The position numbers and the translations under genes were made by a program. A stretch of 64,000 bases of DNA from an uncultured Campylobacterota bacterium (GTDB taxonomy: Bacteria > Campylobacterota > Campylobacteria > Campylobacterales > Sulfurovaceae). Positions 1 through 64,000 of this stretch are shown piece after piece. The stretch spans positions 1 to 64,000 of the forward strand of contig CAKZQQ010000005.1 in NCBI GenBank assembly GCA_937141405.1, in the 5' to 3' direction. The notes under the pieces were generated by a model. It saw nothing but the letters and a program-made list of their open reading frames with translations. It was not told the origin of the DNA and ran no database searches. The number at the start of each line of letters is the position of its first letter. Within the stretch, counting starts at the first letter, position 1.

Positions 1-343
<343 letters not shown>

Positions 344-477
344 TTTTTTTCTATATAAGGTACTACCTTATTAAGTGCAAAGCACATAGTTGTAATCGTT
401 ACTTAGACTCTTAACAATATTAAGTTTCTCTTTCTCAATCAGAGAGAATCAAGCCTACTACGGTAAGTTTGCTTCTC
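344..477 (+). other. 23S-5S internal transcribed spacer
   Basis: This spacer of about 134 bases is AT-rich and contains no tRNA. A short pyrimidine/purine hairpin (TTTCTC..GAGAGAA around 425-448) could be part of the processing stem. I see no coding sequence. Confidence 0.7.
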
Positions 478-597
478 TTTGTGGTGGGGTTAGAGAGAGG
501 GTCACACCCGGCTCCATTTCGAACCCGGAAGTTAAGCCTCTCATCGCCGATAATACTGCACCCTACGGGTGTGGGAATGTAGGTCGCTGCCACATTG
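478..597 (+). rRNA. rrf: 5S ribosomal RNA
   Basis: Typical 5S sequence: CACACCCGGCTCCATTTCGA (502-521) is followed by CCCGGAAGTTAAGC, and the 3' part reads GGGAATGTAGGTCGCTGCCA. Helix I pairs TGTGG near 480-484 with CCACA at 590-594, which fixes the ends to within a few bases. It lies downstream of 23S in the usual rRNA operon order. Confidence 0.95.
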
Positions 598-961
598 AGA
601 ATTCTTTCTTTATTTACAAAATCATTTTTTTATTATTGTTTCGGAATTTTGTTTATGCTTTTGTTTCTGTTGTTGTTAGTGTTGGTTGTATAGAAATTAT
701 TCTGCCTATACTGTGTTAAAATTAAGATAGTAAATATACCATCAAAGTATCTATAAATTCAAGTCAAAGATTTGCAAAATGAGACTATTATATAACAATA
801 AAATATCAACATTGTTGCACCCTTATTTTGCATATTGAATACAATAGAAACATTTATTTATATAAAAATATGACAATTTGACATATTTTACTTAACTTCA
901 AAAATATAAATATATAATTTATTTATGCTTATATGCATAATATTAATTTAAAGGAGTGATT
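598..961. other. Intergenic region after the rRNA operon
   Basis: About 360 very AT-rich bases with no credible ORF, RNA gene or strong GC hairpin. The first 60 bases are T-rich and probably hold the rRNA operon end. The last ~90 bases hold the promoter candidate for the ComEA-like gene. Nothing else is recognisable. Confidence 0.6.
913..918 (+). promoter_or_regulatory. -10 box candidate for the ComEA-like gene
   Basis: TATAAT at 913-918 lies in an AT-rich tract about 45 bases before the start codon. A TTGACA at 878-883 is too far away (29 bases) to be its -35, although an alternative TATAAA at 905-910 would be 21 bases from it. Campylobacterota promoters often lack a -35, so only the -10 is offered. 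Confidence 0.35.
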
Positions 962-1204
962 ATGAGTTTAAAGAAGTTGGCTATCGTTGCCATCATGACA
1001 TTCGGAATGCTACATGCGATGAGTTTAGGTGAGCTAAATAAGGCTTCAAAAGAGGATTTAATGGCCATCAAAGGCATCGGAGATAAAAAGGCCGATACCA
1101 TCATGCATGCTAGACCCTATAAATCGTTTGAAGATTTACTCAGTGTCAAGGGTGTTGGTCCTGCTCTCGTTGAGAATATCAAGAAAGACGTGAAAAGCAA
1201 ATAA
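962..1204 (+). CDS. ComEA-like helix-hairpin-helix DNA-binding protein, exported
   Basis: Small (80 aa) protein with an N-terminal hydrophobic signal segment (LAIVAIMTFGMLHA) followed by a double helix-hairpin-helix of the ComEA type: LNKASKEDLMAIKGIGDKKA and LLSVKGVGPALVENI. In ComEA proteins this module binds double-stranded DNA in the periplasm during natural transformation. The start is ATG 962, because AAGGAG at 951-956 lies 5 bases upstream; a GTG at 956 overlaps that ribosome binding site and is unlikely. The gene is monocistronic and closed by a hairpin. DNA uptake is inferred from the family; no other competence gene is in the window. Confidence 0.88.
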   Translation: MSLKKLAIVAIMTFGMLHAMSLGELNKASKEDLMAIKGIGDKKADTIMHARPYKSFEDLLSVKGVGPALVENIKKDVKSK

Positions 1205-1212
1205 ACTCTACG

Positions 1213-1241
1213 AAGACCCTCTTGGGTCTTACTTTGTTTTT
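1213..1241 (+). terminator. Rho-independent terminator after the ComEA-like gene
   Basis: A perfect 7-bp stem, AAGACCC (1213-1219) with GGGTCTT (1224-1230) and a TCTT loop, is followed by ACTTTG and a run of seven T. It overlaps the stop codon of the convergent gene. Confidence 0.85.
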
Positions 1242-3721
1242 TTAGAATAAGGCTTGAGTGTTATAAGCATTTTTGGTAAAAGAAGTATAGCCCCACTTAA
1301 TAACGTGAACATGATAATAACCGTTAAAAATCCAAAATATATTGTAGGAATAAGGTTTGAAAACACAAGTACTGAAAAGCCTATCATGATGATGAGTGAT
1401 GTGAAAAGCATCGCATATCCAACGCTTTGATGTGTATTTACCATTGCTTGGAGGTAGTCTCCCGCTTTATCATACTCCTCTTTATATCTATGTATGTAGT
1501 GGATGGTATCATCAACGCCAATCCCGATAGAAATAGCGGCAATTGTTATGGTCATCACATCAAGCGGTATGCCTAGCCATCCCATGATTCCAAAAAGGAG
1601 TGATATAGGGACGATATTGGCTATGAGTGCTATAAAGGCAACCTTGAGAGACCTAAAGAGCAATAAAAACATAATAAAGAGTAGTATGAGAACAAATCCT
1701 AAAGTTTTAATCTGTGAGTCAAAGAGGGATTGTAGCATATTATTATAGAGCACCATAAGATTGGAGAGTCTATATTTCGTATCTTTATTTTGTATCACGC
1801 CTCTTAAATCATGCTCTATCTTTTTGATAAGTTCGTTTCTTCTGAGATTTGGATTGGAGTCTATGATTCTCGTTGAAATCCTTGCTTCATTGGATTCGAT
1901 ATTGATATAGGGTCGAAGGAGTAGGTCTTTATATCGATTAGGGAACATCTTGTAAAAGAGTGCTAAAGTGATACCGTCTAAATCTTCGCCGTGATTGAGC
2001 AATTTTCCTGTTTTAAGGAGCGAGCCAAGAGATTGTACTTTTCCAACTTCGGGGAGTGAATCGAGATAATTATGAACAGCCAAAATCGCCTCCATTTTAT
2101 CTTGAGTAAACCAGTATTGCGGGTCATCTGCACTCTTTGCAAATTCGTCTTCAAAATCATCAAAGAGATCATCATCTTGGGTTTCGGTAGTTTTAATATC
2201 TTGTTTGTTATCAAATTGTATGATTACATCAAGCGGTGTTGTGCCCCCAAGTTCTTCATCGATTACCTTCATGCCTTGGTAAATAGCAGTGGTTTTTTTA
2301 AAATAGTTAATAAAGCTATTTTCGACGATAAGTTTTGATGCCCCGGTAAGAGAGAAGATAACTACGATGATGCTTGTGATGAAAATAGCTTTTTTATCTT
2401 TAAGCACAAGGTTTGCGGTAAAATTTACAAAAGAGAATTTACTACTGCGTACAAATGAGTGCTTCTCTTCTTTTCTTGGTCGAAGCATGAGGATAGCCGG
2501 AAAAAGGAGAAAAGCAATGATAAACGATATTGCAACGCCTGTGCTCATCATAAGTCCTAAGTTTTGAACAGGTTTTATGCTTGAGAGAACCAATGAGCCA
2601 AATCCTGCTATAGTGGTGATTACGGCGAAGAATGTCGGGTTGAATTTGGAATCCATCGTTTCAACAACAAGCTCTTTTTGAGATATCTTATCGTGTGTGA
2701 TATCCTCAACCTCTCTATATCTTACTATGAGGTGGATAACGATTGAAAGTGTAATGATGAGCTGTAATGCAATAAAATTTGAGGATATAACAGTCACTTC
2801 CCAATCAAAAAAACCAAGGAGTCCTGTGGTCGCTACAACGGAAACACTACAGATAATGATAGGCACAAAAACCCACAATGCCCTCCTAAATAAAACCCAT
2901 AAAATAATCATTAGAATCGCCAGTAAAGATGTGCCGTATATAACAAGATCGCTCTTAACAAAACCGATGATATCAGCTGCAATCATATTGACCCCACCTA
3001 AAAACATAGAGCCCTCTGCGCTGTATTTTTTCATCACAGCCCTGATACTTGCTATATCTTCTGCTTCTTTGATTCTTGTTTTGTCTCGATAGGTTTTAAA
3101 CTCATTGTTTATCTGCTCAAGTTTTATCTTTTCATCTCTGTTAAGCGCAGTTTTTCTACTTTTATCTAGAAGTGCATTTCTTGCTTCGAGATAATGTGTA
3201 TATTGATTATCGTTCTTAAGGTTAAGTACAATCGCTGTAGTTGTGAAATCACTACTCACTAAGTTGTTACTATAAAATTCTGAAGTAAGAAATTCATGCT
3301 TGACTAATTTTTTATCAAATTTCTTTGTACTGAGGGTATCGACTCCGCCGGCAAGGTCACTTAGTGGAAGTGGAGGAGACTCCACAAGGGGGACATTGAG
3401 AATTGAAGTTATAGAATCAATCGTATCTATTTTAAGAAGGTCATCAGATATCTCTTTTATGATTTGTAGATTAGCATCATCGAGCAAGGCACCTTTTTTT
3501 GGAGAAAAAGTGAGAATCAAAAAGTTTGGACTATAATATTTTTTGGATACTTCTCTTGAAAATGCTAGATCGCTGTCATTTTCTAGGAGTAGCGTCTCAG
3601 AAGAGGCGTCTATCTCCAACTTTGTCGCATAATACCCTAAGATTCCTATGGACAATGAGATAAAGGCGAGTATGGCAAGCGGGTAGCGTGTTACCCACCT
3701 TGCGTAAAACTCTCTGATCAT
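1229..3721 (-). CDS. RND superfamily (MMPL/SSD-type) permease, probable lipid transporter of the MlaA-MlaC system
   Basis: An 830-aa RND-type protein. It has TM1 near residues 14-34, a periplasmic loop, a five-helix bundle around 260-410 containing the sterol-sensing-like permease fold, a second TM near 440, a second loop with an acidic insert (DDDLFDDFEDEF), and a final bundle with the MMPL-typical GIGVDDTIHYIHRY in TM10. Its start overlaps the stop of the MlaC gene by 4 bases (ATGA), so the two are translationally coupled. The same three-gene set (vacJ/mlaA, ttg2D/mlaC, RND permease) occurs in Campylobacter as I recall. Canonical Mla uses the ABC complex MlaFEDB; here an RND protein sits in its place. 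Proton-driven phospholipid movement is inference. Confidence 0.85.
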   Translation of the reverse strand: MIREFYARWVTRYPLAILAFISLSIGILGYYATKLEIDASSETLLLENDSDLAFSREVSKKYYSPNFLILTFSPKKGALLDDANLQIIKEISDDLLKIDTIDSITSILNVPLVESPPLPLSDLAGGVDTLSTKKFDKKLVKHEFLTSEFYSNNLVSSDFTTTAIVLNLKNDNQYTHYLEARNALLDKSRKTALNRDEKIKLEQINNEFKTYRDKTRIKEAEDIASIRAVMKKYSAEGSMFLGGVNMIAADIIGFVKSDLVIYGTSLLAILMIILWVLFRRALWVFVPIIICSVSVVATTGLLGFFDWEVTVISSNFIALQLIITLSIVIHLIVRYREVEDITHDKISQKELVVETMDSKFNPTFFAVITTIAGFGSLVLSSIKPVQNLGLMMSTGVAISFIIAFLLFPAILMLRPRKEEKHSFVRSSKFSFVNFTANLVLKDKKAIFITSIIVVIFSLTGASKLIVENSFINYFKKTTAIYQGMKVIDEELGGTTPLDVIIQFDNKQDIKTTETQDDDLFDDFEDEFAKSADDPQYWFTQDKMEAILAVHNYLDSLPEVGKVQSLGSLLKTGKLLNHGEDLDGITLALFYKMFPNRYKDLLLRPYINIESNEARISTRIIDSNPNLRRNELIKKIEHDLRGVIQNKDTKYRLSNLMVLYNNMLQSLFDSQIKTLGFVLILLFIMFLLLFRSLKVAFIALIANIVPISLLFGIMGWLGIPLDVMTITIAAISIGIGVDDTIHYIHRYKEEYDKAGDYLQAMVNTHQSVGYAMLFTSLIIMIGFSVLVFSNLIPTIYFGFLTVIIMFTLLSGAILLLPKMLITLKPYSKKTK

Positions 3722-4308
3722 TTAATCTCTTCACTTCTTAATTGAGCGAGAATTTTTTGAAAGCTTTTTTCTTTGAGAAGTCCGGAAAATTGTTGTCTAT
3801 ATGTTTGAATGATACTTACACCTGAGATATCTACATCGTAGATTTTCCAATCACCTTTATTGTTGTAAAAGTTATAATTGATAGGATATGTTTCGTCTTT
3901 GCCTATGAGTTCTGTTTGTAGCTGGAGCCTATTTTTTTGATAGTTTTTGAGCCCGAGTACAACTACTTTTTGATTGTCATAAAGCGCAAGTTTATCGACA
4001 TAGGACTGTTTTAATTTTTTTTCAAAAAGCTTAACAAACTCTTTTTTTTCTGAATTTGAGATTGCTCCCCATTGTTGTTTTCCAAGCGCCAATTTAGACA
4101 TGATGTTATAATCAAACACTTCATCAAGCAGACTAAATATCTTTTGAGCTTGTTGTTTTTTTGTCAAACTTTTTGTGTTAAGAATATTGAGTGCTTGATT
4201 GATTTTAATAGATATATCTTTTTCTATCGCGTTTTTTTCTAAAGCAAAAAGTCCCGAAGAAAGCGTTGTAAAAAGGATTATAGCTGTTGTTATTTTTCTA
4301 AATTTCAT
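3718..4308 (-). CDS. mlaC: MlaC/Ttg2D-family periplasmic phospholipid-binding protein
   Basis: A 196-aa protein with a signal peptide (ITTAIILFTTLSSGLFA) and the Tgt2/MlaC fold. Family-typical features are LNILNTKSLTKKQQAQKIF at the start of the mature part, the DEVFDYNIMSKLALGKQQW block, and GDWKIYDVDISGVSIIQTYR near the C-terminus. MlaC shuttles phospholipid between the outer-membrane lipoprotein MlaA and the inner-membrane transporter. The gene lies 8 bases after mlaA, with AAGGAG reused from the end of mlaA, and overlaps the RND permease gene by 4 bases. Confidence 0.93.
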   Translation of the reverse strand: MKFRKITTAIILFTTLSSGLFALEKNAIEKDISIKINQALNILNTKSLTKKQQAQKIFSLLDEVFDYNIMSKLALGKQQWGAISNSEKKEFVKLFEKKLKQSYVDKLALYDNQKVVVLGLKNYQKNRLQLQTELIGKDETYPINYNFYNNKGDWKIYDVDISGVSIIQTYRQQFSGLLKEKSFQKILAQLRSEEIK

Positions 4309-4316
4309 GTTTTGTG

Positions 4317-5108
4317 TTACTCCTTAATTTGTTGTTCTCTGAGTTGTTTATAACTGTCTCGTAAGAATGGATAAAAATCAAGTGCATCTTTTTTGATACT
4401 CTCATATTGTCCTAGCTGTAAAGAGGTTTTGTTGATGACTTTGTAGGCCTTAATGACAGCCCCCATAGCAGTAGTTTGCGGTATATCATAATCAAACATA
4501 TGGTTTCCTAGGTATGGAAGAGGGCTAATGAAGCTATCAGCTGCTAATCCCACCGAGTCTCTTATGTTGGAAGGTCCTAAAAAAGGCCACACGATAGGGA
4601 TACCTTCGCCTACGCCATAACTTCCTAGGGTTTGGCCAAAATCTTCATCATAACTTTCCCATCCGAGATCACTTTTTGCCGGATCAAAAAAACCTCCAAG
4701 TCCAAACGTTGTATTGACAAGAAATCTTCCACCCTCAATGGAGGCTCTTTTAAATTTGAACTGCAATACATTGTTTGTGAGCCTTACCGGAGTTTCAAGG
4801 TTGTAAAAAAAGTTTTTTATCGCTACTCTTCCACCTCTTGGAACTATATAGGCATAGCTCGAAGCTATTGGATCAAGTAGGTAGATATATACTTTATCGT
4901 TAAAACTCGTCATAATTCTGTTATAGCCCTCAAGCGGGTCATAAACTGCTTGTGTTTCAAACTCATTATCGAAGTCATCGAAGTCATCAAAAATATCTTG
5001 CTCAGATGAGGCATCCGTTTTTGGCGCAATAGCACTACTATTTGTTTTAGAGCACCCTATAAACAAAAAAGAGAGAAAAAAAACAACAAAAATCTTTTTC
5101 ACCTGCAA
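4317..5108 (-). CDS. mlaA: MlaA/VacJ-family outer-membrane lipoprotein
   Basis: A 263-aa VacJ/MlaA protein. It has a lipoprotein signal with lipobox LFIG-C, then the family block DPLEGYNRIMTSFNDKVYIY, RVAIKNFFYNLETPVRLTNN, and FGQTLGSYGVGEGIPIVWPF followed by GPSNIRDSVG. MlaA removes mislocalised phospholipid from the outer leaflet and passes it to MlaC. The start is ambiguous between TTG 5108 and GTG 5102: the GGAAGG at 5112-5117 is 3 bases from the TTG and 9 from the GTG, so GTG 5102 (MKKIFVV..) is quite possible. It is the first gene of the mlaA-mlaC-RND operon. Confidence 0.93.
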   Translation of the reverse strand: MQVKKIFVVFFLSFLFIGCSKTNSSAIAPKTDASSEQDIFDDFDDFDNEFETQAVYDPLEGYNRIMTSFNDKVYIYLLDPIASSYAYIVPRGGRVAIKNFFYNLETPVRLTNNVLQFKFKRASIEGGRFLVNTTFGLGGFFDPAKSDLGWESYDEDFGQTLGSYGVGEGIPIVWPFLGPSNIRDSVGLAADSFISPLPYLGNHMFDYDIPQTTAMGAVIKAYKVINKTSLQLGQYESIKKDALDFYPFLRDSYKQLREQQIKE

Positions 5109-5140
5109 TTGCCTTCCCTTGAGCTATTTTATATTTAGAT

Positions 5141-5146
5141 ATTATA
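5141..5146 (-). promoter_or_regulatory. -10 box candidate for the mlaA operon
   Basis: Perfect TATAAT on the minus strand about 35 bases before the mlaA start, in the divergent region between mlaA and argH. No convincing -35 is seen. Confidence 0.4.
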
Positions 5147-5282
5147 GTTAAAATTACCAAAAATCGTATTGAATAATTGTGTATTACCTGTGGTTTTATC
5201 TTCCAAATAGACTCTATTTTTGAATTTATTTTATTAAATTTAGATAAAATGATAGGGATTAAACCAAAAAAGAGGTATTGAA

Positions 5283-6677
5283 GTGAGTAAGAAAAAGATT
5301 GCATCAGCTAGAATCGGTATTGAGAGCTCCGATTTGCTTAAAGAGCTAAATAACTCATTGCCTTTCGATAAAACACTCTATCTAGAAGACATCAAGGGTT
5401 CATTGGCACACGCTTCAATGTTGGCAAATAAAGGAATAATCTCCGGAGATGACTTTAAAAAGATAAATCTAGGACTTAATGAGATATTAGAAGAGATTAC
5501 AAGTGGAAGCTGGGATATCGAGGAAGACCAACAAGAAGATATCCATATGGCAATCGAGTATAGACTTACTCAAAAGATAGGCGATGCCGGCAAAAGACTT
5601 CATACTGCTAGAAGTAGAAATGATCAAGTCGCGCTTGATTTTAGACTCTATGTTCAAAAAGAGACAAAAGAGATCACAGCCCTTTTGTCCAATCTTATGA
5701 AGAGCCTCCTTGAAATTGCTTCAAAGCATACCGAAACACTCCTGCCCGGTATGACGCATCTACAGCATGCACAGCCCATCAACTTCGGATACCACATAAT
5801 GGCGTATGCAAGTATGTTCAAAAGAGATTTTGAGCGTTTCTTGAGTAGTTATGAGCGAAATAATCTTTCCCCACTTGGATGTGCTGCGCTTGCGGGGACA
5901 CCCCATCCGATAGATAGGGATATGACTGCATCTGCTTTAGGTTTTGATGCGCCTACACTCAACTGTCTCGATACCGTGAGCGATAGAGATTTTGCATTGG
6001 AGATTCTTTTTAATATCGCCACGATGATGATGCATATTAGTAGACTCAGTGAAGAGTTGATACTTTGGAGTAGTAGTGAGTTTGGATGGATAAAATTATC
6101 AGACAGACATGCGACAGGGAGCTCTATCATGCCTCAGAAGAAAAACCCGGATATCCCCGAACTACTTCGTGGAAAAACCGGTCGGGCAAATGGAAATCTA
6201 ATCTCGCTTTTGACGGTAATGAAAGGTTTGCCGCTTGCTTACAATAAAGATATGCAAGAAGATAAAGAGGGGGTTTTTGATAGTGTCAAGACGGCAAAAC
6301 TCTCTTTGAGCATACTCGAGGAGATGCTTGCTCAGATGACAATCAAAAAAGCGGCAATGGAGCGTGCTTGTAAGGTTGGCCATTTAAGTGCTACTGATCT
6401 TGCTGATTATCTTGTAAAAAAATTAGGCATTCCTTTTAGAGATGCGTATCATATCGTCGGTAATACTGTCAATCTAGCAGAAGAGCAAGGTGTGGATATA
6501 TCAGAGCTGAGCTTGGAAGCATTGCAGAGTATTGAGTCCAATATAGAAGAGGATGTTTTAGGCATTTTAGATAATAGAGCCTGTATGAATGCCAGAAGGT
6601 CAAAGGGTGGTACGGCTACTATCCGCACTAAAGAGCAGATAGAAGCACTCAAAAGTTGGCTAGAAAATCTTAGATAG
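5283..6677 (+). CDS. argH: Argininosuccinate lyase
   Basis: A 464-aa member of the fumarase/aspartase superfamily. It cleaves argininosuccinate to arginine and fumarate, the last step of arginine synthesis. The superfamily signature [12 protein letters not shown] is at about residues 279-290, with the catalytic serine in the SS pair. Other ArgH-typical segments are [18 protein letters not shown] and [14 protein letters not shown]. The start is GTG with AGAGG seven bases upstream. Length is normal for the family. argB and argD, for the same pathway, are also in this window but in other operons. Confidence 0.97.
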
Positions 6678-6682
6678 AGGAG

Positions 6683-6702
6683 TCTCACATATTTTTGTGA
6701 GA
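6683..6702. terminator. Stem-loop between convergent argH and HIT genes
   Basis: TCTCACA (6683-6689) pairs perfectly with TGTGAGA (6696-6702) around a TATTTT loop. There is no clear T run on the plus side, so terminator function for argH is only possible. It overlaps the end of the HIT gene. Confidence 0.35.
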
Positions 6703-7038
6703 TTCATCATGCATATGTTCCCATTTTAATTGACCGCCACCAAGCATATGAAAATGGAGGTGGTGTATCTCTTGTGCACCATCATCTCCATTGTTTGTAA
6801 TAAGTCTATAGCCTGTTTTATCTACACCTGTTTTTTCAGCAACTTTTTGTGCAAAAGGCGTAAGGGCACGCATTGTTTCTCCTGAAACATTTTGAAAACA
6901 ATCAATATGCTCTTTTGGAATGATCAATATATGTATGGGGGCTTTTGGATAGAGATCATGGAATGCTAAGAAGTTTTCATCTTCAAGTACCATGTTGCAC
7001 GGCAACTCTTTATTTACTATTTTACAAAATATACACAT
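6685..7038 (-). CDS. HIT-family nucleotide-binding protein (HINT type)
   Basis: A 117-aa histidine-triad protein. It has an N-terminal zinc-type pair CIFC, the helix-sheet core DLYPKAPIHILIIPKEHID, and the HIT motif HHLHFHMLGG at about residues 92-101. HINT proteins hydrolyse nucleoside phosphoramidates and acyl-adenylates. It sits divergently just before pheS, and a HIT gene next to pheS recurs in Campylobacter. The link could be clean-up of aminoacyl-AMP, but that is inference. Confidence 0.93.
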   Translation of the reverse strand: MCIFCKIVNKELPCNMVLEDENFLAFHDLYPKAPIHILIIPKEHIDCFQNVSGETMRALTPFAQKVAEKTGVDKTGYRLITNNGDDGAQEIHHLHFHMLGGGQLKWEHMHDESHKNM

Positions 7039-7170
7039 ACATACTCCTGCAATTTATGTTGAGACGATTATAGCACAATTTCAAGCAAGAAATAAATGCT
7101 ACTATGGTAAACTCTCAAACGAACTTTAGATAGTTACTATCAGTATTTTAAGCTAGAAAATTAGGATGTC

Positions 7171-8172
7171 ATGAAAGATTTAGAGAATATATCACAACTC
7201 ATCGATCAATCTGTCTCTTTAGATGATTTAGAGAAGGTCAGAGTTGAGATTTTTGGTAAAAAAGGGGTGCTCTCAAAGGGTTTTGTGAAGCTCAAAGAGC
7301 TCCAAGGTGAAGAGAAAAAAGAGGAAGCACAAAGACTCAATGAGCTCAAGGAGAGTCTCTTAGGGCTTTTTGATGCAAAATATTCTGAGATAAAAAACAA
7401 AGAGGTAGAAGCAAAGCTCAAAGAGGATGCCCTAGATCTTACACTGTATCAAAATAGTTACCAGACAGCAGCACTGCATCCTGTCATGGAGACTATGGAT
7501 AGGATTATAGAGTATTTTGTCTCTTTGAATTTTTCTATCGAAAATGGGCCACTAGTTGAAGATGATTTCCATAACTTTGAAGCTTTGAATCTTCCTAAAA
7601 ATCATCCTGCTAGAGATATGCAAGATACTTTCTATTTTGCCGATAATTCACTCCTTCGAACTCATACATCTCCGGTGCAGATAAGAAAAATGATGGACAC
7701 AAAACCACCTATTCGAATGATAGCTCCGGGGGTAGTTTTTAGGCGAGATTATGATCTAACCCATACTCCGATGTTTCATCAGGTGGAAGGGCTAGTTATC
7801 GATGCAAAAGATAAAGTCAATTTTGCCCATCTCAAATCGATACTAACAGAATTTCTTCTAGAGATGTTCGGTGATGTGAAGGTCAGATTTAGACCAAGCT
7901 TTTTCCCTTTTACGGAGCCCTCTTCAGAAGTTGACATATCATGCATATTTTGCAAAGGCGAGGGGTGTCGCGTCTGCTCTCATACGGGTTGGATCGAGGT
8001 ACTTGGTTGTGGTATAGTCGATCCCAATGTATTTAAGGCCGTAGGCTATGAAGATGTAAGCGGATATGCTTTTGGTATCGGGATTGAGAGACTTGCAATG
8101 TTGATTCATGAGATACCTGATCTTCGATCTCTTTTTGAGGGTGATATTCGTTTATTGGAGCAGTTTAGATGA
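7171..8172 (+). CDS. pheS: Phenylalanine--tRNA ligase alpha subunit
   Basis: A 333-aa catalytic subunit of the (alpha-beta)2 PheRS. The N-terminal coiled coil (residues ~1-90, rich in Lys/Glu) binds tRNA. The class II catalytic core follows, with motif 2 [18 protein letters not shown] and motif 3 [13 protein letters not shown] CxxC..CxxC cluster ([12 protein letters not shown]), usual in bacterial PheS, lies near residue 255. The start ATG has a weak AGGA upstream. pheT overlaps the stop by 4 bases (ATGA), consistent with equal subunit synthesis. Confidence 0.97.
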
Positions 8173-10508
8173 TAGTAACAAGAAATTGGTTATCGGAATT
8201 TGTTGATTTAGAAGGTATCTCCGATGAGCTTATATGTGATACGTTAAATTCTATAGGATTAGAGGTTGCAAGTCTTCAAAAGATAGAAATTCCCGAAGGT
8301 GTTGTTATCGGTAAAATCATATCTTGTCAAAAGCATCCTGATGCCGATAAACTCAATGTTTGCGAAGTAGATACCGGATATAGCATAAGACAGATAGTGT
8401 GCGGTGCCGCTAATGTTGTTGATGCCGAGTATGTTGCCGTTGCTACCATAGGCACGCAACTTCCAAGCGGGCTTGAGATAAAGCATGCTAATTTAAGAGG
8501 TGTGGATAGCGATGGGATGATCTGTTCTGCTTCGGAGATTGGACTGCCTAGTTTTGGCGAGGGCATTATGATACTTGATGCAAGTATAGGCGAACTTATA
8601 GTTGGTGAAGCTTTGAGCAATTATGAGTCTGTGGCTGATAGCATTATAGAGGTGGAATTAACCCCAAACAGAGGCGATTGCTTGAGTGTTTTAGGTGTCG
8701 CACGCGATTTGAGTGCTGCGCTTAGTAGGGACATGAGAGAGATTGATCTTAAGCTCAATGAGCATACTTCAAGAGCAGGTATATCAAGGCATGCTTCGCT
8801 AGAAAGTGAAAAGAAATTTGATATAGATCTTATTTTCGCACTTGTAAATATCGATGTACTCTCTCTGCCGTTTATTATAAAATTGCGATTAGCTTTTATC
8901 GAGGAGGAAGTTAAAGATAGGATATCCGCGATTACACTTTATGCAACAAACTCAATCGGGGTGATAATAAGAGCTTACAATGAGGGCTGTTTTAGCAAGG
9001 ATGACGGGGTTGCAAAGATCAAAATATCACAGAATGAAAAAGGGCTTATAGAGGTTTTGGCCTCTGAGAATATATGCTCAACCGTCGGCGTTAATCAGTA
9101 TGCAGGTTGCACCCCTATCATCAACGGCGAAAAAGTGTTTATCGAAGCGAGCTATATCTCTGCGGAAAATTTATCTTCGATGGATGTTACAAAAAAAGAT
9201 ATACAGACTGATAACTTTTACTACAATACCTCAAGGGGGAGCAATCCGGATGTAGATTTCGGCATAAAATATACATTGAAACTTCTAGAGAAAAGCTCAA
9301 ACACGGAGATATATGATGGTTTCTTAATTCATGAATATAAAAAAGAGAACACTATCATCAAGGTATCGATAAGTCAACTATCAAAGATTATTGGTGCAGA
9401 GCTCGATAAAAGTAGTGTAGTCTCTATCTTGAAGAGATTAGGCTTTGAGGTATCAATTTCCAGTGAAGATCTCTTGGCGATTACCGTGCCTCTATTTAGA
9501 GCAGATATACTCAATGCTCAAGATATTGCTGAAGAGATTTTAAGAATGACCGGCATTGATAACATTAAGTCTCAAGCCCTCTCTTTTGTTGAAAATTATC
9601 ATACACGAGCGGTTTATGACGAATATTTGGCAAAAAAGAGTATACGATGCAAAAGTGTTGGAGCCGGATTTTATGAAACGGTTAGTTACATTTTTAGCGA
9701 AAGAAAGTTATTGGAAAAATATGGATTTGAGGTTATTGATAAAAACCTAGAACTCTTAAATCCGATTGTTGAAGAGCTGAATACTCTACGATCGACACTT
9801 CTTGTCAACCTTCTTCTAGCAGCAAAGAGAAATGCAAGTTATTCAAAAAGAACCATACCTCTTTTTGAGATAGGAGCAGTTTTCGATAAAAATAGAGAAC
9901 AAAAAGAGAAGATAGCTTTTCTTTTTAGCGGTAGCAGTGATTCGGAAAATATAACCAATAGCGGCAAGCCAAAAATGATATATGCCGATGCATTTATACA
10001 AAAATTAGGCTCATCCATAGGGCTGTTTGATTTGGCACCTTGTACTTTTCAAAATAGCCTAATTCATCCATACCAATCTGCTGATATAGTTATCGAGGGA
10101 AAAGTTTGCGGATATATTTCTAAATTGCATCCAATTGCACAAGAGGATTTTGGCATTAAAGATACATTTATCGCAGAGCTAGATGTTCACCCTCTTATAA
10201 AAACAAAAAAAGTTGCAAGTGCAATATCCAATTTTCAAGGGGTTTATAAAGATATCAGCGTCGTTCTATCAAAAGATATCGTTTACTCCGAGATCAAATC
10301 TACTATTGATACTTTAGATTTGGATTATCTCAAAGCATTTTATCCGATAGATATCTACAGTGATAAAGCTTTAAAAAAGGATAGAAGTTTAACGCTTAGG
10401 ATGTATATTCAGTCACATGAAAAGACACTAGAAGATACGGACATAGAGAGTGTTGTTGGTGCGATACTTTCAAAACTTGAAGATAACTTTGGAGCAAAAT
10501 TACGATGA
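8169..10508 (+). CDS. pheT: Phenylalanine--tRNA ligase beta subunit
   Basis: A 779-aa beta subunit. An EMAPII-like tRNA-binding domain lies at about residues 40-150 ([20 protein letters not shown]), then the B3/B4 region that carries editing activity in the family, then the B5 and catalytic-like domains. The C-terminal ferredoxin-fold anticodon-binding domain begins near residue 690 ([16 protein letters not shown]). It overlaps pheS and aroA by 4 bases each, in the tightly coupled run pheS-pheT-aroA-ispH. The B3/B4 region looks divergent by eye; whether the editing site is intact was not resolved. Confidence 0.97.
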
Positions 10509-11794
10509 AAAGCGTACTGGTCAGAAAAAGTGAGCAGGCATTCGATCTTATATGTGATGAGATAGCATCAGATAAATCGATATCACATAGATGTGCCATC
10601 TTCTCGCTTTTGAGCGATCAGGCATCAAAGATAGACAGGTATCTTCTTGGAGAAGATACGCTCAATTCATTAAATATTGCCGCACAGTTAGGTGCAGATA
10701 TCAAAAGAGTAGCTAGTAGCGTTACTATCACACCGCCATCATCATTAAAAGAGCCAAAAGATATCCTTGATTGCGGTAATGCGGGTACTGCCATCAGGCT
10801 CTACAGCGGTTTTTTGAGTAGTTTGGAGGGCATGTATATACTTACCGGCGATGCTTACCTTAAAGCAAGGCCTATGAGCAGAGTAGTTGAGCCGCTTAGA
10901 GAAATAGGGGCAATCATAGACGGTAGAGAGAATGGCAGACTTGCTCCACTCTATATAAGAGGCTCAAAATTGCAATCTTTTAGATATCACTCTCCTGTTG
11001 ATTCTGCGCAGGTAAAATCAGCGCTCATCTTAGCAGCACTTCGCTCAAACGGAACTTGTTACTATAAGGAGAATCTTTTAAGTAGGGACCATACCGAGAG
11101 AATGCTTGTAGGTATGGGTGCAAATATCAAAAAAGATGAGGATGGCTGGATAGCCATAAAGCCTCTTAAAAAACCTCTAAAGCCACTTGAGCTTACTGTT
11201 CCCGCGGATCCTTCAAGTGCATTCTTCTTCGCGCTAGCTGCAGCAATCACTCCTCGCTCAAAGATTATCATCAAAGATGTATCACTCAATAAAACCCGCA
11301 TAGGTGCCTATAAAGTACTCAAAAAAATGGGTGCAGATATAGAGTATGAACTCAAAGAGGATAAGTATGAGCCAATCGGCGACATCACCGTCACATATAA
11401 TGGAAAGCTTAAAGCTATAGAGGTATCATCAAAGATAGCTTGGCTTATCGATGAGTTGCCTGCACTTGCCGTTGCTATGGCTTTTGCAGAGGGCACAAGT
11501 GTTGTGAGTAATGCTAAAGAGCTTCGCGTCAAAGAGAGTGATCGTATCACTTCTGTGATTACCAATCTCAAAAAATGCGGCATTGTATGCGAAGAGTCTG
11601 AAGATGGCTATAGTATCACAGGAGGCGATATTCATTATGCTACGGTAGATAGTTATGGAGACCATAGGGTTGCTATGAGCTTTGCGATAGCAGGTATTTT
11701 CTCCGGTATGAAAATCGATGATATCGATTGTATTGATACCTCTTTTCCTAATTTTTTTGATATCCTCTCGAAAATTACTAGGTTAGAGTTTTGA
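10505..11794 (+). CDS. aroA: 3-phosphoshikimate 1-carboxyvinyltransferase (EPSP synthase)
   Basis: A 429-aa EPSP synthase that joins shikimate-3-phosphate and phosphoenolpyruvate in aromatic amino acid synthesis. Typical segments are [15 protein letters not shown] near the N-terminus (substrate-binding KS), [33 protein letters not shown] and [14 protein letters not shown]. Its position after pheST links aromatic synthesis to phenylalanine charging. It overlaps pheT by 4 bases and ispH by 4 bases. Confidence 0.97.
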
Positions 11795-12624
11795 AGATAG
11801 AGCTCGCAAGTTCTTACGGTTTTTGCTTCGGCGTTAAAAGGGCAATTAGAATTGCTGAACAAAATCCAAATAGTAAAACTTTCGGACCATTGATACATAA
11901 TCAAGATGAGATCAATAGACTCAAAAGTGGTTATGGTGTAACCTATGTTGATAAAATGAGTGAGATAGAGCCAAATGAGTCAGTAGTTGTAAGGACACAT
12001 GGGATTCCAAAAGAAGAGCTCAAGATATTAAAGGAGCAAAAAAACAATATCATAGATGCTACATGTCCTTATGTAACCAAGCCTCAAAATATCGTTGAAG
12101 AGATGAGTAATCAGGGGTATGACATAGTGATTTTCGGCGATAAAAATCACCCTGAGATCAGAGGTGTTATGAGTTATGCAGCTAAAGAGAGCAATGTCTA
12201 TATAGTTTTAGATAAAAATGAACTTGAAAAAGAGAAACTTTCAAATAAAATAGCACTTGTTTCCCAAACAACAAGAAAGCCTGATGATTTTTTGCAACTC
12301 GCTAATTTTTTGATACTTTGTGTAAAAGAGGTGAGGGTATTTAACACTATCTGCAATGCAACATTTGAGAATCAAGATGCGACACAAGAACTTGCAAAAA
12401 GGTGTGATGTGATGATTGTTGTTGGCGGGAAGAACTCATCAAATACAAAGCAGCTCTATTTGATCTCTAAAAGGTATTGTGACGATAGTTATCTTGTTGA
12501 AAATCAAGATGAAGTTGACCTTGCTTGGTTTAAGAATAAAGAGCATTGTGGGATAGCAGCCGGGGCGTCAACACCGGATTGGATTGTTGAAGAGATAGTG
12601 GACAAAGTTAAGGCAATTTGTTGA
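11791..12624 (+). CDS. ispH: 4-hydroxy-3-methylbut-2-enyl diphosphate reductase
   Basis: A 277-aa [4Fe-4S] enzyme of the MEP pathway, reducing HMBPP to IPP and DMAPP. The three cluster cysteines are visible in [11 protein letters not shown] (C12), DATCPYV (about C90) and TICNAT (about C188). [10 protein letters not shown] contains the conserved T/R segment of the active site. The start is TTG at 11791, supported by the family N-terminus MKIELA and by GGTTAGAG just upstream; it overlaps the aroA stop by 4 bases. Confidence 0.97.
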
Positions 12625-12656
12625 AATCACTCGAAGCAAATTTAATCTAATTATTG

Positions 12657-12662
12657 TATAAT
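12657..12662 (+). promoter_or_regulatory. -10 box for rpsA
   Basis: Perfect TATAAT preceded by TTG, 30 bases before the rpsA ATG and outside the ispH coding region, so rpsA probably has its own promoter in addition to operon read-through. No good -35. Confidence 0.5.
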
Positions 12663-12692
12663 ATCGTCAAAATAGGCACATAAGGAAGTGGA

Positions 12693-14357
12693 ATGAAGTT
12701 CGAAGATATCGAAATAGAGGATGTAGACTTTGAGGCAATGCTTGAAGAGTCTTTTAAAAATGAAGAGTCAGAAGGTGACTTAGTAGAGGGCAGGATAGTC
12801 AAGATCAATGAGGATGACAATCAAGCCATTGTAGATGTAGGTACAAAAAAAGAGGCATTTTTATCACTCGATCAACTCAGAGATGAGAGTGGTAATCTTC
12901 TTTTTAAAGAGGGTGATGATATCACGGTTGTAGTAACCGGGAAAAGAGGAGATAGACTCAATATCTCCTATGAACTTGCGAAAAAACAGAGAGCTTTAAG
13001 AGAGTTTATAGCCGGCTATGACGAAACACAAGAGTATATCATCGAAGGTGAAGTTATCAAGAAAAATAAAGGTGGTTACATAATCGAATGTGACGGTCTA
13101 GATTTTTTTATGCCAAGAACACTATCTTATTTGTCTCAAAAAATTGATCCAATCGGAAAAAAAGTTAAAGCTGTTATTACAAAAGTTGATAAAGATAAAA
13201 ATTCTGTAGTCGTATCTAGAAAAGAGCTTATCGAGAGAGAAAATGGAAAAATAGATGAGATAGCGGAAGCTCTTTTAAACTCAAAGGATATCATTAAAGG
13301 TATCGTTAAAAAGATAACAAGTTATGGTGCTTTTGTCGATGTGGGTGGAGTTGATGGACTTGTTCATTATTCGCAAATTTCTCATAAAGGTCCCGTTAAT
13401 CCTTCGAAATATTTTAGTGAGGGCGATGAAGTTAATGTTGTTGCGCTTGAATATGATAAAAAGAAAAAACATCTCTCCCTCTCCATAAAGGATGCGCATA
13501 GTGATCCATGGAGTGATATAGATTCTATCGTCTCAAAAGGCGATACCGTAGCTGTCATTGTAGGAAACATTGAGCCATATGGTGTATTTGTTGATCTTGG
13601 GAATGACCTTGAAGCGTTTTTGCATGTTTCAGAGATATCTTGGGATAAAAATGTAAAACATCCGGGTGATCATCTCACTGTTGGCGAACAGATAAATGTT
13701 GAAGTGATAGAGATAGATAAAAATGAAAAAAGATTAAGAGTGAGTTTGAAAAATTTACTTCCTAAACCAATTGATCAATTTTGTCAAAACAATAGAGTCG
13801 GAGATGTGCTCAAGGGTGAAATTACGTCTGTGACAGACTTTGGGGCTTTTGTGAAATTGGATGAGGTTGAAGGTCTACTCCATAACCAAGAGATATCTTG
13901 GGATAAATCTAAAAATGCCAAAAATAGTTTTAAACCGGGCGATGAAGTAGAAGTCAAAATTATAAAAATCGATAAAGATGCCGGAAAAATATCTTTGAGC
14001 ATGAAAGCGCTTAGCGATTCTCCTATAAAAATGTTTGCTAAAAATCATAAAGTTGGAGATATCGTTCAAGGGAAAGTAAAAGACAAAAAAGATTTTGGCG
14101 TATTTATTGCTATTGACGATCAAGTAGATGCACTCATAAGATCTGAAGATCTCTTCCCGCTTAAAATCGAAGAGATTGAAAAAGATCAAGACATCAGTGC
14201 AGTTATTGTCTTTATGGATGAGAAAAATGATCGCTTAAGAGCTTCTGTGAAGAAGCTTCAAATGCAAGAAGAGAAAGATGCAGTTGCAAAAGTAAATGCA
14301 GACCAAGACGATAGCATGACATTAGGCGATATATTAAAAGATCAATTAAAAAAATAA
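12693..14357 (+). CDS. rpsA: 30S ribosomal protein S1
   Basis: A 554-aa protein with six S1 (OB-fold) repeats. Repeat starts are recognisable as EGDLVEGRIVKI, EYIIEGEVIKK, KDIIKGIVKKITSYGAFVDV, GDTVAVIVGNIEPYGVFVDL, GDVLKGEITSVTDFGAFVKL and GDIVQGKVKDKKDFGVFIAI. The first two repeats are divergent, as in other S1 proteins, where they anchor to the ribosome while the rest hold mRNA. It has an ATG start with GGAAG upstream. serA follows 16 bases later. Confidence 0.97.
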   Translation: MKFEDIEIEDVDFEAMLEESFKNEESEGDLVEGRIVKINEDDNQAIVDVGTKKEAFLSLDQLRDESGNLLFKEGDDITVVVTGKRGDRLNISYELAKKQRALREFIAGYDETQEYIIEGEVIKKNKGGYIIECDGLDFFMPRTLSYLSQKIDPIGKKVKAVITKVDKDKNSVVVSRKELIERENGKIDEIAEALLNSKDIIKGIVKKITSYGAFVDVGGVDGLVHYSQISHKGPVNPSKYFSEGDEVNVVALEYDKKKKHLSLSIKDAHSDPWSDIDSIVSKGDTVAVIVGNIEPYGVFVDLGNDLEAFLHVSEISWDKNVKHPGDHLTVGEQINVEVIEIDKNEKRLRVSLKNLLPKPIDQFCQNNRVGDVLKGEITSVTDFGAFVKLDEVEGLLHNQEISWDKSKNAKNSFKPGDEVEVKIIKIDKDAGKISLSMKALSDSPIKMFAKNHKVGDIVQGKVKDKKDFGVFIAIDDQVDALIRSEDLFPLKIEEIEKDQDISAVIVFMDEKNDRLRASVKKLQMQEEKDAVAKVNADQDDSMTLGDILKDQLKK

Positions 14358-14373
14358 TTTAGAGGGGATTTGA

Positions 14374-15969
14374 ATGCCAAAGCACTTAGTTGTGGTTTGC
14401 GACCATATTCATCCAAAGGGTCTTGCTATTTTAGAGCAAGATGCCGATATAGAGATGATCAATGCGGCCGATGAGCCAAAAGATAAGCTAGTTAGAGAGA
14501 TTTTACCAAAAGCCGATGTAGCGATAACAAGAAGCTCAACTGATGTTGACGAGTTTTTTCTAACACATGCTACCGACCTGAAAGCTGTTGTTAGAGCAGG
14601 TGTTGGTGTTGATAATGTAGATATTGATGGATGCTCAAAGCGCGGTATTGTTGTGATGAATGTTCCTACAGCCAATACCATTGCTGCTGTCGAGCTTACT
14701 ATGGCACATATGCTCTCTTGCGTGAGACAATTTCCATATGCACATAACAACCTTAAGGTTGATAGAGTGTGGAGAAGACAGGATTGGTATGGAACGGAGC
14801 TTAAAGATAAGAAGCTTGGTATCATCGGTTTTGGAAATATCGGTTCAAGAGTCGGTAAAAGAGCAAAAGCTTTTGAGATGGATGTTGTGGCTTATGACCC
14901 TTACATTGACCCTTCAAAAGCGACCAATCTAGATATTGCCTACACGAAAGATTTCAAAGATATTTTAGCATGCGACATCATCACTATTCACACTCCAAAA
15001 ACAGAAGAGACTCTAGGAATGATAGGTAAAGATGAAATAGCAGCCATGAAAGATGGTGTTATCCTCATCAACTGTGCTAGAGGCGGATTGTATGATGAAG
15101 ATGCCCTTGTTGCAGGTTTAAAATCAAAAAAGATAGCTATGGCAGGAATCGATGTCTTTAATAAAGAACCGGCTACTAACCATCCTCTGCTTGATCTTGA
15201 TAATGTAACCGTTACTCCCCACCTTGGAGCCAACACACTGGAATCACAAGAGAATATTGCCATTCAAGCAAGTGAAAATGCTATAGCGGCAGCTAAGGGT
15301 ATCTCTTATCCAAATGCTTTAAATCTGCCTATTAAAGAGAATGAGTTACCTGATTTTGTAAGACCTTATTTGGAGTTAACACAAAAAATGGGACACCTAT
15401 GTGCGCAGGTACGAAAAAAAAGTGCGATAAAATCTATCAAGGTAGTAGCGTTTGGTGAAATAGGCGAATATATAGAATCACTTACGACTTTTGCAACCGT
15501 AGGGGTTTTAATGGAGTCTCTTGCCGATCAAGTTAATTATGTTAATGCCGAATTTGTTGCTCAAGAGAGAGGTATAGAGATTATCAAGGAGAGCAAACCA
15601 AATGATAGCGGCTTTACAAATAAGGTTGTTGTTAAAGTAACAACGCAGGATGGAGTCATAAGACTAGGCGGTACCGTATTTGACGGAACTGTTCAAAGAA
15701 TAATCGAGATAGACGACTATTTGGTGGATGTTGAGCCAAAAGGGGTTATGATATTCTTTAGAAATTCCGATACTCCGGGTGTTATCGGTGATGTTGGCAG
15801 AATCATATCACAGCATGGTGTTAATATCTCTGATTTTAGATTGGGAAGAGATGCAAAAAAACAAGCACTCGCAGTTATAAGAGTGGATGGAAATGTCACA
15901 AAACAGTTGCTCGATGAGCTAGAATCTTTAGATGCGTGCATAAGAAGTGTTGCATATGCGGTGCTTTAA
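14374..15969 (+). CDS. serA: D-3-phosphoglycerate dehydrogenase (long form)
   Basis: A 531-aa enzyme for the first step of serine synthesis from 3-phosphoglycerate. The Rossmann motif GFGNIGSRVGKRAKAF lies near residue 150, the D-isomer-specific dehydrogenase signature HTPKTEETLGMI follows, and the catalytic His is in TPHLGANT (about residue 282). An intervening domain precedes a C-terminal ACT domain (about 455-531, MIFFRNSDTPGVIGDVG), which in this family senses serine. Length matches the long bacterial type. GAGGGG precedes the ATG. Confidence 0.96.
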   Translation: MPKHLVVVCDHIHPKGLAILEQDADIEMINAADEPKDKLVREILPKADVAITRSSTDVDEFFLTHATDLKAVVRAGVGVDNVDIDGCSKRGIVVMNVPTANTIAAVELTMAHMLSCVRQFPYAHNNLKVDRVWRRQDWYGTELKDKKLGIIGFGNIGSRVGKRAKAFEMDVVAYDPYIDPSKATNLDIAYTKDFKDILACDIITIHTPKTEETLGMIGKDEIAAMKDGVILINCARGGLYDEDALVAGLKSKKIAMAGIDVFNKEPATNHPLLDLDNVTVTPHLGANTLESQENIAIQASENAIAAAKGISYPNALNLPIKENELPDFVRPYLELTQKMGHLCAQVRKKSAIKSIKVVAFGEIGEYIESLTTFATVGVLMESLADQVNYVNAEFVAQERGIEIIKESKPNDSGFTNKVVVKVTTQDGVIRLGGTVFDGTVQRIIEIDDYLVDVEPKGVMIFFRNSDTPGVIGDVGRIISQHGVNISDFRLGRDAKKQALAVIRVDGNVTKQLLDELESLDACIRSVAYAVL

Positions 15970-15988
15970 GCATCTATTTTCGTGTTAA

Positions 15989-16010
15989 TCAATATTGTGT
16001 ACAATATTGA
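15989..16010. promoter_or_regulatory. Perfect dyad operator candidate upstream of the efflux operon
   Basis: TCAATATTGT (15989-15998) and ACAATATTGA (16001-16010) form a perfect 10-bp inverted repeat around GT. It covers a -10-like TACAAT (16000-16005) and ends 25 bases before the start codon of the TolC-type gene. Size and symmetry fit a dimeric repressor site of TetR or MarR type; no such regulator is encoded next to it. Confidence 0.6.
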
Positions 16011-16035
16011 ATTTCATTAATGGAAGGAGAGGATT

Positions 16036-17391
16036 TTGATTCGTTATTTTATCTTAGCATCTATCTTAATCATGCCTCTTTTTGCCGGACTAAATAATCT
16101 TAGACTCCATGATGCTATTGAGATTTTAAAAAGATCAAATTTAGAGCTAAAGAGTGCCGAATTTGATGAAAAGATGAAATATTACGAGGCGCAAGCAGTA
16201 AGCGGAATGAAGTTTGGGAAACTTGATGCTGCTGTTAGCGCAATGCGATCTGATGATGCAGGAAACGTCTTTGGTTTTAAGCTCCAAAGCCGAGAAGCAA
16301 ATTTTGGTGATTTCGGTGCTGGAGAATTTGATCCCTCAAATCCTGATGTGCTCACTATCCAACCCTATGATCTCAATTATCCGGAAGCAAGAAACCACTA
16401 TTTGACAAAAATTACATATTCTATCCCCCTCTATACAAGCGGTAAGATATATGAATACGGAAAAATCGCCAAAAAATTGGCCCTTATGAGCAAGCTCGAT
16501 ACAAAAAAAGTTTTACAAGAGAAGATTTATCAAGTCAAAAAGGCATTTTACGATATTAGCCTTATCGAAGAGTATATCAAAAACCTTTCTCTTATCACTA
16601 AAAATATAACGCAATTAGAGCAGACAGTCAAACAGATGAAAAAAGAGGGATTTGCGCTTGAGTCTGACTTGCTAGAGGTGCAAGCACAAGGTGCTGAGGC
16701 CGAGAGTATGTATATTCAAGCGAAACTCAACAGAGATCTTGCTTATCAATATCTCTCTTTTTTGCTCAATCAAGAGGTAAGCTCTATCGTTACACAAAAA
16801 AATAATCTGGCAACCACAAAAGAGATTACAAGAGATGATGTTATTGCTTCTAACCTTGATATACAAAAGGCAAAAATGGGACTTGATGTAAGCAAGAGAG
16901 CTGTGAGTGTTCAAAGGGCAAATTTTGGACCCACTATCGGTGGTTTTGCTGAGTACGGTAGCGCTGATAATGAAGCAAATTTTGACAAAGATAAAGATTT
17001 TTATACCGTAGGTGTGCAACTCTCTTGGAATATATTTAACGGTGGCAGTGACTACTCTAATCTACAAAGAGCAAAAATAGAATATCTTAAAACGCAAAAG
17101 CAGGTTGAACTAGCTAAAAGCGGTATCTATCTCAAAACAAAAAAACTTCAAACCGAAGCGCTTAGTGCTCTCGAAGAGATTAAAAGTTATCAAAAACAGT
17201 ATAAATTTGCATCAAGAGTCTATACTACCTATAATGAGCGATATAAAGAGGGAATCGTGCCTGTAGGTGATGTACTTATCAAGCAGTCAAAAAAACTAGA
17301 AGTTCTTACAAAACTTTTAAGTGTAAAAAACAAGTATAATACAAAGATATTTGAGCTAGATATGTTACTAAATAGGGGGGAAGAGATATGA
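16036..17391 (+). CDS. TolC-family outer membrane efflux channel
   Basis: A 451-aa outer membrane factor with a signal peptide (YFILASILIMPLFAG), then two repeats of the coiled-coil/beta OEP type: LRLHDAIEILKRSNLELKSA at the first helix and VGVQLSWNIFNGGSDYSNLQ in the second half, the usual SW.lFnGG strand. The start is TTG 16036 with GGAAGGAGAGG upstream. The stop overlaps the next gene by 4 bases, so channel, adaptor and pump are one operon. Export substrate unknown; the channel could in principle also serve the type I-secreted adhesin encoded later, but nothing shows this. Confidence 0.93.
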   Translation: MIRYFILASILIMPLFAGLNNLRLHDAIEILKRSNLELKSAEFDEKMKYYEAQAVSGMKFGKLDAAVSAMRSDDAGNVFGFKLQSREANFGDFGAGEFDPSNPDVLTIQPYDLNYPEARNHYLTKITYSIPLYTSGKIYEYGKIAKKLALMSKLDTKKVLQEKIYQVKKAFYDISLIEEYIKNLSLITKNITQLEQTVKQMKKEGFALESDLLEVQAQGAEAESMYIQAKLNRDLAYQYLSFLLNQEVSSIVTQKNNLATTKEITRDDVIASNLDIQKAKMGLDVSKRAVSVQRANFGPTIGGFAEYGSADNEANFDKDKDFYTVGVQLSWNIFNGGSDYSNLQRAKIEYLKTQKQVELAKSGIYLKTKKLQTEALSALEEIKSYQKQYKFASRVYTTYNERYKEGIVPVGDVLIKQSKKLEVLTKLLSVKNKYNTKIFELDMLLNRGEEI

Positions 17392-18101
17392 TAAGAGTTC
17401 TAATTTTTACATTTTTATTGCTATTTAGTTCTGCAAATGCTATTGAACTTGTGCTAAGCGGTACGGCCATATCGGACAATCAAAAAGTTTTAGCAAGCCG
17501 AAATATGGGCTATCTTAAAAAGATGAATGTAAGCGAAGGTGATGAGGTCAAAAAAGGTGATTTGCTCTATGAGATCGACCCGACAGAAGTCAATGCACAA
17601 AAGCAGATGTATAGAAATCAACTCAATAATATATTGAAAAATCTTGAGAGATATGAAAGACTGTTTAAAAAAGGGATGGTTTCAAAGTATGACCTTGAAA
17701 ACATGAGACTTGCTGCGCAAAATCAAAGAGAGATGTTGAGTATAGCTGAGGCTCAAGATGCATATCTTAAAGTAATCGCACCTAACGATGGGATAATAAT
17801 ATCAAAAAATATGAATGAAGGTGAAATGGTCAATCCTGGAATGCCTGTTGTTGTCTTGACCGATCTTACAGATATAAGGATTGTGATTGAAATTAGCGAG
17901 AATGATCTTAAAAATATCAAAAAAGGCGATAAGGTAAAGGTGGATATTCCTTCTATCGAGTTGAGTACAGAAGGCGAGATAAGCTCTATCATTCCGGCTT
18001 CTAATCCCATGACGCATAAATTTAAAGCAAAAATAAAATTTGATAAAGCCGGAAAGAGTGTCTATCCGGGAATGTTTGCTCGAGTTACCTTGGAGCTATA
18101 A
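17388..18101 (+). CDS. RND efflux periplasmic adaptor (HlyD/MFP family), short
   Basis: A 237-aa membrane fusion protein with signal peptide (LIFTFLLLFSSANA). Lipoyl-like halves flank a short helical hairpin: GYLKKMNVSEGDEVKKGDLL and IAPNDGIIISKNMNEGEMVN, with the hairpin at about residues 70-120. A beta-barrel domain follows (DLTDIRIVIEISENDLKNIK). At 237 aa it is shorter than most RND adaptors (350-400 aa) and seems to lack the membrane-proximal domain and an N-terminal anchor. It lies between the channel and pump genes. Confidence 0.9.
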   Translation: MIRVLIFTFLLLFSSANAIELVLSGTAISDNQKVLASRNMGYLKKMNVSEGDEVKKGDLLYEIDPTEVNAQKQMYRNQLNNILKNLERYERLFKKGMVSKYDLENMRLAAQNQREMLSIAEAQDAYLKVIAPNDGIIISKNMNEGEMVNPGMPVVVLTDLTDIRIVIEISENDLKNIKKGDKVKVDIPSIELSTEGEISSIIPASNPMTHKFKAKIKFDKAGKSVYPGMFARVTLEL

Positions 18102-18104
18102 TAG

Positions 18105-19703
18105 ATGGGAAAAGAGATTGAGAATAGCTCAAAATCGATGGATATAGCCGGAAAGCTTGCACAAGGTTTTCTCAAAAACCCTCTCACTTCAGTCCTTGCT
18201 GCATTTTTAATCCTCGTAGGGTATATCGCCCTTAATTTTATGCCAAGAGAAGAGGATCCCCAAATTGCTATCTCCGGCGGTGCTGTTATCGTTGCACTTC
18301 CGGGTGCTAATGCAAGTGAAGTAGAAAAGGTGATTGTCAATCCCCTGGAGAGAAAGTTAAGAGAGATTAGCGGTATAGAGCATATATATGGCATGGCGAT
18401 GAATGATGTAGGTATTGTCAATGTGATGTACTATATAGGAGAAGACAGAGAAGACTCAAATCTCAAACTCTACGATAAAGTGATGCAAAATCTTGACTTG
18501 ATGCCAAAAGGTGCGATGCAACCTCTTATCAAGCCTTTTGATATCGATATCGATATACCTATATTAACAGTCGCATTTTATGTAAAAGATAGCACAAAAA
18601 TAGATCAAATCAAGTTCTATGAAAAGATTCGTGATATTCAGCACTCTGTGAATGCTATAGAGAATGTTTCAAAAACAAATCTTAAAGGCGATAGAAGAGC
18701 ACAATATAACATCGAGGTGGATTTAGGAAAACTTGCAGGGTATAACCTCTCACTCGGTCAAATAATGATGGCGATTCAATCAGTAGCCAAAGGTGTTCCT
18801 GATGTGAGTACGACAACACCTGATGGAAAATTGGTCGTTTTTGGACTTAAAAATGCTATTGAGAGCGTTGAGGATGTAAAAGATATCGCTGTTGCTCAAT
18901 ATGGCGGTTCTCTGATCTATCTCAGGGATGTTGCGAAGATATATAAGGGCATAGATATACAAAACAAAAAGATAGCGACTATCACTTATAGGGATTCAAA
19001 AGAGGAAGCGTTGAGCAAAGATACTCAGCAAACTACTTTGAGTGTTTCTAAACTTGCAGGTACCAATGCTGTCGTTGTAGCAAAAGAGGTTTTGGACTAT
19101 CTCAAATCCCAAGAAAGTTCGCTTGATAATGCCGGAGTAGGGTATATAGTTACACGAAATTACGGTGTGAGAGCAGATAATGCCGTCAATGAGTTGATGC
19201 ACCATCTTATCATCACAATTATTATCATCGCGATTATGCTTGTGTTTGCCCTTGGTTGGAAAGAGTCGCTTATCGTCACCTTTACTGTGCCTGCCATTTT
19301 GGCTGTGACGCTCTTTATCGCATATCTCGGTGGTCAGAGTATAAATCGTATCACTCTTTTTGCTTTTCTACTCTCCTTGGGACTTTTGGTTGATGCGGCT
19401 ATTATCGTTATAGAAAATATTCATAGGCATCTTCATGATCATAATTCGCCTCACGAGAGCATGGAAGAGCTCTTAGTTGAAGCAACCAATGAGATAGGGC
19501 CGCCTACAAATATTGCTACGCTTGCTATCATCCTTACGATGGTGCCTATGGCTTTTGTCGGTGGCATGATGGGCTCATTCATGAAGCCTATACCTCTCAA
19601 TGTGCCTGTAGCGCTCGTTGCTTCACTTTTTGTGGCATATATATTTACACCCTACCTTAGTTTGAAATTGCTCAAAAAAGAGCATGGGCACAAGGGGAAA
19701 TAG
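18105..19703 (+). CDS. RND efflux pump, N-terminal half (split gene)
   Basis: A 532-aa first half of an RND (AcrB-like) permease. It has TM1 at residues ~28-48, the porter loop, then TM2-TM6 (about 365-525) containing the TM4 proton-relay helix SLGLLVDAAIIVIEN. D430 is present, but the position of the second Asp of the AcrB pair is Ala431. The reading frame ends with TAG at 19701-19703 and the second half starts with ATG at 19704 in the same frame. AAGGGG at 19692-19697 is a good ribosome binding site for the second half. The break falls in the cytoplasmic linker between the TM6 and TM7 halves, so two half-pumps can be made. Confidence 0.9.
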   Translation: MGKEIENSSKSMDIAGKLAQGFLKNPLTSVLAAFLILVGYIALNFMPREEDPQIAISGGAVIVALPGANASEVEKVIVNPLERKLREISGIEHIYGMAMNDVGIVNVMYYIGEDREDSNLKLYDKVMQNLDLMPKGAMQPLIKPFDIDIDIPILTVAFYVKDSTKIDQIKFYEKIRDIQHSVNAIENVSKTNLKGDRRAQYNIEVDLGKLAGYNLSLGQIMMAIQSVAKGVPDVSTTTPDGKLVVFGLKNAIESVEDVKDIAVAQYGGSLIYLRDVAKIYKGIDIQNKKIATITYRDSKEEALSKDTQQTTLSVSKLAGTNAVVVAKEVLDYLKSQESSLDNAGVGYIVTRNYGVRADNAVNELMHHLIITIIIIAIMLVFALGWKESLIVTFTVPAILAVTLFIAYLGGQSINRITLFAFLLSLGLLVDAAIIVIENIHRHLHDHNSPHESMEELLVEATNEIGPPTNIATLAIILTMVPMAFVGGMMGSFMKPIPLNVPVALVASLFVAYIFTPYLSLKLLKKEHGHKGK

Positions 19704-21398
19704 ATGAAAAAATTTGAAAATTTTGTTTTTTCGATCCTTGAAACGCCCCTCAAGAAAAAAAGAGTTTTACAGATAACGCTTGCTCTGTTTGTTATAGCGA
19801 TTTTGATGTTTCCGACAAAGATAGTTTTAGCCAAGATGCTTCCGGGGAAAAGTGACAATACATTTTCTGTCTATATAGATGCCCCGAGTGGCACATCGCT
19901 TGTACAGACTCAAGAGATATCGCAATGCGTGATAGGTGAGCTTAAAAAAGAGCCGGAAATCCTCAATATGGAGCTATTTCTATCTGATGGTATTCCACTT
20001 GATTATGCAGGTTTGGTCAAGGGGTCAGGCATGAAAAACAGTGAGAATCTTGCAGAGCTTTCTGTGAATCTCACCTCTAAGCACGATAGAGATGAAACCT
20101 CCTTTCAAATGGTACATCGAATTAGGCCGATTATTAAACAAAAATGTGAACCTTTGGTGGAGCGCACATCGATTAAATTTATAGAGCAACCTGCCGGTCC
20201 ACCTACGATGGCTTCTATTGTTGTAGAAGTTTATAGCAATGATGTGAAAAAAATACGAGAAGTTTCAAAAGATGTTGTTAAAATTCTCTCAAAAACAGAA
20301 GGGCTTGTCGATGTTGATATCGTCGGCGATAAGATATTTAAAAAATATCAGCTCATTCCCGACAAAGATCGTATCGCAAGAAGCGGATTGAGTGTTGATC
20401 AGGTCAACAAAATACTCTACCTTGCTTTTGAGGGCATGGTTGTGGGTTACAAAAATACTAAAGATTATAGTGATCAGATACCAATTTTCTTAGTGCTTGA
20501 TAAGCAGAGCAAAACAATAGCTGAGCAAGATGAGTTTGCTCTGCGCTCAAAACTCTCATCATTACAGCTTATGAATTCCCAGGGGATGCTTGTTTCTCTG
20601 AGCGAAGTGGTAGATATTAAAAAAGTGGATTCAAGCCCAACTATCATGCATAAAAATCTTGCGCGTATGCAAAATGTGATTGCCGAAACTGACGAAGTTT
20701 CACAAGTCTACCCGCTTTTAGATGCCAGAAGTCAGATGATTGATTATTTTAGTAAAGATTATGAGGTCACAAAAGAGTCGGGGATGTCAACATATATGTT
20801 TGATCTCCACCTCAAAGATAAAAAGACAGGCAAAGAGGTGCTTCTTAGATGGGATGGTGAAATGAAAGTGACTCTCGATACTTTTAGAGACCTTGGCGGT
20901 GCATTTATAGCTGCGCTTATATTGATATTTTTACTCCTTGTTGTCTACTATAAAAGCTTTAAGTTGAGCGGTATTGTGCTTTTGGGCTCATTTCTTTCTA
21001 TTATCGGCGTTATCTTTGGGCATTTAGTTGCCGATATCGTAACGACAGATACATTTTTCTTGACAGCCACTTCACTCATAGGCTTCATAGCCCTTATGGG
21101 GATAAGTTCAAGAAATTCGCTTCTGCTCATAGATTTTGCAAAAGGCCTTATGGTCGATAAAGGGGTAGAAAAGAGGCGTGCTATAGCGATAGCAGCAGCT
21201 ACAAGAGCAAAACCTATCGCACTCACAGCGGTGGCTATCATACTTGGTTCCGCACTACTTGCAAGCGATCCTATCTTTGGCGGTCTTGGAGTTGCACTTA
21301 TCTCAGGAACTGTTGCGGCAGTATTTGTTTCACTTCTCTTTATTCCCATCTTGATGGACGGCAGTGATGCGATGGATTTTAAGCCAAAAGAGGACTAG
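19704..21398 (+). CDS. RND efflux pump, C-terminal half (split gene)
   Basis: A 564-aa second half of the RND permease. It has TM7 at about residues 21-44, a second porter loop with MLPGKSDNTFSVYIDAPSGT, and TM8-TM12 (about 395-555) including FIALMGISSRNSLLLIDFA and the end block GVALISGTVAAVFVSLLFIP. It follows the first half with no gap and in frame, separated only by an amber codon. Combined length 1096 aa is normal or slightly long for a complete RND pump and no conserved segment is obviously missing, which argues for a working split rather than decay. A hairpin follows the gene. Confidence 0.9.
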   Translation: MKKFENFVFSILETPLKKKRVLQITLALFVIAILMFPTKIVLAKMLPGKSDNTFSVYIDAPSGTSLVQTQEISQCVIGELKKEPEILNMELFLSDGIPLDYAGLVKGSGMKNSENLAELSVNLTSKHDRDETSFQMVHRIRPIIKQKCEPLVERTSIKFIEQPAGPPTMASIVVEVYSNDVKKIREVSKDVVKILSKTEGLVDVDIVGDKIFKKYQLIPDKDRIARSGLSVDQVNKILYLAFEGMVVGYKNTKDYSDQIPIFLVLDKQSKTIAEQDEFALRSKLSSLQLMNSQGMLVSLSEVVDIKKVDSSPTIMHKNLARMQNVIAETDEVSQVYPLLDARSQMIDYFSKDYEVTKESGMSTYMFDLHLKDKKTGKEVLLRWDGEMKVTLDTFRDLGGAFIAALILIFLLLVVYYKSFKLSGIVLLGSFLSIIGVIFGHLVADIVTTDTFFLTATSLIGFIALMGISSRNSLLLIDFAKGLMVDKGVEKRRAIAIAAATRAKPIALTAVAIILGSALLASDPIFGGLGVALISGTVAAVFVSLLFIPILMDGSDAMDFKPKED

Positions 21399-21410
21399 CT
21401 CCTCTTGTCT
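21388..21410 (+). terminator. Possible terminator of the efflux operon
   Basis: AAGAGGA (21388-21394) pairs with TCCTCTT (21400-21406) around CTAGC, followed by GTCTTTT. The stop codon lies in the loop. The T run is short. Confidence 0.5.
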
Positions 21411-21411
21411 T

Positions 21412-21439
21412 TTGCCCTTAATTATCCTTGTAGTATAAT
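21412..21439 (+). promoter_or_regulatory. efp promoter candidate
   Basis: TTGCCC at 21412-21417 and TATAAT at 21434-21439 are 16 bases apart. The -10 ends 23 bases before the efp ATG. One of the few promoters here with an acceptable -35. Confidence 0.6.
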
Positions 21440-21462
21440 TAGCTCACTCAAAAGGAGATCAT

Positions 21463-22032
21463 ATGGCTACAATTGGTATGGGAGATATAAAAAAAGGCGT
21501 TCGCCTTGAGCTTGACAACAACCCTTATAAGGTAATAGAATTTCAGCATGTAAAGCCCGGTAAAGGCGCAGCATTTGTAAGAGTAAAAATCAAAAATCTA
21601 GGTACGGGAAAAGTCATAGAAAAGACGATTCATGCCGGCGATAAGTTTGAAGTACCGAACTTAGAGCAAAAAACGATGCAATATCTCTACGATGATGGTG
21701 AATTTTTACAATTTATGGATACTGAAAATTATGAGCAGATAGGGCTCACCAAAGAGCAAGTCGGTGAAGATACCTTTAACTTTATGATCGATGGAATGGA
21801 AGCAGATATTCTTTTTCATAACGGCAAGGCAATCTCGGTAGAGATACCACAAACAGTTGTGCTTAAAGTTGTTGAGACGCCACCAAACTTTAAAGGTGAT
21901 AGCCAAGGCGGGAAGAAGCCGGCAACGCTCGAGAGTGGTGCAGTAGTACAAGTTCCTTTTCATATCTTAGAGGGCGAGATGATAAAAGTCGATACTATAG
22001 AAGGTGTTTATCTAGAAAAAGCAAAACAGTAA
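21463..22032 (+). CDS. efp: Elongation factor P
   Basis: A 189-aa translation factor that relieves ribosome stalling on proline runs. It has the three beta-barrel domains of EF-P. The tip of domain [14 protein letters not shown], carries K34, the residue that is beta-lysylated in E. coli. The C-terminus [14 protein letters not shown] is typical. Whether the host has the EpmA/EpmB modification enzymes cannot be seen here. It has ATG with AAGGAG upstream and its own promoter; a DJ-1-family gene follows 12 bases later. Confidence 0.97.
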
Positions 22033-22044
22033 TAAGGAGATATC

Positions 22045-22608
22045 ATGGCAAATGCGTTGGTTCCTTTAGCGGAGGGTTTTGAGGAGATAGAAGCGGTATC
22101 GCTTATCGATATCATGCGAAGAGGGGGCATCGAGGTTACGGTGGCTTATCTTGAGGGCGAGCTTGCAAGTGATTTGGTTACGGGTGCGAACGGCATAACC
22201 GTGCAAGCAGAAACTTCTATCAAAAATGTAATCGCCGATGATTTTGACATCATCGTATTGCCAGGAGGTTGGGGTGGCACCAATAAGCTCGCTGAAGATC
22301 ATATCGTCCAAGATTTGCTCAAAAGCTTTCAAGCCAAAGATAAATATATAGCTGCTATCTGCGCTGCACCATATGCACTCCATAAAGCAGGTGTTTTGAG
22401 CCAAAAATATACATGCTATCCATCTGTTGAAGAGCAGATTGGTGGGAGTGGCTATACCGATAGAGAGAAAGTGGTCATTGAGGGCAAAGTGATGACTTCA
22501 AGAGGTCCCGGCACAGCTATCTGTTTTGGACTTGCTATTATCAAAGAGCTTGTAGGCATGGAGAGTTACAATATGGTACGCACCGGCACACTCAGCGAAT
22601 TTTGTTAG
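22045..22608 (+). CDS. DJ-1/PfpI (ThiJ/YajL) family protein
   Basis: A 187-aa class I glutamine-amidotransferase-like fold. The conserved early Glu is in AEGFEEIEAVS and the nucleophile-elbow Cys in AAICAAPYAL (about residue 106). YajL/DJ-1-type proteins act as stress-protective, deglycase or chaperone-like factors; the exact activity is debated and not predictable here. AAGGAG precedes the ATG. It is probably co-transcribed with efp. Confidence 0.92.
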   Translation: MANALVPLAEGFEEIEAVSLIDIMRRGGIEVTVAYLEGELASDLVTGANGITVQAETSIKNVIADDFDIIVLPGGWGGTNKLAEDHIVQDLLKSFQAKDKYIAAICAAPYALHKAGVLSQKYTCYPSVEEQIGGSGYTDREKVVIEGKVMTSRGPGTAICFGLAIIKELVGMESYNMVRTGTLSEFC

Positions 22609-22657
22609 GGAAAAACTCTTTTTATTATTATCACTATTCATAAGTTAGGGATACTAT

Positions 22658-23380
22658 ATGAAAAAATTAATACTGTCTATTTTCGTCTTTATAAATCTTA
22701 TTTTAAATGCTGATGAGTCAATCGATGCTAAGTTGGCTGCTGATTGTAAAAAGATTGGGCAGTATGCGTCATTGGGCGATAAATACTACAAGCAAAAACA
22801 GTTCGATAAAGCACGAGAGCAATATGAGACACAAGTAGGCTGGGCAGAAACTTGTAGGCTTGATGATACCTACAGGGCAACAGCGTACAACAATGTTGCA
22901 CTCACCTACATTCATCAAGGAGAATATCTCAAAGCAGATGCTTGGCTCGGTCTTTCAAAAGAAGATAAGAAGTCGATTTACAATAGAAAAAAATACAAAG
23001 TGCAGATTGATAAAGCCAAAAAAGAGCTTGAGGGAAGTTATGTCGGTGAGTATTGGCGCTATTCGGGTAAAGCTCTGTGGGATTCGATAGTTGTGGAGAA
23101 AAGTGGCGATAGATATGTTGTCACTTACGACGGCTATTATGTACCGCAACATTTTATGTATTATGGTCCAAATCTTGGGAGTTTTGTTGCTGAAGTTGCT
23201 ATCGAAGATAATTATGCAAGGTATGTTCAAGATCCAAAAGAGTATGCTAATTGTACATTTGACTTTACGTTCAAAGATAATCGCGTCCTTGTAGAACAAA
23301 CAGCAGGGGAGTCATGGGAGTGTGGTTTTGGTCATAATGTCTATGCGGGTGGTACTTACTATCAGATGCAAGGAAAATAA
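22658..23380 (+). CDS. Exported TPR-like protein of unknown function
   Basis: A 240-aa protein with a signal peptide (ILSIFVFINLILNA). Mature residues ~25-120 resemble two or three TPR-like helical pairs (YYKQKQFDKAREQYETQV, YNNVALTYIHQGEYLKAD). The C-terminal ~110 residues form a beta-rich domain starting ELEGSYVGEYWRYSGKALWD and ending in a Cys-Gly motif, WECGFGHNVYAGGTY. It has five or so Cys in total, which could form disulfides in the periplasm. I do not recognise the C-terminal domain with confidence; the CGFG ending recalls small beta-barrel lysozyme-inhibitor-like proteins, but that is only an impression. It stands alone between a DJ-1 gene and dnaE. Confidence 0.75.
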   Translation: MKKLILSIFVFINLILNADESIDAKLAADCKKIGQYASLGDKYYKQKQFDKAREQYETQVGWAETCRLDDTYRATAYNNVALTYIHQGEYLKADAWLGLSKEDKKSIYNRKKYKVQIDKAKKELEGSYVGEYWRYSGKALWDSIVVEKSGDRYVVTYDGYYVPQHFMYYGPNLGSFVAEVAIEDNYARYVQDPKEYANCTFDFTFKDNRVLVEQTAGESWECGFGHNVYAGGTYYQMQGK

Positions 23381-23437
23381 CCGAAAAAATTGAATTAAAC
23401 TTCTTCCGTCTTATTTCTCTTTTACCTCCTTTTTGCT

Positions 23438-23443
23438 ATAGTC
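23438..23443 (+). promoter_or_regulatory. Extended -10 for dnaE
   Basis: TGC-TATAGT following a T-rich stretch, 26 bases before the dnaE start. The same TGCTATA(a/g/c)T form occurs before rnpB, before the HMA gene and after fumC. Confidence 0.45.
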
Positions 23444-23469
23444 TTTTAAGATTTAATTAGAGGGTTTTT

Positions 23470-26400
23470 ATGTCCGATCAACCAAAATATACACACTTAC
23501 ATCTTCATACGGAATACTCTTTGCTTGATGGCGCCAATAAGATAAAAGAGTTGGCAAAAAGGATCAAAGAGCTTGGGATGGATAGTGTTGCTATGACCGA
23601 TCATGGCAATATGTTTGGAACAATTGATTTTTATAAAACGATGAAGAAAGAGGGTATCAAGCCTATTATTGGTATGGAGTGTTATCTTCACAATCAAGAA
23701 GAGCTTGATGACAAAACTTCAAAACAGCGATTTCACCTCTGTTTGTATGCGAAAAACGAGACAGGCTATAGAAACCTTATGTATCTCAGCTCTAGAGCCT
23801 ATATCGATGGCTTTTATTATTATCCGAGAATTAACAAAAAGCTCCTCAAAGAATATAGCGAAGGGCTTGTTTGCTCAAGTGCTTGCCTGCAAGGTGAGGT
23901 GAATTGGCATCTCAATCTGAGTGAAAGAAATATAGGATTTGGCGCAAAGGGATATGAAGAGGCAAAAAGAATAGCCTTGGAGTACAAAGAGATATTTGGA
24001 GAGGATTTTTATCTTGAGATTATGCGTCACGGCATCAAGGATCAATATCGCATTGATAAAGAGACGATACGACTCTCTAAAGAGACGGGTATTAAAATCA
24101 TCGGCACAAACGATACTCACTACAAAGAGCAGAGCGATGCTAGACCGCATGATGCGTTTATGTGTATAGCGATGAATAAACTCTATGATGACCCAAATAG
24201 GTTGGGGCACTCCGTTCAAGAGTTTTATATAAAATCTCCCCAAGAGATGCATGCACTTTTTGCTGACATCCCTGATGCTATGGCAAATACACAAGAGATC
24301 GCACAAAAATGTAACCTAGAGATCAAACTCGGTGATGCTACACCTCCAAATTTTAAATTTTGTCGAGATATGGCTGCTTTGCATAACCTCGCACTTCCCG
24401 AGGCTCAAAATGAGTATTCGCTTGAAAATGATAAAGTACTTTTTGTATATGAGGCAAAAAAAGGGCTCGAAGATCGACTTAAAAATATACCGAAAGAGAA
24501 GCATGAGGAGTATAAAGAGCGTCTAGAGCGAGAGATAGAGGTCATCAATAGCATGAAATTTCCCGGATATATGCTTATCGTTTGGGATTTTGTCAGAGTA
24601 GCAAAAGAGAGAGGGATACCTGTGGGTCCGGGTCGTGGTTCGGCCGCAGGATCGCTTGTCGCTTATGCCTTAAAGATTACTGATATTGATCCTATGCCTT
24701 ACGATTTGCTTTTTGAGCGGTTTTTGAATCCGGAGCGTGTTTCAATGCCCGATATTGATATGGACTTTTGTCAGGCAAGGCGCCAAGAGATTTTGGATTA
24801 TGTAATCGATAAATACGGCAGAGAAAATGTGGCACAAATCATCACTTTTGGTAAGCTCTTAGCAAAAGGGGTTATCCGTGATGTTGCTAGAGTACTTGAT
24901 GTGCCTTATGCGCAAGCAGATGCTTTTGCGAAGCTGATTCCTGATGAGATTGGCATTGTCTTAGATAGAGAAGAGGATAAAGAGAAAGATATCAAGCCCG
25001 GCGCTATTCAGCAAGAGCCAAAGATAAAAGAACTTATCGAGAGTGATGCAAAGATGAAGCAGGTGTGGGAATTTGCAAAATCACTTGAAGGACTCAATAG
25101 AAATGCCGGAACACACGCGGCAGGTGTTGTCATATCGAATGAGCCATTGTGGCTCAAAACACCCCTATTTAAACCAAGTGGAGCAGATACATTCGCGACG
25201 CAATATAGTGGAAAATATGTAGAAGAGGTCGATCTCATCAAATTTGACTTTTTGGGACTGAAGACATTAACCGTCATCGAAGAGGCAAATAAGTTGGTCG
25301 AGAAGCGATATGGAAAGAGAGTTGATTTTGAGCAAGTTGATATATCCACCAAAGAGGTTTATGAGTATATAGGCAAGGGACAGACTCTAGGACTCTTTCA
25401 GATTGAATCAGTGGGGATGCGAGATTTAGCGAAAAAACTCAAACCTTCCGGTTTTGAAGATATTATCGCGATGCTTGCACTCTATCGTCCGGGACCGATG
25501 GAGTCAGGCATGCTGCAAGATTTTGTCGAGAGAAAGCATGGAAGAGCTAAGATTAGTTATATGTTTTCGGAGCTTGAACCTATACTCAAGCCGACTTATG
25601 GAGTCATTGTTTACCAAGAGCAAGTTATGCAGATAGTACAAACTATCGGTGGATTTAGTCTTGGTGAGGCAGATCTTGTACGACGCGCGATGGGGAAAAA
25701 GATCAAAGAGGAGATGGATAAACTCAAAACGGATTTTGCTAATGGAGCACAAAAAAAAGGGCATGACAGAGCAAAAGCCGAAGAACTTTTTGAGCTTATC
25801 GTCAAATTTGCAGGCTACGGGTTCAATAAATCTCACTCAGCTGCTTACGCCATGGTTACTTTCTATACCTCATATTTGAAGTGTTTCTATCCTACTGAGT
25901 TTATGGCGGCACTTTTGACACTCGATAAGGATAATACCGACAAGATTGTCAAATATGTCGTTGAGCTTGAAAATATGGATATCGAACTTCTACCTCCAAA
26001 TATCAATCGTTCAGATCTTGTGTTTAAAGCAGACCAAATAGATGGCAAAGAGGTAATTCTCTTTGGATTGAGTGCAATTAAAGGGGTAGGTGAGATCGCC
26101 GTTCGCTCTATTCTCAAAGCAAGAGAAGAGGGGGTGTTCCATTCGATCTCTGATTTTCTCTCTCGTATTGACTCTTCTAAGGTCAATAAAAAGGTTTTGG
26201 AGTCACTCATAAAGGCAGGTGCACTTGATGAACTTGGCCATACAAGACATGCGATGCTGGAGCAGGTGGAGATTTTGGTTGAGGGTGCCTATAAGGCTTC
26301 GCAAGCTAAAAAAATGATAGAGGGTTCTCTTTTTGGAGAGAGTGATGAGATAGGGGTTGTCTCTATTGAGATACAAGAGATGAGTGAATATGACCTCAAG

Positions 26401-27054
26401 TATATTTTAGAGATGGAAAAAGAGACGCTTGGATTTTATGTCTCAGGTCATCCGCTAGATGATTATAGAGAAGAGTTAGAGAGTGTAGAGTACAACCTTA
26501 GCACCGAAGTGGACGAGTTCGCCAACGGCTCTCAAGCACTCTTTATAGGTAAAGTAGAAGAGATTGTCGAGAAGATGTCCAAAAAAGGAAATAAATTTGC
26601 TATTGTGAAATTGCTTGATTATCACGGGAGTATAGAGTTTATGATTTATGAAGATAAGCTTAGCGAGCTTAAAGAGGATTTTGACCTTTTAAAACCCATC
26701 GCTTTTAAAGTGAAGATAAAAAAAGAAGAAGATAAAACCGGTTTTAATGTTTTAAAAATTATGAGGTTAAAAGATGTAAAAAAAGAGAGAGTGAAGGTTC
26801 TCAAAGATGATAAGGTCGAGGAGGGAAATGCGGCAGTAGATTATCTTCCTTTTTCTGTTGCTATAGAAGATATCAAAGATGATGCTATGATAAAAAGTAT
26901 ATTTGATATCGTGATAGCAAATCCGGGAGAGTATCCACTTGAATTGTGTTTAAAAGGTGATACGGCTGATGTTGTTATAGAGTCAAACCTTAGGGTCTCG
27001 CAATCCTTTGCGAAAGATGTTGAGGCATTAGGGATAAGTATACAATATCCCTAA
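23470..27054 (+). CDS. dnaE: DNA polymerase III alpha subunit
   Basis: An 1194-aa replicative polymerase of the DnaE1 type. The N-terminal PHP domain starts with THLHLHTEYSLLDG (H9, H11, H13). The polymerase core includes GPGRGSAAGSLVAYAL and the catalytic PDIDMDF near residue 427. A tandem helix-hairpin-helix region follows at about residues 870-930, and a C-terminal OB fold (ALFIGKVEEIVEKMSKKGNK) starts near residue 1017. Length and order are normal. The ATG has an AGAGGG site. Only four bases separate its stop from the convergent lipoprotein gene. Confidence 0.97.
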   Translation: MSDQPKYTHLHLHTEYSLLDGANKIKELAKRIKELGMDSVAMTDHGNMFGTIDFYKTMKKEGIKPIIGMECYLHNQEELDDKTSKQRFHLCLYAKNETGYRNLMYLSSRAYIDGFYYYPRINKKLLKEYSEGLVCSSACLQGEVNWHLNLSERNIGFGAKGYEEAKRIALEYKEIFGEDFYLEIMRHGIKDQYRIDKETIRLSKETGIKIIGTNDTHYKEQSDARPHDAFMCIAMNKLYDDPNRLGHSVQEFYIKSPQEMHALFADIPDAMANTQEIAQKCNLEIKLGDATPPNFKFCRDMAALHNLALPEAQNEYSLENDKVLFVYEAKKGLEDRLKNIPKEKHEEYKERLEREIEVINSMKFPGYMLIVWDFVRVAKERGIPVGPGRGSAAGSLVAYALKITDIDPMPYDLLFERFLNPERVSMPDIDMDFCQARRQEILDYVIDKYGRENVAQIITFGKLLAKGVIRDVARVLDVPYAQADAFAKLIPDEIGIVLDREEDKEKDIKPGAIQQEPKIKELIESDAKMKQVWEFAKSLEGLNRNAGTHAAGVVISNEPLWLKTPLFKPSGADTFATQYSGKYVEEVDLIKFDFLGLKTLTVIEEANKLVEKRYGKRVDFEQVDISTKEVYEYIGKGQTLGLFQIESVGMRDLAKKLKPSGFEDIIAMLALYRPGPMESGMLQDFVERKHGRAKISYMFSELEPILKPTYGVIVYQEQVMQIVQTIGGFSLGEADLVRRAMGKKIKEEMDKLKTDFANGAQKKGHDRAKAEELFELIVKFAGYGFNKSHSAAYAMVTFYTSYLKCFYPTEFMAALLTLDKDNTDKIVKYVVELENMDIELLPPNINRSDLVFKADQIDGKEVILFGLSAIKGVGEIAVRSILKAREEGVFHSISDFLSRIDSSKVNKKVLESLIKAGALDELGHTRHAMLEQVEILVEGAYKASQAKKMIEGSLFGESDEIGVVSIEIQEMSEYDLKYILEMEKETLGFYVSGHPLDDYREELESVEYNLSTEVDEFANGSQALFIGKVEEIVEKMSKKGNKFAIVKLLDYHGSIEFMIYEDKLSELKEDFDLLKPIAFKVKIKKEEDKTGFNVLKIMRLKDVKKERVKVLKDDKVEEGNAAVDYLPFSVAIEDIKDDAMIKSIFDIVIANPGEYPLELCLKGDTADVVIESNLRVSQSFAKDVEALGISIQYP

Positions 27055-27058
27055 TTTT

Positions 27059-27517
27059 TTATCTGCGATTCGGGCATCTTGGGATGTATCTATTGATCGC
27101 ATTCTCTCCATAGTGTTTACTGTCTAAAATCTCTTCATCAGGCGTTACATTTTGTGCTTTTACGCCTGAGCTTGTATCATAAAGTCTTACAAAAAGTGTC
27201 GAGTTGTTATCGCTAGAAACATCTAGAGCGATGGTATTGCTAGCAAGTCTATTGCCTATTTTTGTTTTGATACTTGCAGTTACCTTGCCATAACAAACAT
27301 TTGTTTCTATATATTGATTTGGTTTTACTACCCCTGTAATTCTTCCATTAACAAAGACAATAGCTGCCGGCGAGGATGCGCTCGCTGCGTCTCTGTAGAA
27401 ATATATTTTTGCATCACCTTTTTTATGATTGATCATGCTTGGTTCAACCTTTGAAGAGCATCCGCTCAATGTAAAGATAGCGAACAATATTGCCAATACT
27501 CCCATGATATATCTCAT
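27059..27517 (-). CDS. Small lipoprotein, DUF2846-like
   Basis: A 152-aa protein with a lipoprotein signal (LAILFAIFTLSG-C). The body, GDAKIYFYRDAASASSPAAI followed by VFVNGRITGVVKPNQYIE, resembles DUF2846-type beta-sandwich lipoproteins, in which an exposed strand/turn 'yrp....a....v.vng..v..l....Y' is typical. It lies 70 bases downstream of the giant adhesin gene on the same strand, separated by a GC-rich stem-loop, so it may be co-expressed at lower level. An outer-membrane accessory role for the adhesin is possible but unproven. AAAGGA precedes the ATG. Confidence 0.75.
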   Translation of the reverse strand: MRYIMGVLAILFAIFTLSGCSSKVEPSMINHKKGDAKIYFYRDAASASSPAAIVFVNGRITGVVKPNQYIETNVCYGKVTASIKTKIGNRLASNTIALDVSSDNNSTLFVRLYDTSSGVKAQNVTPDEEILDSKHYGENAINRYIPRCPNRR

Positions 27518-27548
27518 TGAATTCCTTTTAAGTGTAAGATTGAATAAT

Positions 27549-27580
27549 CGGCAAGAGCAATTTTTGTTTTTCTCTTGCCG
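27549..27580 (-). terminator. Stem-loop between the adhesin and lipoprotein genes
   Basis: CGGCAAGAG (27549-27557) pairs perfectly with CTCTTGCCG (27572-27580) around a 14-base loop, six bases past the adhesin stop. On the minus strand no T run follows directly (ATTATTC), so it could be a partial terminator/attenuator or an mRNA-stabilising hairpin. Confidence 0.55.
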
Positions 27581-27586
27581 GATTGA

Positions 27587-30500
27587 TTATAGAACTATAT
27601 GACCGACATCTGCTTGAACCCAGATTTGAGTCGAAGTGCCAGATGTGTCGGTATAGACATTATAAGTGATGCCATCTTGGTTAGTTTGTCCGTTAGCAGC
27701 CCAGCCATCTAGGTTGACGGTATCATCGCTATCGCCGAGTATTTTAAGCGTAGTTGCGCTATTACCTGTGATATCAAGTACATCACTACCACTTAAATTC
27801 TCAAGCACTACACTTGCGTCTGTAAGATCAAGCGTTTCTATATTGGTAATTGGGTTTGTTGAGCTATTTAATGTACCAAAATCAAGGGTTGTATCGGTAT
27901 TAAAAATCAGTACATCCGAGCCATTACCTCCATCAACAACAACATCTGACGCATCATAAACTAAGATATCATTGCCATCTCCACCATAGAGTGAATCTGC
28001 AACACCTTCCATTCCTATTAAAATATCATTGCCGTCTCCGCCATAAAGCTCCGCTCCATCACTGTTATTGCTAATGATAATATTACTATCACTATCGCCG
28101 GTTAGCACAGTGTCGGTAACACTGCCCGTAATGGATGTTGTATCAGGATCAGTTACATTGATTGTAAGTGTTGTTGTGCTCGTCATGCCATCTTCATCAG
28201 TGATAGTATAGGTAAATGTATCTGTAGCATAAAATGCTGTTGCCGAAAGATCATTAAATGCTGAGGATACGCCATAAACATAATCATCTACATCAACCCC
28301 TGTGTCAGCTGCAGTGCCGGCATCAAGATCTATTGCATAGATGTTTCCATAATATTGAAATGCGTAGATAGAACCATCACTATCAATCCCTATACCATAC
28401 ATATTATTAGGCATTCCGGTTACCACAGTAGTAACGGTGCCTGTATCTAAATCATATTTTAAGAGATTGCCATCTGATAAAGCATAAATATCTCCATCAT
28501 AATAGAGTATATCGTCACAATAATAACCACCAAGACCATCTACGTAAGTCGCTGCCCCCGTCGTTGCATCGATAGTGTATAGGTCTCCATAATAAGTAAG
28601 GGCATATAGGGTCCCATCTGAGTCAGAGACTAAACCTCTTATCTCTCCTGATACGTTTGCCGTACCAATATAAGTAGAAGAGGCTGTTGAAGTATTGATA
28701 TTGTAAAATTCACCATTTCCCATAATGCCGTACAATGTACCGTTTGGAGTTATAGCAATATCATAGAATGTATGCCCGGAATATCCAATTACAGTAGTTG
28801 CGCCTGTTTCCGGATCTACCGTACCTATATTACCTCCATTATCTACATAATAGAATACACGATCACTCGCTTCTTCATATGCATTCTTGGCTCCTGCTGT
28901 AAGACTTTTATCTAAAGTATAGGTATAGCTACCATCTGCTTGCATCACTAAAGTACCATAAGTGCCTTGAATTTCTGCACCCACACTGCCGGAGGCGCTC
29001 ATCGTGCTACCTGCAAGCACTCCCGTAACTGAAAAAGAGTCACCATCCGCATCATGATCTTGCCCGGTAGTTTCAGGGGTAACATCCCCTGTAGCGGTGA
29101 CGGTTGTAGCAGTCATTGTTGTTGAAGCGGCACCATAAATCGTTCCGCTCAAATCTATGTTGTTTGCAGAAGTATAGGTATTATTAGTAGGATCAACGAT
29201 ATAAGCCGTTCCATCATTTTTAATCACATATATATTGCCATCGTCATTAAGCGCAAGACCATACAATGTTCCGCCCATTCCTGTTACTATGGTGTTAACA
29301 CTGCCGGTTGTGAGGTCATATCTCAATAGGTTATTGTCAGCTAATATATATAAACCATCATCATAATAGACAAGGTCATCACAATCGTATCCAAAGTCCT
29401 GTGGTGTAACAAGAGTTGCTGCCAAAGTAGCTGTATCGATAGAATATAAAGAGCCTCCATTAGTCATCGCATACAGGGTGCCATCCTCACTAAATGAAAG
29501 ACCGTATATGTTGCCATTATTTGTACCTGTTACAGTGCCAAGTGAAGTAGTTGCCCCCGTAGCAGTATTAATGCTATATAGTCTTTCACTTGATGTGATA
29601 GCATATAATTCTCCGCTTGAAGTCGTAGCGATGTCATAAATTTGGCCATGAGTATAGCCAAGTGAACCGATAACCGTCTGAACTCCTGTTGTAAGATCAA
29701 CGGTGCCAATTTCTTCATGATTAGTTATATAGTAAGCGGTAGTAGTAGAGTCCGGCATGTTAATAACGGCTTGATCAGCTACAGCAACCGGTGCAGTATT
29801 GATCGTAACGGTAATTGTCTCAGATGCAGAGGCTGTATCTCCATTTGCACCCTCTGTTGCTGTTGCCGTTACTGTAAGTTCATTTATAGATCCACTGCTT
29901 GAAACATCGGATGCCGTATAAGTTAAACTATCCAAATCCCAATTTGTTACATCTACCGTTGTTGATCCCGACGTTGCAGTAAATGTGTTGGTACCATCAG
30001 ATATCGTACAACCTTCCGGTATATCGGAAATCGTAATACTAAGAGTTTCTGAGCCGTCAGTATCGGTAAGAGCAGCAGAAATACTTGTGAGTTTGATAGG
30101 TGAACCTTCCATTCCTTCATTTAAGGCAATAGGATAATAACCATTTTCACCATCAGTTGATACAAGTGATGAATGTTGTCCATCTATGTCAGCTGCATTT
30201 GAATAGAGATTAAAATTGGTTGTATCAAGTGCAACCGGTGTTGCTCCGTCAACTGAGACATTGATTGAAAAATAGCCTACATCATTTCCATTATAAGTAT
30301 GTATATTAAGCGTGTAATACCCGGATTCACTTACGGTATATGTTCCTGCGGTTGTGGCTGTTCCTGTACCCGTTCCTGTTGTTCCGGCAATTGAAGTGTC
30401 ATATGTTCCATATGCATCTCCTGTAGTGCTAATTAGTGTGGTGCCACCAAGTTCTATTTGTAGGGAGTCATCAAAATAGCCGGAAAAAGAGATCGTTGTT

Positions 30501-33064
30501 CCTGCCTCAAGATAGATAAGTCCTGTTGTTACCTCAACAGTCCCCGTTGTTATGTAGTCTGCTTCAGCACCGCTATTACCCGTTGCATAAGGTTGAGTCA
30601 CAATCGTCTCAGAATCGGGGGTGAGACCCTCAACTGCTGATTCAAGGTTTCCACTATCGACGGCTCCCCAACTCACATTATTGTATATCTGTTGTATTAA
30701 GCCCGTACCGCTTGGTATTGTCACGAGATCGATAAGATCATCACCGCCTGATGATTGTGTACCATCGATCGTAAGAGTCGGAGTATCGGCAACAGCTGTG
30801 ATATTTATAGCTGTCGTGTAACTTGTAGCGCTCCAATCAGTGCCATCATACACGCTAAATGTAAAGTTGCTATCCGCATCACTATTGTCAGTTGGATCAA
30901 ATGTCAAAAGTCCGGAGTCAATATCAGCAACCTCAATAACAGTTCCTGCCGCAACAGCGTCTCCATCAAGATATAAGATACCATTAGTTGGCAATGAATC
31001 GATTCTGATGAAGGCTAAACTATTTCCCTCTACATCACTATAAGTTCCAAAATCATTTGTAGTTAAAGTATATACATCTGCTGTATTGTTCATATCCTCT
31101 AAGATGGTTATAGAGTCATTAGTCGAAGTAGGGATAAAATTATTTGTTATTACATTATAGGTACCATCTGCAAATACTATAGTTTCGATGTTTCTCAGCT
31201 CAGTCACATCTCCTATGCCATCACCATTGCTATCGCTTGTGGCTTTTTCTGTAACAATGATATTGCCATTTACATCAGTGGTAATAGTATAATCAGAAAT
31301 ATTGCCGCCAAAATTAACAGTATCTGTTCCGTTGCCGCCATCTAACATAAGATAATCATTGGCATCATCTTCGTTGCCCGATGTTATTACTGCTTGATCA
31401 GTCTTGATTGTATCATCACCGTCACCTGTCAACACATAATCGTCTGTAGATTCAGTAGACGCGTTACTTGCGTCACCATGATAATAGTGAGTTGAGTCGG
31501 TTTGTCCTGTTGTATTCCCTGCGGTATCTGTTTCAGTGACGCTAAAGAACTCATTATCATCGATTGGTGTATTACTCAAATTAGAGATATCTACACTCCA
31601 TGTTCCATCTGATTGTACAGTTGCTGTTGCTACCAAATTATCATCTTCATCATATATGGCAATAGTGTTGCCGACCTCTGCGCCTGTTCCATACATTGTG
31701 ACAGAAGAGTAATCTCCGAAATGATCTACTATATTTGTTATTTTTAATTGATCTATATCGGGGGCTGTAGCATCGACAGTTACACTGCCGCTACCTGTGC
31801 CTTCGTTCCCTGCAGTATCTGTTGCAGTGACATCTACAGTTGTTGTTCCGTCGGCAAGTGTATCAACAACATCATCTGCAAGTGTCCATGTGCCGTCACC
31901 GTTATTCGTAGCCGTGTAATCCACACCGTCTACTGTTACAGTAACCGTTGCAGTAGGATCATCTATAGTTCCTGTAAGTTCAGGGGTATCATCATTAGTT
32001 AAAGCGATATCATCAACATCAACAATAGGAGCTGTCGTATCGAGTGTGAATGTAATCGATGCTGTAGCACTCGGGTTGCCTGCAGGATCTATCTCTCTTA
32101 CAGTGACGGTATTAGAACCCTCAGTTGCGCTAGGCGGTGTTGTACTCCATGTACTGCCACCGTCTGTACTATACTCTATAGTATTGCCTGCTTCGTTTGG
32201 TGTAACAGTAAGTGTGCCGTCACTTGTAATAAGGTCTGTTGTACTTGAACCTGTATCATTCGCAAGCTCTACGCTTGGTGCAGCAGGGGCTGTAGCATCG
32301 ACAGTTACACTGCCGCTACCTGTGCCTTCGTTCCCTGCAGTATCTGTTGCAGTGACATCTACAGTTGTTGTTCCGTCGGCAAGTGTATCAACAACATCAT
32401 CTGCAAGTGTCCATGTGCCGTCACCGTTATTCGTAGCCGTGTAATCCACACCGTCTACTGTTACAGTAACCGTTGCAGTAGGATCATCTATAGTTCCTGT
32501 AAGTTCAGGGGTATCATCATTAGTTAAAGCGATATCATCAACATCAACAATAGGAGCTGTCGTATCAATAGTAGCAGCTTGGCCGCCACCGCCACCGCCA
32601 CCGCCACCTGCACCGGCAAGGGCTCCCGCTCCAAGTACGCCAAGCAGAATTGGAAGAAAGCCACTGTCTGATTCTGTATTAAGAACTTGATAAGACGATA
32701 GACCATCACTTAGATTTTCTGCGAGCATTGTTGAATCAAGCTCTTGAGGGCTATAGACATAAAGATTTCCATCTTCGGCTACACCAAATATTTGTCCCTC
32801 GTCATTTTCGTAATAATCTTTAACGATGACAGTAGAGTCATCATCTTCGCTCTCAGTCTCATTGAGAATCTTAATTTCAAGATCATCACCTTTTCTAGTT
32901 ACCTTTATCATATCAGGCGCTAAATTTTTAGTTAAATCTTTAACTTCATAGCTTGAATTAGGCTGTGCTTGAACAATAAGTGGCGAACCCCCACCATCGG
33001 GGATATTTATCTCAGATCTTGTCCCATCACTGTTGTTGATAATATTTAATATATTTTTACTCAT
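27587..33064 (-). CDS. Giant type I-secreted adhesin (BapA-prefix, Ig-like, VCBS/propeller, RTX)
   Basis: A 1825-aa surface protein. Residues 1-135 resemble the BapA prefix-like domain, followed by a Gly-rich linker (145-161). Bacterial Ig-like units follow; the one at ~167-260 is repeated exactly at ~342-435. A first RTX-like segment (~535-640, VLTGDGDDTIK), a cadherin-like unit (~645-765), a PA14-like jelly roll (~780-960) and another Ig/cadherin unit come next. Then a VCBS-type domain has two five-unit propeller-like inserts (~1106-1311 and ~1400-1601). The C-terminus has RTX nonapeptides (LYGGDGNDILIG, ~1668-1720) and a type I secretion end. No N-terminal Sec signal or LapG-type di-alanine site is seen, and no type I secretion genes are in the window. 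Role in attachment is inferred from domain type. Confidence 0.9.
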   Translation of the reverse strand: MSKNILNIINNSDGTRSEINIPDGGGSPLIVQAQPNSSYEVKDLTKNLAPDMIKVTRKGDDLEIKILNETESEDDDSTVIVKDYYENDEGQIFGVAEDGNLYVYSPQELDSTMLAENLSDGLSSYQVLNTESDSGFLPILLGVLGAGALAGAGGGGGGGGGQAATIDTTAPIVDVDDIALTNDDTPELTGTIDDPTATVTVTVDGVDYTATNNGDGTWTLADDVVDTLADGTTTVDVTATDTAGNEGTGSGSVTVDATAPAAPSVELANDTGSSTTDLITSDGTLTVTPNEAGNTIEYSTDGGSTWSTTPPSATEGSNTVTVREIDPAGNPSATASITFTLDTTAPIVDVDDIALTNDDTPELTGTIDDPTATVTVTVDGVDYTATNNGDGTWTLADDVVDTLADGTTTVDVTATDTAGNEGTGSGSVTVDATAPDIDQLKITNIVDHFGDYSSVTMYGTGAEVGNTIAIYDEDDNLVATATVQSDGTWSVDISNLSNTPIDDNEFFSVTETDTAGNTTGQTDSTHYYHGDASNASTESTDDYVLTGDGDDTIKTDQAVITSGNEDDANDYLMLDGGNGTDTVNFGGNISDYTITTDVNGNIIVTEKATSDSNGDGIGDVTELRNIETIVFADGTYNVITNNFIPTSTNDSITILEDMNNTADVYTLTTNDFGTYSDVEGNSLAFIRIDSLPTNGILYLDGDAVAAGTVIEVADIDSGLLTFDPTDNSDADSNFTFSVYDGTDWSATSYTTAINITAVADTPTLTIDGTQSSGGDDLIDLVTIPSGTGLIQQIYNNVSWGAVDSGNLESAVEGLTPDSETIVTQPYATGNSGAEADYITTGTVEVTTGLIYLEAGTTISFSGYFDDSLQIELGGTTLISTTGDAYGTYDTSIAGTTGTGTGTATTAGTYTVSESGYYTLNIHTYNGNDVGYFSINVSVDGATPVALDTTNFNLYSNAADIDGQHSSLVSTDGENGYYPIALNEGMEGSPIKLTSISAALTDTDGSETLSITISDIPEGCTISDGTNTFTATSGSTTVDVTNWDLDSLTYTASDVSSSGSINELTVTATATEGANGDTASASETITVTINTAPVAVADQAVINMPDSTTTAYYITNHEEIGTVDLTTGVQTVIGSLGYTHGQIYDIATTSSGELYAITSSERLYSINTATGATTSLGTVTGTNNGNIYGLSFSEDGTLYAMTNGGSLYSIDTATLAATLVTPQDFGYDCDDLVYYDDGLYILADNNLLRYDLTTGSVNTIVTGMGGTLYGLALNDDGNIYVIKNDGTAYIVDPTNNTYTSANNIDLSGTIYGAASTTMTATTVTATGDVTPETTGQDHDADGDSFSVTGVLAGSTMSASGSVGAEIQGTYGTLVMQADGSYTYTLDKSLTAGAKNAYEEASDRVFYYVDNGGNIGTVDPETGATTVIGYSGHTFYDIAITPNGTLYGIMGNGEFYNINTSTASSTYIGTANVSGEIRGLVSDSDGTLYALTYYGDLYTIDATTGAATYVDGLGGYYCDDILYYDGDIYALSDGNLLKYDLDTGTVTTVVTGMPNNMYGIGIDSDGSIYAFQYYGNIYAIDLDAGTAADTGVDVDDYVYGVSSAFNDLSATAFYATDTFTYTITDEDGMTSTTTLTINVTDPDTTSITGSVTDTVLTGDSDSNIIISNNSDGAELYGGDGNDILIGMEGVADSLYGGDGNDILVYDASDVVVDGGNGSDVLIFNTDTTLDFGTLNSSTNPITNIETLDLTDASVVLENLSGSDVLDITGNSATTLKILGDSDDTVNLDGWAANGQTNQDGITYNVYTDTSGTSTQIWVQADVGHIVL
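31761..32041 (-). repeat. 281-bp direct repeat, copy 2 (adhesin Ig-like unit)
   Basis: By base-by-base reading, identical to 32286-32566. It encodes the Ig-like unit around TAPIVDVDDIALTNDDTPEL to GTGSGSVTVDATAP. The start-to-start distance is 525 bases, a multiple of three. Confidence 0.9.
32286..32566 (-). repeat. 281-bp direct repeat, copy 1 (adhesin Ig-like unit)
   Basis: Identical to 31761-32041. The 244 bases between the copies encode a different Ig-like unit (TAPAAPSVELANDTG..). Recombination between the copies would delete or add 175 codons in frame. Confidence 0.9.
32585..32608 (-). repeat. Hexanucleotide microsatellite in the adhesin Gly-rich linker
   Basis: Four tandem GCCACC units (plus-strand reading) encode part of the nine-glycine run. 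Unit gain or loss would stay in frame and change linker length by two residues. Confidence 0.8.
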
Positions 33065-33136
33065 CTTTTTTCCCTTTAAATACTATAGTAAAAATTACCA
33101 AGGGCATAAGAGAACAGATTTGCATCAATTTAATTT

Positions 33137-33145
33137 ATAATAGCA
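33137..33145 (-). promoter_or_regulatory. Extended -10 candidate for the adhesin gene
   Basis: Minus-strand TGC-TATTAT, about 73 bases before the adhesin ATG. A second -10-like TATAGT (33082-33087) is nearer but would leave almost no leader before the AAAGGG ribosome binding site. Confidence 0.35.
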
Positions 33146-33436
33146 TAAAATAAAATTATCAAAATATCTTTGTCTCATTTCTCTTGGCGCAATCTACGCT
33201 TAAACTTGTTTAATTAATATATAATCTAAATTCAATGAACACTATGACCTTTCGGTCTTAATACTATATTAACACTAATTTCCTTAAAGTTTTTTTATAA
33301 AATATATTTATTGATATTAATCATCTCTTTTTAATATATTAGGAGTATTTTTGTCCAATATTGATTTTTGTGTAATAAAGAAACATTTTGACTCTTTTTG
33401 AAGAAAATGTCCCATTAAATTAACATATTTATTGTG

Positions 33437-33455
33437 AAGTAGTGTTACACTTCTT
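33437..33455. promoter_or_regulatory. Dyad upstream of icd
   Basis: AAGTAGTGT and ACACTTCTT are inverted copies around a central T with 8 of 9 pairs matching, the inner five perfect (AGTGT/ACACT). It ends 34 bases before the icd ATG and could be an operator or a short 5' hairpin. Confidence 0.4.
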
Positions 33456-33489
33456 TCAGTAAAAATAAAAATAAAGGATGATCATAAAT

Positions 33490-35673
33490 ATGTCAGATTT
33501 AGCAAAAATTATTTGGTCAAAGATTGATGAAGCACCTGCGTTGGCAACATATTCATTATTGCCAATCGTTAACGCTTTCACTAAAGCCGCAGGAGTAGAG
33601 GTAGTTACGAGTGATATCTCACTAGCCGGGAGAGTTCTTGCGAGCCAGGGCTTAGCTGAGGACAATCTATCAAAGTTGGGAGAAGTTGTTTTGCAAGCAG
33701 ATGGAAACATTATCAAACTTCCAAACATATCAGCTTCTATCGGTCAACTTAAAGAGTGTATCGCAGAGCTTCAGAGCCAAGGCTATGATATACCTAATTT
33801 TCCCGAGAATCCTGCAGATTCAGAGGAAGAGGCAATTCGTGCAAAATATAATACATGTTTAGGAAGTGCTGTTAACCCTGTTCTTCGTGAGGGAAACTCT
33901 GACAGACGCGCTGCTGCAGCTGTTAAAAAGTTTGCTCAAAATAATCCTCATAGACTTAAAGCATTTAGTGAAAACTCTAAAGCATATGTTGCTCATATGG
34001 CCGGAGATGGTGATTTTTATGGTAATGAAAAAGCTATTACAATGCACAAGGGTGGAAAAGTAACTATTGCATTGAACGGTAAAGAGTTAGCAACAATTAA
34101 CGCTCTTGATAAAGAGATTTTAGACGGTACATTTATGTCCGCTAAAAAACTAAGAGCATTTATTCAAAAAACAATTGATGATGCAAGAGCAAATGGTGTC
34201 TTATGGTCAATCCACCTTAAAGCTACTATGATGAAAATCTCCGATCCGATTATGTTTGGACACGCTCTAGAAGTATTTTTTGCTCCTGTATTTGAAAAGT
34301 ATGCAGCAGAATTTAAAGAGTTTGGCGTCAATGCGCGTTTAGGTATCTCTGATATCGAAAAGAAAATCTCCGGACATGCTAAAGAGGCGGAAATCAAAGC
34401 CGCATTTAAAGCTGTAGTTGATTCTGATTCTCCAAAAATTGCTATGGTTGATTCTGATAAAGGTACTACAAACTTTAATGCCTCAAATGATGTTATTATC
34501 GATGCTTCTATGCCGGTAGTTGTACGTGAAGGCGGAAAGCAATGGGATAGAAATGGTGATGCATGCGAGTGCGTTGCTGTTATTCCTGATAGTACTTATG
34601 GGATGTTCCACCAAGAGATGGTAGCTGATTGTGTTAAAAACGGTCAATATGATGCAACTACTATGGGCAATGTCGCGAATGTTGGTCTTATGGCACAAAA
34701 AGCAGAAGAGTATGGAAGCCATCCTACAACTTTTGAGATGGCAGAAGATGGAAAGGTAACCGTAACTACTGAAGATGGCACGGAGTTGATGAGTTTTGAT
34801 GTTGAAGCCGGTGATATCTGGAGAATGTCTCGCGCCAAAGATATCCCTATCAAAGACTGGGTTCGATTGGCAGTTGAGCGTGCGCGCCTCACGGGAAGTC
34901 CTGCTATTTTCTGGTTGGATGAAAACAGAGCTCACGATAGAGAGATGATTAAAAAAGTAAATGAGTACTTAAAAGATCATGATACATCAGGACTTGATAT
35001 TCAAATCATGGATATTGCAGCCGCTACTCGTTATACAAATGCACGCGTTAGAAAAGGTGAAGATACAATCTCTGTAACAGGGAATGTTCTTCGTGACCAT
35101 CTTACTGATATGTATCCAATTTTGGAGCTTGGAACATCCGCGAAAATGCTTTCCATTGTTCCATTATTAGCGGGCGGTGGATTGTATGAAACAGGTGCCG
35201 GTGGATCTGCTCCTAAGCATGTTGACCAATTCTTAGCCGAGGGTCACTTAAGATGGGATTCATTAGGTGAATTTTTAGCGCTTGCCGAATCTTTGAGATT
35301 TATCGCACAAAAAAATGATTCAGCCGATTTAGCTGCAGTTACAGCAGCGCTTGATAAGGCAAATGATAGCTACCTTGGTGAAAACAAGGCTCCATCTCGT
35401 AAATGTGGCGAACCAGACAATAAGGCAAGTCATTTTTATTTGGCACAATATTGGGCAGAGGCATTAGCCCAAAGTGATAATGCTGAATTGTCAGCCAAGT
35501 TTGCTCCTATCGCCAAAGCTTTGAAGGAAAATGAGGCTAAGATAATCGAAGAGTTGCTCTCGATTGAGGGCAAACCTCAAGATATAGGCGGATATTATCA
35601 TCCGGATGATGCAAAGGCAGAGGCTGCGATGAGACCGTCAACTACTTTAAATAGCATCATTGATTCTATCTAG
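33490..35673 (+). CDS. icd: Isocitrate dehydrogenase, monomeric NADP-type
   Basis: A 727-aa monomeric IDH, catalysing isocitrate to 2-oxoglutarate with NADP, or the reverse carboxylation in a reductive TCA cycle. Family-typical segments are IIWSKIDEAPALATYSLLPI at the N-terminus, LREGNSDRRAAAAVKKFAQN, WSIHLKATMMKISDPIMFGH, and LAGGGLYETGAGGSAPKHVD near residue 565. The start is ATG 33490: the ATG at 33478 directly abuts AAAGG and would leave no spacing, while 33490 matches the family N-terminus. It is followed by mdh in the order known from Campylobacter. Confidence 0.96.
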   Translation: MSDLAKIIWSKIDEAPALATYSLLPIVNAFTKAAGVEVVTSDISLAGRVLASQGLAEDNLSKLGEVVLQADGNIIKLPNISASIGQLKECIAELQSQGYDIPNFPENPADSEEEAIRAKYNTCLGSAVNPVLREGNSDRRAAAAVKKFAQNNPHRLKAFSENSKAYVAHMAGDGDFYGNEKAITMHKGGKVTIALNGKELATINALDKEILDGTFMSAKKLRAFIQKTIDDARANGVLWSIHLKATMMKISDPIMFGHALEVFFAPVFEKYAAEFKEFGVNARLGISDIEKKISGHAKEAEIKAAFKAVVDSDSPKIAMVDSDKGTTNFNASNDVIIDASMPVVVREGGKQWDRNGDACECVAVIPDSTYGMFHQEMVADCVKNGQYDATTMGNVANVGLMAQKAEEYGSHPTTFEMAEDGKVTVTTEDGTELMSFDVEAGDIWRMSRAKDIPIKDWVRLAVERARLTGSPAIFWLDENRAHDREMIKKVNEYLKDHDTSGLDIQIMDIAAATRYTNARVRKGEDTISVTGNVLRDHLTDMYPILELGTSAKMLSIVPLLAGGGLYETGAGGSAPKHVDQFLAEGHLRWDSLGEFLALAESLRFIAQKNDSADLAAVTAALDKANDSYLGENKAPSRKCGEPDNKASHFYLAQYWAEALAQSDNAELSAKFAPIAKALKENEAKIIEELLSIEGKPQDIGGYYHPDDAKAEAAMRPSTTLNSIIDSI

Positions 35674-35683
35674 TTTAATTGAC

Positions 35684-35715
35684 ACTTTACGTAGTCGTTA
35701 AAGGCTATGTAAAGT
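35684..35715 (+). terminator. Stem-loop after icd
   Basis: ACTTTACGTAG (35684-35694) pairs with CTATGTAAAGT (35705-35715), ten Watson-Crick pairs and one G-U. No T run follows, so it may slow rather than end transcription before mdh. Confidence 0.4.
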
Positions 35716-35884
35716 TCTTAAAATGTAATATTGTTGTCATATTATTTGACATACTCACTTCTTTGCATCTAGTGTAAAAAGATGTAAAAACTACTACTAA
35801 TCACAAAAAGAGTGATCAGAGCATAATCGATATAAATTCTATGGCTTATGCTTTGATAGAGTGCTTAGGTTATAAAGGACGCTA

Positions 35885-36832
35885 ATGAGAGGAAAAAAAG
35901 TTACAATCGTAGGTGCCGGAAATGTCGGGGCAACGGTTGCATATATTTTAGCTATGAATGGGGCGTGTCATCATGTTGTGCTTAAAGATAGAAATACAGA
36001 AATAGCAAAAGGAAAAGCACTTGATATGAGTCAAGCTGCCAATGCAGCTAGAATGCATACCATCGTCTCAGTTGCTGAACAGCCCGAAGATATTGCCGAT
36101 TCAGATGTCGTTGTTATCACAGCAGGAAGCCCAAGATTGCCGGGCATGAGTAGAGATGATCTTCTGATGACAAATGCAGAGATTACAAAACATGTTATAC
36201 AGGATATTAAGCTCTATGCGCCACACTCTATTATCGTCATGGTCTCTAATCCCCTTGATGTTATGACTTATGTGGCATTTAAAGAGAGCGGCTTTCCAAG
36301 AGAGAGAGTCTTGGGTATGGCAGGTATCCTTGATAGTGCACGAATGGCACACTTTATCTATGAGAAGATAGGATATGGCGCAGGGCAGATTAGAGCTTCC
36401 GTTATGGGTGGACATGGGGATGATATGGTTCCATTACCAAAATTTTCAACTGTTGCGGGGGTACCTCTCTCTGATGTACTTTCTCCCGAAGAGATAGAAG
36501 ATGTTGTGGATAGAACCAAGCATGGTGGTGCTGAAATCGTCGGTTATCTTAAAACAGGTTCAGCTTATTATGCACCTGCAAAATCGACAGCTATTATGGT
36601 TGAAGCGATACTCAAAGATACAAAACAGATCCATCCATGTGCTGTCTATCTTGATGGAGAGTATGGATATAAAGATGTTGTTTCCGGTGTCCCTTTAGTG
36701 CTTGGTGCAGGTGGGGCCGAGAAGATATTTGAGATGACACTCAATGAGGATCAAGAGGTAAGATTTGCAAAAAGTGTTACTTCGGTAAAAAATATGATAG
36801 AAGTTCTAGGAAAAAATAATTTTTTTGCTTAA
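35885..36832 (+). CDS. mdh: Malate dehydrogenase
   Basis: A 315-aa NAD-dependent enzyme interconverting malate and oxaloacetate. It has the Rossmann motif VGAGNVGATVAYILA, PRLPGMSRDDLLMTNA (Arg pair that selects malate over lactate), VSNPLDVMTYVAF, the D..R segment LDSARM, and the catalytic HGDDMVPL. It belongs to the LDH-like MDH group. AAAGGA precedes the ATG. fumC follows 21 bases later, so the two are likely co-transcribed. Confidence 0.95.
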   Translation: MRGKKVTIVGAGNVGATVAYILAMNGACHHVVLKDRNTEIAKGKALDMSQAANAARMHTIVSVAEQPEDIADSDVVVITAGSPRLPGMSRDDLLMTNAEITKHVIQDIKLYAPHSIIVMVSNPLDVMTYVAFKESGFPRERVLGMAGILDSARMAHFIYEKIGYGAGQIRASVMGGHGDDMVPLPKFSTVAGVPLSDVLSPEEIEDVVDRTKHGGAEIVGYLKTGSAYYAPAKSTAIMVEAILKDTKQIHPCAVYLDGEYGYKDVVSGVPLVLGAGGAEKIFEMTLNEDQEVRFAKSVTSVKNMIEVLGKNNFFA

Positions 36833-36853
36833 AGCTAATAAAGGAGTTTTGTG

Positions 36854-38251
36854 ATGTCATTTAGAATAGAAAAAGATACGATGGGTGAGGTGAAAGTGCC
36901 TGATAGTAAATATTGGGGGGCGCAAACGCAAAGATCGTTACAAAATTTTGAGATTGGTAATGAGAAGATGCCCCTAGAGGTAGTCTATGGATTTGCAAAT
37001 TTAAAAAAAGCATGCGCGCTTGTCAACCATGGGTTAGGAAGACTTGATGAGTCAAAGTGTAACGCTATATCGCAAGCTTGCGAGGAGATACTTGCAGGCA
37101 AACATGACAGTGAGTTTCCTCTCGTAGTTTGGCAGACAGGTTCGGGTACGCAATCAAATATGAATATCAACGAAGTTGTTGCAAATAGAGCAACAGAGAT
37201 ACTCGGCGGTAATTTTCGAGAAACCAAAAGTGTGCATCCCAATGATGATGTCAATAAGGGCCAAAGCTCAAACGATACTTATCCGACAGCAATGCGGATA
37301 GCCGAAGTTGTTGCTATTAATGAAGATCTTATCCCTGCTATCAATCAATTGCGAGCAACTTTAGAGGCAAAATCAAAAGAGTTTGATGATGTAATTAAAA
37401 TAGGTAGAACACACTTGCAAGATGCAACACCTTTGAGTCTAGGGCAGGAGCTGAGCGGTTATGTTGCTATGTTGGATGCCAATAAAAGACAGATAGAGGA
37501 TGCACTCAACTATTGTAAAGAGCTAGCCATAGGCGGAACAGCTGTAGGAACAGGGCTTAATTCGCATCCTGATTTTTCTAATCTTGTTTCAAAAACTCTC
37601 AATGCCTCTATGAAGCAAGATTATGGATTTGTTTCGCAACCAAATAAATTTCATGCTCTTACAGGACATGATGCTGAAGTGATGCTTTCCGCATCGCTTA
37701 AAGGACTTGCGGCAAATCTTATGAAGATAGCCAACGATATCAGATGGCTTGCCTCCGGACCACGATGCGGGATAGGCGAGATAACCATTCCTGAAAATGA
37801 ACCGGGTAGCTCTATCATGCCGGGCAAAGTTAACCCTACGCAGTCAGAAGCACTTACGATGGTAGCAGTGCAGGTAATGGGCAATGACACAACAGTTGGC
37901 ATAGCAGCAAGTCAAGGTAATTTTGAACTTAATGTGTTTAAACCGGTTATCGCTTATAATATTTTACAGTCGATAAAGTTACTTGCTGATTCTATGAGAA
38001 GTTTTGATAAAAATTGCGCTGTTGGTATCGAGCCGATCAGAGAAAATATCGATGCTTATTTGCGTAACTCTTTGATGCTTGTGACCGCACTCAATCCTCA
38101 TATAGGGTATGAAAATGCAGCAAAGATAGCTAAAAGTGCACATAAAAACGGAACAACATTAAAGCAAGAGGCTATCAAATCCGGGCTTTTGAGTGAAAAA
38201 GAGTTCGATGCGTATGTAAAACCAGAGGATATGATAGCACCGAAAGTGTAA
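36854..38251 (+). CDS. fumC: Fumarate hydratase, class II
   Basis: A 465-aa class II (iron-free) fumarase. It has [35 protein letters not shown], and the superfamily signature [13 protein letters not shown] with the catalytic Ser. The start is ATG 36854: AAGGAG at 36841-36846 lies seven bases before it, whereas the GTG at 36851 is only four bases away. It interconverts fumarate and malate beside mdh. As I recall, Campylobacter has fumC elsewhere, so its place between mdh and sucC may be lineage-specific. Confidence 0.96.
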
Positions 38252-38257
38252 CTTTTT

Positions 38258-38368
38258 TGCTATAGTATCTTACATTTTTTAATGAGAGTGAAATATGATT
38301 TTCTCTCTCGTTAAAAATAGTGTGTCGAATGGTATCATTCGTAGAGCCGACTTTTTAAAAAATATAAT
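38258..38368 (+). ncRNA. Candidate small RNA or structured sucC leader
   Basis: Just after the fumC stop there is an extended -10 (TGC-TATAGT, 38258-38266) preceded by six T. A predicted transcript from about 38273 would hold a stem AATGAGAG/CTCTCGTT (38281-38288 with 38305-38312, one G-U) and a second stem CGAATG/CATTCG (38325-38340). A CTTTTT run follows about ten bases later, then a further TATAAT (38363-38368) before sucC. Either a short independent RNA or a ~160-base sucC leader fits. No known RNA family was recognised. Confidence 0.35.
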
Positions 38369-38434
38369 TTTCATCTTTAATTTTATATAGAAGTTCTATA
38401 ATTTTAAAGTTATTTATAAAAACAAGGAGTTCTT

Positions 38435-39607
38435 GTGAATATTCATGAGTATCAAGCAAAAGAGATATTTAAAACATACGGCATTCCTACTCCAAGAGGA
38501 ATCGTCGCTAATACACCCGAGGAAGCTGTACAAAATGCTAAAGAGCTTGGAGGTAATCTTTGGGTAGTAAAAGCACAGATTCATGCCGGAGGTAGAGGTC
38601 TTGGTGGGGGCGTTAAGCTTGCTAAGTCACTTGACGAGGTAAAGAAACTTGCCGACGAGATACTGGGGATGACGCTTGTGACTCATCAAACGGGACCTGA
38701 GGGTAAATTAGTTCAAAAGGTTTACATAGAAGAGGGTGCTGATATCAAAGATGAGCTTTATCTTGGCATCACTCTTGATAGAGCCAAAGAGATGCCGGTA
38801 ATCATGGCAAGCACCGAGGGAGGCATGGAGATAGAAAAAGTTGCCGAAGAGTCTCCTGAGAAGATAATAAAAGTTGCTGTTGATCCTACTATAGGTTTTC
38901 AAGCATTTCATGGGAGAGAACTTGTCTTTAGGCTTGGAATTTTAGACAAAGAGGAGCAGAAAAAATTTATTAATTTTGCAAAATTACTTTTTGATGTCTA
39001 TATGGACAAAGATGGAGAGATGATTGAGATAAACCCGCTTATAAAGACGGGAAGTGGTGATTTTATAGCACTTGATGCAAAGATGGGATTTGATGATTCG
39101 GCTATCGGAAGACATCACGAGCTTGAAGAGATGCGAGACTTGAGCGAAGAGGATCCGGATGAGAGAGAGGCAAGCAGACATGGGCTTAGCTATATCTCAC
39201 TTGATGGAGAAATAGGCTGTATGGTTAATGGTGCAGGGCTTGCTATGGGGACGATGGATACGATCAACTATATGGGTGGTAGTCCTGCAAATTTCCTTGA
39301 TGTTGGTGGTAAAGCGAACGCTATTACTGTTGCAAAAGGGTTTGAGATCATTTTAAAAAATCCAAATGTCAAAGCAATCTTCGTCAACATATTTGGCGGC
39401 ATTGTTCGATGTGATAGAATCGCTGAAGGTATTTTAGAAGCGACAAAGAAAGTTGATGTGCATGTTCCGGTTATCGTAAGACTTGATGGCACTAATGCCG
39501 AAGAAGCAGCGCAAATTCTTAAAAATGCAAATATTTCAAATGTTATTGCAGCAACAGATTTGGCCGATGGCGCTAAAAAAGCAGTTGAAGCTGCTGAGCA
39601 AGCATAG
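38435..39607 (+). CDS. sucC: Succinyl-CoA synthetase (ADP-forming) beta subunit
   Basis: A 390-aa ATP-grasp subunit. It starts [20 protein letters not shown] and has [20 protein letters not shown], the Mg-binding EINPLI, and [15 protein letters not shown]. With SucD it converts succinyl-CoA and ADP to succinate and ATP, or the reverse in the reductive direction. The start is GTG with AAGGAG upstream. sucD follows 14 bases later. Confidence 0.97.
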
Positions 39608-39621
39608 ATAAGGGGAGTTAT

Positions 39622-40500
39622 ATGTCGATTTTAGTAAATTCAAGTACAAAAGTTATCGTTCAAGGTTTTACCGGGAAAGAGGGGTCATTTCACGCCGAGC
39701 AGTGCATCGCATACGGCACAAATATAGTTGGCGGTGTTACACCTAACAAAGGTGGAGATGTACATCTCGGAAAACCTGTTTTTAACACAGTAAAAGAAGC
39801 CGTAGAAGCTACCGGTGCAACTGTGAGTATGATATTTGTTCCCCCTATATTTGTCTCAGACGCCATCATGGAAGCAGCAGATGCAGGTATCGAACTTGCT
39901 GTCATTATCACAGAGGGTGCGCCTGTTAAAGATATTATGTTTGCTAAATCATATGCCAAGAAGAATCATATGAAAACCATAGGGCCGAATTGTCCGGGAA
40001 TTATAACGGCTGAAGAGTGCAAGATAGGTATCATGCCCGGCTCTATCTTTAAAAAAGGAAGAGTTGGACTCATCTCAAAATCAGGCACATTGACCTATGA
40101 GGGAGCAAATCAAGTCTGCAAAGAGGGGCACGGTATATCAACAGCTGTTGGTATAGGTGGCGATCCTATCATCGGATTGAGCTACAAACAACTCCTCCCT
40201 ATGTTTGAAGCAGATCCGGATACGGATGCTATCGTTATGATTGGTGAGATAGGTGGCGATTTGGAGATCCAAGCAGCTGAGTTTATCAAAAAAAATATCA
40301 CAAAACCCGTCGTTGCTTTTATTGCCGGACAAAGTGCGCCTAAAGGGAAGCGGATGGGACATGCCGGAGCGATTGTAAGCGGTGGAGCCGGAACGGCAAA
40401 AGAGAAGATGGATGCTCTTGAAGCAGCCGGAGTGACAGTTGTTGTAAGCCCTGCTGACATAGGCAAAGCGGTAAAAGAAGTTTTGGAAAGAGAAGAATAA
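39622..40500 (+). CDS. sucD: Succinyl-CoA synthetase alpha subunit
   Basis: A 292-aa CoA-binding subunit. It has [54 protein letters not shown], and the phospho-histidine site [24 protein letters not shown] precedes the ATG. It forms an operon with sucC and feeds or drains the 2-oxoglutarate:ferredoxin oxidoreductase encoded downstream. Confidence 0.97.
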
Positions 40501-40523
40501 TTATCTAATTTTCTTTTTTATGC

Positions 40524-40529
40524 TATACT
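40524..40529 (+). promoter_or_regulatory. Extended -10 for the HMA-domain gene
   Basis: TGC-TATACT, 22 bases before the GTG start, preceded by a T-rich tract. It suggests the small gene has its own promoter between sucD and kor. Confidence 0.45.
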
Positions 40530-40551
40530 CAAAGAAAAAAAGGAGCATAGC

Positions 40552-40839
40552 GTGTCTCAAGCAAGCTTTGAAGTTTTAAATGTCAAATGTGGTGGATGTG
40601 CTTCAACACTAAAGAAGAAGTTAAAACCGCTTTTTGGAGAAGTTGAGGTGGACCTTGATGTAATGCCGAGAAAGATAACACTTGATATAAATGAGGAGGA
40701 TGTTCCCGCTTTAGCAAAAGAGCTTAAAGCGCTTGGATATCCGCTTCTCGGGGAGGATATGAGTTCCCTTGAGGGGGTTAAGGCGAAAGCCAAAAGCTTT
40801 GTCTCTTGTGCTATCGGCAAGATGGATTCTGAAGCCTAG
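40552..40839 (+). CDS. Heavy-metal-associated (HMA) domain protein
   Basis: A 95-aa soluble protein. Residues 5-68 form one HMA/CopZ-like ferredoxin fold. The metal loop NVKCGGCASTLKK has the CxxC pair for Cu(I) or another soft metal, though the residue before the loop is Val-Lys rather than the usual Met-Thr. A ~25-residue tail (SSLEGVKAKAKSFVSCAIGK) adds a third Cys. The start is GTG with AAGGAG upstream. It is placed between sucD and korD; a role in supplying or sensing a metal for the oxidoreductase is only a guess. Confidence 0.82.
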   Translation: MSQASFEVLNVKCGGCASTLKKKLKPLFGEVEVDLDVMPRKITLDINEEDVPALAKELKALGYPLLGEDMSSLEGVKAKAKSFVSCAIGKMDSEA

Positions 40840-40928
40840 AAATTAGTGCTTCAAATAGTAACAATATCTTGAAAGTATAAATGATATATTTTTCATTAAA
40901 AGCTTCATTATGTAATCTTGGATATTCT

Positions 40929-40934
40929 TATACT
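40929..40934 (+). promoter_or_regulatory. -10 candidate for korDABC
   Basis: TATACT in TTCTTATACTAAG, about 88 bases before korD. It implies a leader of roughly 80 bases. No -35 was recognised. Confidence 0.35.
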
Positions 40935-41021
40935 AAGTGAATTAATAGCTTTGTCGTTTACACCTATATTAAAGATGTGTTTCTTTTTCACTAATAATAA
41001 ATCAACAAAAAGGGGAATGAG

Positions 41022-41345
41022 ATGTCATTAAATATGAAAGCTCCTGAAAATACACCGGTTTGGGTAGATACCAAGAGATGTAAAGCATGTGATAAATGTG
41101 TAGATGTTTGTCCTGCGGGTGTACTTTCCATGAAAGCAGAGCCGACTTCAACACTTGGAGCGATGATAAGCGTGGTTGCTCCTGAAGCCTGTATAGGCTG
41201 TAGAGAGTGTGAGCTTACTTGCCCGGATTTTGCAATATATGTAGCAGAAAAATCAGAGTATAAATTTGCCAAACTTACTGATGCTGCGAAACAAAGAGCA
41301 GAGGCAATTATCAACAATAACTATAGATTACCTGCAGGTCAATAA
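41022..41345 (+). CDS. korD: 2-oxoglutarate:ferredoxin oxidoreductase delta subunit (ferredoxin-like)
   Basis: A 107-aa protein with two [4Fe-4S] motifs, CKACDKCVDVCP (about residues 23-34) and CIGCRECELTCP (about 60-71). It is the electron-transfer subunit (OorD) of the four-subunit KOR. GGGG lies upstream of the ATG. korA follows 11 bases later. Gene order D-A-B-C is as in Campylobacter and Helicobacter oor. Confidence 0.95.
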   Translation: MSLNMKAPENTPVWVDTKRCKACDKCVDVCPAGVLSMKAEPTSTLGAMISVVAPEACIGCRECELTCPDFAIYVAEKSEYKFAKLTDAAKQRAEAIINNNYRLPAGQ

Positions 41346-41356
41346 GGAGAAAAATT

Positions 41357-42490
41357 ATGGCGTTAAGAGAAATAATTTCAAGTGGAAATGAACTTGCAGC
41401 ACATGCTGCAAAAGATGCCGGATGTAAGTTTTTTGGCGGGTATCCGATCACACCTTCGAGTGAGATTATGCATGAGCTATCTGAGCTTCTTCCGGCAGAA
41501 GGAGGAACATGTATTCAGATGGAAGATGAGATCGCAGGTGTTGCATGTGCGATAGGAGCATCTATGAGCGGTGTTAGAGCTATGACGGCTACAAGTGGAC
41601 CCGGGATTTCACTGAAAGCTGAAAATCTCGGTCTTGCGCAAATGGCAGAGGTGCCACTCGTTGTAGTCAATGTTATGCGTGGAGGTCCATCGACAGGTCT
41701 TCCTACTCGTGTCTCTCAAGGGGATGTTGCACAAGCAAAAAATCCTAGCCACGGTGATTATAAATCTATCACTTTGTGTGCCGGAAATTTGGCAGAATGC
41801 TATACAGAGACGGTAAGAGCTTTTAATCTTGCAGATAGATTTATGCAACCTGTATTTGTGCTTCTCGATGAAACATTAGGGCATATGCACGGTAAAGCTA
41901 TGATCCCTTCTGAAGAGGAAGTTGAAGCAGGCATTAAACCTAGGGCAGAATTTACAGGTGATCCGGCTGAGTATAAACCGTATGGTGTAGGACAAGATGA
42001 GCCGGCAATTCTCAATCCTATGTTCAAAGGGTATAGATACCACTTTACCGGATTGCATCACAATGCAACAGGTTTTCCAACTGAAGAGATAGAGACTTGC
42101 CGTAAATTGATTGAAAGATTATTTAATAAAGTTGAAGCCCATCAAGAGGAGATAGACTTATATGAAGAGTATATGCTTGATGATGCGGAACTTTTGATCA
42201 TAGCTTACGGCTCGGTATCTTTGGCGGCAAAAGAGGCTATACGACATCTAAGAGCTGCAGGTATTAAAGCAGGACTATTTAGACCTATCACTTTATGGCC
42301 AAGTCCGGCAGAGCGAATCAAACACTGGACGGATAAGATTCAAAAAGTATTATGTGTTGAGCTTAATATCGGTCAATATAGAGATGAGATTCAAAGAGCT
42401 TCCGGAAGATTAGATATCGATGGACTTTTCAAGGTTAACGGTAGAGCACTTTCTCCTTATGAAATCGTAGAAAAAGTGAAAGGAATGTAA
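41357..42490 (+). CDS. korA: 2-oxoglutarate:ferredoxin oxidoreductase alpha subunit
   Basis: A 377-aa alpha subunit. It starts SGNELAAHAAKDAGCKFFGG, then YPITPSSEIMHELSELLP, the family PP-type segment; ATSGPGISLKAENLGLAQMA and VVNVMRGGPSTGLPTRVSQG follow. The C-terminal transketolase-like domain has YGSVSLAAKEAIRHLRAAG and GLFRPITLWPSP. With KorB it makes succinyl-CoA, CO2 and reduced ferredoxin from 2-oxoglutarate, or the reverse in CO2 fixation. Confidence 0.96.
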   Translation: MALREIISSGNELAAHAAKDAGCKFFGGYPITPSSEIMHELSELLPAEGGTCIQMEDEIAGVACAIGASMSGVRAMTATSGPGISLKAENLGLAQMAEVPLVVVNVMRGGPSTGLPTRVSQGDVAQAKNPSHGDYKSITLCAGNLAECYTETVRAFNLADRFMQPVFVLLDETLGHMHGKAMIPSEEEVEAGIKPRAEFTGDPAEYKPYGVGQDEPAILNPMFKGYRYHFTGLHHNATGFPTEEIETCRKLIERLFNKVEAHQEEIDLYEEYMLDDAELLIIAYGSVSLAAKEAIRHLRAAGIKAGLFRPITLWPSPAERIKHWTDKIQKVLCVELNIGQYRDEIQRASGRLDIDGLFKVNGRALSPYEIVEKVKGM

Positions 42491-42492
42491 CT

Positions 42493-43347
42493 ATGGCATT
42501 TAATTATGATAACTATTTAAGAGTAGATAAAATGCCAACACTGTGGTGTTGGGGGTGTGGTGACGGTGTTATCTTAAAGGCATTTATTAGAGCGGTAGAT
42601 AAGCTCGGATACAACAAAGATGATATGTGTATAGTATCGGGCATTGGATGTAGCGGGCGATTTTCTTCGTACATTGATTGCAATACAGTACACACAACGC
42701 ATGGTAGAACGATAGCCTTCGCTACAGGAATCAAACTTGCAAACCCCGATAAAAAAGTCTTTTGTGTAGCTGGAGACGGTGATGCATTGGCGATTGGCGG
42801 GAATCATACGATTCACGGTTGTAGAAGAAATATTGACATCAATTTTATCCTGATTAATAATTTTATCTATGGTCTGACAAACTCTCAAACAAGTCCAACA
42901 ACACCACAAGGTATGTGGACTGTAACAATGCAAAAAGGGAATATCGATCCTACTTTTGATGCGTGTAAACTTGCTATAGCAGCCGGCGCATCATTTGTGG
43001 GTAGAGAATCTGTTACAGATCCGAAAAAGATAGAAAAACTGTTTATAAAAGGGTTTGAGCATAAAGGATTTAGCTTTTTTGATATTTTCTCAAATTGCCA
43101 CATCAACTTAGGGCGAAAAAATAAAATGGCAAGTGCTATGGAAAATCTTGAATGGATTGATAGTATCACCGTTTCTAAGATCAAATTTGACAAAATGAGC
43201 GAAGAGGAGAAAGTCGGTCTCTTTCCTATGGGAGTTCTATATCATGATGAGGATGCTTCTGAATATTGTGAAATGTATGAGCAGGTAAAATTGGCGCATC
43301 AAGGAAAACGACAAAATATCACTGCAGCTGATTTTGCGGAAAAATAA
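42493..43347 (+). CDS. korB: 2-oxoglutarate:ferredoxin oxidoreductase beta subunit (TPP-binding)
   Basis: A 284-aa TPP-binding subunit. It has MPTLWCWGCGDGVILKAFIR (cluster/TPP end), SGIGCSGRFSSYIDCNTVHT, the TPP motif GDGDALAIGGNHTIHGCRRN, and INNFIYGLTNSQTSPTTP, which orients the substrate. It is two bases after korA and so strongly coupled. korC follows 9 bases later. Confidence 0.96.
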   Translation: MAFNYDNYLRVDKMPTLWCWGCGDGVILKAFIRAVDKLGYNKDDMCIVSGIGCSGRFSSYIDCNTVHTTHGRTIAFATGIKLANPDKKVFCVAGDGDALAIGGNHTIHGCRRNIDINFILINNFIYGLTNSQTSPTTPQGMWTVTMQKGNIDPTFDACKLAIAAGASFVGRESVTDPKKIEKLFIKGFEHKGFSFFDIFSNCHINLGRKNKMASAMENLEWIDSITVSKIKFDKMSEEEKVGLFPMGVLYHDEDASEYCEMYEQVKLAHQGKRQNITAADFAEK

Positions 43348-43356
43348 GGAGAAGAG

Positions 43357-43914
43357 ATGGCTAGAACATTAATGAGATTTACAGGTGTTGGCGGGCAAGG
43401 CGTACTCTTAGCAGGAGAGATTTTTGCTGAAGCCAAGATCAAGGCCGGAGGTTATGGTCTAAAGACAGCTACATATACTTCACAAGTTAGAGGTGGTCCA
43501 ACTGTTGTTGATATCACGCTTGATGATGAAGAGATATTTTATCCTTATGCAAATGACGGTGAGATAGATTTTATGCTTTCTGTTGCGCAGGTAAGTTTTG
43601 ATCTGTTCAAAAGAGGCGTAAGTGAGGGCGGTACTATTGTTATCGAACCAAATCTTGTAGAACCAACCGATGAAGATAGAAAAAAATGGCGAATCGTAGA
43701 GATTCCTATTATCACAATTGCCAAAGAAGAGGTTGGTAATGTAATCACGCAATCTGTTGTAGCCCTTGCTATTGCGAACACTATTATGGGTGCTATAGAT
43801 AATAAAACGCTCAAAGAAACAATGCTCTCAAAAGTGCCTGCTAAAGTGCATGAACTCAACCTTAAAGCATATGATCTCGGCGAAAAATATGCCAAAGAGG
43901 CGATGGCAAAATAA
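43357..43914 (+). CDS. korC: 2-oxoglutarate:ferredoxin oxidoreductase gamma subunit
   Basis: A 185-aa gamma domain. It has FTGVGGQGVLLAGEIFAEAK (nucleotide-like loop) and TATYTSQVRGGPTVVDITLD, both diagnostic of the gamma subunit that helps bind CoA. It is the last gene of the kor operon, followed by a 9-bp perfect hairpin. Confidence 0.95.
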   Translation: MARTLMRFTGVGGQGVLLAGEIFAEAKIKAGGYGLKTATYTSQVRGGPTVVDITLDDEEIFYPYANDGEIDFMLSVAQVSFDLFKRGVSEGGTIVIEPNLVEPTDEDRKKWRIVEIPIITIAKEEVGNVITQSVVALAIANTIMGAIDNKTLKETMLSKVPAKVHELNLKAYDLGEKYAKEAMAK

Positions 43915-43916
43915 CG

Positions 43917-43937
43917 AGATAAGCCAAAGGCTTATCT
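43917..43937. terminator. Hairpin between convergent korC and cytochrome c genes
   Basis: AGATAAGCC (43917-43925) and GGCTTATCT (43929-43937) form a perfect 9-bp stem with an AAA loop. T runs on either side are poor, yet position between convergent genes suggests a shared terminator. Confidence 0.6.
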
Positions 43938-43941
43938 GGGA

Positions 43942-44343
43942 TTAATTATACTTTATTCCGTATGTTTTGTTGAGATATTCGATAATTTTATCGAGTTCTT
44001 CATCGCTCAAAAGACCTTTTTGAGAAGGCATAAGTCCAAATCTTAGCAATTTGTTTTCTTTGCAAATCGCTTTTTCTTTCGTTGGGTTCATCAGATAATC
44101 TTTAAGAAAAGCATTTGCCTCTTCTTGCGTATCGAAATTCATATATACATTATACATCGCACCTACCATGGGTGGGGCAATGAGTGCATCCATCTCTGCT
44201 TTTGAAGTTGGTCTATCTGACATGTGGCATATGGCGCATTTAACTTTAAAAAGTTCAGCACCCTCGCTTACTATTTTTTCTTGTTCGTTACACTCTGCCG
44301 ATACAAATAAAAAGAGTAAGCAAACAATGATTCTTTTATACAT
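43942..44343 (-). CDS. Periplasmic c-type cytochrome
   Basis: A 133-aa monoheme cytochrome. It has a signal peptide (YKRIIVCLLFLFVSAEC), then the haem motif CAICH near residue 36, and a late Met (FGLMPSQKGLLSDEELDKII) that likely gives the sixth ligand, as in class I small cytochromes. The start is ATG 44343: GGAG lies five bases upstream, whereas the TTG at 44364 has no ribosome binding site and would push a charged stretch in front of the signal. Electron partner unknown. Confidence 0.88.
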   Translation of the reverse strand: MYKRIIVCLLFLFVSAECNEQEKIVSEGAELFKVKCAICHMSDRPTSKAEMDALIAPPMVGAMYNVYMNFDTQEEANAFLKDYLMNPTKEKAICKENKLLRFGLMPSQKGLLSDEELDKIIEYLNKTYGIKYN

Positions 44344-44469
44344 TTCATCTCCATTTAGTTTCAAATATTTTAAAAAACGGTTGTCATTATGACATAGATA
44401 TCTATTTTTTATGATAAAAATAATTTTTGATTAAAATCAAATAATTGTATCGCTACAAATAAAATATGC

Positions 44470-44475
44470 TATAAT
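44470..44475 (+). promoter_or_regulatory. Extended -10 of rnpB
   Basis: TGC-TATAAT ends seven bases before the 5' end of the RNase P RNA. A weak TTGTAT lies 19 bases upstream (44445-44450). Confidence 0.7.
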
Positions 44476-44481
44476 TGCGCC

Positions 44482-44833
44482 CTAGGTGTGATAGGTAGTT
44501 GCTATCAATTATTTGGTAGAGGAAAGTCCGAGCTACATGTGAGACAAGACTCCACCTAACGGGTGGCCGGAGTAATCCGAGGGCAAGTGCAACAGAGAGA
44601 AGTCAGCCTGAGCCAATTGGATCAGGTCAAGGTGAAAGGGTGGGGTAAGAGCCCATCAGTGCTTATGGTAACATGAGTAGCTAGGTAAACCCTGTCTGTA
44701 GCAAGAAGTATATGGTAATAAGTCTCACACTCGTCACTTTTAGTGGCAAAAGTACTTCGCTTGAGTCTTATGGTGACATAAGGCCTAGATAAATAACTAC
44801 CCACGACAGAACTCGGCTTATCGTCACACCTTA
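44482..44833 (+). ncRNA. rnpB: RNase P RNA, bacterial class A
   Basis: The ends pair to form P1: AGGTGTGA (44484-44491) with TCACACCT (44824-44831). The universal 5' core GAGGAAAGTCCGAGCTAC starts near 44519, and the 3' core ACAGAACTCGGCTTAT is at about 44807-44822. Other family features are ACGGGTGGCCGGAGTAATCC (P7-P8 region) and the AGAG/GGTAA joining segments. Length of about 350 bases is normal. It matures the 5' ends of tRNAs. Confidence 0.95.
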
Positions 44834-44917
44834 TAATCCCCCCAATTAATTTATAATTGATCTATGATTTGCTATATTTTAGATAGAATATCCATATATG
44901 AAAGCTTAGGATATGAG

Positions 44918-46681
44918 ATGATAAAAAGTGCATGTGGACTTGATTGTTATGATGCATGTTCTATCGTTTTTGATAAAGGTAAGATAAAAGGCGATAAGAG
45001 CAATCCCTATACAAGTGGCTACCTATGCCCACTGCTCAATAGCTATTTACCAAAAGAGAAGCGCATCAAATCTCCATCGGTTAACGGTAAAAAAGTAAGT
45101 CTTGATGAGGCTTTAAAAGAGGTTGTAAAAAACCTTAAAACTACAAATACGCTTCTTTGGAGAGGTAGTGGTAATCTTGGCGTAATGCAAGATGTTACAA
45201 ATCTGCTTGTCCAAAAGATTGGCGGAAGTTTAACGGAGGGCTCTTTGTGTGACGGTGCGGGTGCAGCGGGCATAAAAGAGGGCAGAGGGGATCACAAACA
45301 GCTTCCTTTGGAGCAGATCCAAAAAAGCGAAGTCGTCGTTGCGTGGGGTAGGGATGTAAGCGTCACCAATAGACACCTTATGCCCTTCATCAAAGATAAA
45401 ATACTGATTACTATCGATCCTTTTAGGAGTGATATTGCAAAAATGTCACATCTGCATCTACAGCTTGCTCCTAGGAGTGATTTTTTCTTAGCACTCTTGT
45501 TGAGTCGGTTTGTGATTATGGAAGAGATGCATGATAAAGAGTGGCTCGCCCAACATGCGAGTGATTGGGATGAGTATTATGATTTTATAAGAACTTTTCG
45601 CATCAAATCTTTGCTTGCACTTATTGATCTTAGCCTTGCTAAGATAGGTGATATGCTTTCGCTCATAAAGGGTAAAAAAACTGTTTTTTTAGTGGGTACC
45701 GGAGTGCAACGATATACAAATGGTGCTTATATTCTTAGAGCTATCGACTCTTTAGCAGCACTTTTAGGGCTCTTTGGAAAAGAGGGGTGTGGAGTAAGCT
45801 ATATGGGAGAGAGTAGACTTGGATTTGATGATCCTTTCAAATCCACTTGTAATTGTGTATCAAAAGCTTTGACGCCGTTTGGTGATTTTGAGACGGTGCT
45901 TATCCAGGGAGGTAACCCTGCTGAATCTATGCCCCAGAGTGCAAGAGTGATAGATGAACTCGAAAAAGTAAAAAATCTTATCTATTTTGGGCTCTATGAA
46001 AATAAAACATCAAAGATGGCCCATATCGTCATACCGGCAAAAAATTTCTTTGAAAAAGAGGATGTTCGACTCAGTTATGGCTCAAAGTATGCACTCAAGA
46101 TGAACAAGATAGAAGATGCCTCTTTTGGCATAAGCGAGTATAGTTTTACATCAAAATTATTTTCGCTTATGGGCTATGATGGATTACTGAGTGAGCAAGC
46201 GTATATCGATCATTGGCTCAATCAATGTGAGAGAGAAGAAGAGGCTTTTATCCTGCCCTCATTTGAAGAAAATCCTTATAAGGATGGGTTTGAAGAGCCA
46301 TTCAAATTTTTGGATGATTATGATGATGAGTTCTTAGATATAAAGAGACTTAAAAGATATAACAAAAAAGAAGCACAAAAAAGTGATGAGTATTGGCTGG
46401 TAAACAGAAAGTCGAAGCGATCACTCAATACACAATTTGGAAAAGATAATAAGGTCACTCTCAATCCAAAAAGTGGTTACAAAGAGGGGGAGTCGGTATT
46501 TTTAAGTTCACCACAAGGTATGATCGAGCTTGTTGTAGAACTTGATGATGGAGCAAGAGAAGATTGCGCGATTATATATGCTAATACGCTTCATATCAAC
46601 AAGATAACACCACCACTAGAGAGTTTAGAGGGTAAAAATGCCTGTTACGCAGAAGTGAAGGTAAAAATATTTAGAGTATAA
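44918..46681 (+). CDS. Molybdopterin oxidoreductase (DMSO reductase superfamily), soluble
   Basis: A 587-aa molybdo/tungsto-bis-MGD enzyme. An N-terminal [4Fe-4S] site is C6-x3-C10-x3-C14-x22-C37 (SACGLDCYDACSIVF..LCP). LTEGSLCDGAGAAGIKEGRG follows, where the Cys is a candidate metal ligand. GNPAESMPQSARVIDELEKV and the C-terminal MGD-binding domain (FGKDNKVTLNPKSGYKEGES) are visible. It is short for the family and has no Tat signal, so is probably cytoplasmic. The start is ATG 44918 with AGGA upstream; the TTG/ATG region from 44864 adds 18 unlikely residues. No partner Fe-S or membrane subunit is adjacent. Substrate unknown. Confidence 0.88.
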   Translation: MIKSACGLDCYDACSIVFDKGKIKGDKSNPYTSGYLCPLLNSYLPKEKRIKSPSVNGKKVSLDEALKEVVKNLKTTNTLLWRGSGNLGVMQDVTNLLVQKIGGSLTEGSLCDGAGAAGIKEGRGDHKQLPLEQIQKSEVVVAWGRDVSVTNRHLMPFIKDKILITIDPFRSDIAKMSHLHLQLAPRSDFFLALLLSRFVIMEEMHDKEWLAQHASDWDEYYDFIRTFRIKSLLALIDLSLAKIGDMLSLIKGKKTVFLVGTGVQRYTNGAYILRAIDSLAALLGLFGKEGCGVSYMGESRLGFDDPFKSTCNCVSKALTPFGDFETVLIQGGNPAESMPQSARVIDELEKVKNLIYFGLYENKTSKMAHIVIPAKNFFEKEDVRLSYGSKYALKMNKIEDASFGISEYSFTSKLFSLMGYDGLLSEQAYIDHWLNQCEREEEAFILPSFEENPYKDGFEEPFKFLDDYDDEFLDIKRLKRYNKKEAQKSDEYWLVNRKSKRSLNTQFGKDNKVTLNPKSGYKEGESVFLSSPQGMIELVVELDDGAREDCAIIYANTLHINKITPPLESLEGKNACYAEVKVKIFRV

Positions 46682-46708
46682 TTAGGGAAATTTTTTAAAG
46701 AGAGTAGA

Positions 46709-47902
46709 ATGAATTTAGAAGCGTTAGATAAACAGTATGTCTTGCAAACTTATGCAAGAGACTATACAAATTTTACACACGGCATCGGCTCAAAGCTTTA
46801 TGATGATAAAGGTGTAGAGTATATAGATTTTGCAAGCGGAATCGGTGTTAGTAGCGTAGGCCATGCCAATAAACACTTAACGCAGGCCATTTGCGAGCAA
46901 GCTCAAAAAATCATCCATATATCAAACTTGCAAGTGATTGAGCCGCAAGCAAAATTGGCAAAAAAGATTGTGGAGCTCTGCGGGTATGATGCGAAAGTGT
47001 TTTTTGCGAATTCCGGAGCAGAAGCAAATGAGGGCGCTATCAAGATGGCGCGTAAATATGGGACGGTAAACTTTGATACTAAAAAATATAAGATTATCTC
47101 TTTAGGGCACTCTTTTCATGGCAGAACACTCTCTGCGTTGACAGCAACTGCCCAAGAGAGTTTCCATCCTGATACTTTTGCACCATACCCTAAAGGGTTT
47201 AGCTATGTTGCAAATATTGATGATATCTATGACGCCATTGATGAGGAGACGATTGCGGTCATCATCGAGCTTACTCAAGGTGAGGGTGGCGTAATGAATT
47301 TTGATAAACACAAAGTGCAAGAGTTGGCAAAGTTCTTGCAAGAGAAGAAATTGCTACTTATCGTCGATGAGATACAAACAGGGATTTACAGAACGGGGTC
47401 ATTTTTAGAATCAAACAACTACGAGATAACTCCTGATATCGTGACCGTTGCTAAAGGATTAGGCGGAGGTGTACCAATAGGTGCGATCATCACTCGGCAC
47501 AAAGAGATATTGAGTGCTGGCGAGCATGGGACAACATTTGGCGGTAACTATCTTAGCACAGCAGCAGGTTTGGCGGTTCTTGATATATTGAGCGAGCTTA
47601 AGCAGGGCGGTCAGCTGCAAGAGACGATTGAGTATTTTGATAAAAAGCTGGATCATATCATTGCACAATATAGTGACCTCTTTATCAAAAAGACAGGTCT
47701 GGGGCTTATGAGAGGGATTGTTGCAAAAGATGATGCGATAAAAAATGCTGTGATTAAAAATGCTATGAAGCAAAGAGTAATCGTCTTGAAATCCGGCAGA
47801 AATACAGTGCGCTTTCTCCCCTCTTTGACTATCACAAAAGAGGAGATTGATGAGGGGTTTGCCCGATTTGAAAAAGCTCTGAGCGAAACGAGGGTATCGT
47901 AG
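46709..47902 (+). CDS. argD: Acetylornithine aminotransferase
   Basis: A 397-aa class III PLP aminotransferase. It has YDDKGVEYIDFASGIGVSSV, FANSGAEANEGAIKMARKYG, LGHSFHGRTLSALTATAQ, DEIQTGIYRTG, and the PLP lysine in AKGLGGGVPIGA (about residue 249). It converts N-acetylglutamate semialdehyde to acetylornithine, probably with succinyl-diaminopimelate activity too. argB and argH are elsewhere in the window. The MidA-like gene starts at the base after its stop. Confidence 0.94.
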   Translation: MNLEALDKQYVLQTYARDYTNFTHGIGSKLYDDKGVEYIDFASGIGVSSVGHANKHLTQAICEQAQKIIHISNLQVIEPQAKLAKKIVELCGYDAKVFFANSGAEANEGAIKMARKYGTVNFDTKKYKIISLGHSFHGRTLSALTATAQESFHPDTFAPYPKGFSYVANIDDIYDAIDEETIAVIIELTQGEGGVMNFDKHKVQELAKFLQEKKLLLIVDEIQTGIYRTGSFLESNNYEITPDIVTVAKGLGGGVPIGAIITRHKEILSAGEHGTTFGGNYLSTAAGLAVLDILSELKQGGQLQETIEYFDKKLDHIIAQYSDLFIKKTGLGLMRGIVAKDDAIKNAVIKNAMKQRVIVLKSGRNTVRFLPSLTITKEEIDEGFARFEKALSETRVS

Positions 47903-48889
47903 TTGCTATTTAGCGAATATATGAATGCATGGCTCTATGGAGATGAGGGCTACTATGTAAACTATAAGGCGATAGGCAAGGGCGGCGACTTTTATACTGC
48001 CGTGAGCACGAGCCGTTTCTTTGGTGCAAGTATCGCTAATTATCTGCTAAAACTCATAGAAGAGGATGCCTCAAAAGCAGAGGGTACTTTAGTCGAAATC
48101 GGTGCGCACAAAGGGTATCTCATCTGCGATATAATCCATTGGCTCTATACAAAAAAGCCTGAGCTTTTAAAGAGTATGCACTTTGTCATCATAGAAAAAC
48201 ATGAAGCACTCATCCAGGCACAAAAAGAGTATATAAGCTCAATGTTCGGTGATGCGGTGCAGGTTGAGCATAAAAAAAGTCTTCGTGAGGTTGATGCACC
48301 CTATGTGTTTGCAATATCCAATGAGATATTTGACGCTTTTCCTTGTGAGCTTCTCAAAGATGGCAAGATAGCTGCTGTAAAAGAGCACGCCATAGAGTGG
48401 ATAGAGGCACCAAAAGAGATGCTCTTGTGGGCGAAGAGCCATAGACTCATCCAAGGTGAGGTAGCCGTTGGTTATGAAGCGTTTGCCAAGGAGGTTGCAT
48501 CTTTGCAACGGTGTGATTTTGTCTCTTTCGATTATGGTGAGGCATATGTGCGCAATGATTTTTCTATCCGTCTCTACAAAGAACATGAAGTCTATCCTCT
48601 TTTTGATGAGAATGTGGATTTGAGCACTCTCTATCAAAATGCAGATATAACCTACGATGTCAATTTTGCGCATGTTCTAGAGGCATTTGAGACGCAAGGA
48701 TTTAAAAAAAGAGTCTATGAGACGCAAGCGCGAGCACTTGTGAGATTTGGACTTATGGAGATGCTTGAAGAGTTTATATTGCATGCAACATCCGAAGTTT
48801 ACGCAAGAGAGGTAGATAAGATAAAGACGCTCATTGCTCCTACTATCATGGGTGATCGATTTAAGATGATTCATCTAGAGAAAAGTTAA
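47903..48889 (+). CDS. MidA/NDUFAF7-type SAM-dependent methyltransferase (DUF185)
   Basis: A 328-aa protein. Early signature GKGGDFYTAVSTSRFFGASI, SAM-binding VEIGAHKGYLICDIIHW, SNEIFDAFPCELLKDGK (the family's N-E-x-x-D-A-x-P motif), and the later SFDYGEAY. MidA proteins methylate arginine in respiratory complex I assembly in eukaryotes; the bacterial role is less clear. The start is TTG 47903 directly after the argD stop, with GAGGG eight to nine bases upstream; ATG 47921 is an alternative. The usual glycine-rich loop is altered (GAHKG). Confidence 0.85.
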   Translation: MLFSEYMNAWLYGDEGYYVNYKAIGKGGDFYTAVSTSRFFGASIANYLLKLIEEDASKAEGTLVEIGAHKGYLICDIIHWLYTKKPELLKSMHFVIIEKHEALIQAQKEYISSMFGDAVQVEHKKSLREVDAPYVFAISNEIFDAFPCELLKDGKIAAVKEHAIEWIEAPKEMLLWAKSHRLIQGEVAVGYEAFAKEVASLQRCDFVSFDYGEAYVRNDFSIRLYKEHEVYPLFDENVDLSTLYQNADITYDVNFAHVLEAFETQGFKKRVYETQARALVRFGLMEMLEEFILHATSEVYAREVDKIKTLIAPTIMGDRFKMIHLEKS

Positions 48890-48950
48890 GTTTTCTATTT
48901 CAGAAAGTTGGCAGTTTTTTTCTGTTAGAGTTCAATTAAAGGGCAAATAG

Positions 48951-49508
48951 ATGAAAAAGATTTTATTTTTTTATATGATTTCTTTGTTCTGTTTTGGAGA
49001 TGAGAAGAATGGATGGAGTGTGCTACACCAGGCAGTCTATGATAACGATCTTACAGTGATTGAAAAAAGTATCAAAGAGGATAGTACACTTGTCGATCAA
49101 CAATCCAATGCCGGCATTACTCCTTTGCACATAGCCGTGAAGCTAAGAAGAATGGACATCGTCAAGATGCTTTTAACGAAAGGTGCTGATATAGATGTGC
49201 AAGATAATAATGGGCTCACACCTCTGCATTATGCCATCGGTCAAAATCAAGAAGAGCTCTCAAAATATCTCATAACTAGGGGAGCAGATATGGATATACA
49301 AAATAGTGAGGGCATAACACCTTTGCATCAAGCAGCGTTTAGAGGCAATGTGGCTTTGATACAATTTATGCTCGATAATAATGCAAATGTTGATACACTA
49401 AACAATCAAGGCGCAACAGCTTGTCAACTGGCATTTGCAAAGAAAAATATGGGAGCATACGGGTTGTTGAAGGCTTATACGAAATTAGAGTGTGGGAGTA
49501 AAGAGTGA
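48951..49508 (+). CDS. Periplasmic ankyrin-repeat protein
   Basis: A 185-aa protein with a signal peptide (ILFFYMISLFCFG) and four to five ankyrin repeats, e.g. GITPLHIAVKLRRMDIVKML, GLTPLHYAIGQNQEELSKYL and GITPLHQAAFRGNVALIQFM. Ankyrins bind proteins; in related bacteria, small exported ankyrin proteins sit near catalase and protect against oxidative stress, but no catalase is here. Its stop overlaps the GTG start of thiS. Confidence 0.9.
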   Translation: MKKILFFYMISLFCFGDEKNGWSVLHQAVYDNDLTVIEKSIKEDSTLVDQQSNAGITPLHIAVKLRRMDIVKMLLTKGADIDVQDNNGLTPLHYAIGQNQEELSKYLITRGADMDIQNSEGITPLHQAAFRGNVALIQFMLDNNANVDTLNNQGATACQLAFAKKNMGAYGLLKAYTKLECGSKE

Positions 49509-49708
49509 TAAGTATAGTAGTTAACGGTAAAAATATGAGTATTGAGAAGGATACAAATCTTTATGAACTTATAGAATTTCTGAAGATAAGTAATAAGGTG
49601 ATGGCAGCGGCAGTAAATATGAATATCGTCAAAAAAGATGAGTGGGAAAACTATAAACTTCAAGAAGGTGACAAAGTAGAGCTGCTTAATTTTGTAGGTG
49701 GAGGTTGA
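49505..49708 (+). CDS. thiS: Sulfur carrier protein ThiS
   Basis: A 67-aa ubiquitin-fold carrier ending in LNFVGGG, the Gly-Gly tail that is thiocarboxylated for thiazole synthesis. ISIVVNGKNMSIEKDTNLYE and NMNIVKKDEWENYKLQEGD are typical. The start GTG overlaps the previous stop (GTGA). No other thi genes are adjacent, which is unusual; a related role such as thiocarboxylate donor for another pathway cannot be excluded. The stop abuts that of the convergent acpS. Confidence 0.9.
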   Translation: MISIVVNGKNMSIEKDTNLYELIEFLKISNKVMAAAVNMNIVKKDEWENYKLQEGDKVELLNFVGGG

Positions 49709-50056
49709 TTAGAGGATGATGGCTATAGCGATGGCAAATCCGCCGTCATGACTGATGGAGAGGGAGCTTTTTTGTAAAAAGAGTCTCTCTTGTGCTTCTT
49801 CGCTCAAGGTAAAATGTGGCGCACCTTTTTTATCTTTGCTCAAAAGTATATCATGAAAGCCAAGTTCGCTGCCTATGCCACACCCAAAAGCTTTAGAGAT
49901 AGCCTCTTTTGCTGCCCAGAAACCGGCGATGCTTGCATTGCTTTTAGCAAGCTTTATCTCTTCTTCATTTAAGAAGCGCTCTTTAAAGACCTCGCCGTAC
50001 TTTTCAATCATTGTTTCTATTCTGCTAATTGCGACTATATCTGTTCCTATTTTCAT
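49709..50056 (-). CDS. acpS: Holo-[acyl-carrier-protein] synthase
   Basis: A 115-aa phosphopantetheinyl transferase. It has the family start MKIGTDIVAISRIE (catalytic Asp6), FWAAKEAISKAFGCGIGSEL (Glu/Lys of the active site), and SISHDGGFAIAIAIIL at the end. It transfers 4'-phosphopantetheine from CoA to ACP. Its start is 20 bases from the stop of radA, reading the same way, so it is probably the downstream partner in the radA transcript. Confidence 0.94.
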   Translation of the reverse strand: MKIGTDIVAISRIETMIEKYGEVFKERFLNEEEIKLAKSNASIAGFWAAKEAISKAFGCGIGSELGFHDILLSKDKKGAPHFTLSEEAQERLFLQKSSLSISHDGGFAIAIAIIL

Positions 50057-50076
50057 AAGTGTAGTGTAGCATAATC

Positions 50077-51426
50077 CTACTCAAACATCCATTCGACAAC
50101 CTTTGAGACTTCATCGGCGATATAGCACTTCACATCCGTTTTTTGGAGCGGTTTAGTAGGCAAAATGGCTTTTGAAAAACCATGTGTATGGAGCTCTTTG
50201 AGTCTCGAAGCGAGAGAAGCTACCTCTCGTATCTCGCCTGTTAAACTTACCTCTCCAAGAAATACCGTCTGCGAGCTAAGGGGTCTATCTCTATAGCTAC
50301 TCAAAATCGCCGCGACAATTGCAAGGTCAGCACTTGGTTCATTTATCTTGATGCCGCCGGGGATATTGATAAAAACATCATAGGTGCCAAGCGGGAGATC
50401 GAGCTTTTTCTCAAGTAGCGCCAAGATCATCCCAAGACGGTTATTATCGAACCCTGTTGAGCTTCTTTTAGCGTGCCCGTATGATTCGCTCACAAGTGCT
50501 TGTACTTCGATGATGATGGGTCTGCTTCCCTCCATGATGACACTCAGTGCCGAGCCTGCTTGGAGTGTTTTTTTATCAAAAAACTTATTGGTAATTGTCT
50601 TGGCATCTTCAAGTCCATGCTCATTCATCTCGAAGATACCTACCTCATTGGTAGAGCCGAAGCGATTTTTAAAGCCTCGCAGGAGTCGAAGTTCACTATT
50701 GACATCGCCTTCAAAATAGAGCACCGTATCGACCATATGCTCTAGAACCCTAGGGCCCGCTATGGAGCCGTCTTTAGTGATGTGTCCTATGATAAATATA
50801 GGGATCTGAAGCGTTTTGGCTACCCGCATAAGCTCGAAAGTGATATTACGCACTTGCGTCACAGAGCCTGAAGCTGAGGGGCTATCATCACTATAGAGTG
50901 TTTGGATGGAGTCGATGACGATAAAGTTATAGCTATTGGTATGTATCTCGTTGAGGATAGTGCTGAGGTTGATCTCGCAGAGTAAAAACAGATTTTCATC
51001 AAGGGCACCAAGCCTATCGGCACGCAGCTTTATCTGCCCCGGCGACTCTTCGCCTGAGACATAGAGCACTTTTTTGCTTGTCTTTGCAAGATTGCCGGCT
51101 GTTTTGAGCAGCAAGGTTGATTTGCCGATTCCCGGACTTCCGCCTATGAGCGTGAGTGAGCCATCCACGATACCGCCTCCAAGGACAAGATCAAGCTCTT
51201 TACTTCCGGAAGATACTCTGTTTATGTTCTCTTTGGTAATAGATGTGATACTTTGCGCTTTGCTCGCTCCTCCCATCTCTTTTTTAGTCTCATCTAAAAA
51301 TTTTATCTGCTCACTTGAGAGCTCTATGATACTATCCCACTCACCGCAATTTGTGCATTTGCCTATCCATCTCGGGGTTTGAAATCCACATGCTTGACAC
51401 TCATAAAGGACCTTTTTCTTTGCCAT
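50077..51426 (-). CDS. radA: DNA repair protein RadA (Sms)
   Basis: A 449-aa branch-migration/recombination ATPase. It has an N-terminal C4 zinc finger (CQACGFQTPRWIGKCTNCGE), Walker A GGSPGIGKSTLL, the RadA-specific KNRFGSTNEVGIF, and a C-terminal Lon-like domain (VFINIPGGIKINEPSADLAI). It processes recombination intermediates. AAGGAG lies upstream of the ATG. Confidence 0.96.
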   Translation of the reverse strand: MAKKKVLYECQACGFQTPRWIGKCTNCGEWDSIIELSSEQIKFLDETKKEMGGASKAQSITSITKENINRVSSGSKELDLVLGGGIVDGSLTLIGGSPGIGKSTLLLKTAGNLAKTSKKVLYVSGEESPGQIKLRADRLGALDENLFLLCEINLSTILNEIHTNSYNFIVIDSIQTLYSDDSPSASGSVTQVRNITFELMRVAKTLQIPIFIIGHITKDGSIAGPRVLEHMVDTVLYFEGDVNSELRLLRGFKNRFGSTNEVGIFEMNEHGLEDAKTITNKFFDKKTLQAGSALSVIMEGSRPIIIEVQALVSESYGHAKRSSTGFDNNRLGMILALLEKKLDLPLGTYDVFINIPGGIKINEPSADLAIVAAILSSYRDRPLSSQTVFLGEVSLTGEIREVASLASRLKELHTHGFSKAILPTKPLQKTDVKCYIADEVSKVVEWMFE

Positions 51427-51518
51427 GATAACTCCTTTTGAGAAAGTGTAGTATTTTTTCTAAAGGAGGGTTAAAAAAATGTCATTTTGAAATATTTTTA
51501 ATTTCTTTACTTTTATAT

Positions 51519-51524
51519 TATAAT
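51519..51524 (+). promoter_or_regulatory. -10 box for the membrane protein pair
   Basis: TATAAT about 19 bases before the ATG at 51543, in a T-rich region between divergent radA and the small membrane genes. Confidence 0.5.
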
Positions 51525-51542
51525 TAACAAAAGCGAGGAAAG

Positions 51543-52046
51543 ATGGACAAAGATATTAATAAAGAGCCTTTATTAGTTATAAAATATGTGTGGTGGAAAG
51601 TGTGGTTCGATGTTTTTGTATTATTTATAGGTATTCTTGTTTTATATTCCCTTTTTAAGATTATGAGGCAAGATGATAATCCTCTATGTTGGTTTTTTTT
51701 ATTTCTAATACCATTGTTTTTATATGGAGCTTTAGAAATATTACTTTTAAAAAAAGTATTATTGTTTGATACAAAAATTGAAAAAAGATGGTTTCTTTTT
51801 GGTGCATCTAGCATTGAGTTTGATGAAGCATTTTTTCGAACAGGTGGAACGGCTTTTACTGGGCTATGGATAGTATTTCAAAAAACCTCTAATTTTTTTG
51901 AGTTTACAAGAATCTATCTCCTTTTGAGTTTATTTTCAAAAAAAGACGCTAAAGAGATTTTGCAAATACTGTGCGACATTTCCGAAAGAGAAGCCTCAGA
52001 ATTTGAAGTTCATTTCAAATTACAATCGTTTATCGAAGATAGGTAG
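51543..52046 (+). CDS. Hypothetical membrane protein
   Basis: A 167-aa protein with two hydrophobic segments (~17-36, VWFDVFVLFIGILVLYSLF, and ~49-70, CWFFLFLIPLFLYGALEILL) and a C-terminal soluble part of about 95 residues. This resembles small bacterial proteins that have a two-helix hairpin and a PH-like domain (KVLLFDTKIEKRWFLFGASS). Function not recognised. GAGGAAAG precedes the ATG. It is followed after 6 bases by another small membrane gene. Confidence 0.7.
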   Translation: MDKDINKEPLLVIKYVWWKVWFDVFVLFIGILVLYSLFKIMRQDDNPLCWFFLFLIPLFLYGALEILLLKKVLLFDTKIEKRWFLFGASSIEFDEAFFRTGGTAFTGLWIVFQKTSNFFEFTRIYLLLSLFSKKDAKEILQILCDISEREASEFEVHFKLQSFIEDR

Positions 52047-52052
52047 GAGATA

Positions 52053-52424
52053 ATGAAAAATGTTTATCTAAAAAAACTATTGAGTGCTGATACGATTATA
52101 AAGATTGTCATTGTGAGTATTGCACTGTCTGTTGCGTATCTTTTTGGCTATCCAAGCGGTAAAAGATTGATGTTTATTGGACTTGCAATAATCATTTTTG
52201 GTTTTTGGTGGAAGTGGACTCTATATTGGAACTATCGAAGTGGTGCTTATCTGCAAGAAAAGACAATCACAATTGAAGAAAAAATTGAAAAAAATATAGA
52301 ATTAACCGAATACGAGCAAAAAGTAAATAAAAGCATGAATATTAGTCCGTTGGTTTATGTGATATGCATAAAGCTAGGTTTAGCTATTTTGACTATCGGT
52401 TTTACAATAATCATAATCAAATAA
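52053..52424 (+). CDS. Hypothetical membrane protein
   Basis: A 123-aa protein with three predicted membrane segments (~15-35, IKIVIVSIALSVAYLFGYP; ~40-55; ~100-121 at the C-terminus) and a charged middle (EKTITIEEKIEKNIELTEYE). It is probably paired with the preceding gene. It shows no known family motif. The pair interrupts the radA-ftsY order seen in relatives and may be an insertion of lineage-specific genes. GTAGGAG precedes the ATG. Confidence 0.68.
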   Translation: MKNVYLKKLLSADTIIKIVIVSIALSVAYLFGYPSGKRLMFIGLAIIIFGFWWKWTLYWNYRSGAYLQEKTITIEEKIEKNIELTEYEQKVNKSMNISPLVYVICIKLGLAILTIGFTIIIIK

Positions 52425-52466
52425 AAAGAGAATATAGACTGGCAACAAATCAAGCAAATAGTCAAA

Positions 52467-53333
52467 TCAAACAAATATCTCATCTAAGATAGCATTGATA
52501 AACTCATCGGCTCTGAATTCGATGAGGTCATCACTCCCTTCACCGACACCGATGTAGAAAATAGGAAGTTTAAGCTCATCAGCGATACTAAAGACTGAGC
52601 CGCCCTTAGCAGTGCCATCAAGTTTTGTGATGATGATGCCGTCAATGCCTATCATGTCATTGAAGGCTTTTGCCTGATTGATAGAAGAGCTTCCTTGTGT
52701 GCCATCAAGTACCAATATTTTTCTATTTGGTGCAGTAGCAAGTGCTTTGTTTGCAATGCGCACCATCTTTTGAAGTTCATTAGCTAGATTTGTATGCGTA
52801 TGGAGTCTGCCGGCCGTATCGATAATGGCATGGTCTATGTTTTTTGCTTTTGCTGAATCGATAGTATCAAAAACAACGGCAGAGGGGTCATGTCCCTGTT
52901 TGCTTGCAATTATAGGGATATCAAGTTTGTTCGCCCAACGTGTGAGCTGCTCGATAGCTGCAGCTCGAAAGGTATCGGCAGCTCCCAAGATGACGCTTTT
53001 ACCCTCTTTCTTATAATGCGAGGCAAGTTTGGCAATAGTTGTGGTTTTTCCGGCACCATTGACACCGATAATCATCTCCACATAAGGTTTGTCATCGCTG
53101 AGTTTAAGGTCGGCTTTGTATCTAAAGATAGAGATGAGTGAGTTAAACGCTTGCATTTTGTTGATCGAGTTAGAGTGCGGAGCAAGTATCCTCTCGATAA
53201 GATCATAGTTGACATCAGCCTCTAGAAGAATCGTCTCAAACTCATCTTTTGTAAGTTTTGTTTTTTTCTCTTCAGAGACTTCCCTGATCGCTTCATTTGT
53301 TTTTCCAAGAGCTTTTTTAAAAAAAGAGAACAC
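52467..53333 (-). CDS. ftsY: Signal recognition particle receptor FtsY
   Basis: A 288-aa SRP GTPase, NG domain only; the long acidic A domain of E. coli FtsY is absent, as usual in this phylum. G1 [29 protein letters not shown]3 [12 protein letters not shown], and G4 [10 protein letters not shown] are visible. It docks SRP-ribosome complexes at the membrane. The start is GTG 53333 with AAGG nine bases upstream. The TlpA-like gene ends 11 bases before it on the same strand. Confidence 0.96.
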
Positions 53334-53343
53334 TATGTTTGCC

Positions 53344-53895
53344 TTATTGGAGTAGATATTTTATATCAGAATCGATCATCTCTATCGGAGCAACACCCTG
53401 ATAGGAGGAGTTGAAAACTCCATCAACATAAAGTAATGAAATGGGCATCTCAGCCTCTTTGATCTCATCATGCACCAAGAGTGCATCAAGGATTGTTTGA
53501 TTGTCTTTATCAAAAGAGATATCAAGATTTTTACTATATTTTGCCAAAGTATTTGAGAGCTCCAAATCTTCAGCGCCTTCATTGATACTAAAAACATAGA
53601 TATCGAGGTCTTGTTTGTATCGTTCTTTTAACCTTTCAAGATAGAAGAGGTTTTTTTTGCATATAAAACATTTTGAGCCAAAAAGATACAGCAGTGTTAT
53701 CTTTGTTTTTTTCTCGAAAGCTACACTTTTGCCTTGAAGTGTAAGGCTCTGTTCTTTGTTTGGAATTGTGACAAATGGGAGAGTAACTTCATTGTGCTTA
53801 TTTAGTGAGGCTTTTTTTTCATCCTGTGATTTTTCACCACACCCGCTAAAAATTATCATAATCGATAAAAATATAGACGAGACAATAACTCTCAT
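53344..53895 (-). CDS. TlpA-like thioredoxin-fold lipoprotein
   Basis: A 183-aa protein with a lipoprotein signal ([11 protein letters not shown]) and a thioredoxin fold bearing the Cxx[17 protein letters not shown]. The cis-Pro appears in [11 protein letters not shown]. It is a periplasmic or outer-membrane-facing disulfide/thiol protein, perhaps for cytochrome c maturation. It precedes ftsY in the same transcript, an order also found in Campylobacter. Confidence 0.87.
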
Positions 53896-53966
53896 ATGAT
53901 TCCTTTGATATAATTAAAGTTGGAAGATTATACCAAATACCACTTTAAGCAAAAGGTTTGAGAGCT

Positions 53967-54512
53967 TTGGAGCATAAAACACCAAAAGATCAATTTAGAA
54001 AAGATTGTTTTGAGAGGTTAAAAAAAGCAAGTAAACTTCCTAATCGTTATGCAAAAGATAAAAGATTACAAAGAGAGCTTTTGGAGTATATCAATCACCT
54101 TAATCCTAAGGTCGTGATGTTATATATCCCCATGAAAATAGAGTTTGATATAAGTTGGATTATAAAAAAACTTAAGCAAGATTGCAGATTAATATATGTT
54201 CCATTTATGGAAAATGAAAGTTTTAGACTGGTAAAATACAGATTACCGCTTATAAAAAATAGTTCCGGTATAAAAGAACCGAAGTGTAGTAAGAGTTTTA
54301 GAAAGAAAGATATTGATTTAGCTGTCGTTCCTGTGATAGGGGTGGATTCGACGTTCAAAAGAGTCGGGTTTGGTCGAGGAATGTATGATAGATTTTTCGA
54401 AAAAGAGAAAAAAAACATTAAAACCACGCTATTCATAGCTAGATATTTGTGTATATCTGAAGATATCGTGACCAATGCACACGATGTAAGCCCGGATATT
54501 ATAATAGCCTAG
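53967..54512 (+). CDS. 5-formyltetrahydrofolate cyclo-ligase
   Basis: A 181-aa MTHFS-type enzyme that returns 5-formyl-THF to the active folate pool using ATP. The N-terminal QFRKDCFERLKKASKLPNR and the C-terminal GFGRGMYDRFFEK (the G-x-G-x-G-x-YDR motif) are diagnostic. The start is uncertain: TTG 53967 gives a 10-base gap to AAAAGG, while TTG 53958 would leave only one base. It is 38 bases before rny. Confidence 0.87.
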   Translation: MEHKTPKDQFRKDCFERLKKASKLPNRYAKDKRLQRELLEYINHLNPKVVMLYIPMKIEFDISWIIKKLKQDCRLIYVPFMENESFRLVKYRLPLIKNSSGIKEPKCSKSFRKKDIDLAVVPVIGVDSTFKRVGFGRGMYDRFFEKEKKNIKTTLFIARYLCISEDIVTNAHDVSPDIIIA

Positions 54513-54550
54513 TTGATATAAGTGTCTTGTGTGATAAAAAAGGATAAGTA

Positions 54551-56071
54551 ATGATATGGCCTGATGTACTTGTTGGAACGCTCCTTGGTGTTTTGATCAG
54601 TTTCTTGGTTTTTAGAAACCTTTATCTCTATAAAAGAATATCCTATATTGAGATGGATGCTAAGGCAAAAGCTGAAGCTATAGAAAATGAAGCAAGACAG
54701 TTTCTCAGTGAAACAAAAATGTCCTTAAAAGAGTTAGAGCTTGAGCATGAGCGAAGTTATCAGGCAAATTTATTGCGTATCAAAGAGGAGAAGGGTCGAC
54801 TTAAAGAGCGTGAAGTCGTTTTTGAAGAGAGAGAAAAAAGGGTCTTGTCGAGTGAAAATAAGCTCATTGAAAAAGAGAAAAAGATCAATCAGCTAGAAGA
54901 GATGAAGATGAAGATGCTTGACGAGTATAGAGAAAAGCTAGAGTCGATCTCATCAATGGGAGTCGAAGAGGCACAAGAGTATATCCTTGAGATGGCAAAA
55001 CAGAAAAACAGAGTCAAAGTGGCGAAGATGAGCAGAGATGCTTTGCAACTTGCGAAAGAAGATATAGATAGAAAAGTAAAATATATCTTAGCACAAGCAA
55101 CCACAAGATATGCCGGCGAGTTTGCCGGCGAGAGACTTATAAGCAAGATAGAGTTACCAAGTGATGAGCATAAAGGGCTTATAATCGGTAAAGAGGGAAG
55201 AAATATTAAGTCTTTAGAGTCACTTTTAGGCGTTGATATTATCATTGATGAGACGCCTGGTATTATAACGGTGAGTAGTTTCAATCTTTATAGAAGAGCA
55301 ATTGCAATCAAAGTCATTCAGGCGCTTATAGACGATGGTAGGGTACATCCTGCCCGTATAGAAGAGGTTTACGAGAAGACCTTGAAGGATTTTGAAGAAG
55401 AGACATATAGCGAAGGGAGAGATGTCTTGATTGATCTTGGTGTTTATCCTATGAATGAAGAGCTTACAAGACTTTTGGGCAAATTAAAATATAGAGCGAG
55501 CTATGGGCAAAATGCATTAGCACATACGCTTGAAGTAGCACGGCTTGCAGGGGTTATGGCTGCCGAAATAGGTGGCGATGAAAAACTTGCTATTCGCGCA
55601 GGACTATTGCATGATATAGGTAAAGCACTCACGCAAGAGTATGGTGGATCGCATGTAGATATCGGTGTAGATTTGTGTGCCAAAAATAAAGAGCATCCGA
55701 CAGTTATCAATGCGATACTAGCGCACCACGGTCATGCAGAACCTGATAGTATAGAGAGTGCGTGTGTTTGTACGGCTGATGTTTTAAGTGCGGCTAGACC
55801 GGGTGCAAGGAGAGAAGTGCTTGAGGCATTTGCAAAAAGAGTAAAAGAGCTTGAAAGTATCGCAACTTCAAAAGAGTCTGTAGAGTATGCTTATGCGATT
55901 AATGCCGGAAGGGAGATAAGAGTTATCGTCAATGCACAAAAGATGAGTGATGATGAGGCGTGTATTTTGAGTCAAGAGATTGCAAATGAGATAGAAGAAA
56001 AGGTACAATACCCTGCTGAGATAAAAGTGAATGTTATTCGAGAGACAAGATCAATCAGTTATGCGAAATAA
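54551..56071 (+). CDS. rny: Ribonuclease Y
   Basis: A 506-aa membrane-anchored endoribonuclease. It has an N-terminal TM (VLVGTLLGVLISFLVF), a long coiled coil (~35-170), a KH domain with LIIGKEGRNIKSLESLLGVD at about residues 215-240, and an HD domain with HTLEVARLAGVMAAEIGG and the metal-binding GLLHDIGKAL near residue 354. It initiates mRNA decay. It follows the formyl-THF ligase gene as in relatives. Confidence 0.96.
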   Translation: MIWPDVLVGTLLGVLISFLVFRNLYLYKRISYIEMDAKAKAEAIENEARQFLSETKMSLKELELEHERSYQANLLRIKEEKGRLKEREVVFEEREKRVLSSENKLIEKEKKINQLEEMKMKMLDEYREKLESISSMGVEEAQEYILEMAKQKNRVKVAKMSRDALQLAKEDIDRKVKYILAQATTRYAGEFAGERLISKIELPSDEHKGLIIGKEGRNIKSLESLLGVDIIIDETPGIITVSSFNLYRRAIAIKVIQALIDDGRVHPARIEEVYEKTLKDFEEETYSEGRDVLIDLGVYPMNEELTRLLGKLKYRASYGQNALAHTLEVARLAGVMAAEIGGDEKLAIRAGLLHDIGKALTQEYGGSHVDIGVDLCAKNKEHPTVINAILAHHGHAEPDSIESACVCTADVLSAARPGARREVLEAFAKRVKELESIATSKESVEYAYAINAGREIRVIVNAQKMSDDEACILSQEIANEIEEKVQYPAEIKVNVIRETRSISYAK

Positions 56072-56102
56072 ATGCTAAATAGATAAAAGTGAGGAAGACG
56101 AA

Positions 56103-56636
56103 GTGAAAAAGATTTTGATTATGTGTTTGATGGTTCTAGGTTTAATGAGTGCAGGCAACGCAAAAGACGCACAGATAGTTGTGTTGCATACAAGTGCCGG
56201 AAATATTGAGCTGAAAATGTTTCCCGATATAGCACCTAAAGCCGTAGAAAATTTTGTGACACATGCCAAAAATGGTTATTATAATGGTGTTATCTTCCAC
56301 AGGGTTATCAAAGGGTTTATGATTCAAGGTGGTGATCCGACAGGTACTGGTATGGGCGGTGAGTCTATCTGGGGTAACGATTTTGATAATGAATACGGCA
56401 ATAATGTAGTTTTTGATAGACCCTTTCTGCTTGCTATGGCAAATCGCGGACCAAATACTAATGGAAGCCAATTTTTTATCACAACAGCTCCTGCTGATTG
56501 GCTCAATGGAGGCTATACGATATTTGGAGAGGTAGTATCCGGTCAAGATGTTGTCACAAAGATAGAGAATGTAACAACCGGCGATATGGATAGACCGATG
56601 GTAGATCAGGTGATAACAAAAGCAACACTCAAGTAG
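56103..56636 (+). CDS. Periplasmic cyclophilin-type peptidyl-prolyl isomerase
   Basis: A 177-aa PpiA-like enzyme with a signal peptide (ILIMCLMVLGLMSAGNA). Cyclophilin core: YYNGVIFHRVIKGFMIQGGD, LLAMANRGPNTNGSQFFITT (Gln/Phe active site) and GGYTIFGEVVSGQDVV. It accelerates proline isomerisation in exported proteins. The start is GTG with GAGGAAG upstream. cmoB follows 3 bases later. Confidence 0.94.
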   Translation: MKKILIMCLMVLGLMSAGNAKDAQIVVLHTSAGNIELKMFPDIAPKAVENFVTHAKNGYYNGVIFHRVIKGFMIQGGDPTGTGMGGESIWGNDFDNEYGNNVVFDRPFLLAMANRGPNTNGSQFFITTAPADWLNGGYTIFGEVVSGQDVVTKIENVTTGDMDRPMVDQVITKATLK

Positions 56637-56639
56637 ATT

Positions 56640-57539
56640 ATGAATCTAGATGAGCTAAGGCGTGAGCGTCAAAAATGTTTGTCGTGGAAAAATATAGCTC
56701 CTATCAATAGCACTATCGATGCTTTAGATGAGTATAAGTGCTCTTTCTTTTTGGGCGACATCATAGATATTCAAATCGAGAATATCTCAAAAGATGCAAT
56801 GCAAGAGATTGAACAGGGCGCAAAGATGATGAAGCCTTGGCGCAAGGGACCCTTTAAAATCAATGAACTCTTGATTGATTCGGAGTGGAGAAGTGATAAA
56901 AAATACAATCTGCTTGCTCCCTATTTTGATCTAAAAGATAAGATTGTAGGTGATATAGGGTGCAATAACGGCTACTATATGTTTAGAATGTTGAGCCAAA
57001 AACCAAAAAAGATTATTGGCTTTGACCCCTCAGCACTCTACTATATGCAATTTAAATTTTTAAATCATTTTATAAAAAGCGATATAGTCTATGAGCTTTT
57101 GGGTGTTGAACATCTGGAGTTTTATGAGCATAAATTTGATCTACTCTTTTGTTTAGGGGTACTTTATCATAGAAGTGACCCCGTATCCACTTTAAAATCA
57201 CTGTTTAAGAGTTTAAATGAGGGCGGAGAACTCATTTTAGATACTTTTATGATAGATGGTGATGAAGAAGTTGCACTTTGCCCAAGAGATAGATACTCTA
57301 AAATACCCAATATATATTTCATTCCTACGGTCAATACACTCAAAAATTGGTGCTTTCGAGCAGGGTTTTGCGAAATTGAAGTATTAAATATCGTAAAAAC
57401 AGAGCACGATGAGCAGAGAAAAACACCCTGGATTGACACTCAAAGCCTGGAAGATTTTTTAGACCCAAATGAGAGCTCAAGGACTGTAGAGGGGTATCCA
57501 GCGCCCAAAAGAGTCTACATAAAAGCCAAAAAGAATTAA
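56640..57539 (+). CDS. cmoB: tRNA U34 carboxymethyltransferase
   Basis: A 299-aa SAM-type enzyme using carboxy-SAM to make cmo5U34 in tRNA. It has WRKGPFKINELLIDSEWRSD, the SAM loop GDIGCNNGYYMFRM, GFDPSALYYMQFKF, and the C-terminal ESSRTVEGYPAPKRVYIKA. cmoA, which makes carboxy-SAM, is not in the window. The gene lies 3 bases after the cyclophilin stop. Confidence 0.94.
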   Translation: MNLDELRRERQKCLSWKNIAPINSTIDALDEYKCSFFLGDIIDIQIENISKDAMQEIEQGAKMMKPWRKGPFKINELLIDSEWRSDKKYNLLAPYFDLKDKIVGDIGCNNGYYMFRMLSQKPKKIIGFDPSALYYMQFKFLNHFIKSDIVYELLGVEHLEFYEHKFDLLFCLGVLYHRSDPVSTLKSLFKSLNEGGELILDTFMIDGDEEVALCPRDRYSKIPNIYFIPTVNTLKNWCFRAGFCEIEVLNIVKTEHDEQRKTPWIDTQSLEDFLDPNESSRTVEGYPAPKRVYIKAKKN

Positions 57540-57650
57540 AATAGCAAAAAAACCTAAAAATAAGTTTTATTTTTAAATAAGCTTTTTTTAGATATAAATA
57601 TGCAACGAAAAAATAATTCATTTATTTTGAAAAATTAGGAATATGTGCCC

Positions 57651-58310
57651 ATGAGGATACTAACAGTTGGTCTTAACGATGATTATGTCAAAAAGCTTGA
57701 GGATGAGCTTTATAGATATTTTATATGTATCGTCGATAATGCCAAAGATTTATATGATGCAACCAATTTTACCGACTTTCGTCACTATGAGTTAGTTTTA
57801 GTGGTCGATGAGGGGGTTAATTTTTCCCTAGAAAGATATGTCAATGAGGTAAAACGCAAAAAAAGCGAAACTAAGATTATAGTGCTCACGAAAGATTTCA
57901 AAGCGCAACCGGTATTTTTCAACATAGGTGCCGATGATGTTATCTGTAATCACTGCGAACATCCTGATCTTATAGCCGCTAGAGTTTTAGCAAATATGAG
58001 ACACCTTTTTGGTACAAAAGTTGATATAGGCAAACTTGTAATAGATATTGCCAATAAAAGAATAGAATATGATGAGAAGATCATATCTTTAAACGGTAAG
58101 ACTTTTGATATCTTGGCGTATCTCGCGCTTAGAAAACAGAGAGTATTCTCTAAAGATGAGATTATCAATGCGCTTTGGGAAGAGCCTGAGTATGTAAGCG
58201 ATAATACCGTCGAAGTAGCTATCAATCAGATAAGAAAAAGACTCAAAAACATTCTTGGTTTTCAAGTTATTCATACCGTCAGAAGAAGAGGCTATAAGTT
58301 CGCTTATTAG
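57651..58310 (+). CDS. hsrA: HsrA (HP1043)-type orphan response regulator
   Basis: A 219-aa OmpR/PhoB-type regulator. The receiver (1-~115) lacks the usual acidic pair after beta-1 (ILTVGLNDDY), and the phospho-acceptor position in LVLVVDEGVN is displaced by one residue, so phosphorylation is unlikely. The winged-helix domain (~125-219) ends TVRRRGYKFAY, with DNTVEVAINQIRKRLKN as the recognition helix, very close to HP1043/Cj0355. In Helicobacter this is an essential, phosphorylation-independent regulator. The start is ATG 57651 (MRILTV, matching the family), though GTG 57645 is nearer to the AGGA at 57636. There is no partner kinase. Confidence 0.9.
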   Translation: MRILTVGLNDDYVKKLEDELYRYFICIVDNAKDLYDATNFTDFRHYELVLVVDEGVNFSLERYVNEVKRKKSETKIIVLTKDFKAQPVFFNIGADDVICNHCEHPDLIAARVLANMRHLFGTKVDIGKLVIDIANKRIEYDEKIISLNGKTFDILAYLALRKQRVFSKDEIINALWEEPEYVSDNTVEVAINQIRKRLKNILGFQVIHTVRRRGYKFAY

Positions 58311-58313
58311 CTC

Positions 58314-58919
58314 TTAAAGGCTATTTTGAACTTGACTTATCCAATAAGGAATATAGCGCATCTCCTCTTTGAGTGTTGTCGCCTCACCATGTCCCGGATA
58401 GATTGTATGATTTTCCTTTATCTTAGCAACTCTATTGAGACTCTCTAGCATGGATTTGCCGTTTGAATAGCGAAAATCCCATCTGCCTATAGAGCTACGA
58501 AAAAGAAAATCACCACTAAACCAAACATCTTCTATCTCGATAACACTACAGCCCGGAGTGTGTCCTGGGAAATAGAGAAATTTTATCTTAATATCTTCTA
58601 TCATAATCGTTTCATCAGGATGAACGCATATGTCAGCCTTACTCGGAGGTGTCCCTTGTGAGAATGGATCGCTTTCAAGCATAAAAGCATCATCTTTTGG
58701 AGTATAGATAGGAATTTTTAGCTTTTCTTTGAGCTCTTGATTGCTCCAAACATGATCAAAGTGTCCATGAGTATTGAGAATCGCCAAAGGATTTTTCACA
58801 TTCTCTAATACCCACTTTGTTGCTCCTTTGCCCGGGTCGATGATAAGCTCTTTTTCACCTATCCTTACAATATAACAGTTGGTTTGGTATTGACCCATTG
58901 GCTGGATTTTAATCTCCAT
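58314..58919 (-). CDS. Metallo-beta-lactamase-fold hydrolase (glyoxalase II-like)
   Basis: A 201-aa MBL hydrolase. The metal motif THGHFDH gives H51, H53, D55 and H56. FPGHTPGCSVIEIEDVWFSG and the late YPGHGE complete the two-metal site. It is short of the C-terminal substrate domain of true glyoxalase II and so belongs to the YcbL-like group of thioester hydrolases. It is convergent with hsrA (gap 3 bases) and divergent from the DUF455 gene. Confidence 0.9.
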   Translation of the reverse strand: MEIKIQPMGQYQTNCYIVRIGEKELIIDPGKGATKWVLENVKNPLAILNTHGHFDHVWSNQELKEKLKIPIYTPKDDAFMLESDPFSQGTPPSKADICVHPDETIMIEDIKIKFLYFPGHTPGCSVIEIEDVWFSGDFLFRSSIGRWDFRYSNGKSMLESLNRVAKIKENHTIYPGHGEATTLKEEMRYIPYWISQVQNSL

Positions 58920-58924
58920 TGCTC

Positions 58925-58930
58925 TATAAT
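58925..58930 (+). promoter_or_regulatory. -10 box directly before the DUF455 gene
   Basis: TATAAT ends six bases before the ATG at 58937. With normal spacing transcription would begin at or next to the start codon, and no Shine-Dalgarno sequence is present, so the mRNA may be leaderless. Confidence 0.45.
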
Positions 58931-58936
58931 TCTCCT

Positions 58937-59746
58937 ATGAATTTTTCTAAACAACTTGAAATTGCTCTTTGTAGTGATGATATCACTGTAAAAAAGCAAA
59001 TAACCCTTGATTTGTTGGCTTATTGTACCAAAAATGATTTAGAGTTCAACTATGAGCCAAAAAGTTGGGATAAGCCATCCTATTTTCATCGATGCACTAT
59101 AGTAAATCCAAGAGATTTGCCCAAGAGAAACCATCTTGATACAGATGAAGGACTGGCAAAAATGGTGCATGCTATCACGCATATCGAATATTGCGCTATT
59201 GATCTTGCGCTGGATGCTGTCTATAGATTTGGCTTTATGCCCAAAGAATTTCTCCTTGATTGGCTCGTTGTAGCCGAAGATGAGATAAGGCACTTTATAA
59301 TGCTTGAGGGAATGCTGCATGAGCTTGGATTTGCTTATGGAGATTTTGCAGTACATCAAGGATTTTTTGAGATAGCAAAAAAGACCGAAAGCTCTGCGAT
59401 GGATAGGATGGCTATAGTGCCTAGATATTATGAAGCAAATGGGTTGGATGTTAATCCACAGATTATAAAAAAACTTGAAAATAGAAAAAAAGATAGGATA
59501 GTTGCCAAGATGATGGATGCCCTCTTTGTGATACTCGAAGAAGAGGTTGATCATGTGAGAAAAGGCGATAAGTGGTTTCATTATATGGCTAGTAAGAAGA
59601 GCGAAGATCATAAAAGTCTCTATTTTGATATTTTGAAAAAATATAATCTTTTAGATAAGCATAGACCGCATATAAATGTTCAAGCAAGAAAACGCGCAGG
59701 TTTCAGTTGTGAAGAGATAAAAATTTTAGGCGCTAAAGAGTGCTGA
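58937..59746 (+). CDS. DUF455 ferritin-like protein
   Basis: A 269-aa protein of the DUF455 family, a ferritin-like four-helix bundle. Candidate di-iron ligands are in MVHAITHIEYCAIDLALDA, VVAEDEIRHFIMLEGMLHEL and LEEEVDHVRKGDKWF (E-x2-H type pairs). The catalytic role is unknown; relatives of this fold include tRNA hydroxylase MiaE. The start is ATG 58937; the frame extends to a TTG at 58919, but that has no ribosome binding site and overlaps the divergent hydrolase start. Confidence 0.85.
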   Translation: MNFSKQLEIALCSDDITVKKQITLDLLAYCTKNDLEFNYEPKSWDKPSYFHRCTIVNPRDLPKRNHLDTDEGLAKMVHAITHIEYCAIDLALDAVYRFGFMPKEFLLDWLVVAEDEIRHFIMLEGMLHELGFAYGDFAVHQGFFEIAKKTESSAMDRMAIVPRYYEANGLDVNPQIIKKLENRKKDRIVAKMMDALFVILEEEVDHVRKGDKWFHYMASKKSEDHKSLYFDILKKYNLLDKHRPHINVQARKRAGFSCEEIKILGAKEC

Positions 59747-59753
59747 TTTTTGC

Positions 59754-59783
59754 AAAATTAAAAATAATATTTTAATTTTTTTT
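59754..59783 (+). terminator. AT-only hairpin after the DUF455 gene
   Basis: AAAATTAAAA (59754-59763) pairs with TTTTAATTTT (59770-59779) and is followed by four T. The stem has no GC, so strength is doubtful. Confidence 0.4.
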
Positions 59784-59793
59784 AAAAAAATAG

Positions 59794-59799
59794 TATAAT
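59794..59799 (+). promoter_or_regulatory. -10 box for the DegT-type aminotransferase gene
   Basis: TATAAT, 28 bases before the ATG, following a T/A-rich tract. No good -35. Confidence 0.5.
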
Positions 59800-59827
59800 A
59801 ATCCACTTAACAAATAAAGGATTCGAG

Positions 59828-60967
59828 ATGAAAACAGTAGTCCCATTTTATAGATATCCGACAAATGTCGATATAGGATCGATCCTGAAAGAGGCTTCCG
59901 GCGATGTTAACGGACTAGACAACGTAGAGACGCTTGAGGAAGTTTTCAAAAATTTTATTGGTTGTAAATACGCCGTTAGTGCTTCTAGCGGAACAAATGC
60001 ACTGCATCTTGCTATGTGCGCACTCGACCTCAAAAGAGGCGATAAGGTTATATGTAGCATCAATGCTTTTGTTAATGTCCCTGAGGTTGTTAGACATTTT
60101 GATGCAGAGCCTATTTTCGTAGATTGTAATAGTGATGACTATATGATTAATCCTGCTAAACTCAAGGAGGCAATTGCAAAAAATAAGAGCAAAAAATTAA
60201 GAGCAGTGATTGTCAATCATATGGGCGGCAAAGTTGCCGATATGGAAGAGATATATGCCATAGCAAAAGAGGGGAATATCAAAGTCATAGAAGATGCGAC
60301 TGATGCGATGGGGAGCAAATATAAAGATAAAATGATAGGCTCAACCGGAGCCGATATGACCGTGTTTTCTTTTGTCCCACATCTTGTTCGGGATGTTGTT
60401 TCCGGAGGGATTTTAGTCACTGAGAGCGAGTCTTACGCAACAAGAGCAAAGCTTTATAGAAATCATGGACTTGTTGATGGGCAAGATGAGGGTATCTATA
60501 GCGTCGGTTATTTTTATGACATGATAGATATAGGATTATCATATAAAATTAGCGAGATAGATGCTGCTATTTGTCTTAGAAGACTCAAAGATATCGATAG
60601 TGCGATGGAAAATAGAGCGCAAATAGCAAGTATCTATAAAAAAGAGCTTGAAGGGATTGATCACATAACTATCAAAACTTCTCTTGATGAGTCAAATATA
60701 ACCAACTTTTTTATCGAGATAGATAAAAATAGAGACCACTTTGCAAGAGAGCTAAAAAAAGAGGGTGTTGAGATAAGATTGCACTATATACCACTCAATT
60801 TTATGGAATATTACAAGAAAAAATATGAGTTAAAAGTTTTTGATTTTCTTTCATCTTTGGAGATATACCAAAAAACTATCTCCTTACCTATCTTTGATGA
60901 GATGACCCAAGATGAGGCGCATAAAGTATGTGAGGTTGTGAAAAAAGTAGCCAATACTTATATGTAA
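59828..60967 (+). CDS. DegT/DnrJ/EryC1-family aminotransferase
   Basis: A 379-aa PLP enzyme of the sugar aminotransferase type. It has AVSASSGTNALHLAMCALDL (PLP phosphate loop), VIEDATDAMGSKYKDKMIGS, and the region SFVPHLVRDVVSGGILVTES, where the PLP-binding lysine is normally found as S-x-H-x-x-K. Here the segment reads FVPHLVRDVV, so the usual lysine appears to be Arg. The rest, YRNHGLVDGQDEG and GLSYKISEIDAAICLRRLKD, is normal. It could act on a nucleotide sugar for surface glycans, or be a non-catalytic or dehydrase-type variant. It is followed by lpxK after 8 bases. Confidence 0.88.
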   Translation: MKTVVPFYRYPTNVDIGSILKEASGDVNGLDNVETLEEVFKNFIGCKYAVSASSGTNALHLAMCALDLKRGDKVICSINAFVNVPEVVRHFDAEPIFVDCNSDDYMINPAKLKEAIAKNKSKKLRAVIVNHMGGKVADMEEIYAIAKEGNIKVIEDATDAMGSKYKDKMIGSTGADMTVFSFVPHLVRDVVSGGILVTESESYATRAKLYRNHGLVDGQDEGIYSVGYFYDMIDIGLSYKISEIDAAICLRRLKDIDSAMENRAQIASIYKKELEGIDHITIKTSLDESNITNFFIEIDKNRDHFARELKKEGVEIRLHYIPLNFMEYYKKKYELKVFDFLSSLEIYQKTISLPIFDEMTQDEAHKVCEVVKKVANTYM

Positions 60968-60975
60968 GTTGCTTA

Positions 60976-61893
60976 ATGCATAGTTTGATTGAATCACTTT
61001 GGTTCCATACAAGATGGTATCATCTTCCTCTTCTAATTATACTCTTCCCTCTTGCTCTATTGTGGGGAGTGTTGATGGGACTTCGCAGATTTTTTGCTAA
61101 AGAAAAAGATTTTGGGATACCTATTGTTAGTGTAGGTAATATTGTCGTAGGGGGCACAGGGAAGACGCCATTTCTTATAGAACTGCTAGCGAGATATCCT
61201 AAAGCTTTTGTTATCTCAAGAGGATATGGAAGGCAAAGTAGCGGCTATCTTCTTGTGAGTCAAGACGGTAAGATACTTGTCGATGTTGATAAGAGTGCCG
61301 ATGAGCCTATGCTTATAGCACAGCTAGCAAAAGAGTGCAGTGTTATCGTGAGTGAAGATAGAAAATTTGCTATAAAAAAAGCTCAAGAGATGGGCGCTAA
61401 AGTTATATTTTTAGATGACGGCTTCAATCAGGTAGGCATCAAAAAATTTAATATCCTGCTTAAGTCAGAAAACAGTAGCAATACTCTACCAATGCCCGCA
61501 GGTCCTTATAGAGAGTTTAGCTTTTTTGAGCGTTGCTCAGATATTGTGGCGATTGAGGGGATTGATTTTGCAAGGTCGGTTGATTTTGAAAATCTCGGTA
61601 AAAAGATGGTGCTAGTCACCGCAATCTCAAATCCTGAGCGATTGGATAGATTTTTACCAAAAGGCATTGTAGGCAAATATTACTTTAGGGATCATTCCTA
61701 TTTTGATGAGGATAATCTAAAAGAGATTCTCGCAAGGGAAGGTGCTGATAGACTCTTGGTCACGCAGAAAGATTTGGTTAAAATGGTTGATTTTAAGTTG
61801 CCTCTGGCGATTATAAAGTTAAAATTAGAGATTAAAGAGTACATATTTGACGCAGTGGATAACTATATAAAAGGAGAGAGTGGTGAAAGATAA
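60976..61893 (+). CDS. lpxK: Tetraacyldisaccharide 4'-kinase
   Basis: A 305-aa lipid A kinase. It has an N-terminal membrane segment (LPLLIILFPLALLWGVLMGL), P-loop GNIVVGGTGKTPFLIELL at residues ~50-67, VISRGYGRQSSGYLLV, and the Walker B-like FLDDGFNQ. It phosphorylates the 4' position of the lipid A precursor. Its stop lies inside argB, so the genes are coupled. Confidence 0.95.
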   Translation: MHSLIESLWFHTRWYHLPLLIILFPLALLWGVLMGLRRFFAKEKDFGIPIVSVGNIVVGGTGKTPFLIELLARYPKAFVISRGYGRQSSGYLLVSQDGKILVDVDKSADEPMLIAQLAKECSVIVSEDRKFAIKKAQEMGAKVIFLDDGFNQVGIKKFNILLKSENSSNTLPMPAGPYREFSFFERCSDIVAIEGIDFARSVDFENLGKKMVLVTAISNPERLDRFLPKGIVGKYYFRDHSYFDEDNLKEILAREGADRLLVTQKDLVKMVDFKLPLAIIKLKLEIKEYIFDAVDNYIKGESGER

Positions 61894-62734
61894 TTTAGGG
61901 GTTGTTAAAACACTTCTTGATGCACTCCCGTACATAAAGAAATTTAAAAATGAGAAGATAGTTATAAAATATGGCGGTTCAGCGCAAAGTAGTGATGAGC
62001 TCAAGGTGCAGTTTGCTCAAGACATCGTGCTCTTACATTTTGTGGGACTCAAGCCGGTCGTTGTGCATGGCGGCGGCAAGAAGATTACAGATCTTTTGAA
62101 TAAACTTGATATACCAACTAGCTTTGTAGATGGACAGCGGGTAACAACACAGGAGATTATGGGTATTGCCGAGATGGTTTTAAGTGGAGATATCAACAAA
62201 GAGATCGTTGCATTGCTCAATACGCAAGGGGCAAAAGCACTAGGTGTTTCAGGGAAAGACGGTCATTTTTTAGAAGCAGTTCCAAAAGATTTTGATAAAT
62301 TTGGTTATACAGGCATTATCGAGCGTGTTGATCCTCTCTTTATCGATGATATTATCGATGATGGACTCATCCCTGTTATTGCACCAATCGCGGGTAGTAG
62401 TTCTGTTGGGCATCCGGGATTTAATATCAATGCAGATTTGGCAGCTAGCAAGATAGCAGTAGCTCTTAAAGCAAACAAAGTACTCTTTCTTACCGATACT
62501 CCGGGCGTTTTGGATAAAAGTGGTGAGCTCATCACAAATTTAAGCGTTGAGAAGACCAACGCACTTAAAGCTGATGGGACGATACATGGAGGCATGGTGC
62601 CAAAAGTTGATGCGTGCATAGAGGCACTCAGAGGTGGTGTGAGTAGAGCGCATATCATTGATGGAAGGTTGGAGCACTCACTCCTTTTGGAGATACTTAC
62701 CAGTAGTGGTGTTGGAAGCTGTATAGAGTTATAA
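61883..62734 (+). CDS. argB: Acetylglutamate kinase
   Basis: A 283-aa amino acid kinase. It has KYGGSAQSSDELKVQFAQDI, VVHGGGKKITDLLNKL, FINADLAASKIAVALKANKV-like NINADLAASKIA, and a C-terminal GGMVPKVDACIEALRGGVSR. It catalyses the second step of arginine synthesis. The start is GTG 61883 with AAGGAG (61871-61876) six bases upstream; GTG 61880 is too near. It overlaps lpxK by 11 bases and the convergent Sir2 gene by 6. Confidence 0.95.
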   Translation: MKDNLGVVKTLLDALPYIKKFKNEKIVIKYGGSAQSSDELKVQFAQDIVLLHFVGLKPVVVHGGGKKITDLLNKLDIPTSFVDGQRVTTQEIMGIAEMVLSGDINKEIVALLNTQGAKALGVSGKDGHFLEAVPKDFDKFGYTGIIERVDPLFIDDIIDDGLIPVIAPIAGSSSVGHPGFNINADLAASKIAVALKANKVLFLTDTPGVLDKSGELITNLSVEKTNALKADGTIHGGMVPKVDACIEALRGGVSRAHIIDGRLEHSLLLEILTSSGVGSCIEL

Positions 62735-63418
62735 TCTTACCTCTATAGCATGGATGATATCATCGATAGCTTCTGTCGCTTTTGCATAGATGATCTCATT
62801 ATAATGTGCCTCATCTATATAGTAACTAGGCTCCAAATTGTTAAGGATGGAGTAATGGGTATATGCAGCAAAATTGTCGGTATTGATAACTGCTCCACTT
62901 GATCCAATAACAACAAATATCTCACAATCATTCAGCTCTTGAATAAGAAGCTCATACATGGGAGCACTCTCCCCAAAAAAGACAATATCGGGTCTTAGCA
63001 GATTGTTGCATTTTGGACAGGATGTCTCTCTATCTTGTTTTGTATAACCTATATCCATTTTATGTTCACAAATTGTGCATTTAAGAGAGGTAAGAAAGCC
63101 ATGTAGGTGGATAGTCTTAAGTGCTCCCGCTCTCTCAAAGAGATCATCAACATTTTGTGTAATGATAGCAATATCATCAGGATACTTTTTTTGTAGCTCG
63201 GCTATTTGAATATGCGCTTTATTTGGTTCTACTTTGGACAATTGCACCCTTCTTGTATCGTAAAATTTGAGTACAAGTTCTCTATTTTTATCGAGAGAAT
63301 CATATGAACAGACATCCTCTAGCCGGTGATTTTCCCATAAACCACCCGCATCTCTAAAGGTCATAATGCCTGATTCAGCGCTGATGCCGGCGCCGGTAAA
63401 TATGATTACTTTAGACAT
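62729..63418 (-). CDS. Sir2-family NAD-dependent deacylase
   Basis: A 229-aa class III sirtuin of the CobB type. It has GAGISAESGIMTFRDAGGLW, TQNVDDLFERAG, catalytic His in HLHGFLTS, a C4 zinc site (CTICEHKM..CPKCNNLL), and FVVIGSSGAVINTDNF. Y53 and R56 in FYDTRR match the Tyr-x-x-Arg pair that lets CobB/Sirt5 act on succinyl- and malonyl-lysine. The gene lies two bases after tag. A link to succinyl-CoA from the nearby TCA enzymes is only speculative. Confidence 0.92.
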   Translation of the reverse strand: MSKVIIFTGAGISAESGIMTFRDAGGLWENHRLEDVCSYDSLDKNRELVLKFYDTRRVQLSKVEPNKAHIQIAELQKKYPDDIAIITQNVDDLFERAGALKTIHLHGFLTSLKCTICEHKMDIGYTKQDRETSCPKCNNLLRPDIVFFGESAPMYELLIQELNDCEIFVVIGSSGAVINTDNFAAYTHYSILNNLEPSYYIDEAHYNEIIYAKATEAIDDIIHAIEVRL

Positions 63419-63420
63419 TT

Positions 63421-63978
63421 TTACTCCTTTTTAAAACAATCGTTTTCATGATCATCAACCATTCCGCATGCTTGCATAAAGGCATAGATGGTGATTGAGC
63501 CTACAAATTTAAATCCTCTTCTTTTAAGCTCTTTCGTAAGTGCATCAGATATTTCACTCCTGCAAGGTGCATTTTTATAGTTTGGTATGTCATTTATGAT
63601 TTGTCTGTTATTAATATAGCTCCAAAAAAAATTATACAGTGAGCCAAATTCATCTATGATATCTAGCATTTTCTTTGCATTTTCAACGATGGCTATAAGT
63701 TTTGCTCTATTTTTTATAACTTGAGCACTCTGCATGATGTCGTCTATCTTTTTTTCATCAAAAGTTGCAACTTTTTTGATATCAAAACCATCAAAAGCCT
63801 CTCTATAGCCCTCTCTCTTTTTTAAAATAGTGAGCCAGCTCAGCCCGGCTGCTTGCGTTTCAAGAGAGAAAAGCTCAAAGATAGCTCGATCATCTCTTAA
63901 GATAACCCCCCACTCATTATCGTGGTAGGATTCATAGAGTAAATCACCTTTTTTAACCCAACCGCATCTTGTTTTCAT
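63421..63978 (-). CDS. tag: DNA-3-methyladenine glycosylase I
   Basis: A 185-aa base-excision enzyme removing 3-methyladenine. The zinc-binding ends RCGWVKKGDLLYESYHDNEW and HENDCF are present (Cys, His, His, Cys). LFELFSLETQAAGLSWLTIL-like IFELFSLETQAAGLSW and GFKFVGSITIYAFMQACGMV are family-typical. The start is ATG 63978; GTG 63984 two codons earlier is possible, with only a weak AAGAAG upstream. It is the first gene of the tag-sir2 pair. Confidence 0.95.
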   Translation of the reverse strand: MKTRCGWVKKGDLLYESYHDNEWGVILRDDRAIFELFSLETQAAGLSWLTILKKREGYREAFDGFDIKKVATFDEKKIDDIMQSAQVIKNRAKLIAIVENAKKMLDIIDEFGSLYNFFWSYINNRQIINDIPNYKNAPCRSEISDALTKELKRRGFKFVGSITIYAFMQACGMVDDHENDCFKKE

Positions 63979-64000
63979 TAGCACTTCTTTAACTAAAGAT

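Follow-up and report, generated by a model that had tools for sequence, protein, structure and literature searches.

The window, a 64,000-nucleotide stretch of a contig from an uncultured Campylobacterota bacterium, encodes an RND efflux permease as two adjacent half-length genes, and our sequence comparisons strongly support a conserved gene fission as its origin. We consider it very probable that this is an anciently split permease, in which the fission took place once and two half-subunits, produced by coupled translation, pair to form an AcrB-like protomer of a trimeric pump. Translational coupling, physical pairing, the trimer, transport and its substrate are what we infer.

Results

The forward-strand frame at 18105-21398 is open except for a single TAG at 19701-19703, which is immediately followed by an ATG at 19704. 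The N-terminal half (N-half, 18105-19703, 532 amino acids) terminates with this TAG and matches positions 4-496 of the 1021-position ACR_tran profile (PF00873, 239.6 bits), and the C-terminal half (C-half, 19704-21398, 564 amino acids) matches positions 520-1016 (148.8 bits; the cut-off is 28). RND permeases usually, though not by strict definition, are single polypeptides of ∼1000 residues, in contrast to the two shorter open reading frames found here. A Shine-Dalgarno-like AAGGGG (19692-19697, + strand) is located six bases 5' of the C-half ATG. The lone stop, the abutting start and the ribosome binding site had all been pointed out in an initial sequence-only reading of the window, and they are borne out. 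A terminator-like hairpin overlaps the end of the C-half (21388-21406, + strand; consensus scan only), and the same scan reported no terminator-like site on the + strand at the junction of the two halves.

The operon starts with a TolC-family outer membrane channel (16036-17391, + strand; Pfam OEP, 5.2e-45), followed by a periplasmic adaptor, or membrane fusion protein (17388-18101, + strand; TIGR01730 RND_mfp, 143 bits with a cut-off of 94.9). With 237 amino acids this adaptor is short for an RND membrane fusion protein. Among split loci with enough flanking sequence, 59 of 66 have the TolC gene upstream where it is expected, and 94 of 103 have the adaptor gene upstream. An elongation factor P gene, named from the Sulfurovum mangrovi record and a sequence match, lies 3' of the permease pair. 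Long ACR_tran matches identify four permeases in the source genome (1.75 Mb, 98% complete), of which the one at 18105-21398 alone is interrupted. Elsewhere in the window, the - strand encodes an 830-residue MMPL-family exporter, also of the RND superfamily (1229-3721), and a 1825-residue protein with bacterial Ig-like, cadherin-like and tachylectin-like matches (27587-33064); a bacterial class A RNase P RNA is present at 44483-44836, and the first features in the window are a 23S rRNA, of which only the end is included, and a 5S rRNA.

We modeled the two halves as one joined chain with the TAG read as Q (pLDDT 83.9, pTM 0.78). The joined model reveals an RND protomer fold, which superimposes on AdeB over 982 residues (Z 44.4, r.m.s.d. 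4.0, ∼20% identity), with Z-scores of ∼44 over 971-983 residues for AdeB, MdtF and AcrB. In this model the protomer fold is complete in the two halves together; because the chain was joined, it is silent on pairing and cannot prove that separate halves associate. The stop maps to residues 523-533, a loop that connects TM6 (helix 495-522) to an amphipathic helix (534-546) preceding TM7, in agreement with the earlier suggestion that the break resides in the cytoplasmic linker. A section of a Chem Rev review likewise describes an amphipathic helix between TM6 and TM7. In alignment A2, residues 75 and 148 of the C-half are invariant cysteines (19/19 C-halves), which could possibly form a periplasmic disulfide.

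We also compared the split permease with narrower RND families. Against the curated NCBIfam models of HAE subfamilies, the best scores are 213.8 (N) and 118.4 bits (C), compared with a cut-off of 1250 for NF033617, which is harsh on halves because the model is full-length. The positions of the AcrB-like HAE-1 relay residues D407, D408 and K940 are occupied by Asp, mostly Ala, and Arg, respectively. Those of D405, E939 and K984 in the CusA/CzcA (HME-RND) group are Asp, Arg and Ile, and the copper-site positions M573, M623 and M672 of CusA correspond to Tyr, a gap and Gln. The NCBIfam SecF score is 27.8 bits (cut-off 160), and the N-half matches PF02355 weakly (21.3, cut-off 20.5), with no single stretch passing.

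Next of kin share the interruption. In 59 related genomes, 51 rows with 52-100% identity to the N-half have N-half frames of 522-604 amino acids, and six rows with 44-51% identity have frames of 1077-1171 amino acids; the partial rows of G012 (present as two pieces) and G036 (located at the end of a contig) are kept out of this tally. Among the matches listed, no uninterrupted relative is found at 52% identity or above, so that the test set in the initial reading, uninterrupted close relatives in which lesions accumulate, does not refute its interpretation. Other RND permeases of the same 59 genomes (22-28% identity) have a frame of at least 990 amino acids in 86 of the 90 matches listed, a contrast that goes beyond chance. 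In an order-wide sample, the N-half and the C-half each find a match in 207 of 298 genomes (E ≤ 1e-100), counts that include genomes whose sole match is a full-length relative; the matches listed are all of half length (N 523-586, C 511-676 amino acids). With a full-length query against 397 genomes of the class, 27 genomes exceeded the threshold, and the frame is uninterrupted in 11 of these. The best 80 loci in a scan of named genomes belong to Sulfurovum and other Campylobacterota, and for the cultured carriers Sulfurovum mangrovi and Sulfuricurvum kujiense NCBI lists both halves as separate permease coding sequences. The half-gene locus tags of two loci (L185 and L186) are out of series with those of their neighbors, perhaps reflecting an earlier annotation as one broken gene. 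L185 is on a replicon recorded as an S. mangrovi plasmid (NZ_CP087125.1); the neighbors of the pump there include serA, efp and the gene for ribosomal protein S1, and this replicon may be a chromid or a chromosome piece.

We next compared the junctions at 149 loci. Setting aside 31 repeats, six full-length loci and one with no start in range left 111 distinct split loci; L049 (no start within limits) and L066 (which ends at a contig edge) are outside this set. The break position is identical and the halves are adjacent in all 111. The second start is offset from the first stop by -1 in 52 loci, -4 in 37, 0 in 11 and by other values in 11, and N- and C-half are in different frames in 99, mostly as TAATG or ATGA overlaps. 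The N-half ends with TAA (52), TGA (48) or TAG (11), and the C-half starts with ATG (99), GTG (10) or TTG (2). A Shine-Dalgarno 4-mer precedes 107 of the 111 second starts, compared with 513 of 5197 internal ATGs used as a control. The nearest relative, with halves 88% and 94% identical, has a TGA stop and a +1 offset. One family-level group (f8) has another junction type, with nine bases from stop to start in most members seen, and in genome G056 the internal TAG is located 5' of the true ATG. The shared frame of the two halves, correctly noted for the window, is not a conserved feature: it occurs in only 12 of 111 loci, and we consider it incidental because 99 of the junctions are out of frame.

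In a 73-row tree, all 53 split rows group together in a single clade with an SH-aLRT of 100; outside it are 15 full-length rows from the order and five from other phyla. The tree counts L173 and L178 as split, both having an in-frame stop. The split state requires one change on this tree, which derives from a quick search without bootstrap and has long outgroup branches. A single clade implies that one old fission is enough to account for the split rows. The linker between fixed alignment columns has a median length of 69 residues in split and full-length rows alike, and little sequence would thus have been lost or gained at the fission. Both halves have dN/dS values of 0.02-0.11 in the closest 25 of 90 pairs with >85% identity, pointing to strong purifying selection on each. 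Pairwise distances of N- and C-halves correlate over 104 loci (r = 0.945; the best of 1000 shuffles is 0.25), a value that shared descent alone would yield for linked genes.

We analyzed the proton relay residues in 104 split rows, seven of the 111 being too short. TM4 of the window permease reads LLVDAAII, and Asp430-Ala431 (19392-19397, + strand) take the places of AcrB Asp407-Asp408. The first position is Asp in 104/104 split rows; the second is Ala in 96 and Asp in eight (L050, L051, L052, L054-L057 and L065). In TM10, Arg470 of the C-half (21111-21113, + strand) replaces AcrB Lys940 and is Arg in 104/104 split and 6/6 full-length rows. The Arg971 and Thr978 places are retained in all 76 split rows that reach them. 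Most Asp-Asp rows form a second split paralogue clade, sometimes with the Asp-Ala type in the same genome (G031, G013, G040). Full-length relatives have Asp or Ser at the 408 position within the order, Gly in Polaromonas and Ala in Roseibium.

The Asp-Ala pair had been correctly observed in the initial reading, and we considered a link between it and the fission. We rejected this link: the 408 column takes six changes on the tree, Ala, Ser, Gly and Asp occur there across split and unsplit proteins, and Gly and Ala are found in two unsplit relatives of another phylum. Judged from the alignments, Asp-Ala is a trait apart from the fission, which occurs also in unsplit relatives and in CusA. A comparison of Asp-Ala with Asp-Asp split rows revealed no new charged site that could compensate for the lost Asp.

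Discussion

Work on RND pumps has dealt with single chains, whose two repeats of six helices each shift relative to one another. We found no description of a split, half-size or two-gene RND efflux permease in the open-licence literature searched, and portions of PMC8300790, which deals with three RND pumps of Aliarcobacter, mention no split.

The window sequence taken by itself would also be compatible with amber read-through, yielding a half-length and a full-length permease, as the initial reading had proposed alongside fission: its halves share one frame and only a TAG separates them. Read-through is formally possible in the 12 of 111 loci with a shared frame, and further same-frame junctions occur among loci picked by the full-length query, a selection that is biased toward shared frames. 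We regard read-through as very unlikely and unsupported, because the frames differ in 99 of 111 loci and the stops vary, with TAG the rarest of three; the second start has a Shine-Dalgarno site, and even the nearest relative has a TGA stop and an offset frame. A decaying pseudogene or a one-base sequencing error, either of which would leave a long conserved frame with just one stop in it, is extremely unlikely given that the break is conserved in assemblies of many genera and that dN/dS is low in both halves. The initial reading had already set aside random decay. A break so common across a bacterial order argues for an old, maintained design rather than a broken gene.

The halves could also be independent proteins, which form separate homo-oligomers or perform different jobs, as they are separate genes and each has its own start signal. 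We find this improbable, since they are adjacent in every split locus and are counted in equal numbers of genomes (207 and 207 of 298). Furthermore, the TM4 acid is contributed by the N-half and the TM10/TM11 relay residues by the C-half, and an AcrB-type relay would consequently need both. Gene fission, the other proposal of the initial reading, accounts for the same break at 111 loci, the single clade and the selection on both halves.

In the fission that we favor, the ancestor would have been a full-length permease whose cytoplasmic linker acquired, on a single occasion, a stop codon together with a second start and a ribosome-binding site to serve it. Channel, adaptor and both permease halves are most likely encoded on one mRNA, and ribosomes finishing the N-half would restart at the abutting or overlapping C-half start. 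N- and C-halves would then pair in the membrane into one AcrB-like protomer, and three such pairs presumably assemble with the adaptor and TolC into a pump that is a trimer of heterodimers.

The split permease resembles the HAE pumps AcrB and AdeB in its fold over ∼980 residues (joined model), in the kinds of operon partners and at the Asp407, Arg971 and Thr978 places. It differs from them in having two chains instead of one, in the exchange of Asp408 to Ala and of Lys940 to Arg, and in overall sequence (∼20% identity). Uninterrupted kin exist as single genes in the same order and in Polaromonas, Roseibium, Pseudanabaena, Flammeovirga and Alloyangia (43-49% identity to the N-half inside the order, ∼32-39% outside), and share the TM10 Arg-Asn in the rows aligned. 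SecD/SecF, a protein-export factor, is an RND-superfamily machine of two half-size subunits; in contrast, the window pair fits ACR_tran far better (239.6 versus 21.3 bits) and has TolC and adaptor genes as neighbors. In MdtB/MdtC, an RND pump has two different permease subunits that originate from a permease gene duplication, as outlined in passages of PMC10872679 and PMC8277102, whereas here we propose a fission. E. coli CusA also has a TM4 Asp-Ala, but its relay includes E939 and K984 (according to a section of PMC8092243), the places of which are Arg and Ile in the split permease, and the copper-site methionines are not retained. A natural fission in a cytosolic loop of a polytopic membrane protein, with fragments that assemble, is described in part of PMC3464245 for split-Doa10 of Kluyveromyces, which is a eukaryotic ER ubiquitin ligase encoded by a nuclear gene.

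Replacing relay residues abolishes extrusion by AcrB, as a passage of PMC8277102 states. We tentatively raise the possibility, which we hold to be rather unlikely as a whole, that trimers of N/C heterodimers throughout the clade operate a minimal relay, in which a single TM4 carboxylate at the Asp407 place faces the arginines at the Lys940 and Arg971 places. If true, this would be a natural one-acid pump suited to testing one versus two protons per cycle; a conserved family with one TM4 acid, not two, is a direct test. Where Asp-Ala and Asp-Asp split paralogues share a genome, the halves might swap partners.

For annotators, our findings mean that these genes should not be labeled as frameshifted or broken. 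A natural pump with unlinked repeats would allow each half to be separately tagged, mutated and dosed, and the split pump suggests that the covalent linker between the repeats is dispensable.
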